IMG/VR virus record: IMGVR_UViG_3300037189_016726
Coordinates: 1-64,000 of that record
DNA length: 64,000 nt
Origin: a virus
Strand: one strand, 5' to 3'
The position numbers were made by a program, and so were the translations under genes. The notes under the pieces were generated by a model, which was not told the origin of the DNA, searched no databases, and was given only the letters and a program-made list of their open reading frames with translations. Within the stretch, counting starts at the first letter, position 1, and each line of letters opens with the position of its first letter. This document shows, one piece after another, positions 1-64,000 of the stretch.

Positions 1-110
1 CAGCAGAAGCAGCAGCTTCTACAGCAGCAGCAGCAGCCGACACAGCAGAAGCAGCAGCTTCTACAGCAGCAGCAGCAGCCGACACAGTAGAAGCAGCAGC
101 TTCTACAGCA
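1..110 (+). repeat. 42-bp tandem repeat (Ala-rich, in frame)
   Basis: A 42-base unit starts at 1, 43 and 85, the last copy incomplete. Each copy encodes a 14-residue Ala/Ser/Thr/Asp/Glu unit of the tape measure protein. The third copy has one C-to-T change that turns an Ala into Val. The array probably extends to the left of the window, so the copy number is unknown. Because the unit is a multiple of three, gain or loss of copies would keep the frame and change tape length. Confidence 0.9.
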
Positions 111-3100
111 GCCGCCGGTGCGGACGCTGCGCAAGCAGTGGGGGGTATTACAAAACAGGCATCGGCTCTTGGTCAAAAATTAGGAGGTTTTGCAATAGGC
201 GCAACCGCTGCTTATTTAGCCACAAAAGTATTTTCAGACGCATTAAGAAAAAGTGCTGAAGATATGAATAAGGCAAAAATAGACGCTGGGGATGTTGAAG
301 GGGCTAGACAAGCTGGAGAAAATTTACCCGGTTTAGATTATGCAGAATTATTAGGAAATATTGGGTTAGCTGCTGGAGTAACGATTGGTGGAGGTGTGGG
401 CGCATTTGGTGGCGCTGCTGCGGGTAGTGTTGTTCCCGTTGTTGGAAATTTAGTTGGCACCGCAGCGGGAGCAGCCGGTGGAGCAGCGATTGGTGGAGTT
501 ACCGGTTATGGTTTGGGAAGAGCGGCTGGAAATTTTATTAATTCAACAGTAGGACGAACAGATAATGTAATAGCTGCTGGTAGTGCTAGCGCATCAGCGG
601 CGCAGTTTGTTAAAACCAATAAAATTCTAGAAAATTCTAGCGAGAAAGCGGCAAAAGCTTTACAAGATATTGAATCTGGAGCAATATCATTTAAAGAAGG
701 ATTAAATATCCTATCTATTGAAACACAATCAAGTGTTGATGCTATGAGGTTAGCAAACGAAGCTAATGCCGCACAAGAAAAAGTTAATAGTAAAAAATCA
801 ACTGGATTTGGCCGCACTTTTGGTGCTTATATCAGTGGCGGTTACGTTGATAGCAATGAAGAGGTACAGCAACAAAATAATACCATAAAACAAAGACGGC
901 AAGAGTCTCAGCGCATTGGTCAACAGCAATTAAAAACTTTACAACCGCTTCTACAAGGACAAATGAGAACCACAGCAATAACTGGTGGAGATTTTGACAG
1001 TTTCTTAGATTCATTAAGTGATACTGAATTTGAATTACTCAATATGACAGATGATGGAATTAAAAATGCTTATCAAGCATTTACTAATATTACTAAAGAA
1101 ATTGAAATTACAAGGCAAGCTTTAGATGCAATGAATTTAGGTCTTAGGGGTCCAACAGCTACAGCAACTGCTATGTCATCAAGTATGGATAGATTTGCTG
1201 CCGGATTAGAAGTTGGAGGTAGTTCATTCGTTTCTAATGCGCAATTTTTATCAGAAGCAATGACTAGCGCCGCACAAGCTATGAATGATGAAGATATTAA
1301 ATCTTCTATGCAAGATGTTAGAAAGAATTTAGAAGAAATGGGGGTGTCTCCAGAATTTGCGGATAAATTTGAAACTAATGCTAACGCATTTATACAGGCT
1401 CAAAAAAATTATGGTACAGCTTTTGATAGCATAGTAGCTAATCTAAAAGCTCAAAGAGAAAAAGGTTTATCTCCAAATACGAGTCCAATGGCTATTAAAG
1501 AAGCTTTCGCAAAAGAACTTACGGCAGGTTTAGGAGATGAAGCAAAACAAAATCTTACAAACATTATCAAAAATATTGATTTAAATGATGCAGAAGTCGA
1601 AAAGATTTTAGCTGGTGATTTAAGTGTTTTTGGAGATAAATTAACAGAAGCTGGTCAAAAACAAATTGAAGATATAGTTAAAATTGCTCAAGAAAGACAA
1701 AAAGCAGAAAATGTATTAATCGACTTAACGAAAAAAAGAATTGATGCTGAAAGAAATTCGTTAGAAGCACAAAAAGAAGCTCTATCTTTAACAATGGAAG
1801 GCAGAGAACTTCAAAGTAAATACGGCGGCAAAGTAGTTACTAATGAAGAACGTAAACAAAGTGTATTAGCTAGGGCAAATGTTAATAGTAAAGAGAGTGG
1901 TTTAACAGGAATGAAAACTGGTAGCCTAGAAGAACTTAGGGCACGTAATAGCGAAATTAAAAAAGGTTTTTCAGACATAGAAGCCCAAAGAAGACAACCA
2001 AATGGTTTACAAAAAGCTTCTGGCGTTGTTCAAGATGAAAAACAAAAAGATCTTCAAAAAGCTCAAAAAGAACAAATTGCAACAATTAGAGAGCTTGTTA
2101 AACTTGAAGAAGAAAATCTCAAATTAATTGGAGAAAAAAATAAACTAGAAAAAGATTCTATTGATGCTTTAGTCAGTGGCGACATTGATAAATTCATGCA
2201 AACACAAGCGACCATTGGCGCTACGGCAGCTATTGCAACTGGAAATCAATCGTTAATGAAAGCTTTTGGTGGAGAAGCTTTAGGTGCTGCGGCTCAAGAT
2301 ATTAGAAGACAGCAAGAAGCTGGCGTTGGACAATTATATGGCAGAGACTTAGCTGGTCAGGGTGGTTTAACACAACAAGCCTATGGGGCCGCACTTGGTG
2401 CTAGAGGTGTTACTGATCCTAGATTAGCGCAAGTTGCCGCTGGAACAACCGCAGAAGAGGAAGCCGCAAAATCTAGATTAAGAGATTATGGAACAGCTTT
2501 GGGTGAAACTGGCCAGCTTGGTGCAGAAATGGCTTCAATGCAATTTGAAACTGCTGAAATTAATGTTAAAGATGCCACCGTTGTTATGGATAATATAATA
2601 AGACAAGGTAACGCTGTAGCTGCTGGTAGAGCTAACGGCGGTTTAATTTATGCTAATCGTGGAATGTTTATCCCAAGAGGAAGCGACACAGTTCCCGCCA
2701 TGTTAACTCCCGGCGAATTTGTAGTAAGAAGAGAAGCTGTTAATCGTGGCAATAATCTACAACTATTACAATCAATTAATGGTGGTGGAGCCACAGCAAA
2801 CTCAACAGTGATGGGTTTTGCTAGAGGAGGTCAAGTTCAATACTATTCTGGCGGCGGCGGTGTATCTAATAATGGTAGCAGCGAATCTTTTGAGAAATTA
2901 ACCAAAGCACTTAGTAAAGTGATGGGATATGTTAATGGTGTAGCGGAAAGTATCAAATCATTACCAACAACAATATCTCATCAAATAGCTGATACTAAAG
3001 TTGATGTTAATGTTATGGGTGGAAATATGCTAAATGCTTTTGCTGATAATTTAGAAAGTCGCGTTATGAATAAAGTATCGGAAAAACTAAAAAATTCTCA

Positions 3101-3146
3101 CCCAACCGAAGCCGGTATGCAAAGCAAGGGATCAGTATTAGGATAA
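3..3146 (+). CDS. Tape measure protein, 5' end outside the window
   Basis: The reading frame is open from the left edge (first full codon at base 3), so the true start lies upstream; a GTG at 138 is in frame but need not be a start. About 1048 residues are visible. The first 45 or so are an Ala-rich tandem repeat. Next comes a Gly/Ala-rich hydrophobic stretch (bases about 360-540), typical of the membrane-active segment of tape measure proteins. A long, Lys/Glu/Gln-rich, probably coiled-coil middle follows. Near the C-terminus is the signature FIPRGSDTVPAMLTPGEFVV (bases 2668-2727), which recurs at the end of many tape measure proteins. The family sets tail length and is ejected with the DNA. 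It sits directly before the tail-tip genes, as expected. The function is confident; the full length is unknown. Confidence 0.85.
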   Translation, partial: AEAAASTAAAAADTAEAAASTAAAAADTVEAAASTAAAGADAAQAVGGITKQASALGQKLGGFAIGATAAYLATKVFSDALRKSAEDMNKAKIDAGDVEGARQAGENLPGLDYAELLGNIGLAAGVTIGGGVGAFGGAAAGSVVPVVGNLVGTAAGAAGGAAIGGVTGYGLGRAAGNFINSTVGRTDNVIAAGSASASAAQFVKTNKILENSSEKAAKALQDIESGAISFKEGLNILSIETQSSVDAMRLANEANAAQEKVNSKKSTGFGRTFGAYISGGYVDSNEEVQQQNNTIKQRRQESQRIGQQQLKTLQPLLQGQMRTTAITGGDFDSFLDSLSDTEFELLNMTDDGIKNAYQAFTNITKEIEITRQALDAMNLGLRGPTATATAMSSSMDRFAAGLEVGGSSFVSNAQFLSEAMTSAAQAMNDEDIKSSMQDVRKNLEEMGVSPEFADKFETNANAFIQAQKNYGTAFDSIVANLKAQREKGLSPNTSPMAIKEAFAKELTAGLGDEAKQNLTNIIKNIDLNDAEVEKILAGDLSVFGDKLTEAGQKQIEDIVKIAQERQKAENVLIDLTKKRIDAERNSLEAQKEALSLTMEGRELQSKYGGKVVTNEERKQSVLARANVNSKESGLTGMKTGSLEELRARNSEIKKGFSDIEAQRRQPNGLQKASGVVQDEKQKDLQKAQKEQIATIRELVKLEEENLKLIGEKNKLEKDSIDALVSGDIDKFMQTQATIGATAAIATGNQSLMKAFGGEALGAAAQDIRRQQEAGVGQLYGRDLAGQGGLTQQAYGAALGARGVTDPRLAQVAAGTTAEEEAAKSRLRDYGTALGETGQLGAEMASMQFETAEINVKDATVVMDNIIRQGNAVAAGRANGGLIYANRGMFIPRGSDTVPAMLTPGEFVVRREAVNRGNNLQLLQSINGGGATANSTVMGFARGGQVQYYSGGGGVSNNGSSESFEKLTKALSKVMGYVNGVAESIKSLPTTISHQIADTKVDVNVMGGNMLNAFADNLESRVMNKVSEKLKNSHPTEAGMQSKGSVLG

Positions 3147-3149
3147 ATT

Positions 3150-6100
3150 ATGCTAACAGATTGTTTACCATGTCAGTTAAAACGAACTAGTAGAATAAAA
3201 TCTACAAGTTCATTAAAAGTATCATCAATATCAGATCTTAGCCCAAAAGCTAGACTTTCTGGCATTGGTGGATTGAAATTAGATATATCTAAAAAAATTG
3301 GTTTTACAGCACGGTTAACTGTTGATAGTGATTTTAAAGCCAAAGAAAATATGACATTTGGCCTTAATGAATTGTCACAATCTGGAGAGGGAGATATTCG
3401 TGGAATTTTAAGCGTATCCGGTAATTTGATTGGGCGAGTATCATCATCTAGTTCAATTCAAAATGTATATGTTGATAAATTTGCTGGACCAATAAGTTCA
3501 CTATCCTCTGTTAATAATTTCTTTTCAACAGAAAGATTGTATCCAATTAGTGACGTAATAGTAGATAATATTGTTGACAAAAATTTAAATAACAGTAATC
3601 TTTTTCCCAGCATTGATGATGGTATTTTTACTGGAAATTATACTGAAAATTACAAAATCAGTAAACTAATATCTGATGATGCAAATTCTTATATTCAACC
3701 ATCTTCAATTATTACTGATGGAAATTTTAGATACAAGTTTGAAGTTACAAAACCATTTGCTATCAAAGATAGCTTCTTATTTATAAGAGCTTCTGCACCC
3801 ATCTCTAACTATACATCAAGTACTCCACCGCGATACTCTTTGTCGAATATAAAACTAGAAGATCCATCTGGTAATTTAATCATAAAATATAAAGATATTA
3901 TTCTACGCGGAGATTCTGATTATTCTAAGGATAATGTTAACTATACCACATATATTTCAGAACCCGAAATTAACAATTTATCTCTTGGAACTTGGGAATA
4001 TAACTATCCATTAATGGAAGAAGAGGATGGGTATACCCTTAATATTGATATAGCCAGTTTGTGTTTAGATGACCCATTCGATACTGGTTTTAATAAAGGA
4101 TATGAATATGACTGTGTTAGTTTAGAGTCAGAATTATCAGAAATTCTACCTTTACTCCCGCAGCCAAATAATAGTATTAGAATATCATCTATTGAGATTT
4201 TAAATAGTGGTGGTGTTGGAGTATTACGGGATAATTATGTTACTCTATATTCAGAAGTTCAAGCTGTTGGTCAAAGAATTTCTCGTTCAATAAAACCTAG
4301 TCAATTACTAAATAAAGATTTTGATACCGGTATATATCCAACAGTTAAGAGTTTATGGAAATCAAACAACGGTTTAGTTAATAATTCTAGTACCGCTGGC
4401 TCAAATGCTTTACAAAATATTCTTGTTAATGAATCTAAAAATGACTTTATAGTTCTTGACTACATAGATGGAGTAAGCGATTCTGGCAAATTGAATCTTA
4501 AATTTTCACATACTCCACCGGTTTATGTTGATGAATACTCTGATGGATCATTTAATTTTGGACAACTATCTAGAAATTTTAAATCAGCAAAATTCAACAG
4601 AGTAGCTCCCGTAGATAATTTCTTTACTGTTGATAGTGCTGAGTTGAAAATTACAGCAAAGAAAGCTATTGGAAGTAGAGATTATGTTATTGACGTTGTT
4701 GGTTATAGTGATGATAAATTACTAAATATAACATCAGCAGTTGGTGGATTTTTACAAAATGTTTCTGGAGTTGGGGATATACCAATTTCATCTGGATTTA
4801 GCAACATTGACGATTTAGGTATTTCATCAGAAACTATATCAGATAAAAGTTCATATTACTCTTCATCTTTGACTAATAATGCTGGTGGAGATCACTACCA
4901 ATTAACATCATCTCCAGTTGTAAATAGCACATCGTTTGATGATTATATTATCCCATTGAAAATCTACGATGACCGTGTTTCTATTGGAAAATCAAGAGAT
5001 TATTCATCAAGTTCGTTTTTTGAAAATTTGTACTTGGATATATTTCCTATTCCAAGTGGAGCATCAATTTCAAATGTTGAATTAATAGTATATTATAAGC
5101 CATCTAATGGTTTAATGTTACATACTCTTGGTCAAGGAAGTAGACAGGTTGGACATGCTACTGTTAAGATTTATCCATCTCGTAGACAAATAAATGATGA
5201 TATTATCAACACTGGCCCAGAATATGCTCCAATTTCTTTGATTGAAGATATTCCTCATGGATATAAAACAACAACAACTTTAAAAACTAATTATCCGCGA
5301 AGATGGAGAGGAGTTGATGGAACTATAACTTCTGGACCATTTGATCCATACCAGTTTGATTTCTCATTTTATAATCCTCAGTTAGCAACTCCATTTTTAA
5401 GTGGTTATTTTTCATTTAACAACGATATTGATGGAATCATAATTTCAGATGAAATACCAGACTTTTCTCCAATAAGTGGTTTTTATATTGGTGAGTATAA
5501 CGTTATCAAAAATATTGGATTAAGATTCAATTCAACATCAGCTTTTACTGAAAATACACCATACACCACAATAGATTGGACTTCAATAGAAGGATATGAA
5601 AATGATCCTTTGTATGGGTTAATATCTGATTCGTATGACAACGCTGTAAGAGTTCATGGATCGAATGGGTATATAAACTTTGGAAATATAGACACCGTTA
5701 GCGGTTTTGCTATTTTTGCTAGATTTAGTCCAGATATTAATATGAGTGGAATTGGGTATAACCTGTGGAATTCTGGCATTATTTTTTCTAAGCATGATGA
5801 TGAAGAAGATTTAATTTTTGCTCTAGGGTACGAAGATGGTTATTTAACTGGATATGCTAGAGACTCCGATGGAAATATTCATTCTGTTCAAGATGCTGCG
5901 TCTTACGATGAATATCAATACCCACTATCTGTTATTCTAACATATAATGATAACCTATCACAAAAACTAAAACTATATACTGATAATGAAAAGAATTTTA
6001 ATGGCGATGACGCTCTTTCTAATTGGAATTGTTTGAGAGATGAATCGTCAGAATTTACTCTTGATACTAATAATAGTGATCTAACGTTTGGCTATAGCAA

Positions 6101-9100
6101 AAATGACAATATTGGAATAAGCGCATTTATAACAGATATTGGAATCTCTACTTATAATACTAGTGGAACAAATATTGTTAGCTTATTAATGCCCGTTGAT
6201 TTAATAAATAAACAAATGGTTGCTGATAAGTTTTTTGAAACATTAAGACATAAATTCTGGAAAGAAATAGAGCCAACAGTGGCTGATGAATTTAAATTAT
6301 GGCAATATATTGATGAAGATACTTCAGATTGGCATCTTGGGGCTTTTGAATATAATTCGTTTTCACCAGCTTATGACTCATTTACAAAAAGAGTTGGATC
6401 AGATTATCTAATACATAGATTAAAACACGATGGCTCATCTTATAGTTTCACAACAGATTTACTTCTACCATCAAGTGTTCCAACGGAAGGAATATCATAC
6501 CACTCTCAAATAGAAAATGATTTCTTAAGATTTAATTTATCAGATATTCCAGACGCTAATCCTAATTTTATATCTGTTGCTCCAAGAATTTGTAAAACAT
6601 TACCAAGGGGATATAATTTCGCTGAACGCGCTATGGTCGTTGATACAATCATACAGCATGAATGCGACACCACTATATCTTGGAACGATGGAACATTTGG
6701 CCCCAAGCTAATTGTTAGTTTATATACCAAAAACCAAGAACCAATTGATAGACCTAGTAAAGTCAATTGGGGCTTAATAAATAGGCACACCCACTATCTT
6801 GAAATATCTGGTCATTGGACCAAATTATCAAGTACATTTGACTTCAATGACTTAATAGATACTTCTGAACCTTGGGCAAATTTTGATCAAGATCGTAACA
6901 TTTCAGAATTTGAAGCTAAATACTACTCTACTGATATAAATGATATGTTTTTACAGTATGACTTAGTTTATCCAAGCGGTCAACCGTTTGATTCTAAAAT
7001 TAAAATACATAGCGCGACCGTTAGACTAGAGGACGCTCTTATACGTGCGGCAGATTTAAATTCTAGTTTTAATCTTATTGGCAGTGGCGAGTTCAAATCT
7101 TTGACAGATATTAATCTGTATGTTGGTGGATTGGAAGTAACAAGTGGGGATATGAGCTTGTTCATAGATAGTCAACCAATTCCAACATCATCATCTGTTA
7201 TGAATGTATTTTGTTCTGGTGGTGATTGGATTAAGAATCATCTATCACTATATGTTTTAACAATCGGAACCATAGATAGTTCAAATTCAGATAATTATCA
7301 ATCATTTGATATTTTTGGATCGTCTAGAATTTTAGGACCAGCACTATTTATTGATGGAAAAACTAACCAGTTTGATGAACAAAATCTATCATTATTTACA
7401 GAAAATCTATTAGCGTCACAAACGGCTTCTGGAAATCTATCATTATTCACAAGTAATAAATTATTATCTGATGTTAACAAAGCCTCGTTTAATATGTATA
7501 TATTCTGTAATACGTATACAAGTCATTTCCCATATGATAAAATGTCTTTGTATACAGAGGTTCAAAACCTATATGATAGATCACAAAATAGTTTTAATCT
7601 ATATGCGTCAGCCCAAGATTATACAATAACCACGCTAGACAATTCATTCAATCTTTATACGTTAAATTATTTAGCTTATAATCAAGAATTAACACAACAA
7701 ACAACTATTGGATGGAATAATGTTAGTGTTGGGAAATCAATAGAACTAGATGATAATATATACGCCACATTAAATGCAAATGATGAAATTAGGGGCGTTG
7801 ATTTAATTTGTTATGGTAAATGCGATAATGGTATTCCATGTCAAGAAGATTCTGTATTTTTACACGAACAATTGTGGAAAGCACCAATTGAGTGTATAGA
7901 TGGCGGCATATTTAGAGCTAAAAAGACCTACACGAATTTATCAACAAGAGGTTTTAATACTGATGTTGGTTATAGTGGACATTTCTATGGAATTAGAAAA
8001 TACACCGATCTTATTCCAAACGCTCCATATAAAGTCGTTATAACTGGTAAAACCGGAAGCACCAACCGTATAGAAATTCCAAAAGAGTTTGAAGAATTAA
8101 ATTATCCAATAGAAGGGTTTGGTCAGTCTGGAACAAAATTAATTGGCGATGAGCCATATGTTGAAAACGGAAGACAAATCAATGCTCATTATGGAAAATC
8201 AGTCGCTGTTAAAAAAGATCTTATAGCAATAGGTTCTCCATTTAGTACAGTTTATGATTCGAATGATTATGCTCTAGAAAATGCTGGAACAATATTCTTA
8301 TATAGAAGACTACCGGCACCAAGCGGAAATGAATGGTCATTGAATTTAAATGAACATAAATCTGGTTGGATGTTGGAAGATCAAATTAATTTGCCAACTG
8401 GATATATTAGAGATTATTATACTCAACAATCAACTGTTCTATTCCCCGGATTTGATCCAATAACAGAAAGATATTGGAATGTTGGTCAAGAGGGTAGACA
8501 GTTTGGACATTCTTTAGACTTGGCTATCCACCCAGTTAATAATTCTTTAAATGAACCAAACAAACAAATTCTAGTTGTTGGAGGTCCAAGTTCAAATTGG
8601 ACAAGAACATTTGATCAACTTAACCCAGAAAAAGTGCAAATTGCACTAATCATTTTTACAGACGAATTTTCACCAGTGTCAAGTGATGGTAGAACATATG
8701 TTAATATAATTGAGAATATCAAAAACAAAGACTTGATATTTAAATATTTCTCAGATCCATCAACTCAGTTTGATGTTAAACTTATCATTTTTGAACCAAC
8801 CCTTGATCAACAAATAACATCTCTCGATTTCCCAGATCCAAAACCAACATTCATAACTAAAAAACGCATACATAGAGCGTGGGGAAATGATCCTCAAACA
8901 GAAACCATACTAAATGAAATTAAAGATGGATTCCACGAAGCATTTCCTTATGATGAGAATGCTCTTAATAATAATATTCCACCACTACTAGGTTTTTATG
9001 TTGATAATAGCTGGTCTTTAGGAAAAGCTTCATTAAATGGAAAAAATGGCGGTGGAGCAATAGATCAATTCATAGACTACTATAAAGACTATAGCTTTAC

Positions 9101-12100
9101 TCATGGATTAGTTGATTTTCATGGAACACCATGCTCTGGCGCTGTTACAGAATTTATACCAAATTTTGGAGATTCTGAAAATTGGATTAAGATGAGTATT
9201 GATATTTTAAATCATACTTTGGATACTGGAAGATTAGTTAAAGATAACCAAGTACGATTTATAACTGACAATATAGGTTCTCAATATTTTAATCCAAATC
9301 TAGGAGAATTCAACCATATCCCAACTAGCGGTGGAAGAGTTTATATCTTTGAAAAAGAAAGTGGATCATGGAGTTTGATTCAGCAAATAGATTCACCATT
9401 AGACTCATATGGTATTCCAGACAGATTCGGACATGCTGTTGCTATTAGTGATAATGCCGAAGTTATAGCAGTAGGATCGCCATATATAGACAACGCTTGC
9501 GAAATTTATGAATATGATAGCGATGAAAAACTTAGATTATATAGAGAAATAGGAACTTGGATAAATTATAAGAGTTCAGCTAGTGGCGGGGTTGGTAAAT
9601 ACACAAACCTTAGATCATCCTATATTGCAAATATTTCAAAATTAGGATTAATAGAAGCTGGGAAAACTTTATATGTAGCTTTAGATACTACAGAAAGATT
9701 TGACGCTAGAAGGTATTTGAATATATCAGAGTACTCTAACATTAAATCGTTAAAATATTCAAGTCTATCAATAAATGGTACTTGGGAGTTCCTTACAGAA
9801 AGATTTGTTCCAACACCAAGATTAGGCTATAGCGTTGCTGTAAACGATGATGGAACAATAGTAGCTGTTGGTTGCCCAACCGATAGTTTAAATGCTTTTG
9901 ATGATGGAAATGTGTGGAGGGGCTATTGTTCATATAATGATCCATTAAATATTGATAATATCAATGGAGAAATAAAACCGGGATGGATATCAAATACTAA
10001 CGCTGGATCGGTTAGAGTATTGTCTTCAAGAAATTACTATCCGCACAATACCGCTGTAGAGTATACCAAATTTGGTAATTTACAACAAAGCTTGAGTAAG
10101 CCAGAAGATAGTCGATATTTCTCATATCTATCAAATATTTTTAAAGATCATAATTTTTATAAGACGGGATTTTCAGATTTAGATATACCACAAGAAGCTG
10201 GATTAGCATTCATAATTACTCCAGAAATTGACGCTGTTAGTGAAGAAATACTAACCAAAATTACTAACTGGTTAGCTCTTGGGGATAGAAATTTAGTACT
10301 TGTTGGAAATGATCCGGTATGGGAAGAAAACGGAATCTATTCTAAATCTAACGACATCATAAACAAAATTCTTACTGGCCTAAACTCAAGAATGAGATTA
10401 CATCCGGCTAGAAATAAATATGAGGCGTTAGTTTCTGGATGCAGTGTTAACATTATGCAGTCTTTTACTCCAGATTATTCAACTCCCTCAAATATAAAAA
10501 CTGGATCAGTTCGCGGGTACGGTGTTGGTGATATTAAGATGTATTTCCCAGATTATCAAGCATTTACTCCATGTAGCAATGGAAGCGAAGGATCACCAAT
10601 AAATGGCAAATGTGAATTGCCACTAATGCATAATGGAGATTTAAGAGCGCAATGGACAAATGAATGCTTAACATGTCCTCCAAATGAAAGAACAATAACA
10701 TATCCAGTTAATTGGCCATTAGTTTTTAATAATTTCACACCGCCATGCTGTATATCAAACCTTGGCATACAAACATATGATTTAAAGAATTTTGCTCCTG
10801 TTCCATTGCTTGTGGCGGCTGAATATAGTGAACCAATAACTGTAACTTACCCCGCAGTTCCAGCTAGGTACGAAAAAGTTCCAAAGTATAAAACAGTAAC
10901 AGTAAGAAGATCAAATCAATATTCCAGATTCAACAATGACAATATTGGAAATAATATTGAATTTATTTGGTCTGCCGATAACTCAAACTACACTAGTCTT
11001 AAAAACATAAGCAATTATCCTCATGATGGCAAATTCTTTGACCCAGAAGCAATAGATGATAGAGATAGTATTTTACAAGCTCAAGCAATATCTAAAGAAG
11101 AATCTAGCTATGTAACTCAACAAGTCGATATTTGCAGAACATACGCTGCAAAACAAAGATATTTAAACACTACTTCAGAGATTGTTCTTATAGCTGGTGT
11201 TGAAACTGAATCACGAAATCTATTGTATAGTGGTAATGCAAGTGATGCTAATATTGCTTTGTATGCTAGCATAGCTTCTATTAGCAGTGCTAGAAGTTCA
11301 AGTATAGCTCAACTTAATTCTTGGACAAATAGAACAAGTTTCAAAGATGGTTTTAGTAACTCTTATCTATATGAATTATTTCAATCACTTTTACATAACA
11401 TACAATTAAACGCCGATCAACCATATAATAATGATATTTGTTGGGTAGCAAATCCAAATACTCTTCCAAGTGATTCCGAACTTAATGTATTGAAAGATTG
11501 GCTTAAGACCGGAAACAAAAGATTAGTAATAACATATGATAACAGTCAATCTAAAGCAGCATTGATATCCAACCTATGTAATAAATTTGATATGTTTATA
11601 TCTCCACTATATCTAGGTGGTGCTAATAACAAATATGCAGAATCATCTTCTTATGGGTTAATGTTTAATACCAATAATAGCATATTCGATACTATAGATA
11701 GTTCAAAAATTAATAGCTACAATTTAAATCAAAATTCCATCAATTTTATTCCAATAAAAACCAATGTAAATAATTTAGATCATGAAAATCAATATATTAT
11801 TGCTTATGAAGATTCTCCGATTACCATAAGCAAAAAAGAATTCGTTGGTTATTGGCAAATGAAGAGCGGAATTACAAAAGTAACTTTCCCAGTTGTGGCG
11901 GGGTCTGGATATAAGATTTTCATAAATACTGTTTCTGAAACTAAATCAGATACAGAGTCATTGAAAGTATATATAGGAAATGCTGCTGGATCGCCAAGCG
12001 TTCCATACCCAACGTTGCCAAGTAAAATATCACTACAAGATATTGGCGAAACAGATCAATTTTACGCCGTTGAAGAAGCTTCGATATGTTCAAAAATAAC

Positions 12101-14432
12101 TTTTAATCCAGTTACTCCCGGTTTTGTTGATTCAAAAACTGTTAATGTTCAGATACCACAGGGAATTTCTGAATTAACTATGTACTTTGACTCTAATAAT
12201 CCAAGACTAAGTAATCAAAGTAAAGATTATACACCAAGCACAGTTAGATTATTAAGTGTTTCTGGCGTTAATTTACCAGTTGAATTAATAACAGCAACCA
12301 CAGACACAATTGAGTCTGTTTTTGATGGATATGAAACAGTAAAGGTTGCAGATGAAATTCCAGAAAGAACAGTTACAATTCCACCAACATTAAGACCAAT
12401 CCAAAATGATAATACTAAATATTGTCAATCAAGCACATGCGTTGAAAAAAATATGGGTAATCAAAAAATTCAAGACGGACCAGTTGTTGCCGCACAAGAA
12501 GTTGAGTCAATAACATCATTCTTAGCTGGAGATAATAGATCAAGAATAACGCTTCTTAGTGACTCAAGTTTGGTTCAAGGATCTTGCCTTTTAGATTCTG
12601 ACAATAGAATACCAGAAAATACAATCAATTTCTTAAGAAGTTTGTATCCATCTAGTAAACCATTTTCAAGTAATAGTGGGCGACAGTTTGATACTATAAC
12701 TAAAATAGTTTCCCCAGAAAGAGGAAGTCCACAAAAGTATTTCTCAATTTCTGAAAATGATGGAAACAACCTATTATTTAATCCACCGTTACCAGCAATA
12801 CAATTACCACTAGCATCTTTTGATGATAAAGAATCAGATTATGATCCAAGGTATATCATAAGGCCATTAAATCCTTATACTGATGATATGCCTGACTATA
12901 TAATTAAAAACATCAAGAAGAATGCTATTGATTCATTTATATCGCTACAAAGTGATAATGGAGCTACTGCTAAGTTTAGTGGAATAATAGAAGGAACTAT
13001 GTACGAAGACGCTCCATTTGTCGGTGGTATGCCACAGTTAATGAAAGACAAAGGATATGATTATTTAGATTTTGATAGATTTCCATCTGGATACCCCGGC
13101 GACTTATTCGGATATTCTATTGATCTATATCAAAATAAATTAATAGTTGGATCTCCATTCTCAGCATATTCTAAGGAAGAAATTAAACCTTGGAATTATT
13201 ATATTGATGGCGGCTCTGAATCTGGAATAAAAATTGGATATAATGGCGGCGCTGGCGCAGCATACATTTTTGAAAAAACTAATAATGGAGATGGGCCACT
13301 AGGAACAAAAACACCTTGGGAATTTATCCAAAAAATTAGACCACAAAGCATCAATATTGGTAGCGGAAATGTTGGAATTGGAGTTGTAAATGATCAATTC
13401 GGATATGATATATCTATTGATGGAGACATTATAGTTGTTGGCGCTCCCGGTCATGATTTTGGAAATTATAACGAAGAAGAAGTTGGATCATTTGGTAGGA
13501 AATTCTTTAATAGAGACTTCTATATACCACTAAGAACAGTGCATGATTTAGGAGATCAAACAACTAGAAATACTCTAAATAAACATGAACAAATTATCAA
13601 TAATGGCGCTGTTTTCACTTTTGAAAATAGAATCATTGATTGGAATAGTAAAACTAAAAAATGGATATATGTTGAAAAATCCGTTCCAGAAGGGTATAGC
13701 GATGGAACACAGAATAGTATAAATGATAAGTATGGAAAATCTGTTGCTATAGATAAGTCTAATAGAACCGATGCTGACTATACCATCGTTGTTGGATCTC
13801 CATTTCATGACTATGCAACCAGTGGAAATCATATTTCAGAACAACCAATGAATGACGCTGGTTCAGCATATATAGCTGATATAGTCTTAAGAAGACAGCC
13901 AGCGGCCAAACCAAGTCCAAATAGTTTTATCAATTCTAGAGTTTTTGGGTTTACCTATGATAATGAAGATAATATAGTAAGGTTGGATTTTGTTAATAAT
14001 AATGATGATAATAAGCTATATTCAGCTAGTGGAATTATATACTCAAATATACAGGGTGAAATTTTCTTAGAGGCTTCTGGTCAAGACCCAGCAACTAAGG
14101 GATTTATACAACATCGGCCCTATATTATGGCTGTTGATGGACAATATGTATACGGAACTCCGTCCTATGAAGGTATGACTTTAACAACATTTGGCAAATT
14201 TGACCTTGAAAATACCATGAATATGTTTACAAATGTAGGAGATAATTTTGTGTATAATAATGTAGGACTGTATACTAGCGCAATCACAGGATTTGCTTCT
14301 GGGGTTCCATCTGGGCTGTATTTGTTTATTGAATCTCAAAATACAACAGATATTTCCTCAAGTTTGACACTGATAGCTAGTGGGATAGGAAGCGATACTG
14401 ACACACTAAATCTGCGTATCAGAGGAAAATAA
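3150..14432 (+). CDS. Giant tail adhesin-like protein with FG-GAP propeller motifs and a vWA-like segment
   Basis: This 3760-residue protein starts 3 nt after the tape measure stop. Seven FG-GAP-like motifs (pattern FG.S.A...d.I.VGSP) begin near residues 1680, 1783, 2092, 2224, 3318, 3416 and 3527, the number in a seven-bladed integrin-type propeller. Between motifs 2 and 3 lies a vWA-like segment with MIDAS-type residues D1952-x-S1954-x-S1956, T1993 and D2040. Residues about 835-1010 look like a LamG/concanavalin-type sandwich. Residues about 1334-1510 and 3688-3755 carry short repeats of the form SLYT/NLYT. Segments at about 2350-2437, 2763-2820 and 3130-3167 resemble pieces of class I amidotransferase/ThuA-like Rossmann folds. 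Its position after the tape measure suggests a tail-tip or side-fibre adhesin. Structural role is likely; the host receptor and domain boundaries are inferred from motifs only. Confidence 0.7.
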   Translation: MLTDCLPCQLKRTSRIKSTSSLKVSSISDLSPKARLSGIGGLKLDISKKIGFTARLTVDSDFKAKENMTFGLNELSQSGEGDIRGILSVSGNLIGRVSSSSSIQNVYVDKFAGPISSLSSVNNFFSTERLYPISDVIVDNIVDKNLNNSNLFPSIDDGIFTGNYTENYKISKLISDDANSYIQPSSIITDGNFRYKFEVTKPFAIKDSFLFIRASAPISNYTSSTPPRYSLSNIKLEDPSGNLIIKYKDIILRGDSDYSKDNVNYTTYISEPEINNLSLGTWEYNYPLMEEEDGYTLNIDIASLCLDDPFDTGFNKGYEYDCVSLESELSEILPLLPQPNNSIRISSIEILNSGGVGVLRDNYVTLYSEVQAVGQRISRSIKPSQLLNKDFDTGIYPTVKSLWKSNNGLVNNSSTAGSNALQNILVNESKNDFIVLDYIDGVSDSGKLNLKFSHTPPVYVDEYSDGSFNFGQLSRNFKSAKFNRVAPVDNFFTVDSAELKITAKKAIGSRDYVIDVVGYSDDKLLNITSAVGGFLQNVSGVGDIPISSGFSNIDDLGISSETISDKSSYYSSSLTNNAGGDHYQLTSSPVVNSTSFDDYIIPLKIYDDRVSIGKSRDYSSSSFFENLYLDIFPIPSGASISNVELIVYYKPSNGLMLHTLGQGSRQVGHATVKIYPSRRQINDDIINTGPEYAPISLIEDIPHGYKTTTTLKTNYPRRWRGVDGTITSGPFDPYQFDFSFYNPQLATPFLSGYFSFNNDIDGIIISDEIPDFSPISGFYIGEYNVIKNIGLRFNSTSAFTENTPYTTIDWTSIEGYENDPLYGLISDSYDNAVRVHGSNGYINFGNIDTVSGFAIFARFSPDINMSGIGYNLWNSGIIFSKHDDEEDLIFALGYEDGYLTGYARDSDGNIHSVQDAASYDEYQYPLSVILTYNDNLSQKLKLYTDNEKNFNGDDALSNWNCLRDESSEFTLDTNNSDLTFGYSKNDNIGISAFITDIGISTYNTSGTNIVSLLMPVDLINKQMVADKFFETLRHKFWKEIEPTVADEFKLWQYIDEDTSDWHLGAFEYNSFSPAYDSFTKRVGSDYLIHRLKHDGSSYSFTTDLLLPSSVPTEGISYHSQIENDFLRFNLSDIPDANPNFISVAPRICKTLPRGYNFAERAMVVDTIIQHECDTTISWNDGTFGPKLIVSLYTKNQEPIDRPSKVNWGLINRHTHYLEISGHWTKLSSTFDFNDLIDTSEPWANFDQDRNISEFEAKYYSTDINDMFLQYDLVYPSGQPFDSKIKIHSATVRLEDALIRAADLNSSFNLIGSGEFKSLTDINLYVGGLEVTSGDMSLFIDSQPIPTSSSVMNVFCSGGDWIKNHLSLYVLTIGTIDSSNSDNYQSFDIFGSSRILGPALFIDGKTNQFDEQNLSLFTENLLASQTASGNLSLFTSNKLLSDVNKASFNMYIFCNTYTSHFPYDKMSLYTEVQNLYDRSQNSFNLYASAQDYTITTLDNSFNLYTLNYLAYNQELTQQTTIGWNNVSVGKSIELDDNIYATLNANDEIRGVDLICYGKCDNGIPCQEDSVFLHEQLWKAPIECIDGGIFRAKKTYTNLSTRGFNTDVGYSGHFYGIRKYTDLIPNAPYKVVITGKTGSTNRIEIPKEFEELNYPIEGFGQSGTKLIGDEPYVENGRQINAHYGKSVAVKKDLIAIGSPFSTVYDSNDYALENAGTIFLYRRLPAPSGNEWSLNLNEHKSGWMLEDQINLPTGYIRDYYTQQSTVLFPGFDPITERYWNVGQEGRQFGHSLDLAIHPVNNSLNEPNKQILVVGGPSSNWTRTFDQLNPEKVQIALIIFTDEFSPVSSDGRTYVNIIENIKNKDLIFKYFSDPSTQFDVKLIIFEPTLDQQITSLDFPDPKPTFITKKRIHRAWGNDPQTETILNEIKDGFHEAFPYDENALNNNIPPLLGFYVDNSWSLGKASLNGKNGGGAIDQFIDYYKDYSFTHGLVDFHGTPCSGAVTEFIPNFGDSENWIKMSIDILNHTLDTGRLVKDNQVRFITDNIGSQYFNPNLGEFNHIPTSGGRVYIFEKESGSWSLIQQIDSPLDSYGIPDRFGHAVAISDNAEVIAVGSPYIDNACEIYEYDSDEKLRLYREIGTWINYKSSASGGVGKYTNLRSSYIANISKLGLIEAGKTLYVALDTTERFDARRYLNISEYSNIKSLKYSSLSINGTWEFLTERFVPTPRLGYSVAVNDDGTIVAVGCPTDSLNAFDDGNVWRGYCSYNDPLNIDNINGEIKPGWISNTNAGSVRVLSSRNYYPHNTAVEYTKFGNLQQSLSKPEDSRYFSYLSNIFKDHNFYKTGFSDLDIPQEAGLAFIITPEIDAVSEEILTKITNWLALGDRNLVLVGNDPVWEENGIYSKSNDIINKILTGLNSRMRLHPARNKYEALVSGCSVNIMQSFTPDYSTPSNIKTGSVRGYGVGDIKMYFPDYQAFTPCSNGSEGSPINGKCELPLMHNGDLRAQWTNECLTCPPNERTITYPVNWPLVFNNFTPPCCISNLGIQTYDLKNFAPVPLLVAAEYSEPITVTYPAVPARYEKVPKYKTVTVRRSNQYSRFNNDNIGNNIEFIWSADNSNYTSLKNISNYPHDGKFFDPEAIDDRDSILQAQAISKEESSYVTQQVDICRTYAAKQRYLNTTSEIVLIAGVETESRNLLYSGNASDANIALYASIASISSARSSSIAQLNSWTNRTSFKDGFSNSYLYELFQSLLHNIQLNADQPYNNDICWVANPNTLPSDSELNVLKDWLKTGNKRLVITYDNSQSKAALISNLCNKFDMFISPLYLGGANNKYAESSSYGLMFNTNNSIFDTIDSSKINSYNLNQNSINFIPIKTNVNNLDHENQYIIAYEDSPITISKKEFVGYWQMKSGITKVTFPVVAGSGYKIFINTVSETKSDTESLKVYIGNAAGSPSVPYPTLPSKISLQDIGETDQFYAVEEASICSKITFNPVTPGFVDSKTVNVQIPQGISELTMYFDSNNPRLSNQSKDYTPSTVRLLSVSGVNLPVELITATTDTIESVFDGYETVKVADEIPERTVTIPPTLRPIQNDNTKYCQSSTCVEKNMGNQKIQDGPVVAAQEVESITSFLAGDNRSRITLLSDSSLVQGSCLLDSDNRIPENTINFLRSLYPSSKPFSSNSGRQFDTITKIVSPERGSPQKYFSISENDGNNLLFNPPLPAIQLPLASFDDKESDYDPRYIIRPLNPYTDDMPDYIIKNIKKNAIDSFISLQSDNGATAKFSGIIEGTMYEDAPFVGGMPQLMKDKGYDYLDFDRFPSGYPGDLFGYSIDLYQNKLIVGSPFSAYSKEEIKPWNYYIDGGSESGIKIGYNGGAGAAYIFEKTNNGDGPLGTKTPWEFIQKIRPQSINIGSGNVGIGVVNDQFGYDISIDGDIIVVGAPGHDFGNYNEEEVGSFGRKFFNRDFYIPLRTVHDLGDQTTRNTLNKHEQIINNGAVFTFENRIIDWNSKTKKWIYVEKSVPEGYSDGTQNSINDKYGKSVAIDKSNRTDADYTIVVGSPFHDYATSGNHISEQPMNDAGSAYIADIVLRRQPAAKPSPNSFINSRVFGFTYDNEDNIVRLDFVNNNDDNKLYSASGIIYSNIQGEIFLEASGQDPATKGFIQHRPYIMAVDGQYVYGTPSYEGMTLTTFGKFDLENTMNMFTNVGDNFVYNNVGLYTSAITGFASGVPSGLYLFIESQNTTDISSSLTLIASGIGSDTDTLNLRIRGK

Positions 14433-16207
14433 TGATAACAGTATACTATAGAAATGTTACGCCATGCGTTATTAGACCAACACCATTTGTGTCTATTTCT
14501 TATAGCGCCCAAAGAAATAAAATTGGAACTCTTGGCGGCAGTTACGACATTACTCTAACTGGTACTATTATTGATGATGAAGGTTCACCACTACTTTTTG
14601 ATAATTCGATAAAAAGTACGGGTAATTTTTCTACAGATTATGCTAGACCAGCATCTCAAAGTATAGGTCTTGATCAAAAGTTAAGATCAATATTGCAAAA
14701 ACAAAATGTTATTAGAGAATTATTTTCTTCAGATGGTCAAAGAATAGAGATTTTACCAATTTCTAACGATCCCGGCAACGGTGGAATTAATACCGGAGGA
14801 TCAGACGAACCAATAATGGTATTTTATCCAACTATTCAATCAGTAAATTTTGAAGAGGGAATATATGTAAATACTTGTAAATATACTATTACATTAAAAG
14901 CTGATACTATATTAGATGCTGAAAATAAAGTTTATTTAGATGGAGTAATATCTAATACATTTTCAAACTCAGTATCAAGTAATGATTCTTTATTTTATTA
15001 TAACGACGAGAGATTGACGCAAGAATCAATAATAAATACGTATGGTGGATTTGTTGAAGATTTTACAGAGAATTGGGCAATTGAAGTTGACGATCAAAAT
15101 GGTATAACAAATACATATATTGATGAAAATGATGATACCCAAGATAGTATTCAAAATATAAGAACATATAGATTAACAAGAAATATGAATGCTACTGGAA
15201 AAGTAACATATTATCCATCTGGCAACAATGGAACGGTTGTCAAAAGTGAAGCTTGGAAACAAGCAAAAGATTTCATAAAGAAAAAAATTGCTATTGCTAA
15301 TGATGGAGTATCAGAGTATCCAAGATTTGATATAGAGTTAATATTTGCAAAAGATTTTCTTAATCTTAGTAATCTATACGGTGGATATAATCACTCTCGC
15401 ACCGAAAACATAGATAAAACTAATGGTCAATATAGTTTAACAGATACTTGGTTATTATCAAGTGGAACAGCTTATGAAAACTACAATATGAGTATTAGTA
15501 GTAGTATAGACGCTCCATTAATTAATCTATCAATTCAAGGAACTATAAAAGGTTTAACGAGTATACCAATTAGTGGAGCATTATATGGAGGTAATGATAC
15601 CTCACCCATAAACTCACCGTATCAAAATGCAGTTAATAAATATCGTCAAATCAGCAACAATGGACAATATGGATTAACATCCGCTCTATATAAAAGAGCG
15701 CAAAATGCTATGTATCCAATAGTGCCTAACGCTCAACCAAAAAGTTTAAGTTTAGGTTTGAATGCGTTTACTGGAGAAATAACATATACTCTTGAGTTTA
15801 ATAATCGTCCTATGAATTATATTTCTGGAGTATTATCAGAAAATATTTCTATTAGTGATACTTATCCCGGAGATGTTTTTGCCGTTATACCAGTTATTGG
15901 TAGACAAACCGGACCTATATTACAATATATTGGGGGTAGAACAGAATATCAAAGAAGTGTTGGAATAGAATTCAATGTTGATTATACAAATTTACCATAC
16001 GGTAGAAATAGAAATAGTTTTGTATTATCAAAACCAAGTTTAAATGAACCAATTAGAACTCAAATTAATGAACTAATTACATCACTAAGCCCAGCTAATG
16101 AGCCGGGAATTAGAAAATATTTTTTAAATCCACCAGCAGAAAGTTGGAACCCAAAAGACGGAAAATATTCTTTGAATTTAAATTGGACATATGAATTGGA
16201 TCATTAA
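14432..16207 (+). CDS. Tail/baseplate protein, 591 residues
   Basis: The ATG overlaps the stop of the giant adhesin gene by one base (TAATG), with AGAGGAAAA just upstream, so the two are translationally coupled. The protein is rich in Asn, Ser, Thr and Ile and appears mostly beta-stranded. It has no signal peptide or membrane segment and no catalytic motif that I recognise. An early segment reads like a beta-sandwich found in tail-tube or baseplate proteins (LGGSYDITLTGTIIDD, about residues 34-49), and a related strand pattern recurs near the C-terminus. From its place between the adhesin and the hub-type gene it is probably a baseplate or tail-tip component. No specific family is assigned. 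Confidence 0.6.
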   Translation: MITVYYRNVTPCVIRPTPFVSISYSAQRNKIGTLGGSYDITLTGTIIDDEGSPLLFDNSIKSTGNFSTDYARPASQSIGLDQKLRSILQKQNVIRELFSSDGQRIEILPISNDPGNGGINTGGSDEPIMVFYPTIQSVNFEEGIYVNTCKYTITLKADTILDAENKVYLDGVISNTFSNSVSSNDSLFYYNDERLTQESIINTYGGFVEDFTENWAIEVDDQNGITNTYIDENDDTQDSIQNIRTYRLTRNMNATGKVTYYPSGNNGTVVKSEAWKQAKDFIKKKIAIANDGVSEYPRFDIELIFAKDFLNLSNLYGGYNHSRTENIDKTNGQYSLTDTWLLSSGTAYENYNMSISSSIDAPLINLSIQGTIKGLTSIPISGALYGGNDTSPINSPYQNAVNKYRQISNNGQYGLTSALYKRAQNAMYPIVPNAQPKSLSLGLNAFTGEITYTLEFNNRPMNYISGVLSENISISDTYPGDVFAVIPVIGRQTGPILQYIGGRTEYQRSVGIEFNVDYTNLPYGRNRNSFVLSKPSLNEPIRTQINELITSLSPANEPGIRKYFLNPPAESWNPKDGKYSLNLNWTYELDH

Positions 16208-16209
16208 TT

Positions 16210-16599
16210 ATGGGATTATTTACTCCACTCACGTATGAACAAAAATATGGACACCTCTCTAATCCAAGCGGTGTTTTAGCTTCCGGTCAAGCTAATTTTG
16301 AAGATCCTTTACAGATAGAAACCACTACAGTATTTACATCCAGCGTACCTTTATTAAATCGCAATGGATTAGTTTATACAGAGAATAATTATCTATCCAA
16401 CGCTAAACAGTCAAGAGACTTTTCTATAAATGACTTTCAAGTTTTTAATCCATATATACATTACTACCCATCACCGAATGCTGGTAATGGTATAATAAAT
16501 AAAAAAGCATCAGCATTTGAAATAAATACATCTGGTTTTTACAATCTAGCTGTTTCTGGATTCAATATGTATAACACAAAATATAGGCCACTATCATGA
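16210..16599 (+). CDS. Small tail protein of unknown function, 129 residues
   Basis: It lies 2 nt after the previous stop, and its own stop overlaps the next ATG (ATGA at 16596-16599), so it belongs to the tail operon. The product is soluble-looking, rich in Asn, Ser and Tyr, with no Cys and no recognisable motif. I do not recognise the family. Size and location would suit a small baseplate wedge or linker protein, but that is inference from context alone. Confidence 0.55.
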   Translation: MGLFTPLTYEQKYGHLSNPSGVLASGQANFEDPLQIETTTVFTSSVPLLNRNGLVYTENNYLSNAKQSRDFSINDFQVFNPYIHYYPSPNAGNGIINKKASAFEINTSGFYNLAVSGFNMYNTKYRPLS

Positions 16600-19500
16600 C
16601 AGAAGTTGTTTATAATCGACCAGCGGGAGATCATTCCATACAACCAGCTTCTGGTTATTATGGAATTAATTGGCCTAGCACTAGCGGCGTTATACCTCAA
16701 AGCTTTTCAATGGGTGGATGGACTTCTGGAAATTTAGGATATGTACAGCAAACTTTCCTTGGGGCTTCTATACGATCTTTTAATTTAAATGGAGGTTTTG
16801 GAGACACTAGTTCTCAACTTTCTGTAGAATTGATTAATGATGAGTTCAATGTATCAGACAAAAAATCAAAGGGCGAAGGCGATGATGTTTATCACAATGG
16901 AACATACGACACTTTTGCTCCACCTCCAGTTGGATCTCCTGTATTTTTCAAATTTGGATCTAATTACGCAACAGTAGCAGAAGCCTATAAAAAAACTTTT
17001 GATGATCTATATAATACATCCACTTTCTCAAATATTCAACCTAAAGTGGTAGGAAATTACGATAAAAATAATTTTGTAGAACTCCAAAATGGACAATATA
17101 TTGACATACAAAATGGTAAAATATTAGATAATAGCGAATTTTTAAATAGTAAATATCGAGGTAAAGATCATTTGACATTTGGCGGTATTTTACAATCTTA
17201 TGTTCAAAATCGTGGCCCAGCGGGAAATCCACTATATTCTGTTCAAGTTGTTGACCCCAGAGAAATATTATCCAACGCTATAATTGTGTTAAATAATTAT
17301 GCTGGCACAACTCATAAAAACCCAAACATGTTCAACATATATGGATTTTTAGAATATGACCCAACAGAAACTTTACAATCCCAATTGGAATCTTTTTATC
17401 CAAACAAAAACGTTCTAACAAAATATGTCAATTCTTCTGGAATATATTCGTATTCTGGATATGATATTCGTGGGATAAATGGTGTTGATATTTTTAGTAG
17501 TAGTGGAAATTATGATTTTACAATAGGTGGTGCGTCGTACAATTTTTTACAAAATTATCCTGTTAGAATGCCAATAACTGGAACCGGTTTTTCCAGAAGA
17601 GGAAATCAAGGTATCCCATACTATAGACTAAGACAAGGATTAAATGCTTTACTTGGAATTGATGGATTATTACCTCAAGAATATACAGACGCTGGTTTTG
17701 GTAGCTATATCAATTTTCGTGGTTTTAATTATTTAGTTGATCTTGGTGGACTCAAAAAAATAAGCGATTACTATTTCTTTGATTTTGATCAAATGAATCT
17801 TTTAGATTTGTGTTTAGAAATTTGTGATATTACAAGTAGCGATTTATTTGTAACATTATTGCCCATCATTGAGCATCCTGTATCGCAGCGTTTTTATGAT
17901 TACAACAAAACCAAGATGAAAGAAAATAAACCAAAAGAAATTATTGCTGGTATTATTAGAGTTGATGCTATAGATAGATCAAAACAACCAGAATATGGCG
18001 CAATTAAAAAATATATTGACAGTTTAGCTAGTAGTGGAATTTTTGTTGAAAATCAAGATGTTGGGTTTGAATTATCTAATGTAACAACTGATAAGTTTAT
18101 AGTTGGCGCTCAAGAAGTAGATATGTATTATTTCTCAGGCAACGCTGATAGAGATGAGCTAGAAATAAGAAAACAAAAAGCTGGCTATTCAAACAGTGCA
18201 GACTTTCTTGTGGGTGAACAGTGGAAATTAGAAACATCTTTAAAACAACAGATTATTCCATATTATGGACTACTTGGAAGTAATGGAAATAAAGCTGTAA
18301 CTATTCCAAAAGGGTTTGGTGCTTATCAACAAATTTTACTTGATACAACGGGTTTAAACGCTAATGGTGTTGGAAATTATTATGTTGCAACAGAAATGGA
18401 ATTAAGAGCAGCTTTAGTGTCATACACAAGATGGAAAGATTTCTTAGTACTATATAATGATTTATATATGGAAAGCATTGAAGATAATGACGCTTTAGAA
18501 CAATCAGCTTTAGCACAAACAGCCGCTCCACCCGCCGGTGCGCCAAATGTTGTTCAAGTAAAACCAAATATATCAAATAATTATGCAGTAACTGTTCCAA
18601 GGTCAGTTTTTGATACAGATAAAGAAGTTCCATATGGAGATGACGATTTACCATCTAGTCCATGCAATCCACCGTATGGATATCCTTTATATTATAAACG
18701 TGCTACTAAAATTGGTATTTCAGAAGCTGGATTAGCAGGATTACAAGGATCGTATAATACTATTCTAACAAATTTGGCAGCATTACAAAATGCCTCTGAT
18801 GATGATTTTCCAATCTTGTTGAGATCTCAATGGACTGCTTACACTGAAGGAACTGGCCCAAATGGCGTTCAAAGCGATGAAGAAAAGCAATTCTACGATT
18901 GGATCAAATCATTAATAGATAGCGGCAAAAAGAAAAGCGAAGTTATAGGATTGATAGAAAATACTTTAACCGGTCTAGCAAGATCATTTAAGATATTGAA
19001 TAGATTGAGTAAAAAAACAACAGAAAATTCTCTAAGGGTATACAACTTTATAAAACAGATAGCAGATGAATGTTTTGGTAGAAAATTTTTGATTAGAATT
19101 CCAAATGAAGTTAATCTATGGTATAGTTCAAATATTAATCTTGAAAATGATGACATTAATATAAATGCTTATTCTCAAGGACCATTCGGTTTTCGTCCAA
19201 GATCAATTAATTATGATCCAAATTATGAGTACGGAAACGTGTTTAAACAACTAATAAGAAGCGAAAGAGAAAAAAATGGAAACCCAAGTCATTTTATAAC
19301 TTCATTTTTAACTAAACTTGATAACGTGGGATATTCAAAATTTAAAGGCGCTTTACATACAAATTGGAATCCAATAGCTGAAAAATATGAATTTAATTAT
19401 GAACCAAATAAAGATGGTGGATTTATAAATTTTGATTTATATGAAAATGTATCAAATTCTAAGAGTCTTGGTGTGTCTCAGGGGTTAATACCTCAAGATG

Positions 19501-21281
19501 CTAAAAATTTCATCAACGATCAAAATAGAATGTCAGCTTATGTTAGATTTGATAACAGTCAATATTTATCTTTTGATGGATTTAATCATGATTCTTTCAC
19601 CCAACAAAGAGTAGAATCTGGAGATTTTATTCCAGATATCACATATGAATTAGATAATACCCGAACAGATGATTTTATATCTCTTCCAAAAAATAAAGAT
19701 GAAGAAGATACACCATTACCGAAAACTGTAGCATTTGTAAAATGCGATGTTGATGACAAACTATATATGCCACCTAAAACTGAAATAAAACGAATAATTG
19801 TGCATGGTAGACAAGTCAAAGATATTGGACAATATTCTAAACCAAATAAAATCTATGACTGCGCAACCAATGATTACAAAAATAGCTTTTCTTACTACAA
19901 AGCTAATTACATACCAATACGGACAACAGGAGAATATCGCTCCAATGTATTATCATTTAAAACAATATTTAATCCATTATTAAATGGTAATATAATAGAT
20001 ACTGAAGAGAAAAATCTTGATACAGATCATGTTTACGCTTTAATAACTTTGCAGTCTAGAGTTTTACCAACAAAAGATGCTAGATTTAGAGATTCTACTT
20101 TTCAACAGGCAAATGCTGACAGATTTAAACATTTATTAGCTTTGGATGTTGTTAAAGGTCTTAACGGTTTTGATGAACCAACATTTGTTGGTAGAGTAAC
20201 CAATGCTATAGATGGCATACCAGTAAACCAACAAGCTTCGGATGCTGCATTGTTAGCTTATAATGCTGCAATGAAAGGTGTAGAATTTACTCTAACACAA
20301 GTAACAAGCGTTAGTCAACCGTCACCAATATATCCAGATTTAGTAGCTCTTCCATTAATGTCGAAAGAAAGATGTTACGGTCCTTGGGTTTCTTCTCAAA
20401 TAGACACGCAAGCTAAAGTATACCAAAATGTTGCTGGAAAAGTTGAATTTATAAAAGACGAAAATTTGGCTCCTTGGAATTACAATGGATATCAACTTAT
20501 GAACGCTGCTGGTATTCTACAAGCAGAATTCTCAAATAGTTTATTATTACAAACTGAGCGCGGAGGCTTTGTTGTACCATCTGCTCCATTCGGAGTAACT
20601 TTAGGAAAAGCTTTGTTAAATTCTGGCCCATTGGTAACAAATATATCAGTAGATGTTTCAGAGAATGGAATCAAAACAACATATAAAATGGATTTGTATA
20701 CTGCAAAATTTGGAAAACTACAAAAACAAAAACAAGACCTTGTTAGTAAAATTAGTAGAGAAAGACAAAAATTACAAGATGAAAGAAATTCTCTAATTCG
20801 TAAAGGTCTTGGAAAAAATGCAACAAGAGTAAATTATCAACAAGTATATAAAGAATTAGGAAATTTACAAAAAATGACTAGCGGTGATGGTCTTAATGAT
20901 ATTTTTAATGGTAATGATCCAAATAATATGATTGTTGGAAATGTTAATCCTCAAACAAATACAGGAATTACCGGATTGTCAGTAGCAGATGGCCCAAATT
21001 CAACCAACGAGTTTACATATACATTATATCCAATAAAAACCTCATTTCAATCACCAAATAATTTGAGCTATATAGCGTCGTTCAAAGCAAATAATATACA
21101 GCTAGCACAAGAAATGTATAATACTGCTGGTCAAGATTTAGCAGATATGTATTCTCCAGCGCTTTTAGATATTGCGCCTCATAAAAATATGCCAAGTTTA
21201 GAAAATAGAAATTCGGATGCAATCGCATCAATTTATTTCGATTTTGACAAAATCAATAACGATGATATAACTATAGGATAG
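16596..21281 (+). CDS. Probable baseplate hub-type tail protein, 1561 residues
   Basis: The start overlaps the upstream stop by 4 nt. The N-terminal third reads like hub proteins of contractile and long-tailed phages: a strand-rich region (about residues 25-90) and a segment with YSVQVVDPREILSNAIIVLN (about 212-231), a pattern common in gp27/gp44-like hub domains. A Pro/Ala-rich stretch lies near residues 640-650. A charged coiled coil (KLQKQKQDLVSKISRERQKL, about 1373-1392) lies near the C-terminus. No lysozyme or peptidase motif is evident. The position between the adhesin and another very large virion gene fits a tail-tip hub. The hub assignment is moderate; a large fibre-network subunit is the alternative. 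Confidence 0.55.
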   Translation: MTEVVYNRPAGDHSIQPASGYYGINWPSTSGVIPQSFSMGGWTSGNLGYVQQTFLGASIRSFNLNGGFGDTSSQLSVELINDEFNVSDKKSKGEGDDVYHNGTYDTFAPPPVGSPVFFKFGSNYATVAEAYKKTFDDLYNTSTFSNIQPKVVGNYDKNNFVELQNGQYIDIQNGKILDNSEFLNSKYRGKDHLTFGGILQSYVQNRGPAGNPLYSVQVVDPREILSNAIIVLNNYAGTTHKNPNMFNIYGFLEYDPTETLQSQLESFYPNKNVLTKYVNSSGIYSYSGYDIRGINGVDIFSSSGNYDFTIGGASYNFLQNYPVRMPITGTGFSRRGNQGIPYYRLRQGLNALLGIDGLLPQEYTDAGFGSYINFRGFNYLVDLGGLKKISDYYFFDFDQMNLLDLCLEICDITSSDLFVTLLPIIEHPVSQRFYDYNKTKMKENKPKEIIAGIIRVDAIDRSKQPEYGAIKKYIDSLASSGIFVENQDVGFELSNVTTDKFIVGAQEVDMYYFSGNADRDELEIRKQKAGYSNSADFLVGEQWKLETSLKQQIIPYYGLLGSNGNKAVTIPKGFGAYQQILLDTTGLNANGVGNYYVATEMELRAALVSYTRWKDFLVLYNDLYMESIEDNDALEQSALAQTAAPPAGAPNVVQVKPNISNNYAVTVPRSVFDTDKEVPYGDDDLPSSPCNPPYGYPLYYKRATKIGISEAGLAGLQGSYNTILTNLAALQNASDDDFPILLRSQWTAYTEGTGPNGVQSDEEKQFYDWIKSLIDSGKKKSEVIGLIENTLTGLARSFKILNRLSKKTTENSLRVYNFIKQIADECFGRKFLIRIPNEVNLWYSSNINLENDDININAYSQGPFGFRPRSINYDPNYEYGNVFKQLIRSEREKNGNPSHFITSFLTKLDNVGYSKFKGALHTNWNPIAEKYEFNYEPNKDGGFINFDLYENVSNSKSLGVSQGLIPQDAKNFINDQNRMSAYVRFDNSQYLSFDGFNHDSFTQQRVESGDFIPDITYELDNTRTDDFISLPKNKDEEDTPLPKTVAFVKCDVDDKLYMPPKTEIKRIIVHGRQVKDIGQYSKPNKIYDCATNDYKNSFSYYKANYIPIRTTGEYRSNVLSFKTIFNPLLNGNIIDTEEKNLDTDHVYALITLQSRVLPTKDARFRDSTFQQANADRFKHLLALDVVKGLNGFDEPTFVGRVTNAIDGIPVNQQASDAALLAYNAAMKGVEFTLTQVTSVSQPSPIYPDLVALPLMSKERCYGPWVSSQIDTQAKVYQNVAGKVEFIKDENLAPWNYNGYQLMNAAGILQAEFSNSLLLQTERGGFVVPSAPFGVTLGKALLNSGPLVTNISVDVSENGIKTTYKMDLYTAKFGKLQKQKQDLVSKISRERQKLQDERNSLIRKGLGKNATRVNYQQVYKELGNLQKMTSGDGLNDIFNGNDPNNMIVGNVNPQTNTGITGLSVADGPNSTNEFTYTLYPIKTSFQSPNNLSYIASFKANNIQLAQEMYNTAGQDLADMYSPALLDIAPHKNMPSLENRNSDAIASIYFDFDKINNDDITIG

Positions 21282-21293
21282 GAGTTTTATTTT

Positions 21294-24200
21294 ATGTTCC
21301 AAGGAAATTTGGGTGACAATAGTAGAAAGCACCATACTTTTACAACTATTAATTCTGACTTTGAAGCTGCTAGCTTAAATCAATTTACGTTGAGTTATCT
21401 CTACTATTTTTGTAAAGGAAATCATTCTGAAATTAAAAAGCTAAATCTAATTACTTCTACGATTAAAACTTTTTTGTTATCCGCAAAAGAAAGAGATGAA
21501 GATGCTTTTATATCCTCATTTTTTAGTAATATAGACTCAGCATATTATTACAAATTTGACAAAACAGTAGGACGATTTATAAAAACAGCTTTTGAAGTAA
21601 GTAAAATACTTAGTACTATAACTGAATTTGAGAAAATCAAAACACAAAAAAACTATAAGAATAATTCTATTCTACAAACTGTTCGTAATATACAATTAAG
21701 TAGCGATGGATATCTTCTTCTTAAATCTAATATAAGTATTACCGTTGGTGAAACTCAAATTCCAATTGAATTCAAATTATATTTCAAAGATAATATTGAT
21801 ACTTTTACAGGCGCTAGGAAGATGGTTTCAAATACATCTAATAAATTTTCTGGCATTCCAACAAGAACAACCGGAGGCGTGTGGGGAGCTAGTAGTACAA
21901 ATAATATTGAAAACAAACAAGAAAATATTGGGGTTTATGCTTCTCCATCATCTCCTAATAGTCCTATAGAACAAAAAGTTGGAGAATTGGCGATGAGTTG
22001 GAATTCAAATACTGGAAAATGGGAAGCTGGAACCCAGCAGATAATGGCAAAATTACTTACCAATATAGACAAAGCACCCATTAAAAATGTTTCTATTCAA
22101 CCAACAGATACTGCTAATGGGAAAAGATTCTATGATCAATCCAGTGATTATTACATGGGGGCATTTACAACGGGTTTAGCAATTCCTCTTTCTGTTGAAA
22201 AAGGTAATCCTTATTTATTTGGACCTAACTGTTTACAATGTACTGGCGGTGAACAAAAAATAGAGAAAATAAGAGTAGTAAATCGTGCCCCAAGATCATT
22301 TAAGAAAGGTGCTACTGTATTATGTTCTCGCATTGATGGAGAATGGATTATTCAAGATTTTGGATTTAATCCAGACGATGTTGCCCCATTAACATCAATT
22401 GGGGAATGGTCGTTCATTAAATTGATAGCAAACTCTGATGATTATTTCAAAGATAATAGATATGTTGTAGCTAATGGCAGAGACGTAACAATTGATCAAA
22501 CACTAAAACAAAATATATCACCAAATAGTTATGAAACAAAAACAAGAAATAGATTTTATGCACATTTGTCAGCAATTGCTGGTGGAGATATTGTTCCCCC
22601 AATAACTGATGCTGAAATGTTATCAGATATAAAGAGTATTTATCCTAATATCTTAAGCCAAGTTGGTTTACAAAAAACTATTAGATATAATGGTTTTCCA
22701 AGTATTTCTGGAAAATTAATAGATTCTAAACCAGATTTATATTCGATAAAAACCGATGCATATAATTTTGAACCGAATACAAAATATTTTATTTCTACAG
22801 TATTTGACCAATTAGGTCCACAAATGGGTGGAAATTCTCCAGAAAATTTTATAGCTAGAACAAATATATCTAATACAACAGCGGTTGTTGATAATAGGAG
22901 AAATGCTATTCCTTTCTCATTTTTTTGGGGACCAGTATTTCCAGATGGATATAAAAATGAAGATGTTACCAGAGTATCTTTATATAGCGATAGATTGGAA
23001 GATGAATTAAGATTTGTTACCAATAATCAATCTTATTTTACAGGTGGAAATAATGTTAATCCATTTTCTATTAACAGCGCATTCTTAACAAACTATGATT
23101 TATATTCTAATGACACAGTAAACGCAAAAGAAATACCAGCAGAAGTTGGCGTATTAAGTTCTGGAAACGGCATAGAAGATATTACCCAAATTATGAAATA
23201 TAGTTCCAATAAAAATTTTATTGAACATACTAGAGGTATTTTAAATTCTAATAGATTTGCATATTTATTAGATTCTGAGAATGCAGAAGTATATGATATG
23301 CAACCAATATCGCCTAATAAAATTCAATTTACACCCTTACACGCTGAATTCGCAGCACACGCAGATCAATACTCAATATACACAACTACTTATTCAAAAT
23401 CTTGGGACAGAGATTTTTTTAACAATACTAGAAGCTTACTGAAAACAACGTATGCTAACATACCACATTTTTGGGGAAAAATGTTTAGTAGATTCGTGGG
23501 GCCGGTGAGTTACTATAAAAATCCTTCATTTCCACAAACCCAAAAAGATGGATTAGATGATCCTAGTTTTATTTATGACCAAAGTAAAAATGGTATAATT
23601 CATGAATTTGATAATGTTCCATATGACTATTATATCAACTCAACTCCAACAAGCAAACCGAAAGGAATAACGCGATTATTTCATGATAATAATTCTGATT
23701 TTCAAGGAGCAAATTTAGTTGGAGTTATTGCTGCTAAAAATAAATTCACAAAAAATGGTGGAGGTAAAATAAATTATAGTGTTGAACAATTTTTTGGTCT
23801 AAGGGGAGACGTTTCCAATGCTACAACTGGATCAGATTCTATACAGTACAATAATATCGGTTTAGGTATTCTCGCTGTAGTAAACGCTTTAACTGGACAA
23901 ACCCCACTTAGTAGAGATAAAGCAGGATTTGCAACTTGGGGTTCGGATAATTCTGATAAATATGATAGTTTTGGAACAACAGCATTACACGTTAGAGTTT
24001 TTGACGCTTGGCCAAATGAGCAAACAATATATGATGCTAGATATTATGCAATATTACATTTTAATCCCGGCACAATATTAAGCATTCCAGAAAGTGAAAC
24101 AGTTGGAGATAATGTAGATACATTAACAACAAAGTTTGGTAAACAATACTCTGAATGGGATACTAATGGTAGTTCTAATTATAGAAAAGTGTCACCAGCA

Positions 24201-24998
24201 ACTTTTAATTATTCAAGATCGGTTGATAAAATCAAATACGATGTTGATTTTAGAATACCAACCTATGCTTGGCCTCTAACTGATGGAGATGATAATAAAG
24301 TAATTCCAGTATATACAAATATAGATAAAGATACATTACTCAGACCAAAAGAAGAATGGAGAGTTAATCCTATACGTAGAGGACAATTATTAACCGGTGG
24401 TGGTTTTAGATATTTACAAAATGTTATTGGATTATCATACGAAGATCATAAAATAGCTAGTGGCGGTAAAGGGTTTGTAAAAGATAAAAAATACACTATA
24501 TCTAATAGCAATAGTGATATTGTTATTGTGGTTACTGATATTGGAAATGATGGCTCAATAAAAGAATTTGAGTTTGTAATAGACGAAGATAATAATGAGC
24601 TACGAGGAACAGGATTTCTACCATCGGATTTTGCTTCCGAATCGACTATAAATGATGTCAAATATACTGGATTTTTATTAACTATTCCAAATAGTAGCGG
24701 AGAAGAAGCTGAAATTGTTTTCCCAATGGGTAGAGTATATCAATTACTATTGAGAGACGATGGACCAAAAGAAAGAACCGCTAGTAAAGCGCCAATATTA
24801 TTAACATCACCAAGTGAAGATGGTAGAGCGGTAGTAGAAGGTACTCAAACATCAAGTGTTGATATTGAAGCTAATTCTGATGGACAATATGATGCATTTT
24901 ATTTCTTTCATAATGATATAACCCACACACCAACCATATATCGTAATGACACATATAGCGTTGGCATTGAGCAATATATCACAGTAACAATTACGTAA
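21294..24998 (+). CDS. Large virion/tail protein, 1234 residues
   Basis: The start codon follows AGGAG with good spacing, 12 nt after the preceding stop. The protein is rich in Asn, Ser, Tyr and Asp, without signal peptide or membrane helices. A segment around residues 318-365 (ending GEWIIQDFG) looks like a small beta-barrel of the kind seen in tail-tip proteins. A CxxC pair (NCLQCTGG) lies near residue 312 and could bind a metal. I do not recognise a named family. It is probably a tail-tip, baseplate or fibre subunit because it shares the operon and composition of the neighbouring tail genes. Confidence 0.5.
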   Translation: MFQGNLGDNSRKHHTFTTINSDFEAASLNQFTLSYLYYFCKGNHSEIKKLNLITSTIKTFLLSAKERDEDAFISSFFSNIDSAYYYKFDKTVGRFIKTAFEVSKILSTITEFEKIKTQKNYKNNSILQTVRNIQLSSDGYLLLKSNISITVGETQIPIEFKLYFKDNIDTFTGARKMVSNTSNKFSGIPTRTTGGVWGASSTNNIENKQENIGVYASPSSPNSPIEQKVGELAMSWNSNTGKWEAGTQQIMAKLLTNIDKAPIKNVSIQPTDTANGKRFYDQSSDYYMGAFTTGLAIPLSVEKGNPYLFGPNCLQCTGGEQKIEKIRVVNRAPRSFKKGATVLCSRIDGEWIIQDFGFNPDDVAPLTSIGEWSFIKLIANSDDYFKDNRYVVANGRDVTIDQTLKQNISPNSYETKTRNRFYAHLSAIAGGDIVPPITDAEMLSDIKSIYPNILSQVGLQKTIRYNGFPSISGKLIDSKPDLYSIKTDAYNFEPNTKYFISTVFDQLGPQMGGNSPENFIARTNISNTTAVVDNRRNAIPFSFFWGPVFPDGYKNEDVTRVSLYSDRLEDELRFVTNNQSYFTGGNNVNPFSINSAFLTNYDLYSNDTVNAKEIPAEVGVLSSGNGIEDITQIMKYSSNKNFIEHTRGILNSNRFAYLLDSENAEVYDMQPISPNKIQFTPLHAEFAAHADQYSIYTTTYSKSWDRDFFNNTRSLLKTTYANIPHFWGKMFSRFVGPVSYYKNPSFPQTQKDGLDDPSFIYDQSKNGIIHEFDNVPYDYYINSTPTSKPKGITRLFHDNNSDFQGANLVGVIAAKNKFTKNGGGKINYSVEQFFGLRGDVSNATTGSDSIQYNNIGLGILAVVNALTGQTPLSRDKAGFATWGSDNSDKYDSFGTTALHVRVFDAWPNEQTIYDARYYAILHFNPGTILSIPESETVGDNVDTLTTKFGKQYSEWDTNGSSNYRKVSPATFNYSRSVDKIKYDVDFRIPTYAWPLTDGDDNKVIPVYTNIDKDTLLRPKEEWRVNPIRRGQLLTGGGFRYLQNVIGLSYEDHKIASGGKGFVKDKKYTISNSNSDIVIVVTDIGNDGSIKEFEFVIDEDNNELRGTGFLPSDFASESTINDVKYTGFLLTIPNSSGEEAEIVFPMGRVYQLLLRDDGPKERTASKAPILLTSPSEDGRAVVEGTQTSSVDIEANSDGQYDAFYFFHNDITHTPTIYRNDTYSVGIEQYITVTIT

Positions 24999-25045
24999 TT
25001 TTCGTGTATTACTATATAGATTCCACAATATAGGGAGATTTTAAT

Positions 25046-25768
25046 ATGGCAGATATTAAATTTTATGGCAATATTTTTGGCGAACAGGGCGACGGCCAAT
25101 TAATAAATCACGGCGCTGGTTCCGGTATTGGATTTTATGGCAATGATCATGGGATTTCAGTTCCGGTAGGTTCTCAGCAAAGTACAACCTTCATAACCGA
25201 TGCTTTGGGAGCCAATAGAGGTCCAAGATTAAATAATACAGCAATGAATACTATTGGCGCTGGAGCAACAAAAGGCAAAGTTAGCGTCAATGGAACAACA
25301 GCTATTGATTTAGATAAATTGCCAAACTATTTATGTCCTCTTAATATTAGATTTACACATACTGATGCTGTTAAAGTTCAGAATTGTAAATTACGTATAT
25401 TTGATCGTGATAATATCGAAAAACACGCTAGCGGTGTTACTACCTATGTATATGAAGCTCGTCATCCTTCATCAGAAAATGTTACCAGCTTATCTCAAAG
25501 GGGTAGAGACTATTATACTTGGATGGAATTTGAATCGGACCCATTAATAGCAATAGAACAAATGGATCTTACACCATCTCCGGGTATGAGTGGTAAAAAT
25601 ACCACAACGGGAGATTCAGCTAGTCCATCGCTTGGTTGGATTACAACAGATGGTCCAGCACACGCATCTGTAAGACACGATTGGTATTTAGCTTTAAGTT
25701 CAGAGCCGGTTAGCATTGGAAGTAAAACTCAATACGGTCTATATTTCACCGCTGAATATGTAAGCTAA
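25046..25768 (+). CDS. Small virion structural protein, 240 residues
   Basis: A clear ribosome site (AGGGAGATTTTAATATG) precedes the start, after a 47-nt gap that is long for this block, so expression may differ from the upstream genes. The N-terminus MADIKFYGN and the short Gly/Phe/Tyr phrase IGFYGN about 25 residues later are features I associate with a conserved small structural protein of uncultured marine and freshwater phages. No catalytic motif is seen. It is the last gene of the + strand tail block and is followed by a strong hairpin. It is probably a tail or capsid decoration protein; the exact role is unknown. Confidence 0.6.
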   Translation: MADIKFYGNIFGEQGDGQLINHGAGSGIGFYGNDHGISVPVGSQQSTTFITDALGANRGPRLNNTAMNTIGAGATKGKVSVNGTTAIDLDKLPNYLCPLNIRFTHTDAVKVQNCKLRIFDRDNIEKHASGVTTYVYEARHPSSENVTSLSQRGRDYYTWMEFESDPLIAIEQMDLTPSPGMSGKNTTTGDSASPSLGWITTDGPAHASVRHDWYLALSSEPVSIGSKTQYGLYFTAEYVS

Positions 25769-25835
25769 TATGATAATTGAAATTTCGTTGTTTATTAGCC
25801 AAAAAAGAGAGCTTGTTTTGATTAAATAAGAGTTA

Positions 25836-25857
25836 GGGGGTGGTTTTAGCCACCCCC
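25836..25857. terminator. Bidirectional terminator hairpin between convergent blocks
   Basis: The arms GGGGGTGG (25836-25843) and CCACCCCC (25850-25857) pair perfectly around a TTTTAG loop. A T-rich tract (ATATCTTTTTCATTT) follows on the + strand, as in intrinsic terminators. The tail on the opposite strand is weaker (AACTCTTATTTAAT). The hairpin sits between the ends of the + strand tail block (25768) and the - strand block (25892), where a shared terminator is expected. Confidence 0.85.
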
Positions 25858-25891
25858 ATATCTTTTTCATTTACAGGTCAAGCAAGATGCC

Positions 25892-26170
25892 TTAATAGTT
25901 GAAATTGAACCATCTGCACCTGTGTCCATAACCATGAACTACTGGTTGATAAGGATATCCCCAATATACTGTTGGGTAGACCACTACAGGAGCAACCTGT
26001 ACTGGCACAGGAACCGTAACAGTAAATGCTGGAGCATAATAAACCATAATTTGAACTGGTTGGGGTTGCACAATAACTGGCTGGGTTTGTACCGATACTG
26101 GCACAAGAGTTTCATAACCATAGCTAGTTGTTGCATACAATCCAACCAATAATGCCAAAATATACTTCAT
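25892..26170 (-). CDS. Small secreted Val/Pro/Tyr-rich protein
   Basis: The 92-residue product begins with a typical signal peptide (MKYILALLVGLYATTSYG), with cleavage likely after TSYG. The mature part is rich in Val, Pro, Gln and Tyr with alternating PV and QP pairs, and ends with a short Tyr/His/Arg/Trp segment. An excellent ribosome site (AAGGAGATATTATG) supports this strand and start over the overlapping + strand frame. It is the last gene of the - strand block, next to the terminator. It may act in the periplasm or cell envelope, for example in superinfection exclusion or lysis, but nothing in the sequence shows which. Confidence 0.6.
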   Translation of the reverse strand: MKYILALLVGLYATTSYGYETLVPVSVQTQPVIVQPQPVQIMVYYAPAFTVTVPVPVQVAPVVVYPTVYWGYPYQPVVHGYGHRCRWFNFNY

Positions 26171-26182
26171 AATATCTCCTTA

Positions 26183-26518
26183 TTATTCTGCCTGTTCAGT
26201 CTTAGGATTCCACTTTACCCATCCACCGTCTGGTAGCCACTTGTTATCGTTATCCTTACGCTTTGGGAATAACCCGCCACCTTTCTTATGAACGCCAAAA
26301 GCTAGTCTGGCACTACATTTTGTGCAGCGAAGTTCATAATACTGATTGTCATCAACTGTGCGAACCACAAATTTAACATCATCAGAACCACATTTACCAC
26401 AAACAGTTTCCTCAAATACTTCTTGGAAACGACTTAGTTCAGTAAATAAGTCCTTCTGTGATTCTCCTTCGATCTCCGCACTAATTCTACCATTCTTTGT
26501 TGTATATGTAATTTTCAT
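26183..26518 (-). CDS. Zinc-ribbon protein of unknown function
   Basis: The 111-residue protein has a four-cysteine zinc ribbon (CGKCGSDD, then CTKC about 25 residues later) in its middle, preceded by a small strand-helix region and followed by a Lys/Gly/Trp-rich tail. The start overlaps the upstream gene's stop by 4 nt, so the two are co-translated. Such single-ribbon proteins often contact DNA or RNA, and this one travels with a possible ssDNA-annealing protein. A replication or recombination accessory role is possible. No named family is claimed. Confidence 0.6.
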   Translation of the reverse strand: MKITYTTKNGRISAEIEGESQKDLFTELSRFQEVFEETVCGKCGSDDVKFVVRTVDDNQYYELRCTKCSARLAFGVHKKGGGLFPKRKDNDNKWLPDGGWVKWNPKTEQAE

Positions 26519-27279
26519 AGATCACGCCACCCTTCTTGATAACCTGTTATAGATGCTGGAATTGAATTTTTGTCCCGCTGGTAATCATTGAGCTTATCAA
26601 TAATATCACTAGCGACTTTCTTAGAAACCTTTTTGCCACTATCCACGTTAAATTCTTTGAATAGTTTCTTTCCATCAATATTGAGTTGCTTACACTTTAC
26701 ATCCATAAAGTTGTATTGTGCATCACTCATACGACTTTGTTCATTGTAATCACCGTCACTACTAGCCTTAGTGTTAGAGATTTCTCTAACAATCTTAGCA
26801 GTATCCTTCTTTGTTAGTTCTTCGGCAGCAACACCCTTAATCTTTAAAGCCTTTCGCAAAGCTCTAGCTTCTGCTCTTGTGCTAGCGATAGCAACAGCGT
26901 ATGCACAAAACATATCATCAGTGTTACCCTCCCAAGAGTCAGCAACTTCCGCATATCTCATACCATTAGCAAATTCTACTGAAAATATAACAGTAGCTCG
27001 ACCATGATGATCATCACGTTGAACTGGAAAAACTTGTGTTGGCCCACTAAAAACAATTGGACCTAGCACAAGTTCTGAAACACGCCTTAGACCAGCAACT
27101 AGAGGATGACCATCTATCAATTCTGATGGATCAAATAGTTTCATAGCATAATCATGCCATTCTGGAGATAGCATGGATGGTATTTCTGATCCTACCAAGT
27201 TCTTAACTGACGTATCAGTATTTGATGCTGTTTGTAACTCAACGCCAACGAACAAATCTTCATCTTGTGTGGTATTCAT
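26515..27279 (-). CDS. Putative ssDNA-annealing recombination protein (ERF/Rad52-like, tentative)
   Basis: The central part contains ATVIFSVEFANGMRYAEVAD followed by a helix with TRAEARALRKALK (about residues 133-145). This resembles the strand-helix core and TRA.gRALr motif of ERF-type single-strand annealing proteins. The C-terminal 60 residues (ending DIIDKLNDYQ) resemble the small helical domain often attached to such proteins. At 254 residues the length fits. It overlaps the upstream endonuclease gene by 4 nt and the downstream zinc-ribbon gene by 4 nt. RecA is already encoded in the window, so two recombination routes would coexist. The assignment is from motif appearance only; an unrelated phage DNA-metabolism protein is the alternative. 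Confidence 0.4.
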   Translation of the reverse strand: MNTTQDEDLFVGVELQTASNTDTSVKNLVGSEIPSMLSPEWHDYAMKLFDPSELIDGHPLVAGLRRVSELVLGPIVFSGPTQVFPVQRDDHHGRATVIFSVEFANGMRYAEVADSWEGNTDDMFCAYAVAIASTRAEARALRKALKIKGVAAEELTKKDTAKIVREISNTKASSDGDYNEQSRMSDAQYNFMDVKCKQLNIDGKKLFKEFNVDSGKKVSKKVASDIIDKLNDYQRDKNSIPASITGYQEGWRDL

Positions 27280-28043
27280 ATTTCTATCTCAATGTACCTT
27301 TCTGATTTACTTGGAAACGACTTCTCTATTTTACTCAACTGCTTGAGAATGTCAAGCTTCAATTTCTCTTTACTTGCTAAACATACAGAATCCGATAAGT
27401 TCTTAACCCTAATAATGACCATGCCTTTATTTAAAATTAAGCCTGTCTTATGAAAGTCTGCTTTGATTTGTTTTTGCAGTTTCTCTTCTCCCCAGATTGG
27501 AAGAAAATGGGATGGTCCGTCTATCTCTATTATAGTCTTGAGGGCTGGCAAGTACATGTCGATTTCTAGATTTTCATTGACTATCAAGCCCTTTTTATGA
27601 TATTCTATCCTATAACCAGCATTACCCAATTCTGTTTGTAAAAATTTCTCTAATTTAGAACCCTCTTTCCCAGCTAATTGAATAGCTTTAATCGCTGCTG
27701 ATTGCATATTATCTTTTTCAACTTCTGTCATATTTGACCATCTAAATTTTGCTTGTTTAATGCGTGATTCATAAAGTTCTTCACTCATATTTTTCCAATA
27801 TTTTTGAAGACCAGAACTGATTTTTAATTTTTCAATATCACTTCTTTTTTTACCACTAGTTGGATGAATAGCAGTGCCTTGCTCAATAGCATTCTTTTGA
27901 GCTTCACTTTTTGTTTTTAAAGCAACACCGTTCTTGATGAGAATACGCCTTATCTTATTTGGATAAGTCTTGCATTCTTCTGCAATTTCATATGTGCTTT
28001 TATGATGATCTACATACATTTTCACGATTTTTAAATCGTCCAT
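27276..28043 (-). CDS. HTH + NUMOD-like + Vsr-type (EDxHD) homing endonuclease
   Basis: In the 255-residue product, residues 1-45 look like a helix-turn-helix (STYEIAEECKTYPNKIRRIL). Residues about 58-100 resemble NUMOD3-like DNA-contact repeats (HPTSGKKRSDIEKLKISSGL). Residues about 125-220 form a Vsr/PD-(D/E)XK-like nuclease with EIDMYLPALKTIIEIDGPSH and the acidic and His residues expected for EDxHD homing enzymes. This modular order is typical of free-standing phage homing endonucleases. It overlaps the 3' end of the upstream gene by 44 nt and the downstream gene by 4 nt, as if it had inserted between them. The nuclease call is good; the recognition site is unknown. Confidence 0.75.
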   Translation of the reverse strand: MDDLKIVKMYVDHHKSTYEIAEECKTYPNKIRRILIKNGVALKTKSEAQKNAIEQGTAIHPTSGKKRSDIEKLKISSGLQKYWKNMSEELYESRIKQAKFRWSNMTEVEKDNMQSAAIKAIQLAGKEGSKLEKFLQTELGNAGYRIEYHKKGLIVNENLEIDMYLPALKTIIEIDGPSHFLPIWGEEKLQKQIKADFHKTGLILNKGMVIIRVKNLSDSVCLASKEKLKLDILKQLSKIEKSFPSKSERYIEIEI

Positions 28044-28485
28044 CGCTATTCTCCACTATAATATTAACCATGTTGTTGAAATTATCAGAAATTCCTAACG
28101 CTTTCTGTCCTGTTATTCTGTATAAATTTTTCTCATCATTTTTATTTCTACATATCACTTTAACATTATTTTTAAGTAGCTCTATTAATCTTAGAGTATT
28201 TTTGGAGCTTTCCCAGTTGTAATAATAGTATAGGTCTATGTTATTAACAATTTTGGTAGCCATAAATGCGTTATCCAAAGTCATTGTTATTAAACACCCA
28301 TCAAAATTCCATAAATCTGTAGAATTAAAAAGACCACACTTAATATCAAAAGGAATATGAGATATTCCATCAAAAAATATACTAGCATCATCCACCATTG
28401 AGCCAACGGAAGTATTTATAATGTTAGAGACATACTTTAACTGTTCGGTATTTCCCAAGCTATCTACATAAATTCCTAAATTCAT
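28000..28485 (-). CDS. Glycan-cluster protein of unknown function, 3' end overlapped by a homing endonuclease
   Basis: I chose the ATG at 28485, preceded by GAGGGTAAATAGA and 2 nt after the upstream stop, rather than an in-frame TTG at 28515. The 161-residue product starts MNLGIYVDSLGNTEQLKYVS and has a strand-helix pattern like half of a GT-B glycosyltransferase, but no catalytic motif is visible. It sits at the end of the glycosyltransferase run. The last 15 or so residues (SDGRFKNRENVCRSS) are coded by DNA that also encodes the start of the endonuclease, so the natural C-terminus may have been replaced. Function is unknown. Confidence 0.55.
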   Translation of the reverse strand: MNLGIYVDSLGNTEQLKYVSNIINTSVGSMVDDASIFFDGISHIPFDIKCGLFNSTDLWNFDGCLITMTLDNAFMATKIVNNIDLYYYYNWESSKNTLRLIELLKNNVKVICRNKNDEKNLYRITGQKALGISDNFNNMVNIIVENSDGRFKNRENVCRSS

Positions 28486-28486
28486 T

Positions 28487-29251
28487 CTATTTACCCTCTT
28501 CTGATTCTTCGGCAATTATTTTATAGCCATTATTTCTAATAAAATTCCAATACTTATTCATTCCCATATTAGCTTCTCCGCTCCAAGATATAGCATTTTT
28601 ATCTTCACCATATTGAGATGCTGTGTCTGGCATAGACCCCCACAAGGATTTATCATCAATAGGATGCTTGGGAATATATGTAAATAAACCAAAATGTTTT
28701 TGTGCAACATATGATAGATGCATATCTTCTCCATAATTCATTGGAACATTTAGTGGCATTTCAGCCCAAAATGCTCTAAGAATAGGTTTGGCGAAAAACC
28801 AAGAATGACAACCCATATCTACTCTTGTTGTTTCTTCATTTGGATTACACCACCCAACAGCCTTATAACTTTGTGGTGCTGGATACATTCTATCATGTTG
28901 CTTGTCAGCTATTACGCCTCTAGTTGAAAGAATCCCATCTTTCTCATTGATGGTATTGACACAATTCTCTAGCCACCTATCTCCCGGTATAGTATCATCA
29001 TCAATTATACAAATATGGTCCGTTCTAGCATTTAAAGCTAGCGAGAATCTTCCCCATACCCCATAATTACCATTTGAAACAATCGATTCACAGTTATTAA
29101 CAACTTCTTGTGGAAATTTATTGAGATCCTCCACAATATTTATCCACAACATTATTGATTGAGGTCTAAAAGTTTGTCTTAGAATAGCATCATACTGAGA
29201 TTGTAAAGTGTATGGTCTTTTATATCCACTTAGTATAACTGTTACTGACAT
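28487..29251 (-). CDS. Family 2-like glycosyltransferase (GT-A fold)
   Basis: The N-terminus MSVTVILSGYKRPYTLQSQY is the nucleotide-sugar binding strand-loop of GT-A enzymes, and CIIDDDTIPGDRWLE (about residues 80-94) supplies the DxD-type metal-binding motif. A later GEDMHLSY has the acidic motif often seen as the catalytic ED. The length of 254 residues is normal for a soluble GT2-type enzyme, and no membrane helix is present. It overlaps the upstream gene by 10 nt within a run of sugar-transfer genes. Donor and acceptor cannot be told from sequence. Confidence 0.8.
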   Translation of the reverse strand: MSVTVILSGYKRPYTLQSQYDAILRQTFRPQSIMLWINIVEDLNKFPQEVVNNCESIVSNGNYGVWGRFSLALNARTDHICIIDDDTIPGDRWLENCVNTINEKDGILSTRGVIADKQHDRMYPAPQSYKAVGWCNPNEETTRVDMGCHSWFFAKPILRAFWAEMPLNVPMNYGEDMHLSYVAQKHFGLFTYIPKHPIDDKSLWGSMPDTASQYGEDKNAISWSGEANMGMNKYWNFIRNNGYKIIAEESEEGK

Positions 29252-30096
29252 TGTAATCTTTCTATTAGTTGACCTAGTTTAACTACAGCCGTATGGCACG
29301 GTAATTGTGACAACAATGATTTTGTTCTATTTAAGCAAGTGTGTTTATTTTTAATGATTTCTTTTAGCGCTTTTGGATTAGTATCTTTAAACATATTTGA
29401 AATGATTTCTATCATCGGATCATTCTCATTGTCATTTTCATATGATACCTCATTTCCATAAAATACCGCATCATAAAAATACTGTGGTATAACTTTTCCA
29501 AACGGTTTAAAAATAATAGAATTATAACATGGATAGATATTGGATAAATACATGGTTGGCATAACTATATCAACAGCATTTACTAAATCATTATTTGTTG
29601 AAACATAGTGATAAGTTCCTTCTCTTTCTGTTATTTGGCTTTTAGACGATATCATGATACACTTATCTATACTATAGGATATCGATTTACTTCTACCCAA
29701 ATATACGTCAGCGCCATGATGAAGAACAAAAATATTAAACTTGCTTGAGGTTAAATTATGGTTTGAGTAATTGATAAAGAATAGTACTGAATTTATATCA
29801 TAGTGCAATAACATTGTTTCTACTTGAGATAGTTTTTCTTGATTAAGTCCGCTAATATTAACAACAACCTGTATGCTTGTTTTATCTTTTAGATAGCATA
29901 TTGTATCATGATTTATAAGCAGCGCGTGTGTTATATAGATATCTGGGTTAACAGAGTCAAACTTATCATAAACACTCATATTATTGCCTTGATGATAAAT
30001 AGATGATGAATAACCATCTATCGCATTAATGGTATTACTTAAATATAGAGGCTCTGTATTATTTATGGTGGAGTAATTATCTATAAGAAATTTCAT
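29242..30096 (-). CDS. Glycan-cluster protein, possibly GT-B-like
   Basis: The 284-residue protein alternates hydrophobic strands and helices (for example DIYITHALLI, IQVVVNISGL, FNIFVLHHGADVYLG), as in the nucleotide-binding half of GT-B glycosyltransferases. It lacks an obvious E-x7-E motif. The start is ATG at 30096, 2 nt after the upstream stop, and it overlaps the next gene by 10 nt. The neighbouring genes are a nucleotidyltransferase and a GT2 enzyme. A role in glycan building is likely from context, but no family is assigned with confidence. Confidence 0.5.
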   Translation of the reverse strand: MKFLIDNYSTINNTEPLYLSNTINAIDGYSSSIYHQGNNMSVYDKFDSVNPDIYITHALLINHDTICYLKDKTSIQVVVNISGLNQEKLSQVETMLLHYDINSVLFFINYSNHNLTSSKFNIFVLHHGADVYLGRSKSISYSIDKCIMISSKSQITEREGTYHYVSTNNDLVNAVDIVMPTMYLSNIYPCYNSIIFKPFGKVIPQYFYDAVFYGNEVSYENDNENDPMIEIISNMFKDTNPKALKEIIKNKHTCLNRTKSLLSQLPCHTAVVKLGQLIERLQCQ

Positions 30097-30098
30097 AG

Positions 30099-30836
30099 CT
30101 ACCTCGTTATTGAATGATAAGTTTTTATATTGTTGATTTTTTTAACGCTATTTGTGTTCGTTAAACATTGTAGCTTGTGTTTTGTTTTAATTAATTCGTT
30201 GAGAGCTTCAAAGATGAATTTATTTTTATATTCTGACAACGAGATAATCTTCCTTAGCGTTTCAATTATTTCATAGTTGTCCAGATACAATACCTCAGAC
30301 CATATTTTATACGCCCCGAATGAAAAATACTGAACTTGATTTTTTTCATCAATATTTAGACCGATTTCCAAATTTACACACGGTGAAGATTCAACAAAAA
30401 CACAAGAGTTAGCGTTATGAACCATGGATAGTATATTATTGTTTAACAGTAGATTTCCATCACAAATCAATACTTTGTTATTATTTGTATTGTTTAATGA
30501 TAACCTAACTGATTCACAAGAGTTAGAATTTTTGAATAGTTGATTTTCCACTATTCTTATGTTTATATTTCCATATTTTGACTTGACATACTTGCAGGTT
30601 TTTTCAGCATCAAATCCTATACATAGGACTATTTCAAAATTATTGAATGTTTGTTTGATTGCTTCTATTTGAATATCGATTAATTTTTTGTTCGAAATGC
30701 TTATAAGAGATGTTGGGCCGTATGATTTCATTCTATAGCCGGGAGAATCGCTAAGTAAAATTACCGTAACAAGATCATCGTTACGAGATATTAATCTTTT
30801 AGCTTTTGGTGATGTTATACACTTATTTTTTATCAT
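30099..30836 (-). CDS. Sugar-phosphate nucleotidyltransferase-like protein
   Basis: Residues about 20-110 follow the nucleotidyltransferase pattern: a first strand (LVTVILLSDSPGYRM), then YGPTSLISISNKKLIDIQIE in place of the usual KPL..i.gkpli..., then a strand with FEIVLCIGFDAEKTCKYVK. A later strand LICDGNLLL could hold the metal-binding Asp. These enzymes activate sugars as NDP-sugars. The G-rich loop is atypical (SDSPGYRMKSYG instead of GGxGtRl), so activity may be altered. It overlaps the upstream gene by 4 nt and lies among glycosyltransferases, for which it could supply donor sugars. Confidence 0.55.
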   Translation of the reverse strand: MIKNKCITSPKAKRLISRNDDLVTVILLSDSPGYRMKSYGPTSLISISNKKLIDIQIEAIKQTFNNFEIVLCIGFDAEKTCKYVKSKYGNINIRIVENQLFKNSNSCESVRLSLNNTNNNKVLICDGNLLLNNNILSMVHNANSCVFVESSPCVNLEIGLNIDEKNQVQYFSFGAYKIWSEVLYLDNYEIIETLRKIISLSEYKNKFIFEALNELIKTKHKLQCLTNTNSVKKINNIKTYHSITR

Positions 30837-31570
30837 AATACATCTATAGATAAATTTGATTCCAATGATTTTTTAATAACACCCTGCACATTAATATCAT
30901 AATTAGTCTGATTGTTTATTGAGCTTTCGATCTTATATACCATATTAGATAGCACCTTTGTTGTGTTAAGATTAAACAAGGTGGCTTGTTTTATATCATC
31001 ATTTATTAGGTTATTTAGTTTGTACAATTGAGAGAGTTCAGATTTATTTGAAACATCAACTATTGTATGATACGTTGAATTAGATGACCATATGAGATTA
31101 TGAACATATTCATTTAGATCAATAGTTTCTGTTATTGTGCATCTAATAGAGCAAAATATTTTAAATACATTCTTCCTAATGTTTTTTGAGCTTAAATTAG
31201 AATGAACTAGTGAAATACTAATCTTATCATTATAGTAGTTCAAATTTTTTAAAGTGTCAATTATATTGTCTGTATCTATATCACTATCTAGATTGTTGCA
31301 ATCTATAATAACATCGAAGCTTATAGCTGATTCACTCTTTATCTTATCGATATCTAGTAAACCGTTATTCCACTTTGGATTTCTATAGTAATTGCAAAAA
31401 CGCTCTATTACATAAAATTCCTTTTCATCATCATAAGCTTCTAAAACAGATCCCTTGAACTTGTCTATTCTATTAAAAGAACAGCCAGTTTGGGTTTTAC
31501 CCTCATATATCGAACATAAACAATTCTTACAGCTAGTTTTTATTTGGCTGTCTGGAAGCTTTGATTTCAT
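30833..31570 (-). CDS. Cys-rich N-terminal protein of unknown function in glycan cluster
   Basis: The 245-residue product has clustered cysteines near the start (C14, C17, C19, C30, and one near residue 59 in RFCNYYRNPKW), which may bind a metal or an Fe-S cluster. The rest alternates strands and helices (AISFDVIIDCNNLDSD, DKISISLVHSNLSS), similar to the nucleotide-binding half of a GT-A domain. It overlaps both neighbours. The N-terminal cysteines and sugar-transfer context are seen; a glycosyltransferase-related role is inference. Confidence 0.45.
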   Translation of the reverse strand: MKSKLPDSQIKTSCKNCLCSIYEGKTQTGCSFNRIDKFKGSVLEAYDDEKEFYVIERFCNYYRNPKWNNGLLDIDKIKSESAISFDVIIDCNNLDSDIDTDNIIDTLKNLNYYNDKISISLVHSNLSSKNIRKNVFKIFCSIRCTITETIDLNEYVHNLIWSSNSTYHTIVDVSNKSELSQLYKLNNLINDDIKQATLFNLNTTKVLSNMVYKIESSINNQTNYDINVQGVIKKSLESNLSIDVL

Positions 31571-31964
31571 AAAAATGTCCTCTAATGTTAGCGGTATCTA
31601 TTGTTAGATTTCCCCTATTTAATAAATCGATGATATCTTTTGAGCTATATATGGCTTTCTTTTTAAAAATAGCTTCGTTGAATGTTTTACTATCTATTTT
31701 ACCAGCTATAACATCTCTCGCTATTAATTGTAACTCAACGCCACCAAGAGTAACAATGCATCCCATCCTCATTTTCCTAATTATACTAGTTAAAAATTCT
31801 TCTAGCAGATTAATTGGAATAGAATCTAAAGCATCTACAGCAACTATCTCTACTAAAGAATTATCTGGATATTTATTTATCGTATCTATTTTGCCATAAA
31901 TAATAGGAACCATGTCATATCCATCTATTATATTTTCAATATTCTCCGTGATATGGACTTTCAT
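31533..31964 (-). CDS. Small methyltransferase-like protein
   Basis: The 143-residue product has the order VEIVAVDALDSIP - helix - MGCIVTLGGVELQLIARDVI, which matches the C-terminal half of SAM-dependent methyltransferases (dvLdhip ... L.pGG.l.i...D). The SAM-binding GxGxG motif is not visible. It is therefore either a truncated methyltransferase or a relative that uses a partner. It overlaps the flanking genes by 4 and 38 nt and lies between glycosyltransferases. Glycan methylation is a plausible role, unproven. Confidence 0.45.
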   Translation of the reverse strand: MKVHITENIENIIDGYDMVPIIYGKIDTINKYPDNSLVEIVAVDALDSIPINLLEEFLTSIIRKMRMGCIVTLGGVELQLIARDVIAGKIDSKTFNEAIFKKKAIYSSKDIIDLLNRGNLTIDTANIRGHFYEIKASRQPNKN

Positions 31965-32956
31965 TTTTTCGAAACCTCGTAAATAGTGTTAAATACTTTA
32001 TTCCATTTATCAATGAATGCTTGCTCTGAAAATTGATTAAGGATAGTATTCCTAGCTTCTTGACCAATATTCTTCCTAATATTCTCATCATCCATTATAA
32101 GTTTTAGATATTGTTTTAGTTCGTTCTCATCATTAGAAATATATCCATTTTTCCCATTTTGTACAATTTCTGGAATCATACATGTTGAAGTAGAAACTAT
32201 GGCACACCCACAAGACATTGCCTCTAACAAAGATGTTGGTATGGGGCTTAATGTTGAACTATTAAAATAAACACAGCATTTGTTGTATTCTTCTACTAAT
32301 TCTTCTGTTGATGAAGCTGAAACTGATAATCCGTCAGTTTCGCCAACTAATCTTGTTGATAATCCGCTGGTTACTCTTTTCCAGCCGCTATAATTTAAAC
32401 AGTAGTCACGATTAACAAAATCATTAGCAACTGTTAGTATATCTTTATTTTTTTCTATTTTAGCTGGTTTAAATAATTCAGTATCAATTCCATGATGTAT
32501 TACTGTTGATGGGGCATTTATATCCCACTCTTTTTGAGAGTATTCCGATATGAATACATTTATATCACCAATCATATTCCTCATTGCTTCGATATCTTTT
32601 TCTGATATGGTTTGAGGTGTAGGAAGAGTATGTTCTAATACTATAATTGGTAACATTAAAGATTGATTAATCTGTTTGGCTATTTGATATTGCCAAAATT
32701 TACTTTGTACTAATATAAAATCATACGATATGTATTCACAAACTCGTTCTTCTGGGAGAATATGATAATTTTGCGGTGTTTGTATTTGATTGGTATTCCA
32801 CTTTTTCCCATTCTTGATATTGAATGAATAAAAGTTATGTCCAGTTTTTGCTAACTGAGTCTCATATCTTTCATGAGTTGGAAATGTTAATATATTGTAC
32901 TTCTTGTCGCTTGAGGTATTACAAACGTCAATTATTCTTTTAACACTATTTATCAT
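31961..32956 (-). CDS. GT4-like glycosyltransferase
   Basis: In this 331-residue protein the C-terminal half carries the GT4 donor-binding signature: PIPTSLLEAMSCGCAIVSTS followed by MIPEIVQNGKNGYI, with the E of the E-x7-E motif in LLEAMSCG. The N-terminal half shows acceptor-domain strands and STVIHHGIDTELFKPAK at the domain junction, the usual GT-B linker. It overlaps the upstream GT gene by 11 nt. It would transfer a sugar from an NDP-donor to an unknown acceptor in the cytoplasm. Confidence 0.85.
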   Translation of the reverse strand: MINSVKRIIDVCNTSSDKKYNILTFPTHERYETQLAKTGHNFYSFNIKNGKKWNTNQIQTPQNYHILPEERVCEYISYDFILVQSKFWQYQIAKQINQSLMLPIIVLEHTLPTPQTISEKDIEAMRNMIGDINVFISEYSQKEWDINAPSTVIHHGIDTELFKPAKIEKNKDILTVANDFVNRDYCLNYSGWKRVTSGLSTRLVGETDGLSVSASSTEELVEEYNKCCVYFNSSTLSPIPTSLLEAMSCGCAIVSTSTCMIPEIVQNGKNGYISNDENELKQYLKLIMDDENIRKNIGQEARNTILNQFSEQAFIDKWNKVFNTIYEVSKK

Positions 32957-34061
32957 TGAGTAGTTCCTTTATCATGCTCCCAACATTCTTATATGAAAAT
33001 TTTTCTGCAATTTTTGCACCGGCTCGTCTATCCAGACTTGATCTATTTTCATAATAGAATCTCATAGCTTTTTTAATTTCATGTTCGCTTGGAATAAACC
33101 ATTCTTCTCTACCGGTAAAAATATCCATAAATGCCGGATCAGAATGACTACATATTGAGTATATACCGTTGATAAGAGTTCCAGTATTTTTATCTTCACT
33201 ATCTATGAATTCTGCTGGGCCACCCTCTTTGCTACATATGGGAGTTTTTCCATATCTCATAGCGTCAAAAGATGGTATAGACCATCCTTCGCCGTGGGAT
33301 GGAGCAACAAAGCAATCACAAGAGTTATGCAATACATCGATGAGCTTATCATCAATATCATCACCAATAATTAGTTCTTTGTGATAGCTCTCAATGTTTT
33401 TATACATCCTAAGTTCTTTTTTGATGTTGGTACATAAACTCTCACAATGTTTAACAATGTCAACTCCAGATACTCCATGTTTTTTGATTTTTAGTACCAA
33501 AGACACTGGCTCAAAGTTAGCAAATTCGCTATGAAAACATCTTATGATTGATTCAATATTTTTCCTATCATTGAGTTCACCAATGTAATAGAATTTAAAA
33601 TTGTTATTCGGAAATTTTAGTTTTGACTCAATTGGGCATTTTTTTGTTACATCAAAAGCGTGTGGAACGATATTTATTTTTTTGCTAAATCCATCATATT
33701 TTAGACTTTGCATCAAATTTTTATTTGGAACCCAAACCTCATCCATATTTTGTAAACAAACAAACCAAGGATTATAAAGCGATGAACTAGATTCTCCAAC
33801 AAAATAAGCTATGTTTTTCTTAAATTTTTGAGTACCAACCATATGGTGAGGTAATACGTGCTGTATACAAACATCTATATTGTCAAGCGATTTATTTTCT
33901 AGTTCTAGTATGGTATTTGGTATTTTTGGATTATTGTTTGTTAGTTTTATATTCCTACATGTTACATCTATACCAACACTATTCATGGCTAAGATTAGAT
34001 CTATAGCCGCTTTGGACCACCCGCTTCCTTCTTTATAATGCCCTATATATAAAACTCTCAT
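32946..34061 (-). CDS. GT4-like glycosyltransferase
   Basis: The 371-residue GT-B protein starts MRVLYIGHYKEGSGWSKAA, has the inter-domain segment INIVPHAFDVTKK, the second-domain start FKFYYIGELNDRKNIESII, and the donor-site motif CFVAPSHGEGWSIPSFDAMR (E near residue 265, D replacing the second E). The start overlaps the upstream stop by 4 nt (ATGA). It is one of three consecutive GT-B enzymes, which suggests sequential sugar additions. Specificity is unknown. Confidence 0.85.
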   Translation of the reverse strand: MRVLYIGHYKEGSGWSKAAIDLILAMNSVGIDVTCRNIKLTNNNPKIPNTILELENKSLDNIDVCIQHVLPHHMVGTQKFKKNIAYFVGESSSSLYNPWFVCLQNMDEVWVPNKNLMQSLKYDGFSKKINIVPHAFDVTKKCPIESKLKFPNNNFKFYYIGELNDRKNIESIIRCFHSEFANFEPVSLVLKIKKHGVSGVDIVKHCESLCTNIKKELRMYKNIESYHKELIIGDDIDDKLIDVLHNSCDCFVAPSHGEGWSIPSFDAMRYGKTPICSKEGGPAEFIDSEDKNTGTLINGIYSICSHSDPAFMDIFTGREEWFIPSEHEIKKAMRFYYENRSSLDRRAGAKIAEKFSYKNVGSMIKELLNDK

Positions 34062-35713
34062 TTGATTAGCTCCAACCTTTTTTGTTCCCAGTGATTTCTT
34101 CTGTTACATAGATTAACCATATAATTATATGCTATTTCAAAATTGAAAGGATTTCTTGAAAGCTTTCCATCAAAAGCTGCGGCACTTTCGTTGTAATACA
34201 TACCGCCAGTAGTAGCTGTAGAAGTTTGATACATCAAATCTCTTATTAGTCTAGCTTCCATAAATGAGTTTAGTTTTTCTGGTTCGCATAAAACTTCTGA
34301 AATTAACCAACGGGCTAAACTTTCATGAGTTGTATTTTGTGGTATTTCTTCTGGTTTTGGTTGTGGTTGTTTTATTCTAGGTTTTGATTTCCAAGTTAAT
34401 TCTTCTGGTAATATCTCAACGCTATCAAAATAGTCTTCCCAAGCCTTTCCGCTTTTATCCCACTGATAATGTTTTAAGAACGCTTGTCTAGTTTCAAAAC
34501 CGTGCTTTCTTCTGATTGAAGATGGCTGGCTAAAGAACTCTATTAATTTCTGAGCGGCTAGTTCGTTATCTGGAACAGCCCTTAAACATCCCGTTTCTAA
34601 TTCTTTATATAGAGCTTTTGGTTTTAGTGGTATGCCACCAAGATTCCTCACAACACTTTCCATAGCTGAATAGTCTATAGACATTACTGGAACTCCACAC
34701 GCGGCAGCTTCAACTTGTGGTAATCCAAACCCTTCACAATTTGCATATTGAACGTATATATCAAATAGATTGATAATCTTAGATAAATCCTCATAGTCAA
34801 CACCATTCTTAACATTTGATAATGTTGCTCCAAATTTACCAGTAAATGGAGATTGAGCAATAGCCCCTTTGAATAGTGATGGAAATGGTTTTCCGGTTTG
34901 TCCACATATATAGGTGAATAAAACTTTTGAGGATAATTTATACTGTTGTAGTAATTCTGGAATATCCCATCCTAAATCTGGATAGCTTGTATGACAATAC
35001 AACATATACTTTGAATTATCTTTGACACTATCTAAAAGTATTCTAAAGGCTTCAAATAGATCTGGATATAATTTGCGTCTTTGGTTACGCATAACCGTGC
35101 CAATTATTTTATACTCTGGATCGATTCCATAGCTTTCTCTTAACAAGTCCCTATTATCTATTGGTTGATATGCTGGATGAGCAGAGGGTGGAGATATTCC
35201 AAGATAATTGATTTTACCACCAGATTGTTCTTTTAATACCTCTCCAGCCCATTCTGAGTATGTTAAGCAAGCATCTGCTGATTGATATGTTGCAACCCAT
35301 TGTCTAGCTTGAGGTCTTGCATCAACTGTTGGCATAATACACCACTTAAAAAATGGTCTATATGGAGATCGTTCAGCAAAATCAAGCATCCAAAAGTCTC
35401 TGATATCACAAACAATATCTGGTTTAAAATCTAAACATGTTGGTTCAAAAGCATACTCTCCAAATTGAGCTATTGGATTTCCATGATATTGCCTTTTCTC
35501 TTCCTCGCTAGCATTTTTATGAGGTATTGTTCCATAAAACTTCCAAGGAATTTCTGATGCTCTGGGATCATTTTGTTCGCCATATGCTGCTAATTCTGCT
35601 AATTCGTACTTACCAGTACTATGAAGATAATTTAATATCTCCCTAGTATATGTAGCATATCCGGTATTTAAAAATGTAGCCTCACTACAAAATAGAATTC
35701 TCTTTTTTCTCAT
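34058..35713 (-). CDS. GT4-like glycosyltransferase, 551 residues
   Basis: The N-terminal domain begins KRILFCSEATFLNTGYATYT with the Gly loop of GT-B enzymes. The C-terminal domain has KIIGTVMRNQRRKLYPDLFE and the donor motif ANCEGFGLPQVEAAACGVPV containing E-x7-E. A further 120 or so residues after the GT core (from about 430) are Pro/Glu-rich and then helical, longer than usual for the family. The gene overlaps both neighbours by 4 nt. It is probably a cytoplasmic sugar transferase of the surface-glycan or virion-glycan pathway. Confidence 0.85.
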   Translation of the reverse strand: MRKKRILFCSEATFLNTGYATYTREILNYLHSTGKYELAELAAYGEQNDPRASEIPWKFYGTIPHKNASEEEKRQYHGNPIAQFGEYAFEPTCLDFKPDIVCDIRDFWMLDFAERSPYRPFFKWCIMPTVDARPQARQWVATYQSADACLTYSEWAGEVLKEQSGGKINYLGISPPSAHPAYQPIDNRDLLRESYGIDPEYKIIGTVMRNQRRKLYPDLFEAFRILLDSVKDNSKYMLYCHTSYPDLGWDIPELLQQYKLSSKVLFTYICGQTGKPFPSLFKGAIAQSPFTGKFGATLSNVKNGVDYEDLSKIINLFDIYVQYANCEGFGLPQVEAAACGVPVMSIDYSAMESVVRNLGGIPLKPKALYKELETGCLRAVPDNELAAQKLIEFFSQPSSIRRKHGFETRQAFLKHYQWDKSGKAWEDYFDSVEILPEELTWKSKPRIKQPQPKPEEIPQNTTHESLARWLISEVLCEPEKLNSFMEARLIRDLMYQTSTATTGGMYYNESAAAFDGKLSRNPFNFEIAYNYMVNLCNRRNHWEQKRLELIK

Positions 35714-36375
35714 TCTAAAAATCCCGTTTCTCTGTTGTAATTTTCATATCTTGAATATGCTATTAATTTACGATCATAAGTGCAAACGTATCTATTACTA
35801 TCTTTATTCAAATACTCTTGACCAAATTGTATTTTTTCGTCACCATTAATGAAAATTCCCTCATGAGGTTCCGAACCTAAATAATCTGTTATGTTATCGT
35901 ACATACATTTTGTTGTATGTCCAATATAAGAAGGGGTTATAACTGGATTTGGTCCATGATAAAACATATCGTCTATACAACTATGAATGATTTTATTCTG
36001 TGGCTCACAAAATAACAGTGCTTGAAAAATATGATTTCTTGGCAACATAGCTGAGATAATACTAAAAAAAGAAACCCTATCTTCTATAATTTCTGATATT
36101 GGAAATTGATGCTCAATATCTATATCGCAATAATATCCACCAAATTTATATAGATAACAATATCTGAAAAAATCACCTTTGTTATATCCTAATTTAATCT
36201 CATTGAAGAAATCAAGATACTTTTTTTCATAATTATCATTGAGGAATACTTTTATATCGTCATCATCATAGAATACAATATCCTTATCTGGATTTAACCT
36301 TGCTATATTATCTATGATATAGTTGGGTATATCACGATTTTTCCAAGTTAAAACAATAGTATTCGGTATACTCAT
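35710..36375 (-). CDS. GT32-like glycosyltransferase (DXD sugar-binding family)
   Basis: The 221-residue protein has the family layout: IPNTIVLTWKNRDIPNYI at the start, FYDDDDIKVFL, then GDFFRYCYLYKFGGYYCDID with the DxD metal site (about residues 68-87). A later THGPNP-like segment (HGPNPVITPSY) and GIFINGDEKI follow as in Gly_transf_sug proteins. These use NDP-sugars such as GDP-mannose. The ATG overlaps the SSB stop by one base (TAATG). It opens the glycosyltransferase run in transcription order. Confidence 0.85.
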   Translation of the reverse strand: MSIPNTIVLTWKNRDIPNYIIDNIARLNPDKDIVFYDDDDIKVFLNDNYEKKYLDFFNEIKLGYNKGDFFRYCYLYKFGGYYCDIDIEHQFPISEIIEDRVSFFSIISAMLPRNHIFQALLFCEPQNKIIHSCIDDMFYHGPNPVITPSYIGHTTKCMYDNITDYLGSEPHEGIFINGDEKIQFGQEYLNKDSNRYVCTYDRKLIAYSRYENYNRETGFLE

Positions 36376-36686
36376 TAGTCTTCAAAGTCTTGATTACAGA
36401 AATCAAACTCGTTGATTCTAAATATAACTCGCTGATCTTCTTTCGAAATATTTTTTGCGGAAGCGTGAACATTAAGTTTTGTTCCTTTTGTGGCATACTT
36501 TTCCAAAGTTTCAGCACCGGTATGCCAAGCTTCACACCAAACATATGTTGGTATTCTATTTTTCTCTCCGCTTTTGGTTTTTCTATAAGTATAGACAACC
36601 AGTTCAAACTCTGCAAGAGTAACCCCATCAACATCTGATATGGTGGGGTTCTCAGTTAAATATCCGGTAAAGCAACATATATTCAT
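36375..36686 (-). CDS. ssb: Single-stranded DNA-binding protein
   Basis: The 103-residue protein starts MNICCFTGYLTENPTI and continues with AEFELVVYTYRKTK, PTYVWCEAWHTGAETLEKYA and GTKLNVHAS, the OB-fold strand order of bacterial and phage SSB. The tail is short and acidic (FDFCNQDFED), reminiscent of but not equal to the DDIPF tip that recruits partners. A strong ribosome site (TAGGAGATAAATAG) precedes it. It coats ssDNA at the fork. It follows the polymerase fragment gene by 51 nt, which fits a replication unit. Confidence 0.85.
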   Translation of the reverse strand: MNICCFTGYLTENPTISDVDGVTLAEFELVVYTYRKTKSGEKNRIPTYVWCEAWHTGAETLEKYATKGTKLNVHASAKNISKEDQRVIFRINEFDFCNQDFED

Positions 36687-36737
36687 CTATTTATCTCCTA
36701 TCTTTGTATATTAGCAGGTACAGCTTAAAAAAACACA

Positions 36738-38297
36738 TCAAATCTCATGAATTTGGTTGATTATGAAAGACGAATCATGGTCAGCAACGCTACCGCAAAA
36801 GATTAGATTATTCCCCTCGTATAGTACGTATTTGTATTTTTCTTTGACTTTTGGGAATACTATAACACTATCAAGTATACATGAGTCATCTTCTATTGTT
36901 AAAAATGACATCATTTGCCCCTTTGATTCACCCTTAGTTATTTTATAGTCAGAAACTCTTTGAACATTAGCAACTACGCACAAATCTTTACCCTTCTTAC
37001 CATTAACAATATCTTTACATGTTGTGTTAGCCGCAGAGGTATCCGATGTTTCAATCTTTGTCATTGTTACTGGACAACCCAAGAATTTAACTTCTTGATC
37101 TATTAACCAACTTGGTTCATCCTCCAAGTCATATGGAGGATTTACCAAAAGCTGTATCTCATTCTCTATAAATTGTTTTCTATCAGCTTTGCTTGTTCCA
37201 CCACCCTCTTTTTTAGTTGGAGCTAAGTCTTTCAAGCAATCGATAAATGTTTTCCATTTTTTAGATGGATACTGATTTAATATCCACGTTTTCTCAGCCT
37301 GTGTCAGATTTTTAAATATGTCATAATCATATAGCGCTTTATTCCTGCTAATTTTTTCTGAAAAATCACGATAGAATCCTATAGACGCTAACGCTTTAAA
37401 TGATGTTGAACTAACGTTAGAACTAAAGTATATCAATAGTTCAACCCATGAGAATTTGGTTATTTTCTTATTAGCAATTTTTTCAGCCTCACTAATAGCT
37501 TCTATTAACTTGTCGCCCGTTTTACCAGTTAATGATTTGATATCTTTAATTCCAAAGTATATCTTGCCATTCTTAAAATTGAACTTTGTGTCAAAGTTTG
37601 CAAGACTTGGAGTTCTTACTTGTATATCAAATAACTTCGCTTCCGAAATAAGCTCATAAACCTCTTGATGAGGGTCTTGTTTTTCATTAGCGTAATATAG
37701 GTATGATAAGAAGAATTCTGGAGTATTGTGAGCTTTATAATACGCACTCCAGTACGAACATACAGCATAAGATATGCTATGAGACTTATTAAAAGCATAT
37801 CTAGCGGACTTCTCAATCCATCCGAAAATTTGTTCTGCTTCTTCTTTTGTTACCATACCAACTCGCTGTGATCCCTCAATGAATGATTTCTTAACTTCGT
37901 TCATGAGATCAGCCTTTTTCTTTCCGATGGCCTTACGAAGAACGTCAGCCTCTTGTAGATTGAAACCGGCGACCTTCTGGGCTATACGCATAGACTGCTC
38001 TTGATAAACTAGAACTCCATACGTTGGCTTTAAGATTTCTTCTAGAGATTCATGTAGGTACGTAACCTCTTCCCTGCCGTGTTTTCTATCCACGTAATGC
38101 TGAGTCATAGACTTTCCATCAACGAAAGCTTTTAATGTTCCCGGCCTAATAATAGCAATAAGAGCAGACAGTTCTTCAATGTTGGTAGGAGCAACTTTCT
38201 TAGCCCAAGCTTTACCAAGATTACTTTCTAGCTGAAAAACACCTTTGGTCTTGCCTTCTGCAAATAATTGCCAAGTTTTTTTATCATTGTAGTCCAT
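36738..38297 (-). CDS. dnaE: DNA polymerase III alpha (DnaE), C-terminal part: fingers, HhH, OB
   Basis: The 519-residue product begins exactly inside the DnaE fingers (MDYNDKKTWQLFAEGKTKGV, matching PLDDKKTFELL...GVFQLES). It continues with LIAIIRPGTLKAF, RKHGREEVTYLH, PTYGVLVYQEQSMRIAQKVA, DVLRKAIGKKKADLM and YAFNKSHSISYAVCSYWSAY, all diagnostic of C-family polymerases. A helix-hairpin-helix-like region and a C-terminal OB domain (VVANVQRVSDYKITKG...) follow. No catalytic aspartates are here; they are in the separate N-terminal gene (39318-40946). The start codon lies within the last codons of the HNH gene (14-nt overlap). The two parts should assemble into one polymerase. No intein motif is present. 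Confidence 0.9.
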   Translation of the reverse strand: MDYNDKKTWQLFAEGKTKGVFQLESNLGKAWAKKVAPTNIEELSALIAIIRPGTLKAFVDGKSMTQHYVDRKHGREEVTYLHESLEEILKPTYGVLVYQEQSMRIAQKVAGFNLQEADVLRKAIGKKKADLMNEVKKSFIEGSQRVGMVTKEEAEQIFGWIEKSARYAFNKSHSISYAVCSYWSAYYKAHNTPEFFLSYLYYANEKQDPHQEVYELISEAKLFDIQVRTPSLANFDTKFNFKNGKIYFGIKDIKSLTGKTGDKLIEAISEAEKIANKKITKFSWVELLIYFSSNVSSTSFKALASIGFYRDFSEKISRNKALYDYDIFKNLTQAEKTWILNQYPSKKWKTFIDCLKDLAPTKKEGGGTSKADRKQFIENEIQLLVNPPYDLEDEPSWLIDQEVKFLGCPVTMTKIETSDTSAANTTCKDIVNGKKGKDLCVVANVQRVSDYKITKGESKGQMMSFLTIEDDSCILDSVIVFPKVKEKYKYVLYEGNNLIFCGSVADHDSSFIINQIHEI

Positions 38298-38655
38298 TTA
38301 AATAATCCAATGCTCTGTGTAATAATATTGTACTATCATTTAGATGACCTAAAGCTCTATTACATTTATGACATAGCCATCCTCTAAATTTTTTAGTGGT
38401 ATGGCAATGATCTACTACCCAAGGTCCAGAAGATTTACCACCTTCTCCATTACATTCTTGTCCAGATCTTTGACATATTGGGCAATTATATGTTAAGTCT
38501 GGTTCTTTGTGTTCTTTTCTTAAGTTTTTACGCAACTTACTCATAGCATTATTACAATTTTTACATTCAGATCTTGGATATGGTCTTCCACTATGTCTAC
38601 TGAATTTATCTAGTGGCAATGATTGTTTGCATTTACTGCATATTTTATTTAACAT
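38284..38655 (-). CDS. Endonuclease VII-type HNH nuclease lying inside the split polymerase locus
   Basis: I prefer the ATG at 38655 (preceded by GGTGGTCTAT) to upstream in-frame starts. The 123-residue product has an N-terminal zinc motif (CSKCKQSLPLDKF ... CKNCNN) and then CPICQR followed by PWVVDHCHTTKKFRGWLCHK and CNRALGHL, which is the zinc and DH..H signature of the T4 endonuclease VII family. In phages this fold serves as Holliday-junction resolvase or as a free-standing homing nuclease. Its place between the exonuclease and the second polymerase fragment, overlapping both (11 and 14 nt), favours a homing origin, but a resolvase role is also possible. Confidence 0.85.
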   Translation of the reverse strand: MLNKICSKCKQSLPLDKFSRHSGRPYPRSECKNCNNAMSKLRKNLRKEHKEPDLTYNCPICQRSGQECNGEGGKSSGPWVVDHCHTTKKFRGWLCHKCNRALGHLNDSTILLHRALDYLNGLQ

Positions 38656-39325
38656 ATAGACCACCATTCGCAAATGCTTTATCAAAAGTTATGTTCTGAT
38701 AGACTGATCGATGTGTTTTCATTAGCTTGATAAAGATGTTGGCCTCGTCCTTAACGTCTTGTAGAGCGTCGTGAGCATTTTCTTTGCTAAGACCCATTCT
38801 TTCTCGTAGAGAATCCATGCTAATTGACTTTACTGATGGATCACTTTCTGTCCAAACAAAAACATTATCCATAATATCAACCTTGTAAACTTTACTAAAT
38901 AGTTTCTGCTGCTCTCTTTCCTTATCCCAAGGACCATACTCTTTACAGAGTCTATTGATAATATGCATATCAAATCCAAGAATATTAAAACCAACAGGAA
39001 TAGGAGCAAAAAATGGATCGCCCTTCCAATTATATTGATCAACAAACTTGACAAATTTTGACCATACAGACTTAATAGACGGTGCTTCTGCTAAAGCTTC
39101 TCTAGTTTTACCAGTAATTTTTAAAGCCTCATCTTGAAGAGGATCTAAACCAAGAGATAAAGCTTCTTGATCATCAAGTATGGGTTTAATTTCACTATTA
39201 AATTGCCCTTTCATTGATAAGTTTCTACCATCAAGAGCTATTGCAGCAATCTGTGTTGGTTGGGTTTTGTGTGGATTTCTTGAACCTGTTTCAAAATCAA
39301 ATATAATATAATCTCTATTAGCCAT
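38645..39325 (-). CDS. DnaQ-like 3'-5' proofreading exonuclease
   Basis: The 226-residue product is a DEDDh exonuclease: YIIFDFETGS gives the DxE motif (about residues 10-12), PVGFNILGFDMHIINRL the middle Asp, and NAHDALQDVKDE the His and last Asp. It resembles the epsilon subunit of DNA polymerase III. The start overlaps the stop of the N-terminal polymerase gene by 8 nt, so polymerase and proofreader are translationally coupled. The PHP domain of the polymerase seems to lack metal ligands, so this protein is the likely source of proofreading. Confidence 0.85.
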   Translation of the reverse strand: MANRDYIIFDFETGSRNPHKTQPTQIAAIALDGRNLSMKGQFNSEIKPILDDQEALSLGLDPLQDEALKITGKTREALAEAPSIKSVWSKFVKFVDQYNWKGDPFFAPIPVGFNILGFDMHIINRLCKEYGPWDKEREQQKLFSKVYKVDIMDNVFVWTESDPSVKSISMDSLRERMGLSKENAHDALQDVKDEANIFIKLMKTHRSVYQNITFDKAFANGGLYVK

Positions 39326-40946
39326 TTTTTACTCCGGTTAGGTCTTGTATCATCATAATTTTGTCTAGTAAATTAATTCCTAGAACGTCAAACTTGACAT
39401 GACCAAGAGCTTCTAGGTCTGTCATCTCCAACCCTGCAATTTTCTCAGACGAATCACGCTGTTTAACCATTGGACAAACAGTATTTAACTTTTTAGCCGA
39501 TATAACAACACCAGCGGCATGTTTACCTTGTGTTTTAAATGTTCCTTCAATTTTGATGGCTTGATCAAAATATTCTGCATAGTTTCCTTCTAATTTACCA
39601 TCATCATTTATATAGCAAAAATCTCTCAATTCATTAGCATTATTTATCAATGCCCAACGTATGATTGATCTATGTTCATCATCCATATCCGCAAGCTGAT
39701 CTGAAATTTCAGCTTCGTTAGGAATACTCTTTGTTATAGCATTCATTTCACCAAAAGAACATGCCTCATTGATACGCAATACTTCTTTAATAGCACTTCT
39801 TCCCTGTAGTCTACCAAATGTGATCATTTGACTAACGTGGTCGCTACCATATTTCTTCTTAAGATATGAAATAACTTCATCACGTTTTTTGCCGGGAACG
39901 TCCATATCAATATCTGGCAGTGAGATATGGTCTTCACTATTTCGTCCAGCATTATAAAATCTAGCAAACAATAGGTCAAATTCTATTGGATCAATCTTTG
40001 TTATTCCAATAAGATATGATATTAAACAACCGGCGGCAGAACCTCTACCGGGACCACAAAGCCAGCCCTGACTTTCACAGTAATGAATAATATCCCGAAC
40101 TATTAGAAAATAACCGAATAGATTGGCACCCTTAATTACATCAAACTCCTCTTTAAATCTATCTAGATATTTCTGTTTATCTTCTGGCTTAGAAACCTTA
40201 TCATTATCTATTAATAGACTTTTCCAACCGATGCGGCATAGTTCTTTTAAGTAGTCTTCTTCTGTTTGATCATTTGGACATGAGAACTTTGGCAAGTTGG
40301 GCTTACTAAGAATATCATAATCTTCGCACTGATTATAAATATCTTCCAGCTTATCTGTTTCTAATTCTTTTGATTCATCCTTATCAAGAACATAGAATGT
40401 GTCAGACATGAAGTAATTTAATTTATCCATATGGCTGTTCATATCTGAACCAACATTTACATTCCCGCTCTTATCCTTTCTGATAGCTTTGTTAACTCTT
40501 GGTAGAGTTGTTTTCATATCAGAGCATAGCAATATTCTATGCAATTTAGCATCTTCCCTATTGGTATAGTAGCTTATGGGAATAGACTTGCTTGGAGAAT
40601 TAGAAAGTTTTATCAAGTTATTCTTATTGAATATTTTGTTAAATATCGCTTCTGACAAATCGCCATTTTCGTCAATAGATGATACCAACTCTATTAGGTC
40701 GTGCCACCCATCTTTATTCTTAGCAAATACCTTAAACTTATCAAAAGAGCATCCTATTATTGGCTTAATGCCATTACTTTTACAAGCCTTATAAAAAGAT
40801 ATTGCGCCAGATATAGTCTTATGGTCGCAAATACCGCAAGCTATATAGCCATTAGCTTTACACTTTTCTGCCAATTCTTCTGGCTTTGAAAAGCCTTTAA
40901 GTAAACTATAATGGGTATAGTTATTCAATGGAAACCAAGATGACAT
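39318..40946 (-). CDS. dnaE: DNA polymerase III alpha (DnaE), N-terminal part: PHP, palm, thumb
   Basis: I chose the ATG at 40946, which has AAGGAATAAT before it, over a TTG at 40964; this gives 542 residues. The PHP domain is recognisable (YSLLKGFSKPEELAEKCKAN, GICDHKTISGAISFYKACKS), but the first metal-binding HxH region reads NNYTHYSLL, so the PHP site is probably inactive. The palm has GPGRGSAAGCLISYLIGIT, LPDIDMDVPGKKRDEVI with the two catalytic Asp, and GHVKFDVLGINLLDKI with the third. The protein then stops 16 residues later, where the fingers should start. The fingers are encoded at 36738-38297. Together the parts make about 1060 residues, close to a normal DnaE. Confidence 0.9.
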   Translation of the reverse strand: MSSWFPLNNYTHYSLLKGFSKPEELAEKCKANGYIACGICDHKTISGAISFYKACKSNGIKPIIGCSFDKFKVFAKNKDGWHDLIELVSSIDENGDLSEAIFNKIFNKNNLIKLSNSPSKSIPISYYTNREDAKLHRILLCSDMKTTLPRVNKAIRKDKSGNVNVGSDMNSHMDKLNYFMSDTFYVLDKDESKELETDKLEDIYNQCEDYDILSKPNLPKFSCPNDQTEEDYLKELCRIGWKSLLIDNDKVSKPEDKQKYLDRFKEEFDVIKGANLFGYFLIVRDIIHYCESQGWLCGPGRGSAAGCLISYLIGITKIDPIEFDLLFARFYNAGRNSEDHISLPDIDMDVPGKKRDEVISYLKKKYGSDHVSQMITFGRLQGRSAIKEVLRINEACSFGEMNAITKSIPNEAEISDQLADMDDEHRSIIRWALINNANELRDFCYINDDGKLEGNYAEYFDQAIKIEGTFKTQGKHAAGVVISAKKLNTVCPMVKQRDSSEKIAGLEMTDLEALGHVKFDVLGINLLDKIMMIQDLTGVKNG

Positions 40947-41014
40947 ATTATTCCTTATCTTCAATGTGTATGCTTACGCTATCAATCTATTATACCGTCA
41001 ACTCAACAACTTTA

Positions 41015-41536
41015 CTATACCTGTAGGGTCAAGAAGTTGTCGATACCCATCTGTGAAATTAGCTTTAGAAAACCTTCGTAAAGCTCAATACCATCCTCAC
41101 TCCCTTGTAAAAGTTCTATCATCATATTAGCTGTAATCTCATCTCCAACAGCCCTAGCTGCAAATATTGTAGCTCTTTCTGTTGCAGATGCTTCTCTAAC
41201 CGAATTAAGATTATATTCGATCATTGCTACCATGTCATGACGCTTCCAAGTTGGAGGATTAACCATTAATGGTTGATAGTCAACATCAAAAAACTCTAGT
41301 CTTTTAATATTGATAGCAGCATGTGTTTGCTCTTGAATAGCATCCTCTTTAATAATTGCTGCTAATTTCTTATATCCCCATCTTTCTAAGTGTTCAGCTT
41401 GTGCTGTTAATGATGTTGTTTGTTGCCAATGTATATTAAGCGACTTTTTAAGCAATTCCATTACGGTTTGATTAGAGTATCCCTCAACATTTTGAGCTTC
41501 TGCTTGTAGTAATTCTTCCATAGATTTTGCTGACAT
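41015..41536 (-). CDS. Bacterioferritin-family protein with degenerate iron site
   Basis: The 173-residue protein aligns by eye with E. coli bacterioferritin along helices A-D: ERWGYKKLAAIIKEDAIQEQ against [20 protein letters not shown], and the ending LKLISQMGIDNFLTLQ against LDLIQKMGLQNYLQAQ. Of the ferroxidase ligands, E69 and H72 (equivalent to E51 and H54) remain. E18 is replaced by H36, E127 by Ser and H130 by Gly, and the haem Met52 position is Gln. It may therefore form a ferritin-like cage or sheath without standard iron oxidation. An ATG with AAGGAGAA upstream starts it. It lies 10 nt after a conserved phage gene and before the polymerase. The role is unknown. Confidence 0.75.
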   Translation of the reverse strand: MSAKSMEELLQAEAQNVEGYSNQTVMELLKKSLNIHWQQTTSLTAQAEHLERWGYKKLAAIIKEDAIQEQTHAAINIKRLEFFDVDYQPLMVNPPTWKRHDMVAMIEYNLNSVREASATERATIFAARAVGDEITANMMIELLQGSEDGIELYEGFLKLISQMGIDNFLTLQV

Positions 41537-41546
41537 AATGTTCTCC

Positions 41547-42425
41547 TTAAGTTAAATCTGATACGTTAGTTTTTGACCACATTTTACAAGACCAATAATT
41601 TGCTTTCCACTTAGGGCCGGGAGTTTCACAATTATGCCTTGCTCTATAACTCTTTCTTCTGTTTGGATCATCTCGCTTAATTTCCATATTGGGATCACCA
41701 AAGTTTACCTTGACAACATTACCCTTATCGTTCTTAACATATACTGAAAATTTCTTTGGACCGCTTGGTGTTCGAAATGGTTTATTAAGTTTTACTTTTG
41801 GATTTTCAGCAGCGTCTGCATTTTCTGTTTCATTATTATAAAGCATATAATCATATGCTGTTTCCATATGAGTTTCAGCTTTTGAAACACTATCTTGTAC
41901 CCAAGGTGGAATTTCTGCAACACCCATAGTATTTAATAAATCAAGTATTTGTCCACACTGATTCATAATTTTAGTAACTTGCGATTTAAGCATATTAACT
42001 TCTTCTTCTGGACTATCTCCAGATTGAGCTTTCTTAAAAGCATCCTTTGATGGTCGATCTGGATCTCCCGGCTTTGCTGGTCTATACTTTTTACCTTCGC
42101 GTTCCTTTTTCTTGCGAATGTTATCCCATAAACCCGGTTTTTCTCCAGCGATATTCCATTCCTCAACTTCCTCATCAAAATCTTCATATTCTGCTTCCGA
42201 TGGGATATATAGATTTTCTTCATTAATTTCTTCTTCGTACCCAATAGCAAAACTCATTCTAAAATCAGCACCTTCAACGCAGTCGCAGTCTGCTGTTGCT
42301 TGGTCTAAACAAATAGCAACTCTCTGGTTGTTATCTGGATAATCTTTTTTCATAACTTTGTCGCCCATACATCTAGCAACAAATTTTGTTTTATCTTCAT
42401 CTTTTCTCTTATGTGGAATGGGCAT
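41547..42425 (-). CDS. Conserved phage protein with distinctive N- and C-terminal Cys motifs
   Basis: The 292-residue product begins MPIPHKRKDEDKTKFVARCM, then DYPDNNQRVAICLDQ, and ends with NRRKSYRARHNCETPGPKWK followed by YWSCKMW. I associate both ends with proteins next to, or fused to, phage head-maturation and portal proteins. The middle is low-complexity, acidic then Lys-rich. A segment FSVYVKNDKGNVVKVNFGDP looks like a small beta domain. A structural or assembly role is possible, but in this window it stands among replication genes between a glycosyltransferase and the ferritin-like gene. Function is not established. Confidence 0.5.
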   Translation of the reverse strand: MPIPHKRKDEDKTKFVARCMGDKVMKKDYPDNNQRVAICLDQATADCDCVEGADFRMSFAIGYEEEINEENLYIPSEAEYEDFDEEVEEWNIAGEKPGLWDNIRKKKEREGKKYRPAKPGDPDRPSKDAFKKAQSGDSPEEEVNMLKSQVTKIMNQCGQILDLLNTMGVAEIPPWVQDSVSKAETHMETAYDYMLYNNETENADAAENPKVKLNKPFRTPSGPKKFSVYVKNDKGNVVKVNFGDPNMEIKRDDPNRRKSYRARHNCETPGPKWKANYWSCKMWSKTNVSDLT

Positions 42426-42427
42426 AA

Positions 42428-43291
42428 TTAAGTCTCCAGAATTAAATTCTTAGCTTGATCTAAAATGTAATCTATACTTCCCGGCGGGATTTTATTTTTG
42501 AAATGTTCATATGCTGATGTTATCATTTCATGATTTGGGTCTTTGGTTATTTCTAACCATCCAACAAAATAGTTCCATATTCTATCTTCTAATATTAATG
42601 GATATTTAACACCGTTTGGGCGATTAAATCTATGTAACCATTTTAATTGTGGTATACAGATTGCTTTACCGCCATTACGTCTAAATTTCTCATGTATATA
42701 TCCTTCTTCTCCACCAAATCCTTTGAAATGGGGATTAAATCCCTGCCAATTTTTTGTTTCGCATGAAAATAATCCTAATCCCATCATTGGTATTTCAAAT
42801 GGTAGTCCAGCTTCATAAGCTTCTTTATTTGAATTCCATATCCCATACATATCTCCTCGCCATTCTGGAGAAAATTCTGTAGAGTAATTCAATAAATCAT
42901 CATAAATAAGCGGACCTTGAACAATGTCTTTACAATCTTCATTATTCTCGTAGTATTCTAGTAATTTTTCTAAACCACCATTTTCTATGAATACGTGGCA
43001 GTCCATTGAAATAGTATATTTACCAGAAGAGTTTGTAAAAATCTCATTTCTTACAGCAGTACTAGTTCTATTTTTAAATGGAATATATTTTCCTTTTCCA
43101 GAAGTCCATCCTTGAATTAGACTTCTAACCGATTCTCCGTGTGGACCATCTGGATTATTGTCTATCACCAATAGTTCATAATCAATATTCTTCAACACTG
43201 GTTGATACATTCTCAAAGCTTGTATGCTAAAATAGACTCCATCAAAGTCATCATACGTTGCCATGCCAATTGTCAATAATTTATCCATCAT
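42428..43291 (-). CDS. Family 2-like glycosyltransferase
   Basis: The 287-residue GT-A protein starts LLTIGMATYDDFDGVYFSIQ and has YELLVIDNNPDGPHGESVRS, then TAVRNEIFTNSSGKYTISMD and CHVFIENGGLE in the DxD position (DCH). A later GFGGEEGYIHEKFRRNGGKA gives the acidic catalytic region. Either of two adjacent ATGs (43291 or 43288) fits AAAGGAAAC. It lies apart from the main sugar cluster, between a nuclease and a conserved phage gene. Specificity is unknown. Confidence 0.8.
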   Translation of the reverse strand: MMDKLLTIGMATYDDFDGVYFSIQALRMYQPVLKNIDYELLVIDNNPDGPHGESVRSLIQGWTSGKGKYIPFKNRTSTAVRNEIFTNSSGKYTISMDCHVFIENGGLEKLLEYYENNEDCKDIVQGPLIYDDLLNYSTEFSPEWRGDMYGIWNSNKEAYEAGLPFEIPMMGLGLFSCETKNWQGFNPHFKGFGGEEGYIHEKFRRNGGKAICIPQLKWLHRFNRPNGVKYPLILEDRIWNYFVGWLEITKDPNHEMITSAYEHFKNKIPPGSIDYILDQAKNLILET

Positions 43292-43299
43292 GTTTCCTT

Positions 43300-44322
43300 T
43301 TAACCGGGAGCGGAATAAAAACCAATATCAAAGCCTTGTTTAGTACATTTTTTAAGGGTGTTGTCCATACCCTCGTTCTTTAGGTGATTCTCTATGTATA
43401 TACACATGTTCTGGTCGGTTCCCGGCCAGTTATTCTTGTAATAGTGGCATAATCTTGTGCATTTCCAACTATCTCTACTTTGTGAGAGTGGTTTTGGGGT
43501 ATTATTAGCTTTTATATCTTCAAATTTACTCTTAAGCATTTTTAAGAATCTACCATGATCAGCTTTATCAAAACACATAGAGAATGGCCCACCATCCTTA
43601 ACAAAAAAGATGGACATTATAGTATGATCATACTGTGGGAATAGCTTGGAAATAGCGTAATTGTATAGAAGTAACTGTGGATCTGAGCATAGTTTTTCAT
43701 ATGTTTTTTCTTCACCAGTAGCCCAATCTAAACGTCTTCCGGTTTTCCAATCTACTACTTCTATAGTATCTTTTGCTGTTTCGGTAACTAAATCTATAGT
43801 ACCCTTAATAGCCAATTGTCCCTTAATCTTTCTACCGTCTGGAAAATCATACTCATAATGCGCCCAATCTTCATCAATTGGTATATCAAAATGTGGTTCT
43901 GGAGCAACAACGTTTCTATATCGTGGATCAAACTGTCCATTATTATATCTTAATGTGTCCCAAACCAATCCCATACAAGTTTCTTTGTCGCCCTTCGTGA
44001 AACCGTGAGAAGAATTTGATGTATAAAAGTCATAGCTTTTTCCTAAAAGATCTACTATAGTATGATCTTTTAATAAGTCAATTTTCTTAACTTCTACTTC
44101 TCCAAGAGCATCATCTTTTATGTATAGAGTTTGTTTGCGAGGATTATCTTGGTTATATTTTTTTAATCCGGCAAGACTTTCCATTACCTTGTGTACAATA
44201 GTACCAAGTTCTGCCTTTTTACCGCTTGATGGTTGATGCCCCAAAACATATGTAATAAAATACTGCATTTGGCAGTATGAGTAGTTGTTATAGCTTGATG
44301 ATCGTATGTATGTTATTAGCAT
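43300..44322 (-). CDS. PD-(D/E)XK nuclease, Cas4/AddB/RecB-like with likely Fe-S cluster
   Basis: In this 340-residue protein, YCQMQYFITYVLG near the N-terminus, GTIVHKVMESL, the Asp in KGTIDLVTE and VVDWKTGRRLDW form the RecB-family nuclease motifs. Near the C-terminus CTRLCHYYKNNWPGTDQNMC, together with the early Cys, matches the four-cysteine iron staple of Cas4/AddB-type enzymes. Such proteins are 5'-3' exonucleases or end-processing enzymes in recombination. It lies between dNMP kinase and a glycosyltransferase, near RecA and helicase genes. There is no neighbouring cas1 or CRISPR array, so a Cas4 role in adaptation is not suggested. Confidence 0.8.
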   Translation of the reverse strand: MLITYIRSSSYNNYSYCQMQYFITYVLGHQPSSGKKAELGTIVHKVMESLAGLKKYNQDNPRKQTLYIKDDALGEVEVKKIDLLKDHTIVDLLGKSYDFYTSNSSHGFTKGDKETCMGLVWDTLRYNNGQFDPRYRNVVAPEPHFDIPIDEDWAHYEYDFPDGRKIKGQLAIKGTIDLVTETAKDTIEVVDWKTGRRLDWATGEEKTYEKLCSDPQLLLYNYAISKLFPQYDHTIMSIFFVKDGGPFSMCFDKADHGRFLKMLKSKFEDIKANNTPKPLSQSRDSWKCTRLCHYYKNNWPGTDQNMCIYIENHLKNEGMDNTLKKCTKQGFDIGFYSAPG

Positions 44323-44323
44323 A

Positions 44324-45064
44324 TTAGTTCCAATACTGTTTGAGATTTTCTACACTGCTACACAAATCCTCAATAGAAGCATTGGAATTATCAATAACAC
44401 TGTCGAATAAAGACCAATCAAAGTTGTTTTCGTCTAGAGCGGTTTCACAGTCAATCTTACTATCATGAACGTTCCTAGTCAACCTAATAACTTTACCGCC
44501 AGCTTCTTTTATTGCGTTAACTTCATTTGGAAATCTAACGTCTGGAATAACGGCTATTTCAGAATTCTCTCTGACTATATTGTTCATGGTAGCTTCGACC
44601 CAAGCATTTGGTTTTATTTTTCGCACTATTTTTGTGCCGAAGTATTCCAAAAACTCTCTATTGGTAATAGTACCAGTTTTCTTTTCTTTTGTTGGAACAT
44701 TTTCCCAAAGAAGTTCGGTTTCCTTGTTTTTGTCATCATCTGTTCCATAAACATTTTGAGGATTTAATCCAAATAGATGAATGGAAATATTTTTTAGTAG
44801 ATCAGCAAAATGATACGTTTTGATATAGGGCCATAGTTCTCTATTAGCATACTCAACAAATTTATCATCTTTTCTGGTTATATCAAATATACCAAATCCC
44901 TCAGTTCCGTTCTCGTCAGTGGTCTTAATAGCCAATTGTCCATCTTCATTGATAAAGAAATCTTGTATCATCTGCTTATTTAACAATATAGAGCCATTTA
45001 TGTAATTAGCAACAGTATTTTTACCAGATTGCTTTTTACCAGATATTCCAATAATTTTAACCAT
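44324..45064 (-). CDS. Deoxynucleoside monophosphate kinase
   Basis: The 246-residue product has the Walker A loop GISGKKQSGKNTVANYI at the N-terminus and DVRFPNEVNAIKEAGGKVIR in the middle, both typical of phage dNMP kinases (T4 gp1 type). It phosphorylates dNMPs to dNDPs, feeding DNA synthesis alongside ribonucleotide reductase and dUTPase of the same block. Its ATG overlaps the primase stop by one base. The length is normal for the family. Confidence 0.8.
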   Translation of the reverse strand: MVKIIGISGKKQSGKNTVANYINGSILLNKQMIQDFFINEDGQLAIKTTDENGTEGFGIFDITRKDDKFVEYANRELWPYIKTYHFADLLKNISIHLFGLNPQNVYGTDDDKNKETELLWENVPTKEKKTGTITNREFLEYFGTKIVRKIKPNAWVEATMNNIVRENSEIAVIPDVRFPNEVNAIKEAGGKVIRLTRNVHDSKIDCETALDENNFDWSLFDSVIDNSNASIEDLCSSVENLKQYWN

Positions 45065-46083
45065 TAATACGTTCCTTTAACTTGTGGTAGTATCTTCTTT
45101 TCAATTTGATCGATAGACATTTCGCCAATATCTTTAGATGGTAATTTGGGAAATGTTAACTTGAAAGACCTTCCAAGCTGTCTTTGTATTTGTGTTTTTG
45201 ATTCTCTTCCAGCTTGATCATTATCAGTCAATATTATAAGATGTGTTATTGGCATCTTTAATAATTTGTCTTCCTGTTCTTTTGTGATTGTTTTTCCCAA
45301 TATCCCAACAACGTTTTCTATTCCAGCTTCATATAATCTCCAGACATCGCCCTGTCCTTCTACTAAAAATAAGCAACCGATTGATGATGCTTTTTTAATA
45401 GCTCTATGGTGATTGTAAAAAAAATATCTTTTGTCAAAACCTTTTGGATTGAATAGAAATTTTGGTAATTTATAGTCTTTTATTGATCTTCCTATTAGGG
45501 AAACTAGTTTGCTTCCATCGTCGTTGTGTATCGGTATGATTGCTCTATCATAGAGCTTTGATTTGGGATTAACACAGTCTCCAACTCCAAAATATTCCAA
45601 AGTTTCTTTTTTGAAACCCCTTGATATAAAATATGGTGATGGAATTTTGATATCACATTCTGCATTTATTTCATTATGTTCTTTTTGCTGTATAGATGAG
45701 TTTAGTAGTGACACAAGCTCTACGAATTCATTTGGTTCTTCTATAGCCTGTTTATGCTGCACCTTGCCGCGTTTTAAATCTAATAGGTCGCAGGACCACT
45801 TTAAAGCCTCTTTAAAACCAACATCAACCCCTTCGCTACTTGATAAAGCTCCTCGTATTATACCGAAAATATCATTATTGTACTGATGCTGACAATCCCT
45901 AGTCCAACATTTCCATATTCCCTTATCTATAGAATATGAGAATGCTCTTGGATTATCACTTCCTTCATGTACTGGACATTTTGAGTAGATATTGTCTCCT
46001 AGTATCTCGTACTCCATATCCAATTTTTTAAAGACTATCTCAGCTTTACTGTTCAAGAGAATCTTGAGTTTGTGTAAGTCCAT
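45064..46083 (-). CDS. dnaG: DnaG-type primase
   Basis: The 339-residue protein has an N-terminal zinc site (C36, H39, C59, C64, H66, in KCPVHEGSDNP and WKCWTRDCQH), then a linker. A TOPRIM domain follows, with FLVEGQGDVWRLYEAGIENV and ILTDNDQAGRES giving the Glu and DxD metal ligands. It makes RNA primers at the fork with the adjacent DnaB-type helicase, whose gene it overlaps by 38 nt. At 339 residues it is shorter than bacterial DnaG and lacks an obvious C-terminal helicase-binding domain, as in many phage primases. Confidence 0.85.
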   Translation of the reverse strand: MDLHKLKILLNSKAEIVFKKLDMEYEILGDNIYSKCPVHEGSDNPRAFSYSIDKGIWKCWTRDCQHQYNNDIFGIIRGALSSSEGVDVGFKEALKWSCDLLDLKRGKVQHKQAIEEPNEFVELVSLLNSSIQQKEHNEINAECDIKIPSPYFISRGFKKETLEYFGVGDCVNPKSKLYDRAIIPIHNDDGSKLVSLIGRSIKDYKLPKFLFNPKGFDKRYFFYNHHRAIKKASSIGCLFLVEGQGDVWRLYEAGIENVVGILGKTITKEQEDKLLKMPITHLIILTDNDQAGRESKTQIQRQLGRSFKLTFPKLPSKDIGEMSIDQIEKKILPQVKGTY

Positions 46084-47527
46084 CTTGTATTCTTATCTTT
46101 ATAAGTGATTCGTTGTCAGCCAAGCCCGTATCGCCAGTTGGTTGATTCTTAAATTCGTTACGTGTTTTTAATTCTCTCAGTTTAGCATGTGACCCATTCA
46201 TTACCATGTTGATATAATCTCCATCATCTAAACCGGCACCATGTCTTGAAACAATTGGTACAAGTTTTCTATTACCAGCATTTGGACCATCTTCTGCCAA
46301 TTCTTCTGGAGATTTGATTTTAAATATAGAGAATGATGTACATAGCCAGATCAATCTATCTGAACCAGAAACAGCGTCCGTACTTTCTTTAGTTATACCG
46401 TCGCGGTTCAACTGTACAAATGATAAACATGGAATATCAAGTTTGACACATAGATTATGCAGCGAAGTAATTTGAAAACCAAGAGCTTGATATTCTTGTA
46501 TATTATTAGTGATAGAATTGGATGACATTAGTTTTAAATAGTCATATATAATCAGACAATCATTAGTTTTATTGTATTCGTCAGTCTTAACCTCTTGAAT
46601 CACCCATCTCTTAATTAGATTTAGTATTTGTTCAAACGGTTTTCCAGCAACGCTAATGTAAGAGTATGGAATAGATTCTAGAACCTTCATGGCATCTATT
46701 ACTTTTTCATTCTTTTCATCATCATCTATAAACCTTCCAGTAGCAATATCATTAATAGGAACACCGCTGATATTAGCTAACAATCTATTTAAATGATCCT
46801 CTTTGCTCATTTCTGTATCAAGCATTAGTACTGGAGTTCCCGCTTTTGCTACATTAAGGGCGACATTATCAGCAAATACCGACTTTCCAACTTTTGGTCT
46901 TGCAGAAACAAGATCCACGCACTTACGTCGCAAACCACCACCAATGGCTTCATCGTACTTGCTGAATCCAGTGGGAATACCGATAATATCACATTTGTTT
47001 TCTTGTAAGAATTGGATGTATTCATTGATATCTTTACCTATTTTTTGCGGAACATCTCCACCATCATCTTCTCTTAAAAATTCTGTTACGGGATTCTCTA
47101 ATATTTGTATAATATCGTTGATAGACTCAGACCCCGTTACATTATCCATATCTTTATGGACTTTTGCTGTTAATAGTTTAATCTTACGAGCAAATTCAAA
47201 CTTCTTGATTTGTAATGCGAAGTTTACAATATTATCTTTATTTACTGGGAAATCGAATAAAGATTTGATATACTTTAACTCTTGAGTTGTATTTATACTC
47301 TCAGACAAATCCAACTGAGATGCTGCTGATAGAATTGAGGGAATATCAACTTTTTGATCACTAACAATAATACGTTCTATGCACTTATATAGTATTTGAT
47401 TATTAGTATGACCAAATGTTTCATGGTTAATCAAATGAGATATAGCAACATATGAATCAACCCCATACTGTAGCAGCGAAGCTAAAACAGCACGTTCTGA
47501 ACCAATATCTGTAAGTTTAACATCCAT
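46046..47527 (-). CDS. dnaB: Replicative DNA helicase, DnaB family
   Basis: I chose the ATG at 47527 (GGAAAATAA upstream, 2 nt after the previous stop) over one at 47545. The N-terminal domain (GSERAVLASLLQYGVDSYVA) and the RecA-like core are typical: GIPTGFSKYDEAIGGGLRRK, Walker A SARPKVGKSVFADNVA, LMLDTEMSKEDHLNRLLANI and IIYDYLKLM for Walker B. A loop with FVQLNRDGITKESTDAVSGS matches motif H4. It unwinds DNA at the fork and recruits the primase encoded next. The 493-residue length is normal. Confidence 0.9.
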   Translation of the reverse strand: MDVKLTDIGSERAVLASLLQYGVDSYVAISHLINHETFGHTNNQILYKCIERIIVSDQKVDIPSILSAASQLDLSESINTTQELKYIKSLFDFPVNKDNIVNFALQIKKFEFARKIKLLTAKVHKDMDNVTGSESINDIIQILENPVTEFLREDDGGDVPQKIGKDINEYIQFLQENKCDIIGIPTGFSKYDEAIGGGLRRKCVDLVSARPKVGKSVFADNVALNVAKAGTPVLMLDTEMSKEDHLNRLLANISGVPINDIATGRFIDDDEKNEKVIDAMKVLESIPYSYISVAGKPFEQILNLIKRWVIQEVKTDEYNKTNDCLIIYDYLKLMSSNSITNNIQEYQALGFQITSLHNLCVKLDIPCLSFVQLNRDGITKESTDAVSGSDRLIWLCTSFSIFKIKSPEELAEDGPNAGNRKLVPIVSRHGAGLDDGDYINMVMNGSHAKLRELKTRNEFKNQPTGDTGLADNESLIKIRIQDGLTQTQDSLEQ

Positions 47528-47529
47528 AT

Positions 47530-47976
47530 TTATTTTCCAACACATCTATTACAACGATGGTACTCTCCAAATACAAACCTTTGATCAGCCTTAAATGATC
47601 GTCCACACACATGACATTCTACATCAATTTTCTTTGGTGCTTCACGCTTTCTTGGGCTGGGTGTTAGATCATAATCTGGAGAATTTACATCTCTAAATTC
47701 ACCCGTATCTTTCCACTCATTCTTTCTAGCTCTCACTGGTTCTTTTCTCCTATTTTGAGAATCTTTTGATTCTGCTCTTGTTACTGTAAAATCATGATCC
47801 ACAACAATTTGTGGAGGCTCCTTTGGCAAGTCTTTTTTAATATTCTTAGTTTTTGACTTGATTATTTTCTTGTCTTTATCTGGAGGGCTTTGTGACTCTA
47901 CAGAACTCAATAAAGCCCCAGCTAATTGTTTCTTTTGCTCATCAGTTAGTGAGTTAAAAAAATTATTTAGGTCCAT
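47530..47976 (-). CDS. Zinc-finger protein of the recombination/replication cluster
   Basis: The 148-residue product is charged and probably disordered in the middle (Lys/Pro/Arg-rich) and ends with a four-cysteine zinc finger (ECHVCGRSFKADQRF ... RCNRCVGK). The N-terminus is a short helix (MDLNNFFNSLTDEQKKQLAG). It lies between the possible UvsY-like gene (1-nt overlap) and the helicase gene (2 nt). A bridging or loading role at the fork or in recombination is possible. The family is not recognised. Confidence 0.55.
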   Translation of the reverse strand: MDLNNFFNSLTDEQKKQLAGALLSSVESQSPPDKDKKIIKSKTKNIKKDLPKEPPQIVVDHDFTVTRAESKDSQNRRKEPVRARKNEWKDTGEFRDVNSPDYDLTPSPRKREAPKKIDVECHVCGRSFKADQRFVFGEYHRCNRCVGK

Positions 47977-48452
47977 TATAACCTCTTAGCCTTTTCTAGT
48001 AGTATGTCTGCTTTACGTTTTAGTTCATATACTTTTCCATCCAAAGCTTGTAGTCTAGCTTCTGCAACTTCACGCATTTTATCTACTGACGCTGCATAGT
48101 TATTATCTTTAATAATGATCTGTCTTTTAACTTCATGCTTAGTATATTGACCAAACTCATCATTATGTGCAACAACTAGTTTTTCTAATTGATCATTACA
48201 CCAATTGAAAGCTATTTTGTTTTTATTGATTTCATCTTGGATATATGTTGAATAAGCATATAGTGTATAAGCTGCATCAAAAGCTTCCTGCTGTGTTAGC
48301 TTCTTTAAATCATCCAAGGATAAATTAGCAGTTAATAGGTATTCCTCTCTAAATGAAGAAAACTTTGTATTACTAAGATCAATGTAAGATGCAATTTGAC
48401 TTATATGTTCTGATAACTTGTCAGATGCCTTTAATGCGTTCTCTCCACTCAT
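47976..48452 (-). CDS. Helical protein, possible UvsY-like recombination mediator
   Basis: I chose the ATG at 48452; an earlier TTG at 48488 is possible. The 158-residue product is almost all helix. Its C-terminal half (KHEVKRQIIIKDNNYAASVD, then ARLQALDGKVYELKRKADIL) has the spacing of T4 UvsY (a charged helix, I..D..V, then L.yL..a...lk.R...I). UvsY loads the RecA-like UvsX onto SSB-covered ssDNA. RecA, a nuclease and the helicase are its neighbours. The match is by pattern only and could be a generic coiled coil. Confidence 0.4.
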   Translation of the reverse strand: MSGENALKASDKLSEHISQIASYIDLSNTKFSSFREEYLLTANLSLDDLKKLTQQEAFDAAYTLYAYSTYIQDEINKNKIAFNWCNDQLEKLVVAHNDEFGQYTKHEVKRQIIIKDNNYAASVDKMREVAEARLQALDGKVYELKRKADILLEKAKRL

Positions 48453-48843
48453 GGTCACTTTCTGAAAATTTGAGGATAACAATGTCAATATCGTTCAACT
48501 GGCACCACTCTATTTTATCTTCATCGCGGGCTTTTGCCTTTAAAAAATCGGCTTTGCTTTTATGAAAAAATGGAAAGTATTCATAATGCTGTTCACCGTG
48601 AACTTCAAAAGCTCTTTTAATTGATGGAATATAAAAGTCAAGATAAAGAACCGATTTTCTATTTAAAGCTGTACTTCCCGGTAATTTAACTTCTTCAAGA
48701 ATTCTATAGCTATGATAGATTTCTTTTAATAAGTTCCTAGCACGAATATGATATCTTGATCGTTTGCGTGAGTCATCGTAAAAAATATCATACTTCGTAA
48801 GATTCCAAACGTATTCCTTACCATTAATACCTTTTACTTTCAA
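48421..48843 (-). CDS. Vsr/EDxHD-type endonuclease next to recA
   Basis: The start is a TTG that overlaps the recA stop (TTGA), with AAGGAG five bases upstream, so it is coupled to recA. The 140-residue protein has SVLYLDFYIPSIKRAFEVHG followed by EQHYEYFPFFHKSKADF and DEDKIEWCQLNDIDIVILKF, the single-domain Vsr-like nuclease pattern with D, E, H. The same catalytic core occurs in the homing endonuclease at 27276-28043, but here there is no DNA-binding module. It may be a recombination or repair nuclease. Confidence 0.7.
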   Translation of the reverse strand: MKVKGINGKEYVWNLTKYDIFYDDSRKRSRYHIRARNLLKEIYHSYRILEEVKLPGSTALNRKSVLYLDFYIPSIKRAFEVHGEQHYEYFPFFHKSKADFLKAKARDEDKIEWCQLNDIDIVILKFSESDHEWRERIKGI

Positions 48844-49943
48844 TGTAGCTCCTTGATCTTTTCATAGATGAATGATGCTATTTTGGGATTGTTATTTAGG
48901 AAATCGGCAACAGCATTTACACCTTGGAATTTAAAAAACCTTTCAATGTCCTCATTAGTTTTACCAATCTTATTATCCTCAAGAATTTGCACAATGGTTG
49001 GATGATTTGGTTCGTCAACAGCGGATTGAATTGTATACCAAGCTCCAGCGGCCTTAATTAACCTAAATTCACAAGCAATGTGAATAATTTCTTGAACCTC
49101 ATCAATACCAATTCCATATTTAATCCAACTTTCTGCTGTGCTATTTGGTCTACCGCCAGCACAAGAAGTTTTAATAGCCCAGTTTGCAATCTGACCAACG
49201 TGCGGTCCAGTATCTTTAGGAACTTGCCACTTACCTCTATGGGTAATAACCATATTGGTTCCAGCTTGATATTGCAACATATTACCACAGTCTGCCATTT
49301 TCTGCGGAGCATATGGAGAACCGCCAGTATTAGCAATATTATGAGTAATACAAACGAGAATAGTCTTATTCTTCATAAGAGTGCCGCTGATTCTCTTAAA
49401 AAACATAGATAGAAGTCGTGGTAGAGCATTTCTAACACCAGTTCTAACTTCGCCTTCAAGTTCAACTGCTGGCACCATGTTGGACAAAGAATCTGCTATA
49501 ATAAGACAACCGGGATCGTTGTTAATATAACTCTCAATGATGTTTAAAAAATCTTCTGCTGATAGAACTCTTTCATCTGTTGATTCAATAATCAAAATAT
49601 TGTCAGCATTAAGATTTTTAATACCAATGAAGTTTTGCTTTGATAATCTTCCCTCTGTATTTACGTAGATCACTCTTTTATTTTTCTGTTGACATTTAGC
49701 TGCAAAATGTAGTGCCGTAGTTGTCTTTCCGCTCTTTGGGTCGCCGGTCATAACAACAACGGAACCTTCTCGTAGACCGCCACCTAGAGCAATATCCAAT
49801 GCTGGAGACACGCCAATAACATTGAGATTATTGATATTCTCTAAAACCTCTGTTCCACTTCTAACAACATCTCCATATTTATTAACAATATTGTTGCTCA
49901 CCAAATCTTCTGTAAACTTACTCGACTTTTTTACTTTGCTCAT
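48840..49943 (-). CDS. recA: RecA/UvsX-type recombinase
   Basis: The 367-residue protein has ALDIALGGGLREGSVVVMTG, the Walker A loop GDPKSGKTTTALHFA, ERVLSAEDFLNIIE, the Walker B strand CLIIADSLSNMVP and the L2-region CITHNIANTGGSPYAPQKMA. All are hallmarks of RecA-family strand-exchange proteins. The core is about 280 residues with a divergent C-terminal domain (FFKFQGVNAVADFLN). It drives recombination-dependent replication and repair. It overlaps its neighbours by 4 nt on both sides. Confidence 0.9.
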   Translation of the reverse strand: MSKVKKSSKFTEDLVSNNIVNKYGDVVRSGTEVLENINNLNVIGVSPALDIALGGGLREGSVVVMTGDPKSGKTTTALHFAAKCQQKNKRVIYVNTEGRLSKQNFIGIKNLNADNILIIESTDERVLSAEDFLNIIESYINNDPGCLIIADSLSNMVPAVELEGEVRTGVRNALPRLLSMFFKRISGTLMKNKTILVCITHNIANTGGSPYAPQKMADCGNMLQYQAGTNMVITHRGKWQVPKDTGPHVGQIANWAIKTSCAGGRPNSTAESWIKYGIGIDEVQEIIHIACEFRLIKAAGAWYTIQSAVDEPNHPTIVQILEDNKIGKTNEDIERFFKFQGVNAVADFLNNNPKIASFIYEKIKELH

Positions 49944-50464
49944 AGATTCCTCAATTGACTAATGGTTGGTTTCTTACCTGTATTATAGCTCTGAGTCGCT
50001 CTGGTTTCAAGTTTTTTTTCTTCAACTCGTTGCTCAAGATCAACTATTACTTTATTTTTCTTATCGTCTATTATCTTTTGATGTTTGGCTATTACTTTTT
50101 CAGCTTCTGGATTTATTTTATACCCTCTTCCATTTTGGATTCCGATAACTAATAGTCTATCAAAATCCTTTGATTTGATAGCTGATAATATAGCTTCTTC
50201 GCTATATTTCTTTTTAAGCTGAACTGCTGCGCCGTGTTGCTTTTTCCAAAGCCAATGCAAAGGATCACCCTTTGTCCAAAATTTGTAAGATGGCTTACCT
50301 TCGTTTAACTTTTCGGATCTTCTCAATACTATAAATTCAGCAACGTAAGCTTCAAAAGTACAATGTTCACCAGTATGTATATGTTTGTATTTATGTGTTT
50401 CTGACCATTCTTTTTGGTAATCTTTATTGAATAGCTCTGGTTTGTTTGGTTTCTTCTTTGTCAT
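49940..50464 (-). CDS. Protein of unknown function upstream of recA
   Basis: The 174-residue protein is basic (many Lys) and soluble, with GIQNGRGYKINPEAEKVIAK near the middle and a C-terminal coiled segment (VIVDLEQRVEEKKLE). Its C-terminal stop overlaps recA by 4 nt, and its start overlaps the upstream gene by 41 nt. I do not recognise it. Tight coupling to recA suggests a DNA-recombination accessory role, but there is no motif to support it. Confidence 0.5.
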   Translation of the reverse strand: MTKKKPNKPELFNKDYQKEWSETHKYKHIHTGEHCTFEAYVAEFIVLRRSEKLNEGKPSYKFWTKGDPLHWLWKKQHGAAVQLKKKYSEEAILSAIKSKDFDRLLVIGIQNGRGYKINPEAEKVIAKHQKIIDDKKNKVIVDLEQRVEEKKLETRATQSYNTGKKPTISQLRNL

Positions 50465-50870
50465 ATAATATCAATGCTTCCATAAAACATTTGTCAATCG
50501 GATCTTCATCTTTTAAATCTTCAATTAGTTCTGGAGTAATCCACATTGTTTTTTTTACAATGTCTCCATATACTTTACCTATAGTTATAGCTTGTTTAGT
50601 ACTCTCCCCAAAGGTGCCTTTTAGTGACCTAACCAAGTATACACCATCAACATTACTGGTGTCAACTTCAACATAGTGTGATTTATACTGTAATCCCAGC
50701 TTATTGACTTTTAATTTTTTTGAGTCACAAATTTTTTTTAATTCCATCCAACTATTATGATTTGGTAGATAATATTCTATATCATTAGATAATGACACTC
50801 TTATCCATATATTGTATTTATTTTTACGATATTCTTCAAGCCATTGATCATGAGATGTTATAAAATTCAT
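50424..50870 (-). CDS. Hypothetical protein, 148 residues
   Basis: A soluble product beginning MNFITSHDQWLEEYRKNKYN. A central strand pattern (YVEVDTSNVDGVYLVRSLKG) suggests a small alpha/beta fold. There is no signal peptide, membrane segment, Cys pair or catalytic motif. It is in the middle of the co-directional operon, 1 nt from the upstream glycosyltransferase stop, and overlaps the next gene by 41 nt. Function is not recognised. Confidence 0.5.
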   Translation of the reverse strand: MNFITSHDQWLEEYRKNKYNIWIRVSLSNDIEYYLPNHNSWMELKKICDSKKLKVNKLGLQYKSHYVEVDTSNVDGVYLVRSLKGTFGESTKQAITIGKVYGDIVKKTMWITPELIEDLKDEDPIDKCFMEALILYDKEETKQTRAIQ

Positions 50871-50871
50871 A

Positions 50872-51507
50872 TTATCTAATCACTTTATTTTGTAGGGCAT
50901 CTTTCAAATATTTTATTCGTTCTTCTCTTGGATAAATACTACATGGGTGATAAACTAAATGGCCACTTTTCCAATTATTTCCCGGTGGCCCCCATATTTC
51001 TGAACTTGCTGGTAAATTCCACTCCACAGAATTAAATGATCCTACAGGAGCGATAGTTAACATATTGTCGAGCGCATTGGAATTAATACCAAGCCAACTC
51101 TGCCATTGTGCTGGCAAATCTTTCCACTGTTCTTTATAAATAGATATCAATTGTAATAAAGTTTTAGTTTGAAGTGTATTTTTCATTACTATTGATCCAC
51201 AATTTATTTTATTCCAATATACCATTCCTTCTTCACAAACTGTAACATGGTCGCCAAGACATGGTAAAGTATGAATTGATATATTCATATTTGTTATAAT
51301 AGCATCGGCATCCAAAGCCCAAACAATATCATATTCATCAAATAAATGAATCAAAGCATGTGGACGATTAACAGCGTCCTCATATTTTTGGTTTTTTATT
51401 ATTAAAGAATAATCATGTTTTAAACAATACTCTAGTTTATTTTGAGTTGTTAGTTCCGCTATTTCTGATATATTTGAAGAAATACTAGTAAATAATGCTA
51501 ATTTCAT
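50872..51507 (-). CDS. GT34-like (GMA12/MNN10-type) glycosyltransferase
   Basis: The 211-residue product starts MKLALFTSISSNISEIAEL and has the metal motif YDIVWALDADAIITN (about residues 59-73), NCGSIVMKN, and a late aromatic/His region (NNWKSGHLVYHPCSIYP). These match galactosyl- and mannosyltransferases of the GT34 type. It is isolated from the main sugar-gene cluster by 14 kb. No membrane anchor is present. The donor sugar is unknown. Confidence 0.75.
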   Translation of the reverse strand: MKLALFTSISSNISEIAELTTQNKLEYCLKHDYSLIIKNQKYEDAVNRPHALIHLFDEYDIVWALDADAIITNMNISIHTLPCLGDHVTVCEEGMVYWNKINCGSIVMKNTLQTKTLLQLISIYKEQWKDLPAQWQSWLGINSNALDNMLTIAPVGSFNSVEWNLPASSEIWGPPGNNWKSGHLVYHPCSIYPREERIKYLKDALQNKVIR

Positions 51508-51508
51508 G

Positions 51509-51805
51509 CTATTGTTTTATTTTGGTTACACAAGACATAGTTTTTGTTGGTAATGGAGATCTCTTTCTTTTTTCATCAATCATTGAAGAAGCATTTTCTG
51601 TCATAACCGTTGTTCCATGCTGTCTAGCAAATTGCTCACTAGTTAAGGTTTTCTTGTTTTTTAAAGCTTTTGCTATGTAGCTTTCTACTGAGGATTGAGG
51701 TCTATTCAAATCTACAGCAATAGATTCTACACTTGTGCCAAGTTTAACTTGAGCATCGACATAAAAAGTTTCAACTTTGCTTAGTGGTCCTTTTTTATTA
51801 GCCAT
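51509..51805 (-). CDS. Small HTH-like protein
   Basis: The 98-residue basic protein has a likely helix-turn-helix near residues 20-45 (KLGTSVESIAVDLNRPQSSV then ESYIAKALK), a pattern also seen in small phage DNA-binding proteins. The C-terminal half is Lys/Ser/Thr-rich and probably flexible. It overlaps the upstream gene by 8 nt. It may regulate transcription or bind DNA in replication; the sequence does not decide. Confidence 0.5.
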   Translation of the reverse strand: MANKKGPLSKVETFYVDAQVKLGTSVESIAVDLNRPQSSVESYIAKALKNKKTLTSEQFARQHGTTVMTENASSMIDEKRKRSPLPTKTMSCVTKIKQ

Positions 51806-52133
51806 TGATAAAACTCCTTTGAGCCTTTGTCATATATAATTTATTACGTGTTTTTAAATAAGTAACATAGCTTTCAAATGTTTCTTTAGATACATTTTTA
51901 AGTTCTGTTCTTAAATATGTTTCCCTGTGTGAATATGGCCCATTAGGATCATATGGAACATTATTATGTGTTCGTACAAAATATTTGATCTGGTTTGTGT
52001 CTCCTAGATCAATAACGACAGATTTTGCGAAAGCTTTCTTTTCATCTTGAATGTCTTGTCCGGTTCTATCAACCATAGAAGTTTCAGATGGTTTTACAAA
52101 ATCTTCTTTTTTAAATTGTTCAACAAATTTCAT
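51798..52133 (-). CDS. Hypothetical protein, 111 residues
   Basis: A soluble, charged product containing SVVIDLGDTNQIKYFVRTHN and ending in a Lys/Arg-rich helix (YVTYLKTRNKLYMTKAQRSF). No Cys, signal peptide or catalytic motif is present. Its start overlaps the stop of the FmdB-like gene by 4 nt. I do not recognise the family; its operon position suggests a DNA-metabolism or early accessory role. Confidence 0.5.
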   Translation of the reverse strand: MKFVEQFKKEDFVKPSETSMVDRTGQDIQDEKKAFAKSVVIDLGDTNQIKYFVRTHNNVPYDPNGPYSHRETYLRTELKNVSKETFESYVTYLKTRNKLYMTKAQRSFING

Positions 52134-52492
52134 TTCTTGCCTTCCATAATATATTTCTTTTTCTGAGCGGGAGTCATCTTATTAATTTCTTTGCTCGTTG
52201 CTGGCGTGTCAGAACCGAAGGAAGAAAAGTAAGGAGTTTCCTTCTCACTCTTCTCCTTCGCTTCTGTTTCGATTTCCGACCTTTTATAATGGCCCATATT
52301 GGACCAATTTCTATCACCTAACTGTCCTAACGTTTTAACGTCTTTTACTAAGGTCGCTATCCCACCATATATTACCCGCTGTAGACCATCTTTTCCACAT
52401 CTTGGACATGTAATTAGAGCATCGTCTTTAATGGATTGTTGAACATCACGTAGTTCACCTCCACATTTCTCGCAAATATAATCGTACAACAT
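52130..52492 (-). CDS. FmdB-type zinc-ribbon protein
   Basis: The 120-residue product opens MLYDYICEKCGGELRDVQQS and follows with CPRCGKDGLQRVIYGG, the paired CxxC ribbon of the FmdB family. The rest is a charged, low-complexity tail (EIETEAKEKSEKETPYF). Such small proteins are common in phage replication regions, and some are thought to regulate transcription. It sits between phoH and two unknown small genes in tight operon order. Confidence 0.7.
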   Translation of the reverse strand: MLYDYICEKCGGELRDVQQSIKDDALITCPRCGKDGLQRVIYGGIATLVKDVKTLGQLGDRNWSNMGHYKRSEIETEAKEKSEKETPYFSSFGSDTPATSKEINKMTPAQKKKYIMEGKK

Positions 52493-52501
52493 GTATTTTC
52501 C

Positions 52502-53200
52502 TTATGATTCTAAAGCCATTAAGACCCTTCCTATTATACCATTTCTCTGGATATCTTGGTAATCTAAAGTACAAATTCCTATACCTTGCAATCCGGCAAG
52601 TCTTTCGAGACAGTAATATAATCCACTATCTCTATATAGGTCAGTTTGTTTAGTATCACCATTAATAATTACCTTTGAATTCTCGCCCATTCTTGTAATA
52701 AACATCTTGATTTGGTCAAGAGTACAATTCTGAGCTTCGTCAAGAATCATATAGGCATTATGGAAGGTTGCCCCTCTCATGGTTTCTAATGGTTCAAAAC
52801 GAATTCTTCTAGTATTATAATATAATCCAAATTTATCTCTTCCTAAGAAATATTTGAGATTTTCCTCCATTGGAGCTAGATAAGGTTTAATTTTATCATT
52901 TAATTCTCCCGGTAATGATCCAATATCTTTACCAGTACATACTAAAGGTCTAGTAACAATGATAGAGTCAATCTTATCTTTCTGAATATGATCAGAAGCT
53001 ATACCAGCAGCTATAAAAGACTTGCCAGTACCAGACGGTCCAGTGCAGAACGTAACATCGTTTTCTATAATAGATCTGATGTAATCTTTTTGATTCTCCG
53101 TTTTGGCGACAAGAACATTGGTTTGAGAAGTTTTTTGCTTCTTACGATTTTCTTTGTTGGTATTCTTCGATTTGTCGAATTTATTTGCCGCTGCTGCCAA
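52502..53200 (-). CDS. phoH: PhoH-like ATPase
   Basis: The 232-residue product starts with TTG at 53200, inside the end of dut, with GAGGAG nine bases upstream; an in-frame ATG in this region is not evident. The core has DVTFCTGPSGTGKSFIAAGI (Walker A), IIVTRPLVCTGKDIGSLPGE, AYMILDEAQNCTLDQIKMFI (Walker B) and VIINGDTKQTDLYRDSGLYY. This is the standard PhoH set found in many phages. The biochemical role in phage infection is uncertain; RNA- or phosphate-related functions have been proposed for the family. Confidence 0.85.
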   Translation of the reverse strand: MAAAANKFDKSKNTNKENRKKQKTSQTNVLVAKTENQKDYIRSIIENDVTFCTGPSGTGKSFIAAGIASDHIQKDKIDSIIVTRPLVCTGKDIGSLPGELNDKIKPYLAPMEENLKYFLGRDKFGLYYNTRRIRFEPLETMRGATFHNAYMILDEAQNCTLDQIKMFITRMGENSKVIINGDTKQTDLYRDSGLYYCLERLAGLQGIGICTLDYQDIQRNGIIGRVLMALES

Positions 53201-53600
53201 AGCCGTTGTCTCCTCGTTGCGAGGAACCTAGCCCTTCTTGATTAATCATCATGACGCGAGGAACCTCTTGGAATATAATCTGCGCGATTCTATCCCCATG
53301 ATTTATTGATACATTTTCATCTGATGTATTGTATAAACAAACCATGATTTCTCCTCTATAACCAGAGTCTATAACTCCAGCTAACACATCTATCCCTTGT
53401 TTAACAGATAATCCAGATCGTGGCCAGATTAAACCGACCATATTTTCTGGAATCTCAAGTGCTATCCCCGTTTTGACAGTTTTTCGTTGTTTAGATGGAA
53501 TTACAGTATCTACAGTTGAGTATAAATCCCATCCAGCATCATTTTCATTTGCTTTAGTTGGTACTGTGGCACCTACATCTAACAATTTAACATTAATCAT
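53181..53600 (-). CDS. dut: dUTP diphosphatase
   Basis: In 139 residues, all five trimeric dUTPase motifs appear: AGWDLYS, WPRSGLSVKQGI, GVIDSGYRGEI, GDRIAQIIF and RGDNGFGSSG. The enzyme converts dUTP to dUMP and PPi, limiting uracil in DNA and supplying dTMP precursors. It overlaps nrdB by 4 nt and phoH by 20 nt. Length and motif order are normal for the family, so the call is secure. Confidence 0.95.
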   Translation of the reverse strand: MINVKLLDVGATVPTKANENDAGWDLYSTVDTVIPSKQRKTVKTGIALEIPENMVGLIWPRSGLSVKQGIDVLAGVIDSGYRGEIMVCLYNTSDENVSINHGDRIAQIIFQEVPRVMMINQEGLGSSQRGDNGFGSSGK

Positions 53601-54676
53601 ATGTCTAATCCTCCCAAATCTGTATCCTCAAGATCATTAGTGCTGGCACCAATTTTATAAGATGTTATTTCATGCTCCTGTGGAGCAACTTGTACAGCTT
53701 CACTATTCATCCACGGGTCTGTCCATCCCGCTATTGGATTTTTACAACCTTTATCGTATGGTAAACCTATATTTTTTCTTCTGGTCATGCAAAGCCAATC
53801 TACATATTCAGCCATTACTTTTTCATTTAAACCAATAATAGATCCATCTTTGAATAAATATTCTGACCAAGCTTTTTCTTCATTTGCTGCTGATTCAAAC
53901 ATCTTTATAGCGTCCTCTTGACATTCTTCTGCTATTTTAACGAATCCTTCTTCTGGAACAGTATGTAAAATCTTTAGAATTTCTTGAGTATTATACAAAT
54001 GTAATGCCTCATCTCGTTTAATGAGTTTAATTATATCTGCATTACCAATCATTTTCTTATTTTCTGCAAAAGCAAATGCACATATAAATGATACATAAAA
54101 TCTTACAGCCTCAAGTATATTTACACTAACTAATGTCAAGTATATTTGTTTCTTGATATCTTTTGTGCTTCCAGATTTTTTTAATTCTCGCAAAGTATTG
54201 TATTCTTTTATGGCAACATTAGCTCTTTTTAGAATTTCTTTATCTGTTAAACAACTATCTAAAATATCGCTTGGGTTACTATACACATTTTTAATTATGT
54301 ATGTGTAACTATAGCTATGAATTTGTTCAAAAAACTGCCACACATTCATACATGCTTCTAATTCTGGATTAGAAACATATTCTTGCAGCGTTGGAACTCC
54401 TCGACAGATAACACTATCCATCATTGTTTGATATTTAAGGTTGGATGTAAAGATAAATCTCTCGTTGTCTGACATTATATTGTCATTCTTGAAATCATTT
54501 CTATCTTTTTTCAATTCGATTTCTTCTGGCCTCCAAAAAAATTCCATCTGCTTCTTGAATAAATCAAAAAATACTGGATATTTGAATTTGTCATATCTCT
54601 GCAAAGATAAATCTTCGCCAAGAAATAAAGGTTGAGATAGATAATCGATATTGTTTTTATTCAAAATTGTTTTCAT
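53597..54676 (-). CDS. nrdB: Ribonucleotide reductase class Ia small subunit
   Basis: The 359-residue protein has all iron ligands and the radical Tyr by comparison with E. coli NrdB: Asp in LKYQTMMDSV, Glu and His in FFEQIHSYSYTYI with the Tyr four residues after the His, Glu in ILEAVRFYVSF, and Glu plus His in KRDEALHLYN. The C-terminus (TNDLEDTDLGGLDI) is the short tail that binds the large subunit. It forms the tyrosyl radical for dNTP synthesis with NrdA (55706-57934). An FkbM gene stands between the two, which is unusual. Confidence 0.95.
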   Translation of the reverse strand: MKTILNKNNIDYLSQPLFLGEDLSLQRYDKFKYPVFFDLFKKQMEFFWRPEEIELKKDRNDFKNDNIMSDNERFIFTSNLKYQTMMDSVICRGVPTLQEYVSNPELEACMNVWQFFEQIHSYSYTYIIKNVYSNPSDILDSCLTDKEILKRANVAIKEYNTLRELKKSGSTKDIKKQIYLTLVSVNILEAVRFYVSFICAFAFAENKKMIGNADIIKLIKRDEALHLYNTQEILKILHTVPEEGFVKIAEECQEDAIKMFESAANEEKAWSEYLFKDGSIIGLNEKVMAEYVDWLCMTRRKNIGLPYDKGCKNPIAGWTDPWMNSEAVQVAPQEHEITSYKIGASTNDLEDTDLGGLDI

Positions 54677-55281
54677 GTTGGTGCCCTGCGCATTACTGTG
54701 TCTGCCGCGTATTCACTAATTGAGTATCCTAATTTTGTTGCGGTATTTTTTACTTTAACATATCCTTCTTCTGGATATAGTCCATTATGTTCGAATTGAA
54801 TTATCTTTGGCAGTGGATATTTATTTAATTCACATTCATTCAAGTAATCTTCTAATATGACAATATCATGACCCTCTGTGTCTATTTTAAGCATATCCAA
54901 AGACTTAACTCTATATTCGTCAATTACGGTAGATAGTCTTACTGTTTTTACAGTGTCTTTTTTAACTATATCAGATATTGGTAGATTTCTTTCGTTAAGA
55001 ACTTTAATAACAAATTCGTGAGGTTTACCAACTGAACTTGATCCAATAAACCACCAAGGAAGATCATATTGATCAATAGTTTCTTGAGCAACATAATAAA
55101 TATCTATTGATCCCTGCTTATTAGATATTGCTACATTTAGTTTTTCAACGTTTAATCTATTTGGTAGTTGATCTAATAGATGCTTCAAAGGCTCAATTGA
55201 TATTCCATTAATTGTATCTGATGATTTCTCTATTAAGCTATCAAAATTTGCTGTTCCGATTTCAATAAAATTATAGTGCAT
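54673..55281 (-). CDS. FkbM-family methyltransferase
   Basis: The 202-residue product begins MHYNFIEIGTANFDSLIEKS, where IEIGTANFDS is the SAM-binding first loop, then GISIEPLKHLLDQL, VEKLNVAISNKQGSIDIYYV and DMLKIDTEGHDIVILEDYL with the family IDTEG motif. These enzymes O-methylate sugars or small molecules. It overlaps nrdB by 4 nt and so shares its expression. It could modify glycans made by the phage glycosyltransferases. The substrate is not known. Confidence 0.85.
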   Translation of the reverse strand: MHYNFIEIGTANFDSLIEKSSDTINGISIEPLKHLLDQLPNRLNVEKLNVAISNKQGSIDIYYVAQETIDQYDLPWWFIGSSSVGKPHEFVIKVLNERNLPISDIVKKDTVKTVRLSTVIDEYRVKSLDMLKIDTEGHDIVILEDYLNECELNKYPLPKIIQFEHNGLYPEEGYVKVKNTATKLGYSISEYAADTVMRRAPT

Positions 55282-55287
55282 ATTTTC

Positions 55288-55695
55288 TTATTTATCCTTA
55301 AGTGGACCATTTACAACCCATGCGTCACACGTTCTGGTGCCAGCGCATTTAAAATCAAATAATTCGCAATAACCCAAATCTGCCAAATCGATAATTTCTT
55401 TAGCATCCTCCATCTCTGACGCTAACCCTTTTTGGATACAATTTATCATCTTTTCTTTAACTATGAATGCCGCACAATTGGAACACCTCATAGTTTTAAC
55501 TTGATCGATTGACGTTTTAAATTGATCCGCTTTCTTTTTCCAGTATTTTTTATCATCATTATTTGGATTAGCTGGACCATAGTTTGCAATATCAATAGCG
55601 CTTTGTCTATTTTTAAGATTAACTGTAATGTCCTGAGTTGCTGGTGGGCATTCTATTTTAGCATCAACTTTATAGATCAGATCAGATTTTTTCAT
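55288..55695 (-). CDS. Cys-rich protein with GYCELF..C....TCDAW motif
   Basis: I chose ATG 55695, preceded by GAGGAACG, over an in-frame start inside nrdA. The 135-residue product has RCSNCAAFIVKEKMINCIQK and then YCELFDFKCAGTRTCDAWV, six cysteines in all. I associate this pattern with phage proteins that may bind an Fe-S cluster or metal, some of them linked to head or tail structure. It is 10 nt after nrdA and 6 nt before the FkbM gene. Whether it aids the reductase or is structural cannot be told. Confidence 0.55.
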   Translation of the reverse strand: MKKSDLIYKVDAKIECPPATQDITVNLKNRQSAIDIANYGPANPNNDDKKYWKKKADQFKTSIDQVKTMRCSNCAAFIVKEKMINCIQKGLASEMEDAKEIIDLADLGYCELFDFKCAGTRTCDAWVVNGPLKDK

Positions 55696-55705
55696 ATTAC
55701 GTTCC

Positions 55706-57934
55706 TCATATTGAACAAGATCCAGATTCGCAACCGGAAGATTTTTCTGTCTGACCGTCGCCATCTGGGGTGTTACAGTAATAAAAATTCTTTACACCAT
55801 ATTTATACCCATAAATTTGATCTTTGATTAAAACGCTCAATGGTATATTACCCTCTGGAAAATGAGCATAATTATAGTACAAATTAACACTAATACTCAT
55901 ATCCACAAATTTTTGTAGAATAGCACAAATATTTAGTATTGCCTTGTTATTTTCCATTTCCCAAGCTAGTGTATAGTAATTTTTGCGAGATGAATAATTG
56001 GGCACCAACTGCTTTAAAACTCCATTCTTAGCCTTTTTGTAAGAAAGTAGGCTTCTGACAGGTTCAATGCCGTTTGTGCTGTTCTGGATGACGCTAGAGG
56101 ACTCACAGGGCATTATAGCGGTCAGTGTTGAGTGTCTTAGTCCATGCTGCTTGATTCTGCTCCTAAGACCCTCCCAATCCATAGTATACTCTGGCTTAAC
56201 CAGTTCGTCAACTGTTTTTTTGTACCAATCTAAAGGAAGTAATCCTCTAGAATATTTAGTTTCATTGAATTTATTGCAAGAACCAAGTTCCGCTGCCAAG
56301 CGGCATGATTCATTAAGTAAATTCCACTGAATCTTTTCCATTGTTGAGTGAATTAACGGCAGAGTATCTGGATCATCATACTTTAGCTTGTGCTTGGCTA
56401 AGAATCCAGCAAGATTGGTTATTCCTATACCTAGTGATCTACGATTTTTAGTAAAATTTTCTCCAGCAGCTACCGGATAATCTTGATAATCTATAACTGA
56501 CTCTAAGGTTCTCACGGCTATCCTGCAAGCACTAGCAATATCATTATCATTGTCCAATTCTGTCAGGTTTAACGCCGATAGAATACAAATACCTATTTCA
56601 CCCTCTTTATCGTCAATAGATTTAATTGGTTTGGTTGGATGAATAATTTCTTGACATAGATTACTCATATAAACTGGAATATCCCATGATCCATGCTCAT
56701 TAGCATTGTCTATGTTCATAACATAAATACGTCCAGTTTCAAGTCTTTCTTTTGTAAAGATTTCCGCTAACTTTCTAGCATTAATCTTTTTCTTCATCTT
56801 GATATGTCTAGAGTTCTCATATTTCTCATATAATTTCTTGAAATCTTCATTGTTATTCATAGAACTATAAAGACCACAGGTTTCTTCTGGACTAAATAGT
56901 GTGATATCCTCATTCTTAATTAGTCGTTCATAGAATAACTTATTGAACTGAACAGAATAATCTAACTTGCGTACTCTATTATCGTCGGTTCCAGCATTAT
57001 TCTTGAGGCATACAATATCTTCTATTTCATAGTGCCAAAAAGGAATATGAACCGTCGCTGAACCGCCCCTAATGCCATTTTGACTTGTGGCTTTTACAGT
57101 AGATTCGAAAATCTTAAGGTAGGGAATTAGTCCAGTATGTATAACTTCTCCACCGCGAATACTAGCATTTATTGGACGAATGCGACCGATATTTAAACCA
57201 ATACCAGCACGGCGGGCAGTATATTTGCCAACAGCATGAATGCTAGAAAAAATAGAATCTAAATCGTCTTCAACGTCAACTAGTACACAGCTAGCGAACT
57301 GTTTGATTTTAGTTCTAACGCCAGCCATAATTGGTGTGGGAAGATTGATTTTAAATGTTGAGAAGCATTCATAAGCATCCTTGACTTCATCAACAACATT
57401 GAATAGAGCCATTGCTATTGTGATGTATGCAAACTGTGGAGTTTCATACATCTCGCCAGTAGCTCTATTTTTGACGAGATACTTATCTATCATTTGCTGT
57501 AGACCAGCGTATGTGTAAAGATAATCTCTATCGTGATCAATGCAGGATTCTATTTCTTTAATATCTTCCTTTGACCACTTTTCAAATAATGCGGGATCAT
57601 AAATACCCTTCTCAATATTTGACTTTATATGTTTAGATAGCGATGGAGGACTATCATGCTTCTCCCACAAATCTTTCCGTAAAGACATATTCAATAGTCT
57701 AGAAGCGACATATTGATAATTGGGTTTTGATGGGGAAGTCAGGTCATTTGCTGACTTAACAAGAATTTGGTGGATTTCTTTGGTGGTAATGCCATCTCTT
57801 AATGAGAGCTTGGCATTCATCTCTATGTCTGACCAAGAAACATTATTGATATCCTTAATCGCCCACTCTACAACCTTATGAATCTTTTCTACTGTATACT
57901 TTTCAAAACTTCCATTTCTTTTCTGTACTTGCAT
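55706..57934 (-). CDS. nrdA: Ribonucleotide reductase class Ia large subunit
   Basis: The 742-residue protein has an N-terminal ATP-cone (VQKRNGSFEKYTVEKIHKVV), the first catalytic Cys in IKQFASCVLVDVEDD, the N-x-C-x-E active-site motif in MSNLCQEIIHP, the radical-transfer Tyr pair in KNFYYCNTP, and a C-terminal CxxxxC tail (GCESGSC) for reduction by thioredoxin or glutaredoxin. It converts NDPs to dNDPs with NrdB. The presence of the ATP cone suggests dATP regulation. No intron or split is seen. Confidence 0.95.
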   Translation of the reverse strand: MQVQKRNGSFEKYTVEKIHKVVEWAIKDINNVSWSDIEMNAKLSLRDGITTKEIHQILVKSANDLTSPSKPNYQYVASRLLNMSLRKDLWEKHDSPPSLSKHIKSNIEKGIYDPALFEKWSKEDIKEIESCIDHDRDYLYTYAGLQQMIDKYLVKNRATGEMYETPQFAYITIAMALFNVVDEVKDAYECFSTFKINLPTPIMAGVRTKIKQFASCVLVDVEDDLDSIFSSIHAVGKYTARRAGIGLNIGRIRPINASIRGGEVIHTGLIPYLKIFESTVKATSQNGIRGGSATVHIPFWHYEIEDIVCLKNNAGTDDNRVRKLDYSVQFNKLFYERLIKNEDITLFSPEETCGLYSSMNNNEDFKKLYEKYENSRHIKMKKKINARKLAEIFTKERLETGRIYVMNIDNANEHGSWDIPVYMSNLCQEIIHPTKPIKSIDDKEGEIGICILSALNLTELDNDNDIASACRIAVRTLESVIDYQDYPVAAGENFTKNRRSLGIGITNLAGFLAKHKLKYDDPDTLPLIHSTMEKIQWNLLNESCRLAAELGSCNKFNETKYSRGLLPLDWYKKTVDELVKPEYTMDWEGLRSRIKQHGLRHSTLTAIMPCESSSVIQNSTNGIEPVRSLLSYKKAKNGVLKQLVPNYSSRKNYYTLAWEMENNKAILNICAILQKFVDMSISVNLYYNYAHFPEGNIPLSVLIKDQIYGYKYGVKNFYYCNTPDGDGQTEKSSGCESGSCSI

Positions 57935-57961
57935 GTTATTCCTGTTTTAAATTAAGTCAAT

Positions 57962-58591
57962 CTAGCTGTTCCACCAATGATTCAAAATTTTTGTAACTAT
58001 CCAATTAATAATGATGGGTAAAAGAACATTTATTATCAGAATAGTTAGTATAACTGATCCACAAACAATTTCTTTGTCATTTTTTGCGTTTTCTAAGATA
58101 AAATCATAGCATTGTTTTCTAAGTTTTTTCTTTTCGCTTCGTGTTGCATTTTTAATGTCTCGTTCTGAACTGACTATTGTAGCCCATTCGCCACCATATT
58201 GCAAGCATCGTTTAGCGATTTTTCTTCTACTGTCATCTTGATATTCCAAGTTGATATCATTAGCAATACCGATTAAATATGAATCATCGTTTGATCCAAA
58301 TTTTAATGTTCCAGTATAGTCAAACTTTATATCTGGAAAATGTTTGATTTTTATTACGCCACCATCTTTTCCAAGCGTCATTCCTATAATATTTAGATTG
58401 AACTTGATAAATTTTTCAATAGTAGCTATTGGTAGATTATTGTTAAAGTTGATATCAACAGAGTCATTTTTATTGATTACCGAAACATCTATTGGAGATG
58501 GACATTGAACAGACATTGTTCCCATCTTATAGCCGGATGAAGAAAAAATGCTAATCAGAATATCTTTTATTTTACTTATATCGTAATTCAT
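57962..58591 (-). CDS. Protein with C-terminal membrane helix, unknown function
   Basis: The 209-residue product is soluble for about 175 residues (start MNYDISKIKDILISIFSSSG), with a Lys/Arg-rich stretch (RSEKKKLRKQCYD). A long hydrophobic helix (VILTILIINVLLPIIINWIV) and a short basic/aromatic tail (KILNHWWNS) end the protein, giving a tail-anchored topology. It is the last of four small envelope-type genes before nrdA. It may act in lysis, host-takeover or membrane attachment; nothing in the sequence decides. Confidence 0.5.
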   Translation of the reverse strand: MNYDISKIKDILISIFSSSGYKMGTMSVQCPSPIDVSVINKNDSVDINFNNNLPIATIEKFIKFNLNIIGMTLGKDGGVIKIKHFPDIKFDYTGTLKFGSNDDSYLIGIANDINLEYQDDSRRKIAKRCLQYGGEWATIVSSERDIKNATRSEKKKLRKQCYDFILENAKNDKEIVCGSVILTILIINVLLPIIINWIVTKILNHWWNS

Positions 58592-58597
58592 ATTCTA

Positions 58598-59047
58598 TCA
58601 TTTCTGTATTAAAGACCAACATAGACCCATAAAGTAATCGCTTATTTTATTTTTTTCTTCTTGAGAAAGATCATGGTTATCATCAGATACCAAATCTGAT
58701 ATTAGTTTTGTTAAACCGTCGCCAAATCCATTGTATTTTCCAACTAATTCCTCTTTAAAAAATGTTTTTCCAGCTAAAGTATAAACGTCATTTACTTGTT
58801 GTAAATTTGTATTATAGTCCTTAACTCTTGTTGCGAATTCATAATTGAAAATTGCTATTTTTGTTCTGTCTTTTGGGTCGGTGACTAAAGATGCTAATCC
58901 TTTTACAGCTTGCATTACTTCTTCGCTTGGTTTTTCAACGTCCAATATTGCTACTGGTTCTGGAATTATTGGTATGTGAATATTTTTTAGATTTGGTTCA
59001 AACAAGCTGTAAGTTATTAAAAGTAAACCGATTAACATGCGTATCAT
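58598..59047 (-). CDS. Secreted or membrane-anchored protein, 149 residues
   Basis: The N-terminus MIRMLIGLLLITYSLFEPN is a signal peptide or a membrane anchor. The remaining residues are a soluble helical domain (EEVMQAVKGLASLVTDPKDR, DYNTNLQQVNDVYTLAGKTF). No known motif is seen. It is 1 nt from the preceding membrane-protein gene and 6 nt from the next one, so the set is probably co-expressed. The location would be periplasm or inner membrane in a Gram-negative host. Confidence 0.5.
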   Translation of the reverse strand: MIRMLIGLLLITYSLFEPNLKNIHIPIIPEPVAILDVEKPSEEVMQAVKGLASLVTDPKDRTKIAIFNYEFATRVKDYNTNLQQVNDVYTLAGKTFFKEELVGKYNGFGDGLTKLISDLVSDDNHDLSQEEKNKISDYFMGLCWSLIQK

Positions 59048-59048
59048 T

Positions 59049-59354
59049 TTATACCTCTACTTTAACTGTTGTGTCTACTACAGTTGATTGAGATTTATCA
59101 TTTAATAGTGGGAAAACTTCATCTAATTTGTCTTTTGCTGATCCTAGCTTGCTATTAACACATTCATTTCTTAATTTATACCATAGATCTATAATTTGTA
59201 TGAATTTATCATTTCCTATTGGTTGTAATGATTTATTCTTTTTCATATTTAGTAATTTGCTAATAATATAGCTTGGATTAACATAGTATGATGCTACTAA
59301 AGCTACTCCAACTAATAATGCTAATACTCTAAGTGTTGTTTCAAGGTTGAACAT
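59049..59354 (-). CDS. Small single-span membrane protein
   Basis: The 101-residue product has one predicted membrane helix near the N-terminus (TLRVLALLVGVALVASYYV) and a soluble helical C-terminal domain (KFIQIIDLWYKLRNECVNSK). Single-span proteins of this size occur in phage lysis modules as spanins or holins, but no other lysis gene is recognised here, so that is only a possibility. It is 8 nt after the lipoprotein gene. Confidence 0.5.
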   Translation of the reverse strand: MFNLETTLRVLALLVGVALVASYYVNPSYIISKLLNMKKNKSLQPIGNDKFIQIIDLWYKLRNECVNSKLGSAKDKLDEVFPLLNDKSQSTVVDTTVKVEV

Positions 59355-59362
59355 ATAAACTC

Positions 59363-59668
59363 CTATTTCGATGATTTACTGTGATATGGGCATGATGTTT
59401 TGTGTCCATCTCCTTGGACAATAATTCCTGTGCCTTTGCAGATACATTTTGCTGGATCTGGATTTGTGCCATCGTTAATATCCGGTTGAGGATTTGGATC
59501 AACAACATAAACTTTGGACTCTGCATCTTTGAATGAAAGTTCAGCCTGTTGTTTCCAATCATCTATATAGGATGAATACATATCTGTAATCTCTGTTTTT
59601 GGTAGAGATTGAGCTATGTTAGATGAACATCCTAATAAGACTAAAATTAATAATAAGGTATACCTCAT
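59363..59668 (-). CDS. Small lipoprotein with Cys-rich C-terminus
   Basis: The 101-residue product starts with a lipoprotein signal (MRYTLLLILVLLGCSSNIAQ; LLGC lipobox, modified Cys14). The mature chain carries CICKGTGIIVQGDGHKTSCP near the end, a CxCxGxG-type zinc-like motif resembling part of DnaJ-type ribbons. It should be anchored to a bacterial membrane. Its start overlaps the upstream gene by 4 nt. A spanin-like or superinfection-exclusion role is possible but unsupported. Confidence 0.6.
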   Translation of the reverse strand: MRYTLLLILVLLGCSSNIAQSLPKTEITDMYSSYIDDWKQQAELSFKDAESKVYVVDPNPQPDINDGTNPDPAKCICKGTGIIVQGDGHKTSCPYHSKSSK

Positions 59669-59883
59669 GGTGTACCTCCATCGATTCCATTGTAATAATT
59701 AATATTGTCAAATCTATCTGTATATTTAGTTTCTAGCTGATTATAAGTTGCTGAACCTTGAAAATCGCTTGGTAGCGATTCATATTCTCCGGTTCTATAA
59801 CAATAAACTACGCAAGAAGCGTTTTTGATAGTTTCATTACCAGAAACCACATTTGTTACTACGTCTGTTGTTGTAATTGCCAC
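59665..59883 (-). CDS. Small hypothetical protein (GTG start)
   Basis: The start is GTG at 59883 with AAAGGAG six bases upstream. The 72-residue product starts MAITTTDVVTNVVSGNETIK and has two close Cys (SCVVYCYRTG). It has a Thr/Val strand at the N-terminus, like small virion proteins, and no signal peptide. It is 16 nt downstream of the Thr-rich protein gene, so it may be a small companion of the surface module. Function is unknown. Confidence 0.45.
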   Translation of the reverse strand: MAITTTDVVTNVVSGNETIKNASCVVYCYRTGEYESLPSDFQGSATYNQLETKYTDRFDNINYYNGIDGGTP

Positions 59884-59899
59884 TGTTAGCTCCTTTGTA

Positions 59900-60793
59900 T
59901 TATGGTGTTGCTGACCACCAGATTTTTAGATTGACGAATGCTGTTGAAGAGTCTGGATTAAAATATAATGTTTGACCCGCTGTTATAGCTTTGCTTCCAG
60001 ATGTAGAACCTACACATTGATATGTTGTACTTCCACCTGCGGCTGTGAGAATTTCAAAATAATCATTTCCACAATCTGATAGTGTTAAACTATTCCAACT
60101 CCATTTAATATATCCTGTTGTATTTACTACTCTTCCAGTGTTATATGTTGCAATAGTAGATGCTACGAATGGGCTGGCTAGCGTTCCGCTTCCAGTAAAT
60201 CCAACAGCATTCCATGCGGCATTAGCTGTTCCCCAAGGATTTGGAGCGGCTGTTGTGGTCGTGGTTGACGTTGTAGTTGGTGCTGATGTGGTAGTGGTGC
60301 TTGTTGTTGTGCTGGTCGTAGTTGTACTTGTAGTAGTAGTTGTGCTAGTCGTGGTAGTCGTGGTAGTAGTTGTGGTAGTTGTACTGGTGGTGGTAGTTGT
60401 GCTGGTAGTTGTGCTGGTAGTGGTAGTTGGCGCTAGCGTGGTTGATGTTGTAGTTGTGGTGGTGGTACTAGTTGTGCTAGTTGTGGTGCTAGTTGTGGTT
60501 GTGGTTGTGGTGCTGGTTGTGGTCGGCGTTGGCGTGGTTGTTGTGCTTGTGGTGGTTGTTGTGCTTGTGGTGGTTGTAGTGCTGGTGGTAGTTGTAGTAC
60601 TAGTTGTGGTTGTGCTGCTGGTTGTGCTAGTTGTAGTGCTAGTCGTACTTGTGGTACTAGTTGTAGCTGGGCCAGAAGTGGTTGTAACACCATTGGCTGT
60701 ATACGCTACAGAATTACCAATGTATATAGATGATACTTCAGTACCACCTACATACACTTTATTTATAGAGCTAGTGCCAACTTTTAAAGTCAT
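59900..60793 (-). CDS. Thr-rich stalk protein with N- and C-terminal globular parts
   Basis: In this 297-residue product, residues 1-36 (MTLKVGTSSINKVYVGGTEV SSIYIG...) look like a phage fibre attachment motif of the kind VYVG.tEv..iYiG. Residues about 37-183 are almost only Thr with some Ser and Pro. Residues 184-297 form a beta-rich C-terminal domain (YIKWSWNSLTLSDCGNDYFE), loosely like a CUB or jelly-roll binding domain. The layout is base, mucin-like stalk and head. The Thr stalk is a likely O-glycosylation target. It lies in a surface module upstream of the nucleotide genes. Confidence 0.65.
   Translation of the reverse strand: MTLKVGTSSINKVYVGGTEVSSIYIGNSVAYTANGVTTTSGPATTSTTSTTSTTTSTTSSTTTTSTTTTTSTTTTTSTTTTTSTTTTPTPTTTSTTTTTTTSTTTSTTSTTTTTTTSTTLAPTTTTSTTTSTTTTTSTTTTTTTTTTTTSTTTTTSTTTTSTTTSTTTTSAPTTTSTTTTTAAPNPWGTANAAWNAVGFTGSGTLASPFVASTIATYNTGRVVNTTGYIKWSWNSLTLSDCGNDYFEILTAAGGSTTYQCVGSTSGSKAITAGQTLYFNPDSSTAFVNLKIWWSATP
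60245..60685 (-). repeat. Thr-codon low-complexity tract (mucin-like stalk)
   Basis: The - strand reads as long runs of ACA, ACT and ACC codons broken by Ser, so synonymous Thr codons are mixed and the DNA repeat is imperfect. It codes for residues about 37-183 of the 59900-60793 protein. Slippage or recombination could change stalk length, and similar tracts occur at 63718-63912. Confidence 0.85.
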
Positions 60794-60798
60794 CTATA

Positions 60799-61080
60799 TT
60801 ACTTTATTAGGTAAACTGTTTTGGGATCTTTGGTGGATAAATTATTGTAGTCAGTTTGACTCATAGTTACAATGTTATACACCCCAGAAGCATTAGTAAT
60901 CCCAACAGTATTACTTACCACAGTATTAGGTAAATTGGCCCAGCTTGTATATTCATCTCCAATTTTAATTACTTTTGTATCAGTAGCGAAAGATGGTTCA
61001 CCAGATGCTAAGATTGTATTCTTAGATATAAACTCTGATTCTGGACCCCTTCTTAGCTGTATATCGGTTTTCTTAGACAT
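60799..61080 (-). CDS. Short fibre-type protein (RRG..GEPSF.TDT..IKIGD motif)
   Basis: The 93-residue protein begins MSKKTDIQLRRGPESEFISK and continues ILASGEPSFATDTKVIKIGD, a well-known motif at the N-terminus of phage fibre and tailspike proteins (RRG...L..GEpgfetDt.klKiGdG...W). It lacks the long fibre that often follows, so it may be a separate attachment unit. It sits 13 nt from the protease gene and 5 nt from the Thr-rich protein gene. Family recognition is good; the assembly partner is unknown. Confidence 0.75.
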   Translation of the reverse strand: MSKKTDIQLRRGPESEFISKNTILASGEPSFATDTKVIKIGDEYTSWANLPNTVVSNTVGITNASGVYNIVTMSQTDYNNLSTKDPKTVYLIK

Positions 61081-61093
61081 ATTTCACCTTATT

Positions 61094-62539
61094 TTATGGG
61101 ATACTTGTGTTAGTAGTTCCTATTCTCCAATATGTTTTATTATTCACTGTTATTTTATTTTGTAATTCTGCTGATGGATTTTCTGGATCTGAAATTTCTA
61201 TAGGTCTAGTTAAATATTGCCAATTATTTGGATTAGAATAGTTTATAATACCATTCCATTCTGATATGTTCAATTTTTCCATAATTCTATCTATTCTACA
61301 AGCATAAGCTATTGGAATACCGTCAAGTGTCGGATCTGTTGCTAGAAATATTATTCCTATTATTTTTTCTATATCATCTATAACTGCTGTTAAAACAGAT
61401 CCAGAATCGCCAGCAACGGCTGGATGGGAATATTCTTGCGTAGTACCGATATTAAGATTACCCTCAAGAAGAATAAGATCTGAATAATATACAGTTCTTG
61501 TTAAATTAATAGTTGTGGATGGAACAAGTTTTGATCCATATGGAATTTCTTGAGTTATACCAAGACTGGCCGTTACGCCTAGCTGTTTAATAACATAACA
61601 ATCTATTTGCGCTCCGCTAGTTCTTCCGCTCATACTTGTTGAAGAATAAGCATTGAAAGACTGTAGAAGCCTATCTAATTCGTATGTTGTTGCAAATGGT
61701 AAAAAATTATCCGTTAATAATCCTAAAACTCCACTAGAAACACTACTAATTGTGTTTCCTCCGCTATTTATGTGAACTAATGCAGCATCAACATAATTTT
61801 TTGGAATTTCTGAAACAACGAATTTATATCCATCTAATTGAAAATTATTTATGAAGTTAGTTTCTGAATATCTTTTTATTTTACCAATATTGTTTTGTTC
61901 ACGGTTGTTGTATAAATCAGTTATTGATTGAGATGTTCCATCAAAAGATTCTAATAAAGATGGTTGTATTACTATATCATCTGATGTATTGAAATTATAC
62001 AATTTTAATCTATTTTCCACAGATAAATAAGTTTCACAAACAACGTGGGCTGATGTTAATCCAACTATTGAGCCATCTTCATTGTCTACAACTAAACATC
62101 CTAAAGTTCCAACACTACTATATAGATTATTTGGCGTATTTGTTTGATTATTATTAACAGCACTTATTGATATTCCTCCAATTAGAGGTCTTTTTCTAGC
62201 TCTATGAGCTAGTTGATCTTCCGTAAGACCGGTAGAGCCATAACCAGGTTGACTTGCATTCCAATCAAAACAGGCTATTTTTTTTGCTTTATTTGGAGTT
62301 TCAATAACGTCAGAAGGAAAATTTTGATCATTTATCGTTATATTTAATGGAATAATTTCTTCTGGTAACAATTCTGATAATTGTTTTTTTTCTTTGACTC
62401 CAAAAATAACACTGATTTCATCTGTAACTTGTCCATTTTTAGTCTTATTGCCAATACCAATAGAGTATACTTCTGGATGACTTTCCATATAAAGTATAGA
62501 AAAATTTTCAAAATCTTCTTTATTTTCTGGTTGAATCAT
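61094..62539 (-). CDS. Trypsin-fold serine protease
   Basis: The 481-residue protein has the three triad residues in sequence contexts typical of trypsin-fold enzymes: His165 in IVGLTSAHVV, Asp251 in NYVDAALVHI and Ser379 in AVAGDSGSVLTA. The first 100 or so residues (EVYSIGIGNKTKNGQVTDEI, then a FGVKEKK strand) resemble the N-terminal region found in bacterial NAL1-like and related trypsin-like proteases. There is no signal peptide. It lies between the FGE-like adhesin and the fibre protein genes. It might process virion proteins, act on host surface proteins, or be carried on the virion. The triad is visible; the target is not. Confidence 0.8.
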   Translation of the reverse strand: MIQPENKEDFENFSILYMESHPEVYSIGIGNKTKNGQVTDEISVIFGVKEKKQLSELLPEEIIPLNITINDQNFPSDVIETPNKAKKIACFDWNASQPGYGSTGLTEDQLAHRARKRPLIGGISISAVNNNQTNTPNNLYSSVGTLGCLVVDNEDGSIVGLTSAHVVCETYLSVENRLKLYNFNTSDDIVIQPSLLESFDGTSQSITDLYNNREQNNIGKIKRYSETNFINNFQLDGYKFVVSEIPKNYVDAALVHINSGGNTISSVSSGVLGLLTDNFLPFATTYELDRLLQSFNAYSSTSMSGRTSGAQIDCYVIKQLGVTASLGITQEIPYGSKLVPSTTINLTRTVYYSDLILLEGNLNIGTTQEYSHPAVAGDSGSVLTAVIDDIEKIIGIIFLATDPTLDGIPIAYACRIDRIMEKLNISEWNGIINYSNPNNWQYLTRPIEISDPENPSAELQNKITVNNKTYWRIGTTNTSIP

Positions 62540-62553
62540 ATATTACCTATTTA

Positions 62554-64000
62554 TTACTGTGGAAAATGTACATATAATGAATATCTATTTTGGGTGGTTA
62601 CAACATTTCCGTTAGTTATATCAACACTACAAGGTTGTGGTAGTCTGTCGCTTTGAGTAGCAAATTTATAGTATTTTTGATATCTAGGATCATAATAAGC
62701 AGCTTTATACCATTCATGTAAACTTGGAATTACTGCTTTTTCCGATAGCGCTCTTTGATAATAGCCGCTATAATCTTCATTATTAGATAAATCATATGCG
62801 CCAGTTTCTGTGCTATCGGACGTTCCTCCAAAAGATGGTTTGTTATTGTGTAACCAATTACAATATCTAGCAGCATGAATCCAATTTAAGCCAACCGCTG
62901 GTCTGCTTAAATTGTAAGAATAAACAAAGTATCTATTTCCAACCGGCCGAGTGGAGTCAAATAGTAATTGGTTTCCATAACTAGATTCTAGAGCTACTAA
63001 TGAACCAGATACTAATTTCATGCCAATCGTACAGTATTTTAGATTAAGGTGTTGAGCGCCGGTTGGATCAACAGTATTTAAATATGTAACGAATTCAGAA
63101 AATGTTAGTGGGTTTTTTTTAATCCAATATGGATAATTAACTGTTCCAATATTTTGTAAACCTAGTTCTAGTGTGGATGGTATGTCATACCTATATCTAC
63201 TTTCTCCTTGTGTTATTGTGTCGCTAGGATTTGAAATATTTCCAACCTCTGCCCATAAACTACTTTCATTTTGTGGAGGTGGTGAACACCTTACAATTCT
63301 AAGTCCAGTAGGATTATTGTCACTTTTTTGTAGAGTACTATTATAATAAGTTGATAGATTTGGAGCATTTTTTGCTGGAAATGTATAGTGTATCGCAACT
63401 CTTTGATTAAAGTAGGTGATTTGATCATTCGTTAATATGAAAGCGTTGTCGTATACTGATCCACCAAGAGCTACTCTAGTACTTCCAGCGTAATAAGACC
63501 CAGCACCGGCGAAATCATCTATATATTCATAAATATTTCCATCTTGACCATATGTTCCGTAATAACTTGGGTTAGTTGATGTGCTAACATTTACTGGAAG
63601 AATCTCTAGTTTTGATGTATTATTATAAGTTGGTCCTGTTCCGGCATCATTATAATACGTATAGCCAAGAGTTTGATTTCCATAGGCCGCGTATGTTATT
63701 GCTATTCCGGGAACTGCCGTTGTGGTAGTTGTTGTTGAAGTTGTTGGGCCAGATGTTGTAGTTGTTGTTGGGCCAGATGTGGTGGTGGTGGTGGTGGTTG
63801 TTGGACCAGATGTTGTGGTGGTGGTTGTTGGACCAGATGTTGTGGTCGTTGTTGGACCAGATGTAGTAGTTGGTCCAGATGTTGTTGTGGTCGTTGGACC
63901 AAGCGTGGTAGTGATAATACTACAGTCTAATGTTCCACACTCAACAGCATAAATACTTAAAGTTAATGGATTACTCCAATATCCAATTGCTGGAATTTTA
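62554..64000 (-). CDS. FGE/C-type-lectin-like surface protein with Thr-rich linker, 5' end outside the window
   Basis: The frame is open from the right edge, so an ATG at 63021 is internal, not the start. About 482 residues are visible. The first 33 or so are upstream sequence. Next comes a Thr/Pro/Gly/Ser linker, then YYGTYGQDGNIYEYIDDF ... VALGGSVYDNAF ... PTGLRIVRC, which matches the C-terminal half of the formylglycine-generating-enzyme (SUMF1/FGE) fold. Then comes LWAEVGNISNPSDT ... RPAVGLNWIHAARYCNWLHN ... PSLHEWYKAAYYDP, which matches the N-terminal half. The order is the reverse of the normal domain. The fold is also the ligand-binding C-type-lectin-like domain of many phage adhesins. 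It ends 14 nt before the protease gene. A surface-binding role is likely; the FGE copper-site cysteines were not identified. Confidence 0.75.
   Translation of the reverse strand, partial: KIPAIGYWSNPLTLSIYAVECGTLDCSIITTTLGPTTTTTSGPTTTSGPTTTTTSGPTTTTTTSGPTTTTTTTTSGPTTTTTSGPTTSTTTTTTAVPGIAITYAAYGNQTLGYTYYNDAGTGPTYNNTSKLEILPVNVSTSTNPSYYGTYGQDGNIYEYIDDFAGAGSYYAGSTRVALGGSVYDNAFILTNDQITYFNQRVAIHYTFPAKNAPNLSTYYNSTLQKSDNNPTGLRIVRCSPPPQNESSLWAEVGNISNPSDTITQGESRYRYDIPSTLELGLQNIGTVNYPYWIKKNPLTFSEFVTYLNTVDPTGAQHLNLKYCTIGMKLVSGSLVALESSYGNQLLFDSTRPVGNRYFVYSYNLSRPAVGLNWIHAARYCNWLHNNKPSFGGTSDSTETGAYDLSNNEDYSGYYQRALSEKAVIPSLHEWYKAAYYDPRYQKYYKFATQSDRLPQPCSVDITNGNVVTTQNRYSLYVHFPQ
63718..63912 (-). repeat. Thr-rich linker tract with repeated PGS-T runs
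   Basis: The - strand codes runs of 3-8 Thr separated by Ser-Gly-Pro (read in protein direction GPTTTTTS, repeated about seven times). On the + strand this shows as GGACCAGATGT or GGGCCAGATGT blocks with GTTGT/GTGGT runs. It forms a flexible linker in the FGE-like protein. Copy number may vary between relatives. Confidence 0.85.

What the first reader, a model, noticed from the sequence alone, without database searches (positions are those of the whole stretch)
36738..40946. Replicative DnaE polymerase split in two genes at the palm/fingers junction
Seen: the N-terminal gene (39318-40946) carries PHP, palm and all three catalytic Asp and stops just after GHVKFDVLGINLLDKI. The C-terminal gene (36738-38297) begins at the fingers motif DYNDKKTWQLF. 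Between them lie a DnaQ-like exonuclease and an endonuclease VII-type HNH gene, all overlapping. Known: homing endonucleases have created genes-in-pieces in phages (nrdA in Aeromonas phages, gp43 in some T4-like phages), and cyanobacterial DnaE is split by an intein at another site (YGFNKSHS). Here that site is intact and no intein is seen, so the parts must assemble non-covalently. A new natural split site for a C-family polymerase is the claim.
Basis: partly seen in the sequence, partly recalled or inferred. Interest (0 to 1): 0.75.

Follow-up and report, generated by a model that had tools for sequence, protein, structure and literature searches.

The report
Phage replicase split around its exonuclease

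Summary
In an 86.75-kb phage record, DnaE is encoded by an N gene (39318-40946, PHP + palm, all three catalytic Asp) and a C gene (36738-38297, fingers onward). Together they cover the DnaE models except about 15-25 residues of a linker. Comparison with relatives changes the story. All 108 distinct relatives with both halves (48-87% identical in N) are split at this same point, none is fused, and all have the DnaQ-like exonuclease between the halves. The HNH gene is optional. About 40% of loci have no insert at all; others carry HNH, methyltransferase, glycosyltransferase or unknown genes at either junction, with about 20 gains or losses per junction. So the split is ancient, single-origin and independent of HNH. 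An intron is excluded (no room, no Rfam hit). No intein is present at the split, although two relatives carry split inteins elsewhere in the same polymerase, which shows that inteins would have been recognised. No other polymerase was found in the own record or in large relatives' records. Best reading: a replicase assembled non-covalently from palm and fingers subunits, co-translated with its exonuclease. In 1,240 of 1,259 DnaE-bearing annotated phage records the junction is continuous.

The parts
39318..40946 (-). DnaE N-half (542 aa): PHP (metal-site His not conserved) + palm with PDIDMD and HVKFD catalytic Asp; AAGGA-like ribosome site upstream
38645..39325 (-). DnaQ-like DEDDh 3'-5' exonuclease (226 aa), overlaps the N-half stop by 8 nt; GGAG ribosome site lies inside the N-half 3' end
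38284..38655 (-). Endonuclease VII-type HNH gene; optional passenger, absent from most relatives
36738..38297 (-). DnaE C-half (519 aa): fingers, (HhH)-like region, OB-like C-terminus; start ATG directly follows an in-frame TAA
36375..36686 (-). Single-strand DNA-binding protein gene directly downstream (replication context)
   Evidence: Pfam SSB

Best explanation
This is the phage's replicative C-family polymerase, encoded as two permanent subunits. The N subunit carries PHP, the palm and all catalytic aspartates; the C subunit carries the fingers and everything downstream. The break lies in the linker that follows the palm in ordinary DnaE. A DnaQ-like exonuclease gene has sat in the break since the family's ancestor. 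N, exonuclease and C are translated from one mRNA, in most cases with overlapping or abutting stops and starts (one mRNA and coupling are inferred), and are proposed to assemble non-covalently into an alpha-epsilon-like core. Endonuclease, methyltransferase, glycosyltransferase and unknown genes come and go at the two junctions, which tolerate insertion because the enzyme is already split. Shown: the split, its universality and single clade, purifying selection, and absence of a detectable intron, intein or second polymerase. Inferred: the non-covalent assembly, its activity, and the role of translational coupling.
For: Split N-exo-C in 108/108 distinct loci, 0 fused. Split clade monophyletic against 13 DnaE unsplit at this junction, SH-aLRT 100. 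No internal stops in 90 loci; dN/dS about 0.01-0.10 for N, exo and C alike. Catalytic motifs PDID 90/90, QLES and YQEQ 90/90, exo HDALQD 90/90. N tails after LDK vary in length (11-24 aa, counted from LDK) and sequence, and the frame relation to exo varies, so there is no conserved splice or frameshift signal. Insert-free loci leave only the exo ORF between the halves; no Rfam match; no intein model matches P0001 or P0002, whereas inteins are found in L226 and L233. One PF07733 and one PF17657 hit in each of 12 phage records including own, and no PolA or PolB there. Primase, DnaB, RecA and SSB genes nearby.
Against: No protein, RNA or activity data. AlphaFold models of each half alone, from a 12-row alignment, were low confidence (pLDDT 57 and 54), and no complex could be modelled. 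The own record and relatives may be incomplete, so a second polymerase outside them, or use of the host polymerase, is not excluded. Only 80 loci per scan are returned although about 495 candidates matched, so a fused member could be unseen.
Confidence: 0.82

Rival explanations
1. Splicing rejoins the halves: exonuclease and HNH lie in a group I or II intron, or a hidden split intein fuses N and C.
For: Phage DnaE genes elsewhere do carry inteins and probable introns (Alicyclobacillus phage MMB025, phage G), and family members L226 and L233 carry split inteins.
Against: Insert-free loci have only the 678-nt exo ORF, overlapping N and abutting C, with no room for a ribozyme; no Rfam hit. N tails run only 11-24 aa from LDK and C heads are about 10 aa or less, non-conserved and without intein motifs; intein models hit the known inteins but not P0001 or P0002. 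In L226 and L233 inteins sit at other sites and the palm/fingers break remains bare.
Confidence: 0.04
2. The fragments are relics and the phage replicates with the host polymerase or another phage polymerase.
For: Records are incomplete; no clamp gene (PF02768) was found in them, so some host replisome parts are probably used.
Against: Strong purifying selection and invariant catalytic residues in both halves across a family diverged to 48% identity; no other polymerase in the own record or large relatives' records apart from the bacterial contigs of the SAR202 MAG bin.
Confidence: 0.06
3. A homing endonuclease created the split, as in Aeromonas phage nrdA or T4-like gp43, and was later lost in most lineages.
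For: HNH or other nucleases occupy one of the junctions in many loci, and homing endonucleases do fragment phage genes (established knowledge).
Against: The HNH is absent from most loci, including basal L222; it shows about 11 changes on the tree, which reads as repeated late arrival. The exonuclease is the only constant element.
Confidence: 0.12
4. Sequencing frameshift or assembly artefact.
For: Fragmented DnaE annotations of that kind occur, e.g. Staphylococcus phage MVC_VPHSA1 with five pieces.
Against: 108 distinct loci, with a complete intact gene between the halves.
Confidence: 0.005

Closest known systems
DnaE-type Pol III alpha of phages and bacteria (Moorella phage MTATph1, Brevibacillus phage Sundance, S. 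aureus-like DnaE in L183; E. coli alpha)
   Same: Same domains in the same order and the same catalytic motifs; about 28-36% identity
   Different: One chain across the palm/fingers junction in all; here two chains
Minimal split Pol III alpha of group 2.2 jumbo phages (Iyer et al. 2021, PMC7824862)
   Same: C-family catalytic subunit divided into two stand-alone phage proteins
   Different: There the NTP-binding part is separated from the Mg/template-binding part, the genes lie far apart, a PolB coexists and other Pol III domains are missing; here PHP, full palm and C-terminal domains are kept, all Asp are in one half, and it is the only polymerase detected
Cellulophaga phage phiST/phi13:1 DnaE in two adjacent genes (KC821625 gp038/gp039); Bacteroides phage BS-TP1
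   Same: Two-gene DnaE in phages
   Different: Break lies upstream of the PDIDMD-type motif, not after the palm; no exonuclease between
Cyanobacterial DnaE divided by a split intein at YxFNK/SHS
   Same: DnaE encoded by two genes
   Different: Different site, and rejoined covalently by protein splicing; here no intein at the break
PolC and Bacteroidetes DnaE1 (exonuclease inserted in PHP, or fused in one chain; Timinskas 2014, PMC3919608)
   Same: Exonuclease genetically tied to the alpha subunit
   Different: There it is covalently part of one chain; here a free gene lying inside the split
Homing-endonuclease genes-in-pieces (nrdA of Aeromonas phages, gp43 of T4-like phages; from memory)
   Same: Essential replication gene divided with an endonuclease gene in the gap of some members
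   Different: Here the gap is held constantly by a replication exonuclease and the endonuclease is optional

Membership tests
C-family DNA polymerase (DnaE) | PHP + Pol3 palm with three catalytic Asp | tested here: met
   PF02811, PF07733; PDIDMD and HVKFD conserved
C-family DNA polymerase (DnaE) | Fingers and (HhH) domains following the palm | tested here: met
   PF17657 over cut-off; HHH_6 sub-threshold; NF004226 587-1052; on a separate chain
C-family DNA polymerase (DnaE) | Single polypeptide across palm and fingers | tested here: not met
   108/108 split, 0 fused
C-family DNA polymerase (DnaE) | Template-directed DNA synthesis | not testable with these tools
   needs biochemistry
Split-intein DnaE (cyanobacterial type) | IntN after the N-part and IntC before the C-part | tested here: not met
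   no TIGR01445/TIGR01443 match in P0001/P0002; positive in L226, L233
Intron-interrupted gene | Ribozyme core between exons | tested here: not met
   no Rfam hit; no room in insert-free loci
Homing-endonuclease gene-in-pieces | Endonuclease gene regularly present at the split | tested here: not met
   present in a minority; about 11 changes on the tree
Iyer 2021 minimal split Pol III alpha | Break between NTP-binding and Mg-binding parts; PolB present; other Pol III domains absent | tested here: not met
   break after the third Asp; no PolB; PHP and C-terminal domains present
DnaQ/epsilon-like proofreading exonuclease (P0003) | DEDDh motifs | tested here: met
   RNase_T over cut-off; DFET...FD..., HDALQD
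DnaQ/epsilon-like proofreading exonuclease (P0003) | Binds alpha and proofreads | not testable with these tools
   inferred only from gene position
Free-standing homing endonuclease (P0004) | HNH / endonuclease VII fold and a target in the empty site | tested here: inconclusive
   Endonuclease_7 match; empty sites exist; cleavage not tested

The most novel reading that the evidence does not exclude
A whole phage family runs an obligately multi-chain C-family replicase, with the palm subunit, exonuclease and fingers subunit made from one coupled mRNA. Because the chain is permanently open at the palm/fingers linker, the junctions act as a safe harbour for cargo genes, as recombination boundaries and, in some members, alongside further fragmentation by split inteins.
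Probability: 0.6. Interest if true: 0.75.

Novelty: new variant of a known kind. Interest (0 to 1): 0.6.

Why it matters
Replicative polymerases are treated as single chains whose palm and fingers must move in concert. A natural, ancient and apparently stable non-covalent split between them would show that the covalent link is dispensable, give a ready-made split site for engineered C-family polymerases, and let one test how alpha, epsilon and fingers assemble. It also shows the order of events: the split came first and mobile genes came later.

Tried and rejected
Intron and intein explanations. HNH as a constant part. Programmed frameshift to an N-exo fusion: the frame relation differs between relatives and 500-700-nt inserts separate the genes in many. 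Recombination precisely at the split: own versus L004 changes similarity inside N, not at the break, whereas L054/L057 break at N|exo and L033/L039 have swapped exo, so it is not specific to the split. AlphaFold models of the halves were too poor to use, so no fold search was run. A DNA-pattern search for joined palm-fingers with the family's TW signature (AAA codon only) found one contig, L188, a distant DnaE (28% identity) interrupted elsewhere. One paper query was malformed. Searches for prior reports of this split found only Iyer 2021 and Timinskas 2014 as relevant; most subscription papers are not held, and Dassa 2009 on fractured genes was not available.

Full report
WHAT IS THERE. On the minus strand of the window, four overlapping genes read N-half (40946-39318), DnaQ-like exonuclease (39325-38645), endonuclease VII-type HNH (38655-38284) and C-half (38297-36738), followed by an SSB gene. 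Pfam finds PHP + DNA_pol3_alpha in N, DNA_pol3_finger in C, RNase_T in the exonuclease and Endonuclease_7 in the HNH protein. On NCBIfam's DnaE model TIGR00594, N runs to position 571 and C starts at 586. On E. coli alpha, N aligns to residue 566 and C starts at 591. The break therefore removes only a linker, and all three catalytic Asp lie in N. The C-gene ATG directly follows an in-frame TAA, so the C protein starts anew.

HOW GENERAL. N-half searches of viral contigs use palm and PHP peptides that do not depend on the split, so a fused relative would be found as easily. Searches gave 108 distinct loci with both halves (own included), relatives being 48-87% identical to our N-half. All 108 are split, all 108 have the exonuclease between the halves, and none is fused. 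A tree of 26 members and 13 DnaE that are unsplit at this junction makes the split family one clade (SH-aLRT 100): one origin is enough. Long branches in the outgroup mean its inner order should not be trusted.

WHAT IS OPTIONAL. Of 78 complete distinct loci, 31 have no insert at either junction. N|exo inserts (25 loci) include a 164-aa family of unknown function, an HTH-containing protein that looks endonuclease-like by eye, FkbM methyltransferases and others. Exo|C inserts (34 loci) include endonuclease VII-type HNH (19), glycosyltransferase-like genes, an HNH_3 gene and others. Parsimony needs about 19 changes for N|exo, 18 for exo|C and 11 for the endonuclease VII family (recombination inflates such counts). 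The HNH gene is therefore a passenger, not the cause.

IS IT FUNCTIONAL. No internal stop occurs in N, exo or C in 90 loci. Pairwise dN/dS is about 0.01-0.10 in all three genes. PDID, QLES, RPG and YQEQ motifs are in 90/90 and exo HDALQD in 90/90. Own plus 11 further phage records of 97-167 kb each have exactly one palm and one fingers match and no PolA or PolB; the only extra hits are in the bacterial contigs of a SAR202 MAG bin. No bacterial-type clamp domain was found. DnaB, Toprim primase, RecA and ribonucleotide reductase lie in the same window. The PHP first motif reads NNYTHYSLLKG where metal-binding PHPs have HVHTEYSLLDG (my comparison), so PHP proofreading looks lost and the DEDDh exonuclease is the likely proofreader (inference).

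HOW THE HALVES MEET. Splicing is unlikely. In insert-free loci such as L018 and L021 the exo ORF overlaps N and abuts C, leaving no room for a ribozyme, and there is no Rfam hit. N tails counted from LDK are 11-24 aa and C heads about 10 aa or less, variable and intein-free. A natural positive control exists. Relative L226 has split inteins at GPGRG|S (palm) and FNK|SHA, and L233 has one at FNA|SHA (the cyanobacterial DnaE site). Each has an endonuclease-like ORF between intein halves, and the N-terminal intein model is over its cut-off. Yet the palm/fingers break in both is bare. In L226 the polymerase is thus encoded in four pieces: two pairs probably joined by trans-splicing, and one junction left open. 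I conclude that N and C associate non-covalently, with overlapping genes probably coupling their translation. This last step is inferred, not shown.

NOVELTY. A junction-spanning query matched 1,259 annotated phage records, and in 1,240 at least 80% of it lies in one place; the 60 sampled rows all show one piece. Two-gene DnaE seen elsewhere breaks at other points: Cellulophaga phages and BS-TP1 before PDIDMD, MMB025 inside the fingers around an endonuclease, phage G before VKFD with an apparent intein in the palm, PA5 within the palm. Iyer et al. 2021 (PMC7824862) describe a minimal split Pol III alpha in jumbo phages that differs in break, content and context. Timinskas et al. (PMC3919608) mention only intein splits and frameshift fragments in about 2,000 bacterial genomes. 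I therefore rate this as a new variant of a known kind, with a new site and a new constant partner. Subscription literature was not searchable, and no cultured relative above about 34% identity was found.

LIMITS. No activity, expression or complex model; low-quality AlphaFold models of single halves; incomplete records; and only the best 80 loci per scan.

Noticed in passing
L226:748-7826 (IMGVR_UViG_3300042335_001011): A relative whose DnaE is in four pieces: split inteins at GPGRG|S and FNK|SHA, each with an endonuclease-like ORF between intein halves, plus the bare palm/fingers break with exonuclease and glycosyltransferase genes.
   Followed up: partly
L233:7463-10347 (IMGVR_UViG_3300017788_001619): C-half broken by a split intein at the cyanobacterial DnaE site (FNA|SHA) with a Vsr/DUF559-like nuclease ORF between the halves.
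   Followed up: partly
L245 (Bacillus phage G 236000-250500): Phage G DnaE is scattered over gp329, gp331 and gp339; gp329 appears to hold an intein at the same GPGRG|S site as L226, and a homing endonuclease gene (gp330) lies between pieces.
   Followed up: partly
L242 (Bacteroides phage BS-TP1) 263-4939; L182 (Cellulophaga phage phi13:1) 2680-6280: DnaE in two genes broken just before the PDIDMD-type motif; in BS-TP1 a Dda-like helicase lies between and the N gene has an odd tail that might be an intein remnant.
   Followed up: partly
L054 vs L057; L033 vs L039: Mosaic loci: N-halves nearly identical while exo and C diverge (break at N|exo), and an exonuclease gene apparently swapped alone between otherwise close loci.
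   Followed up: partly
window 39318-40946 vs L001, L002, L004: Own N-half is nearest to L001/L002 but exo and C are nearest to L004 (97% and 94%); the change in similarity to L004 lies inside N around codons 200-300.
   Followed up: partly
L179 (VFHP01000007.1, SAR202 MAG): A 152-kb contig with the split polymerase sits in a SAR202 (Chloroflexota) MAG bin that has its own unsplit DnaE; a possible host hint or a binning error.
   Followed up: no
window 27276-28043 and 48421-48843: Two further nuclease-like ORFs (by eye; DUF559- or Vsr-like ends) with no Pfam match; possibly mobile endonucleases.
   Followed up: no
window 59900-60793: Low-complexity Ser/Thr-run protein (TTSTTTT...) with a folded-looking C-terminus.
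   Followed up: no
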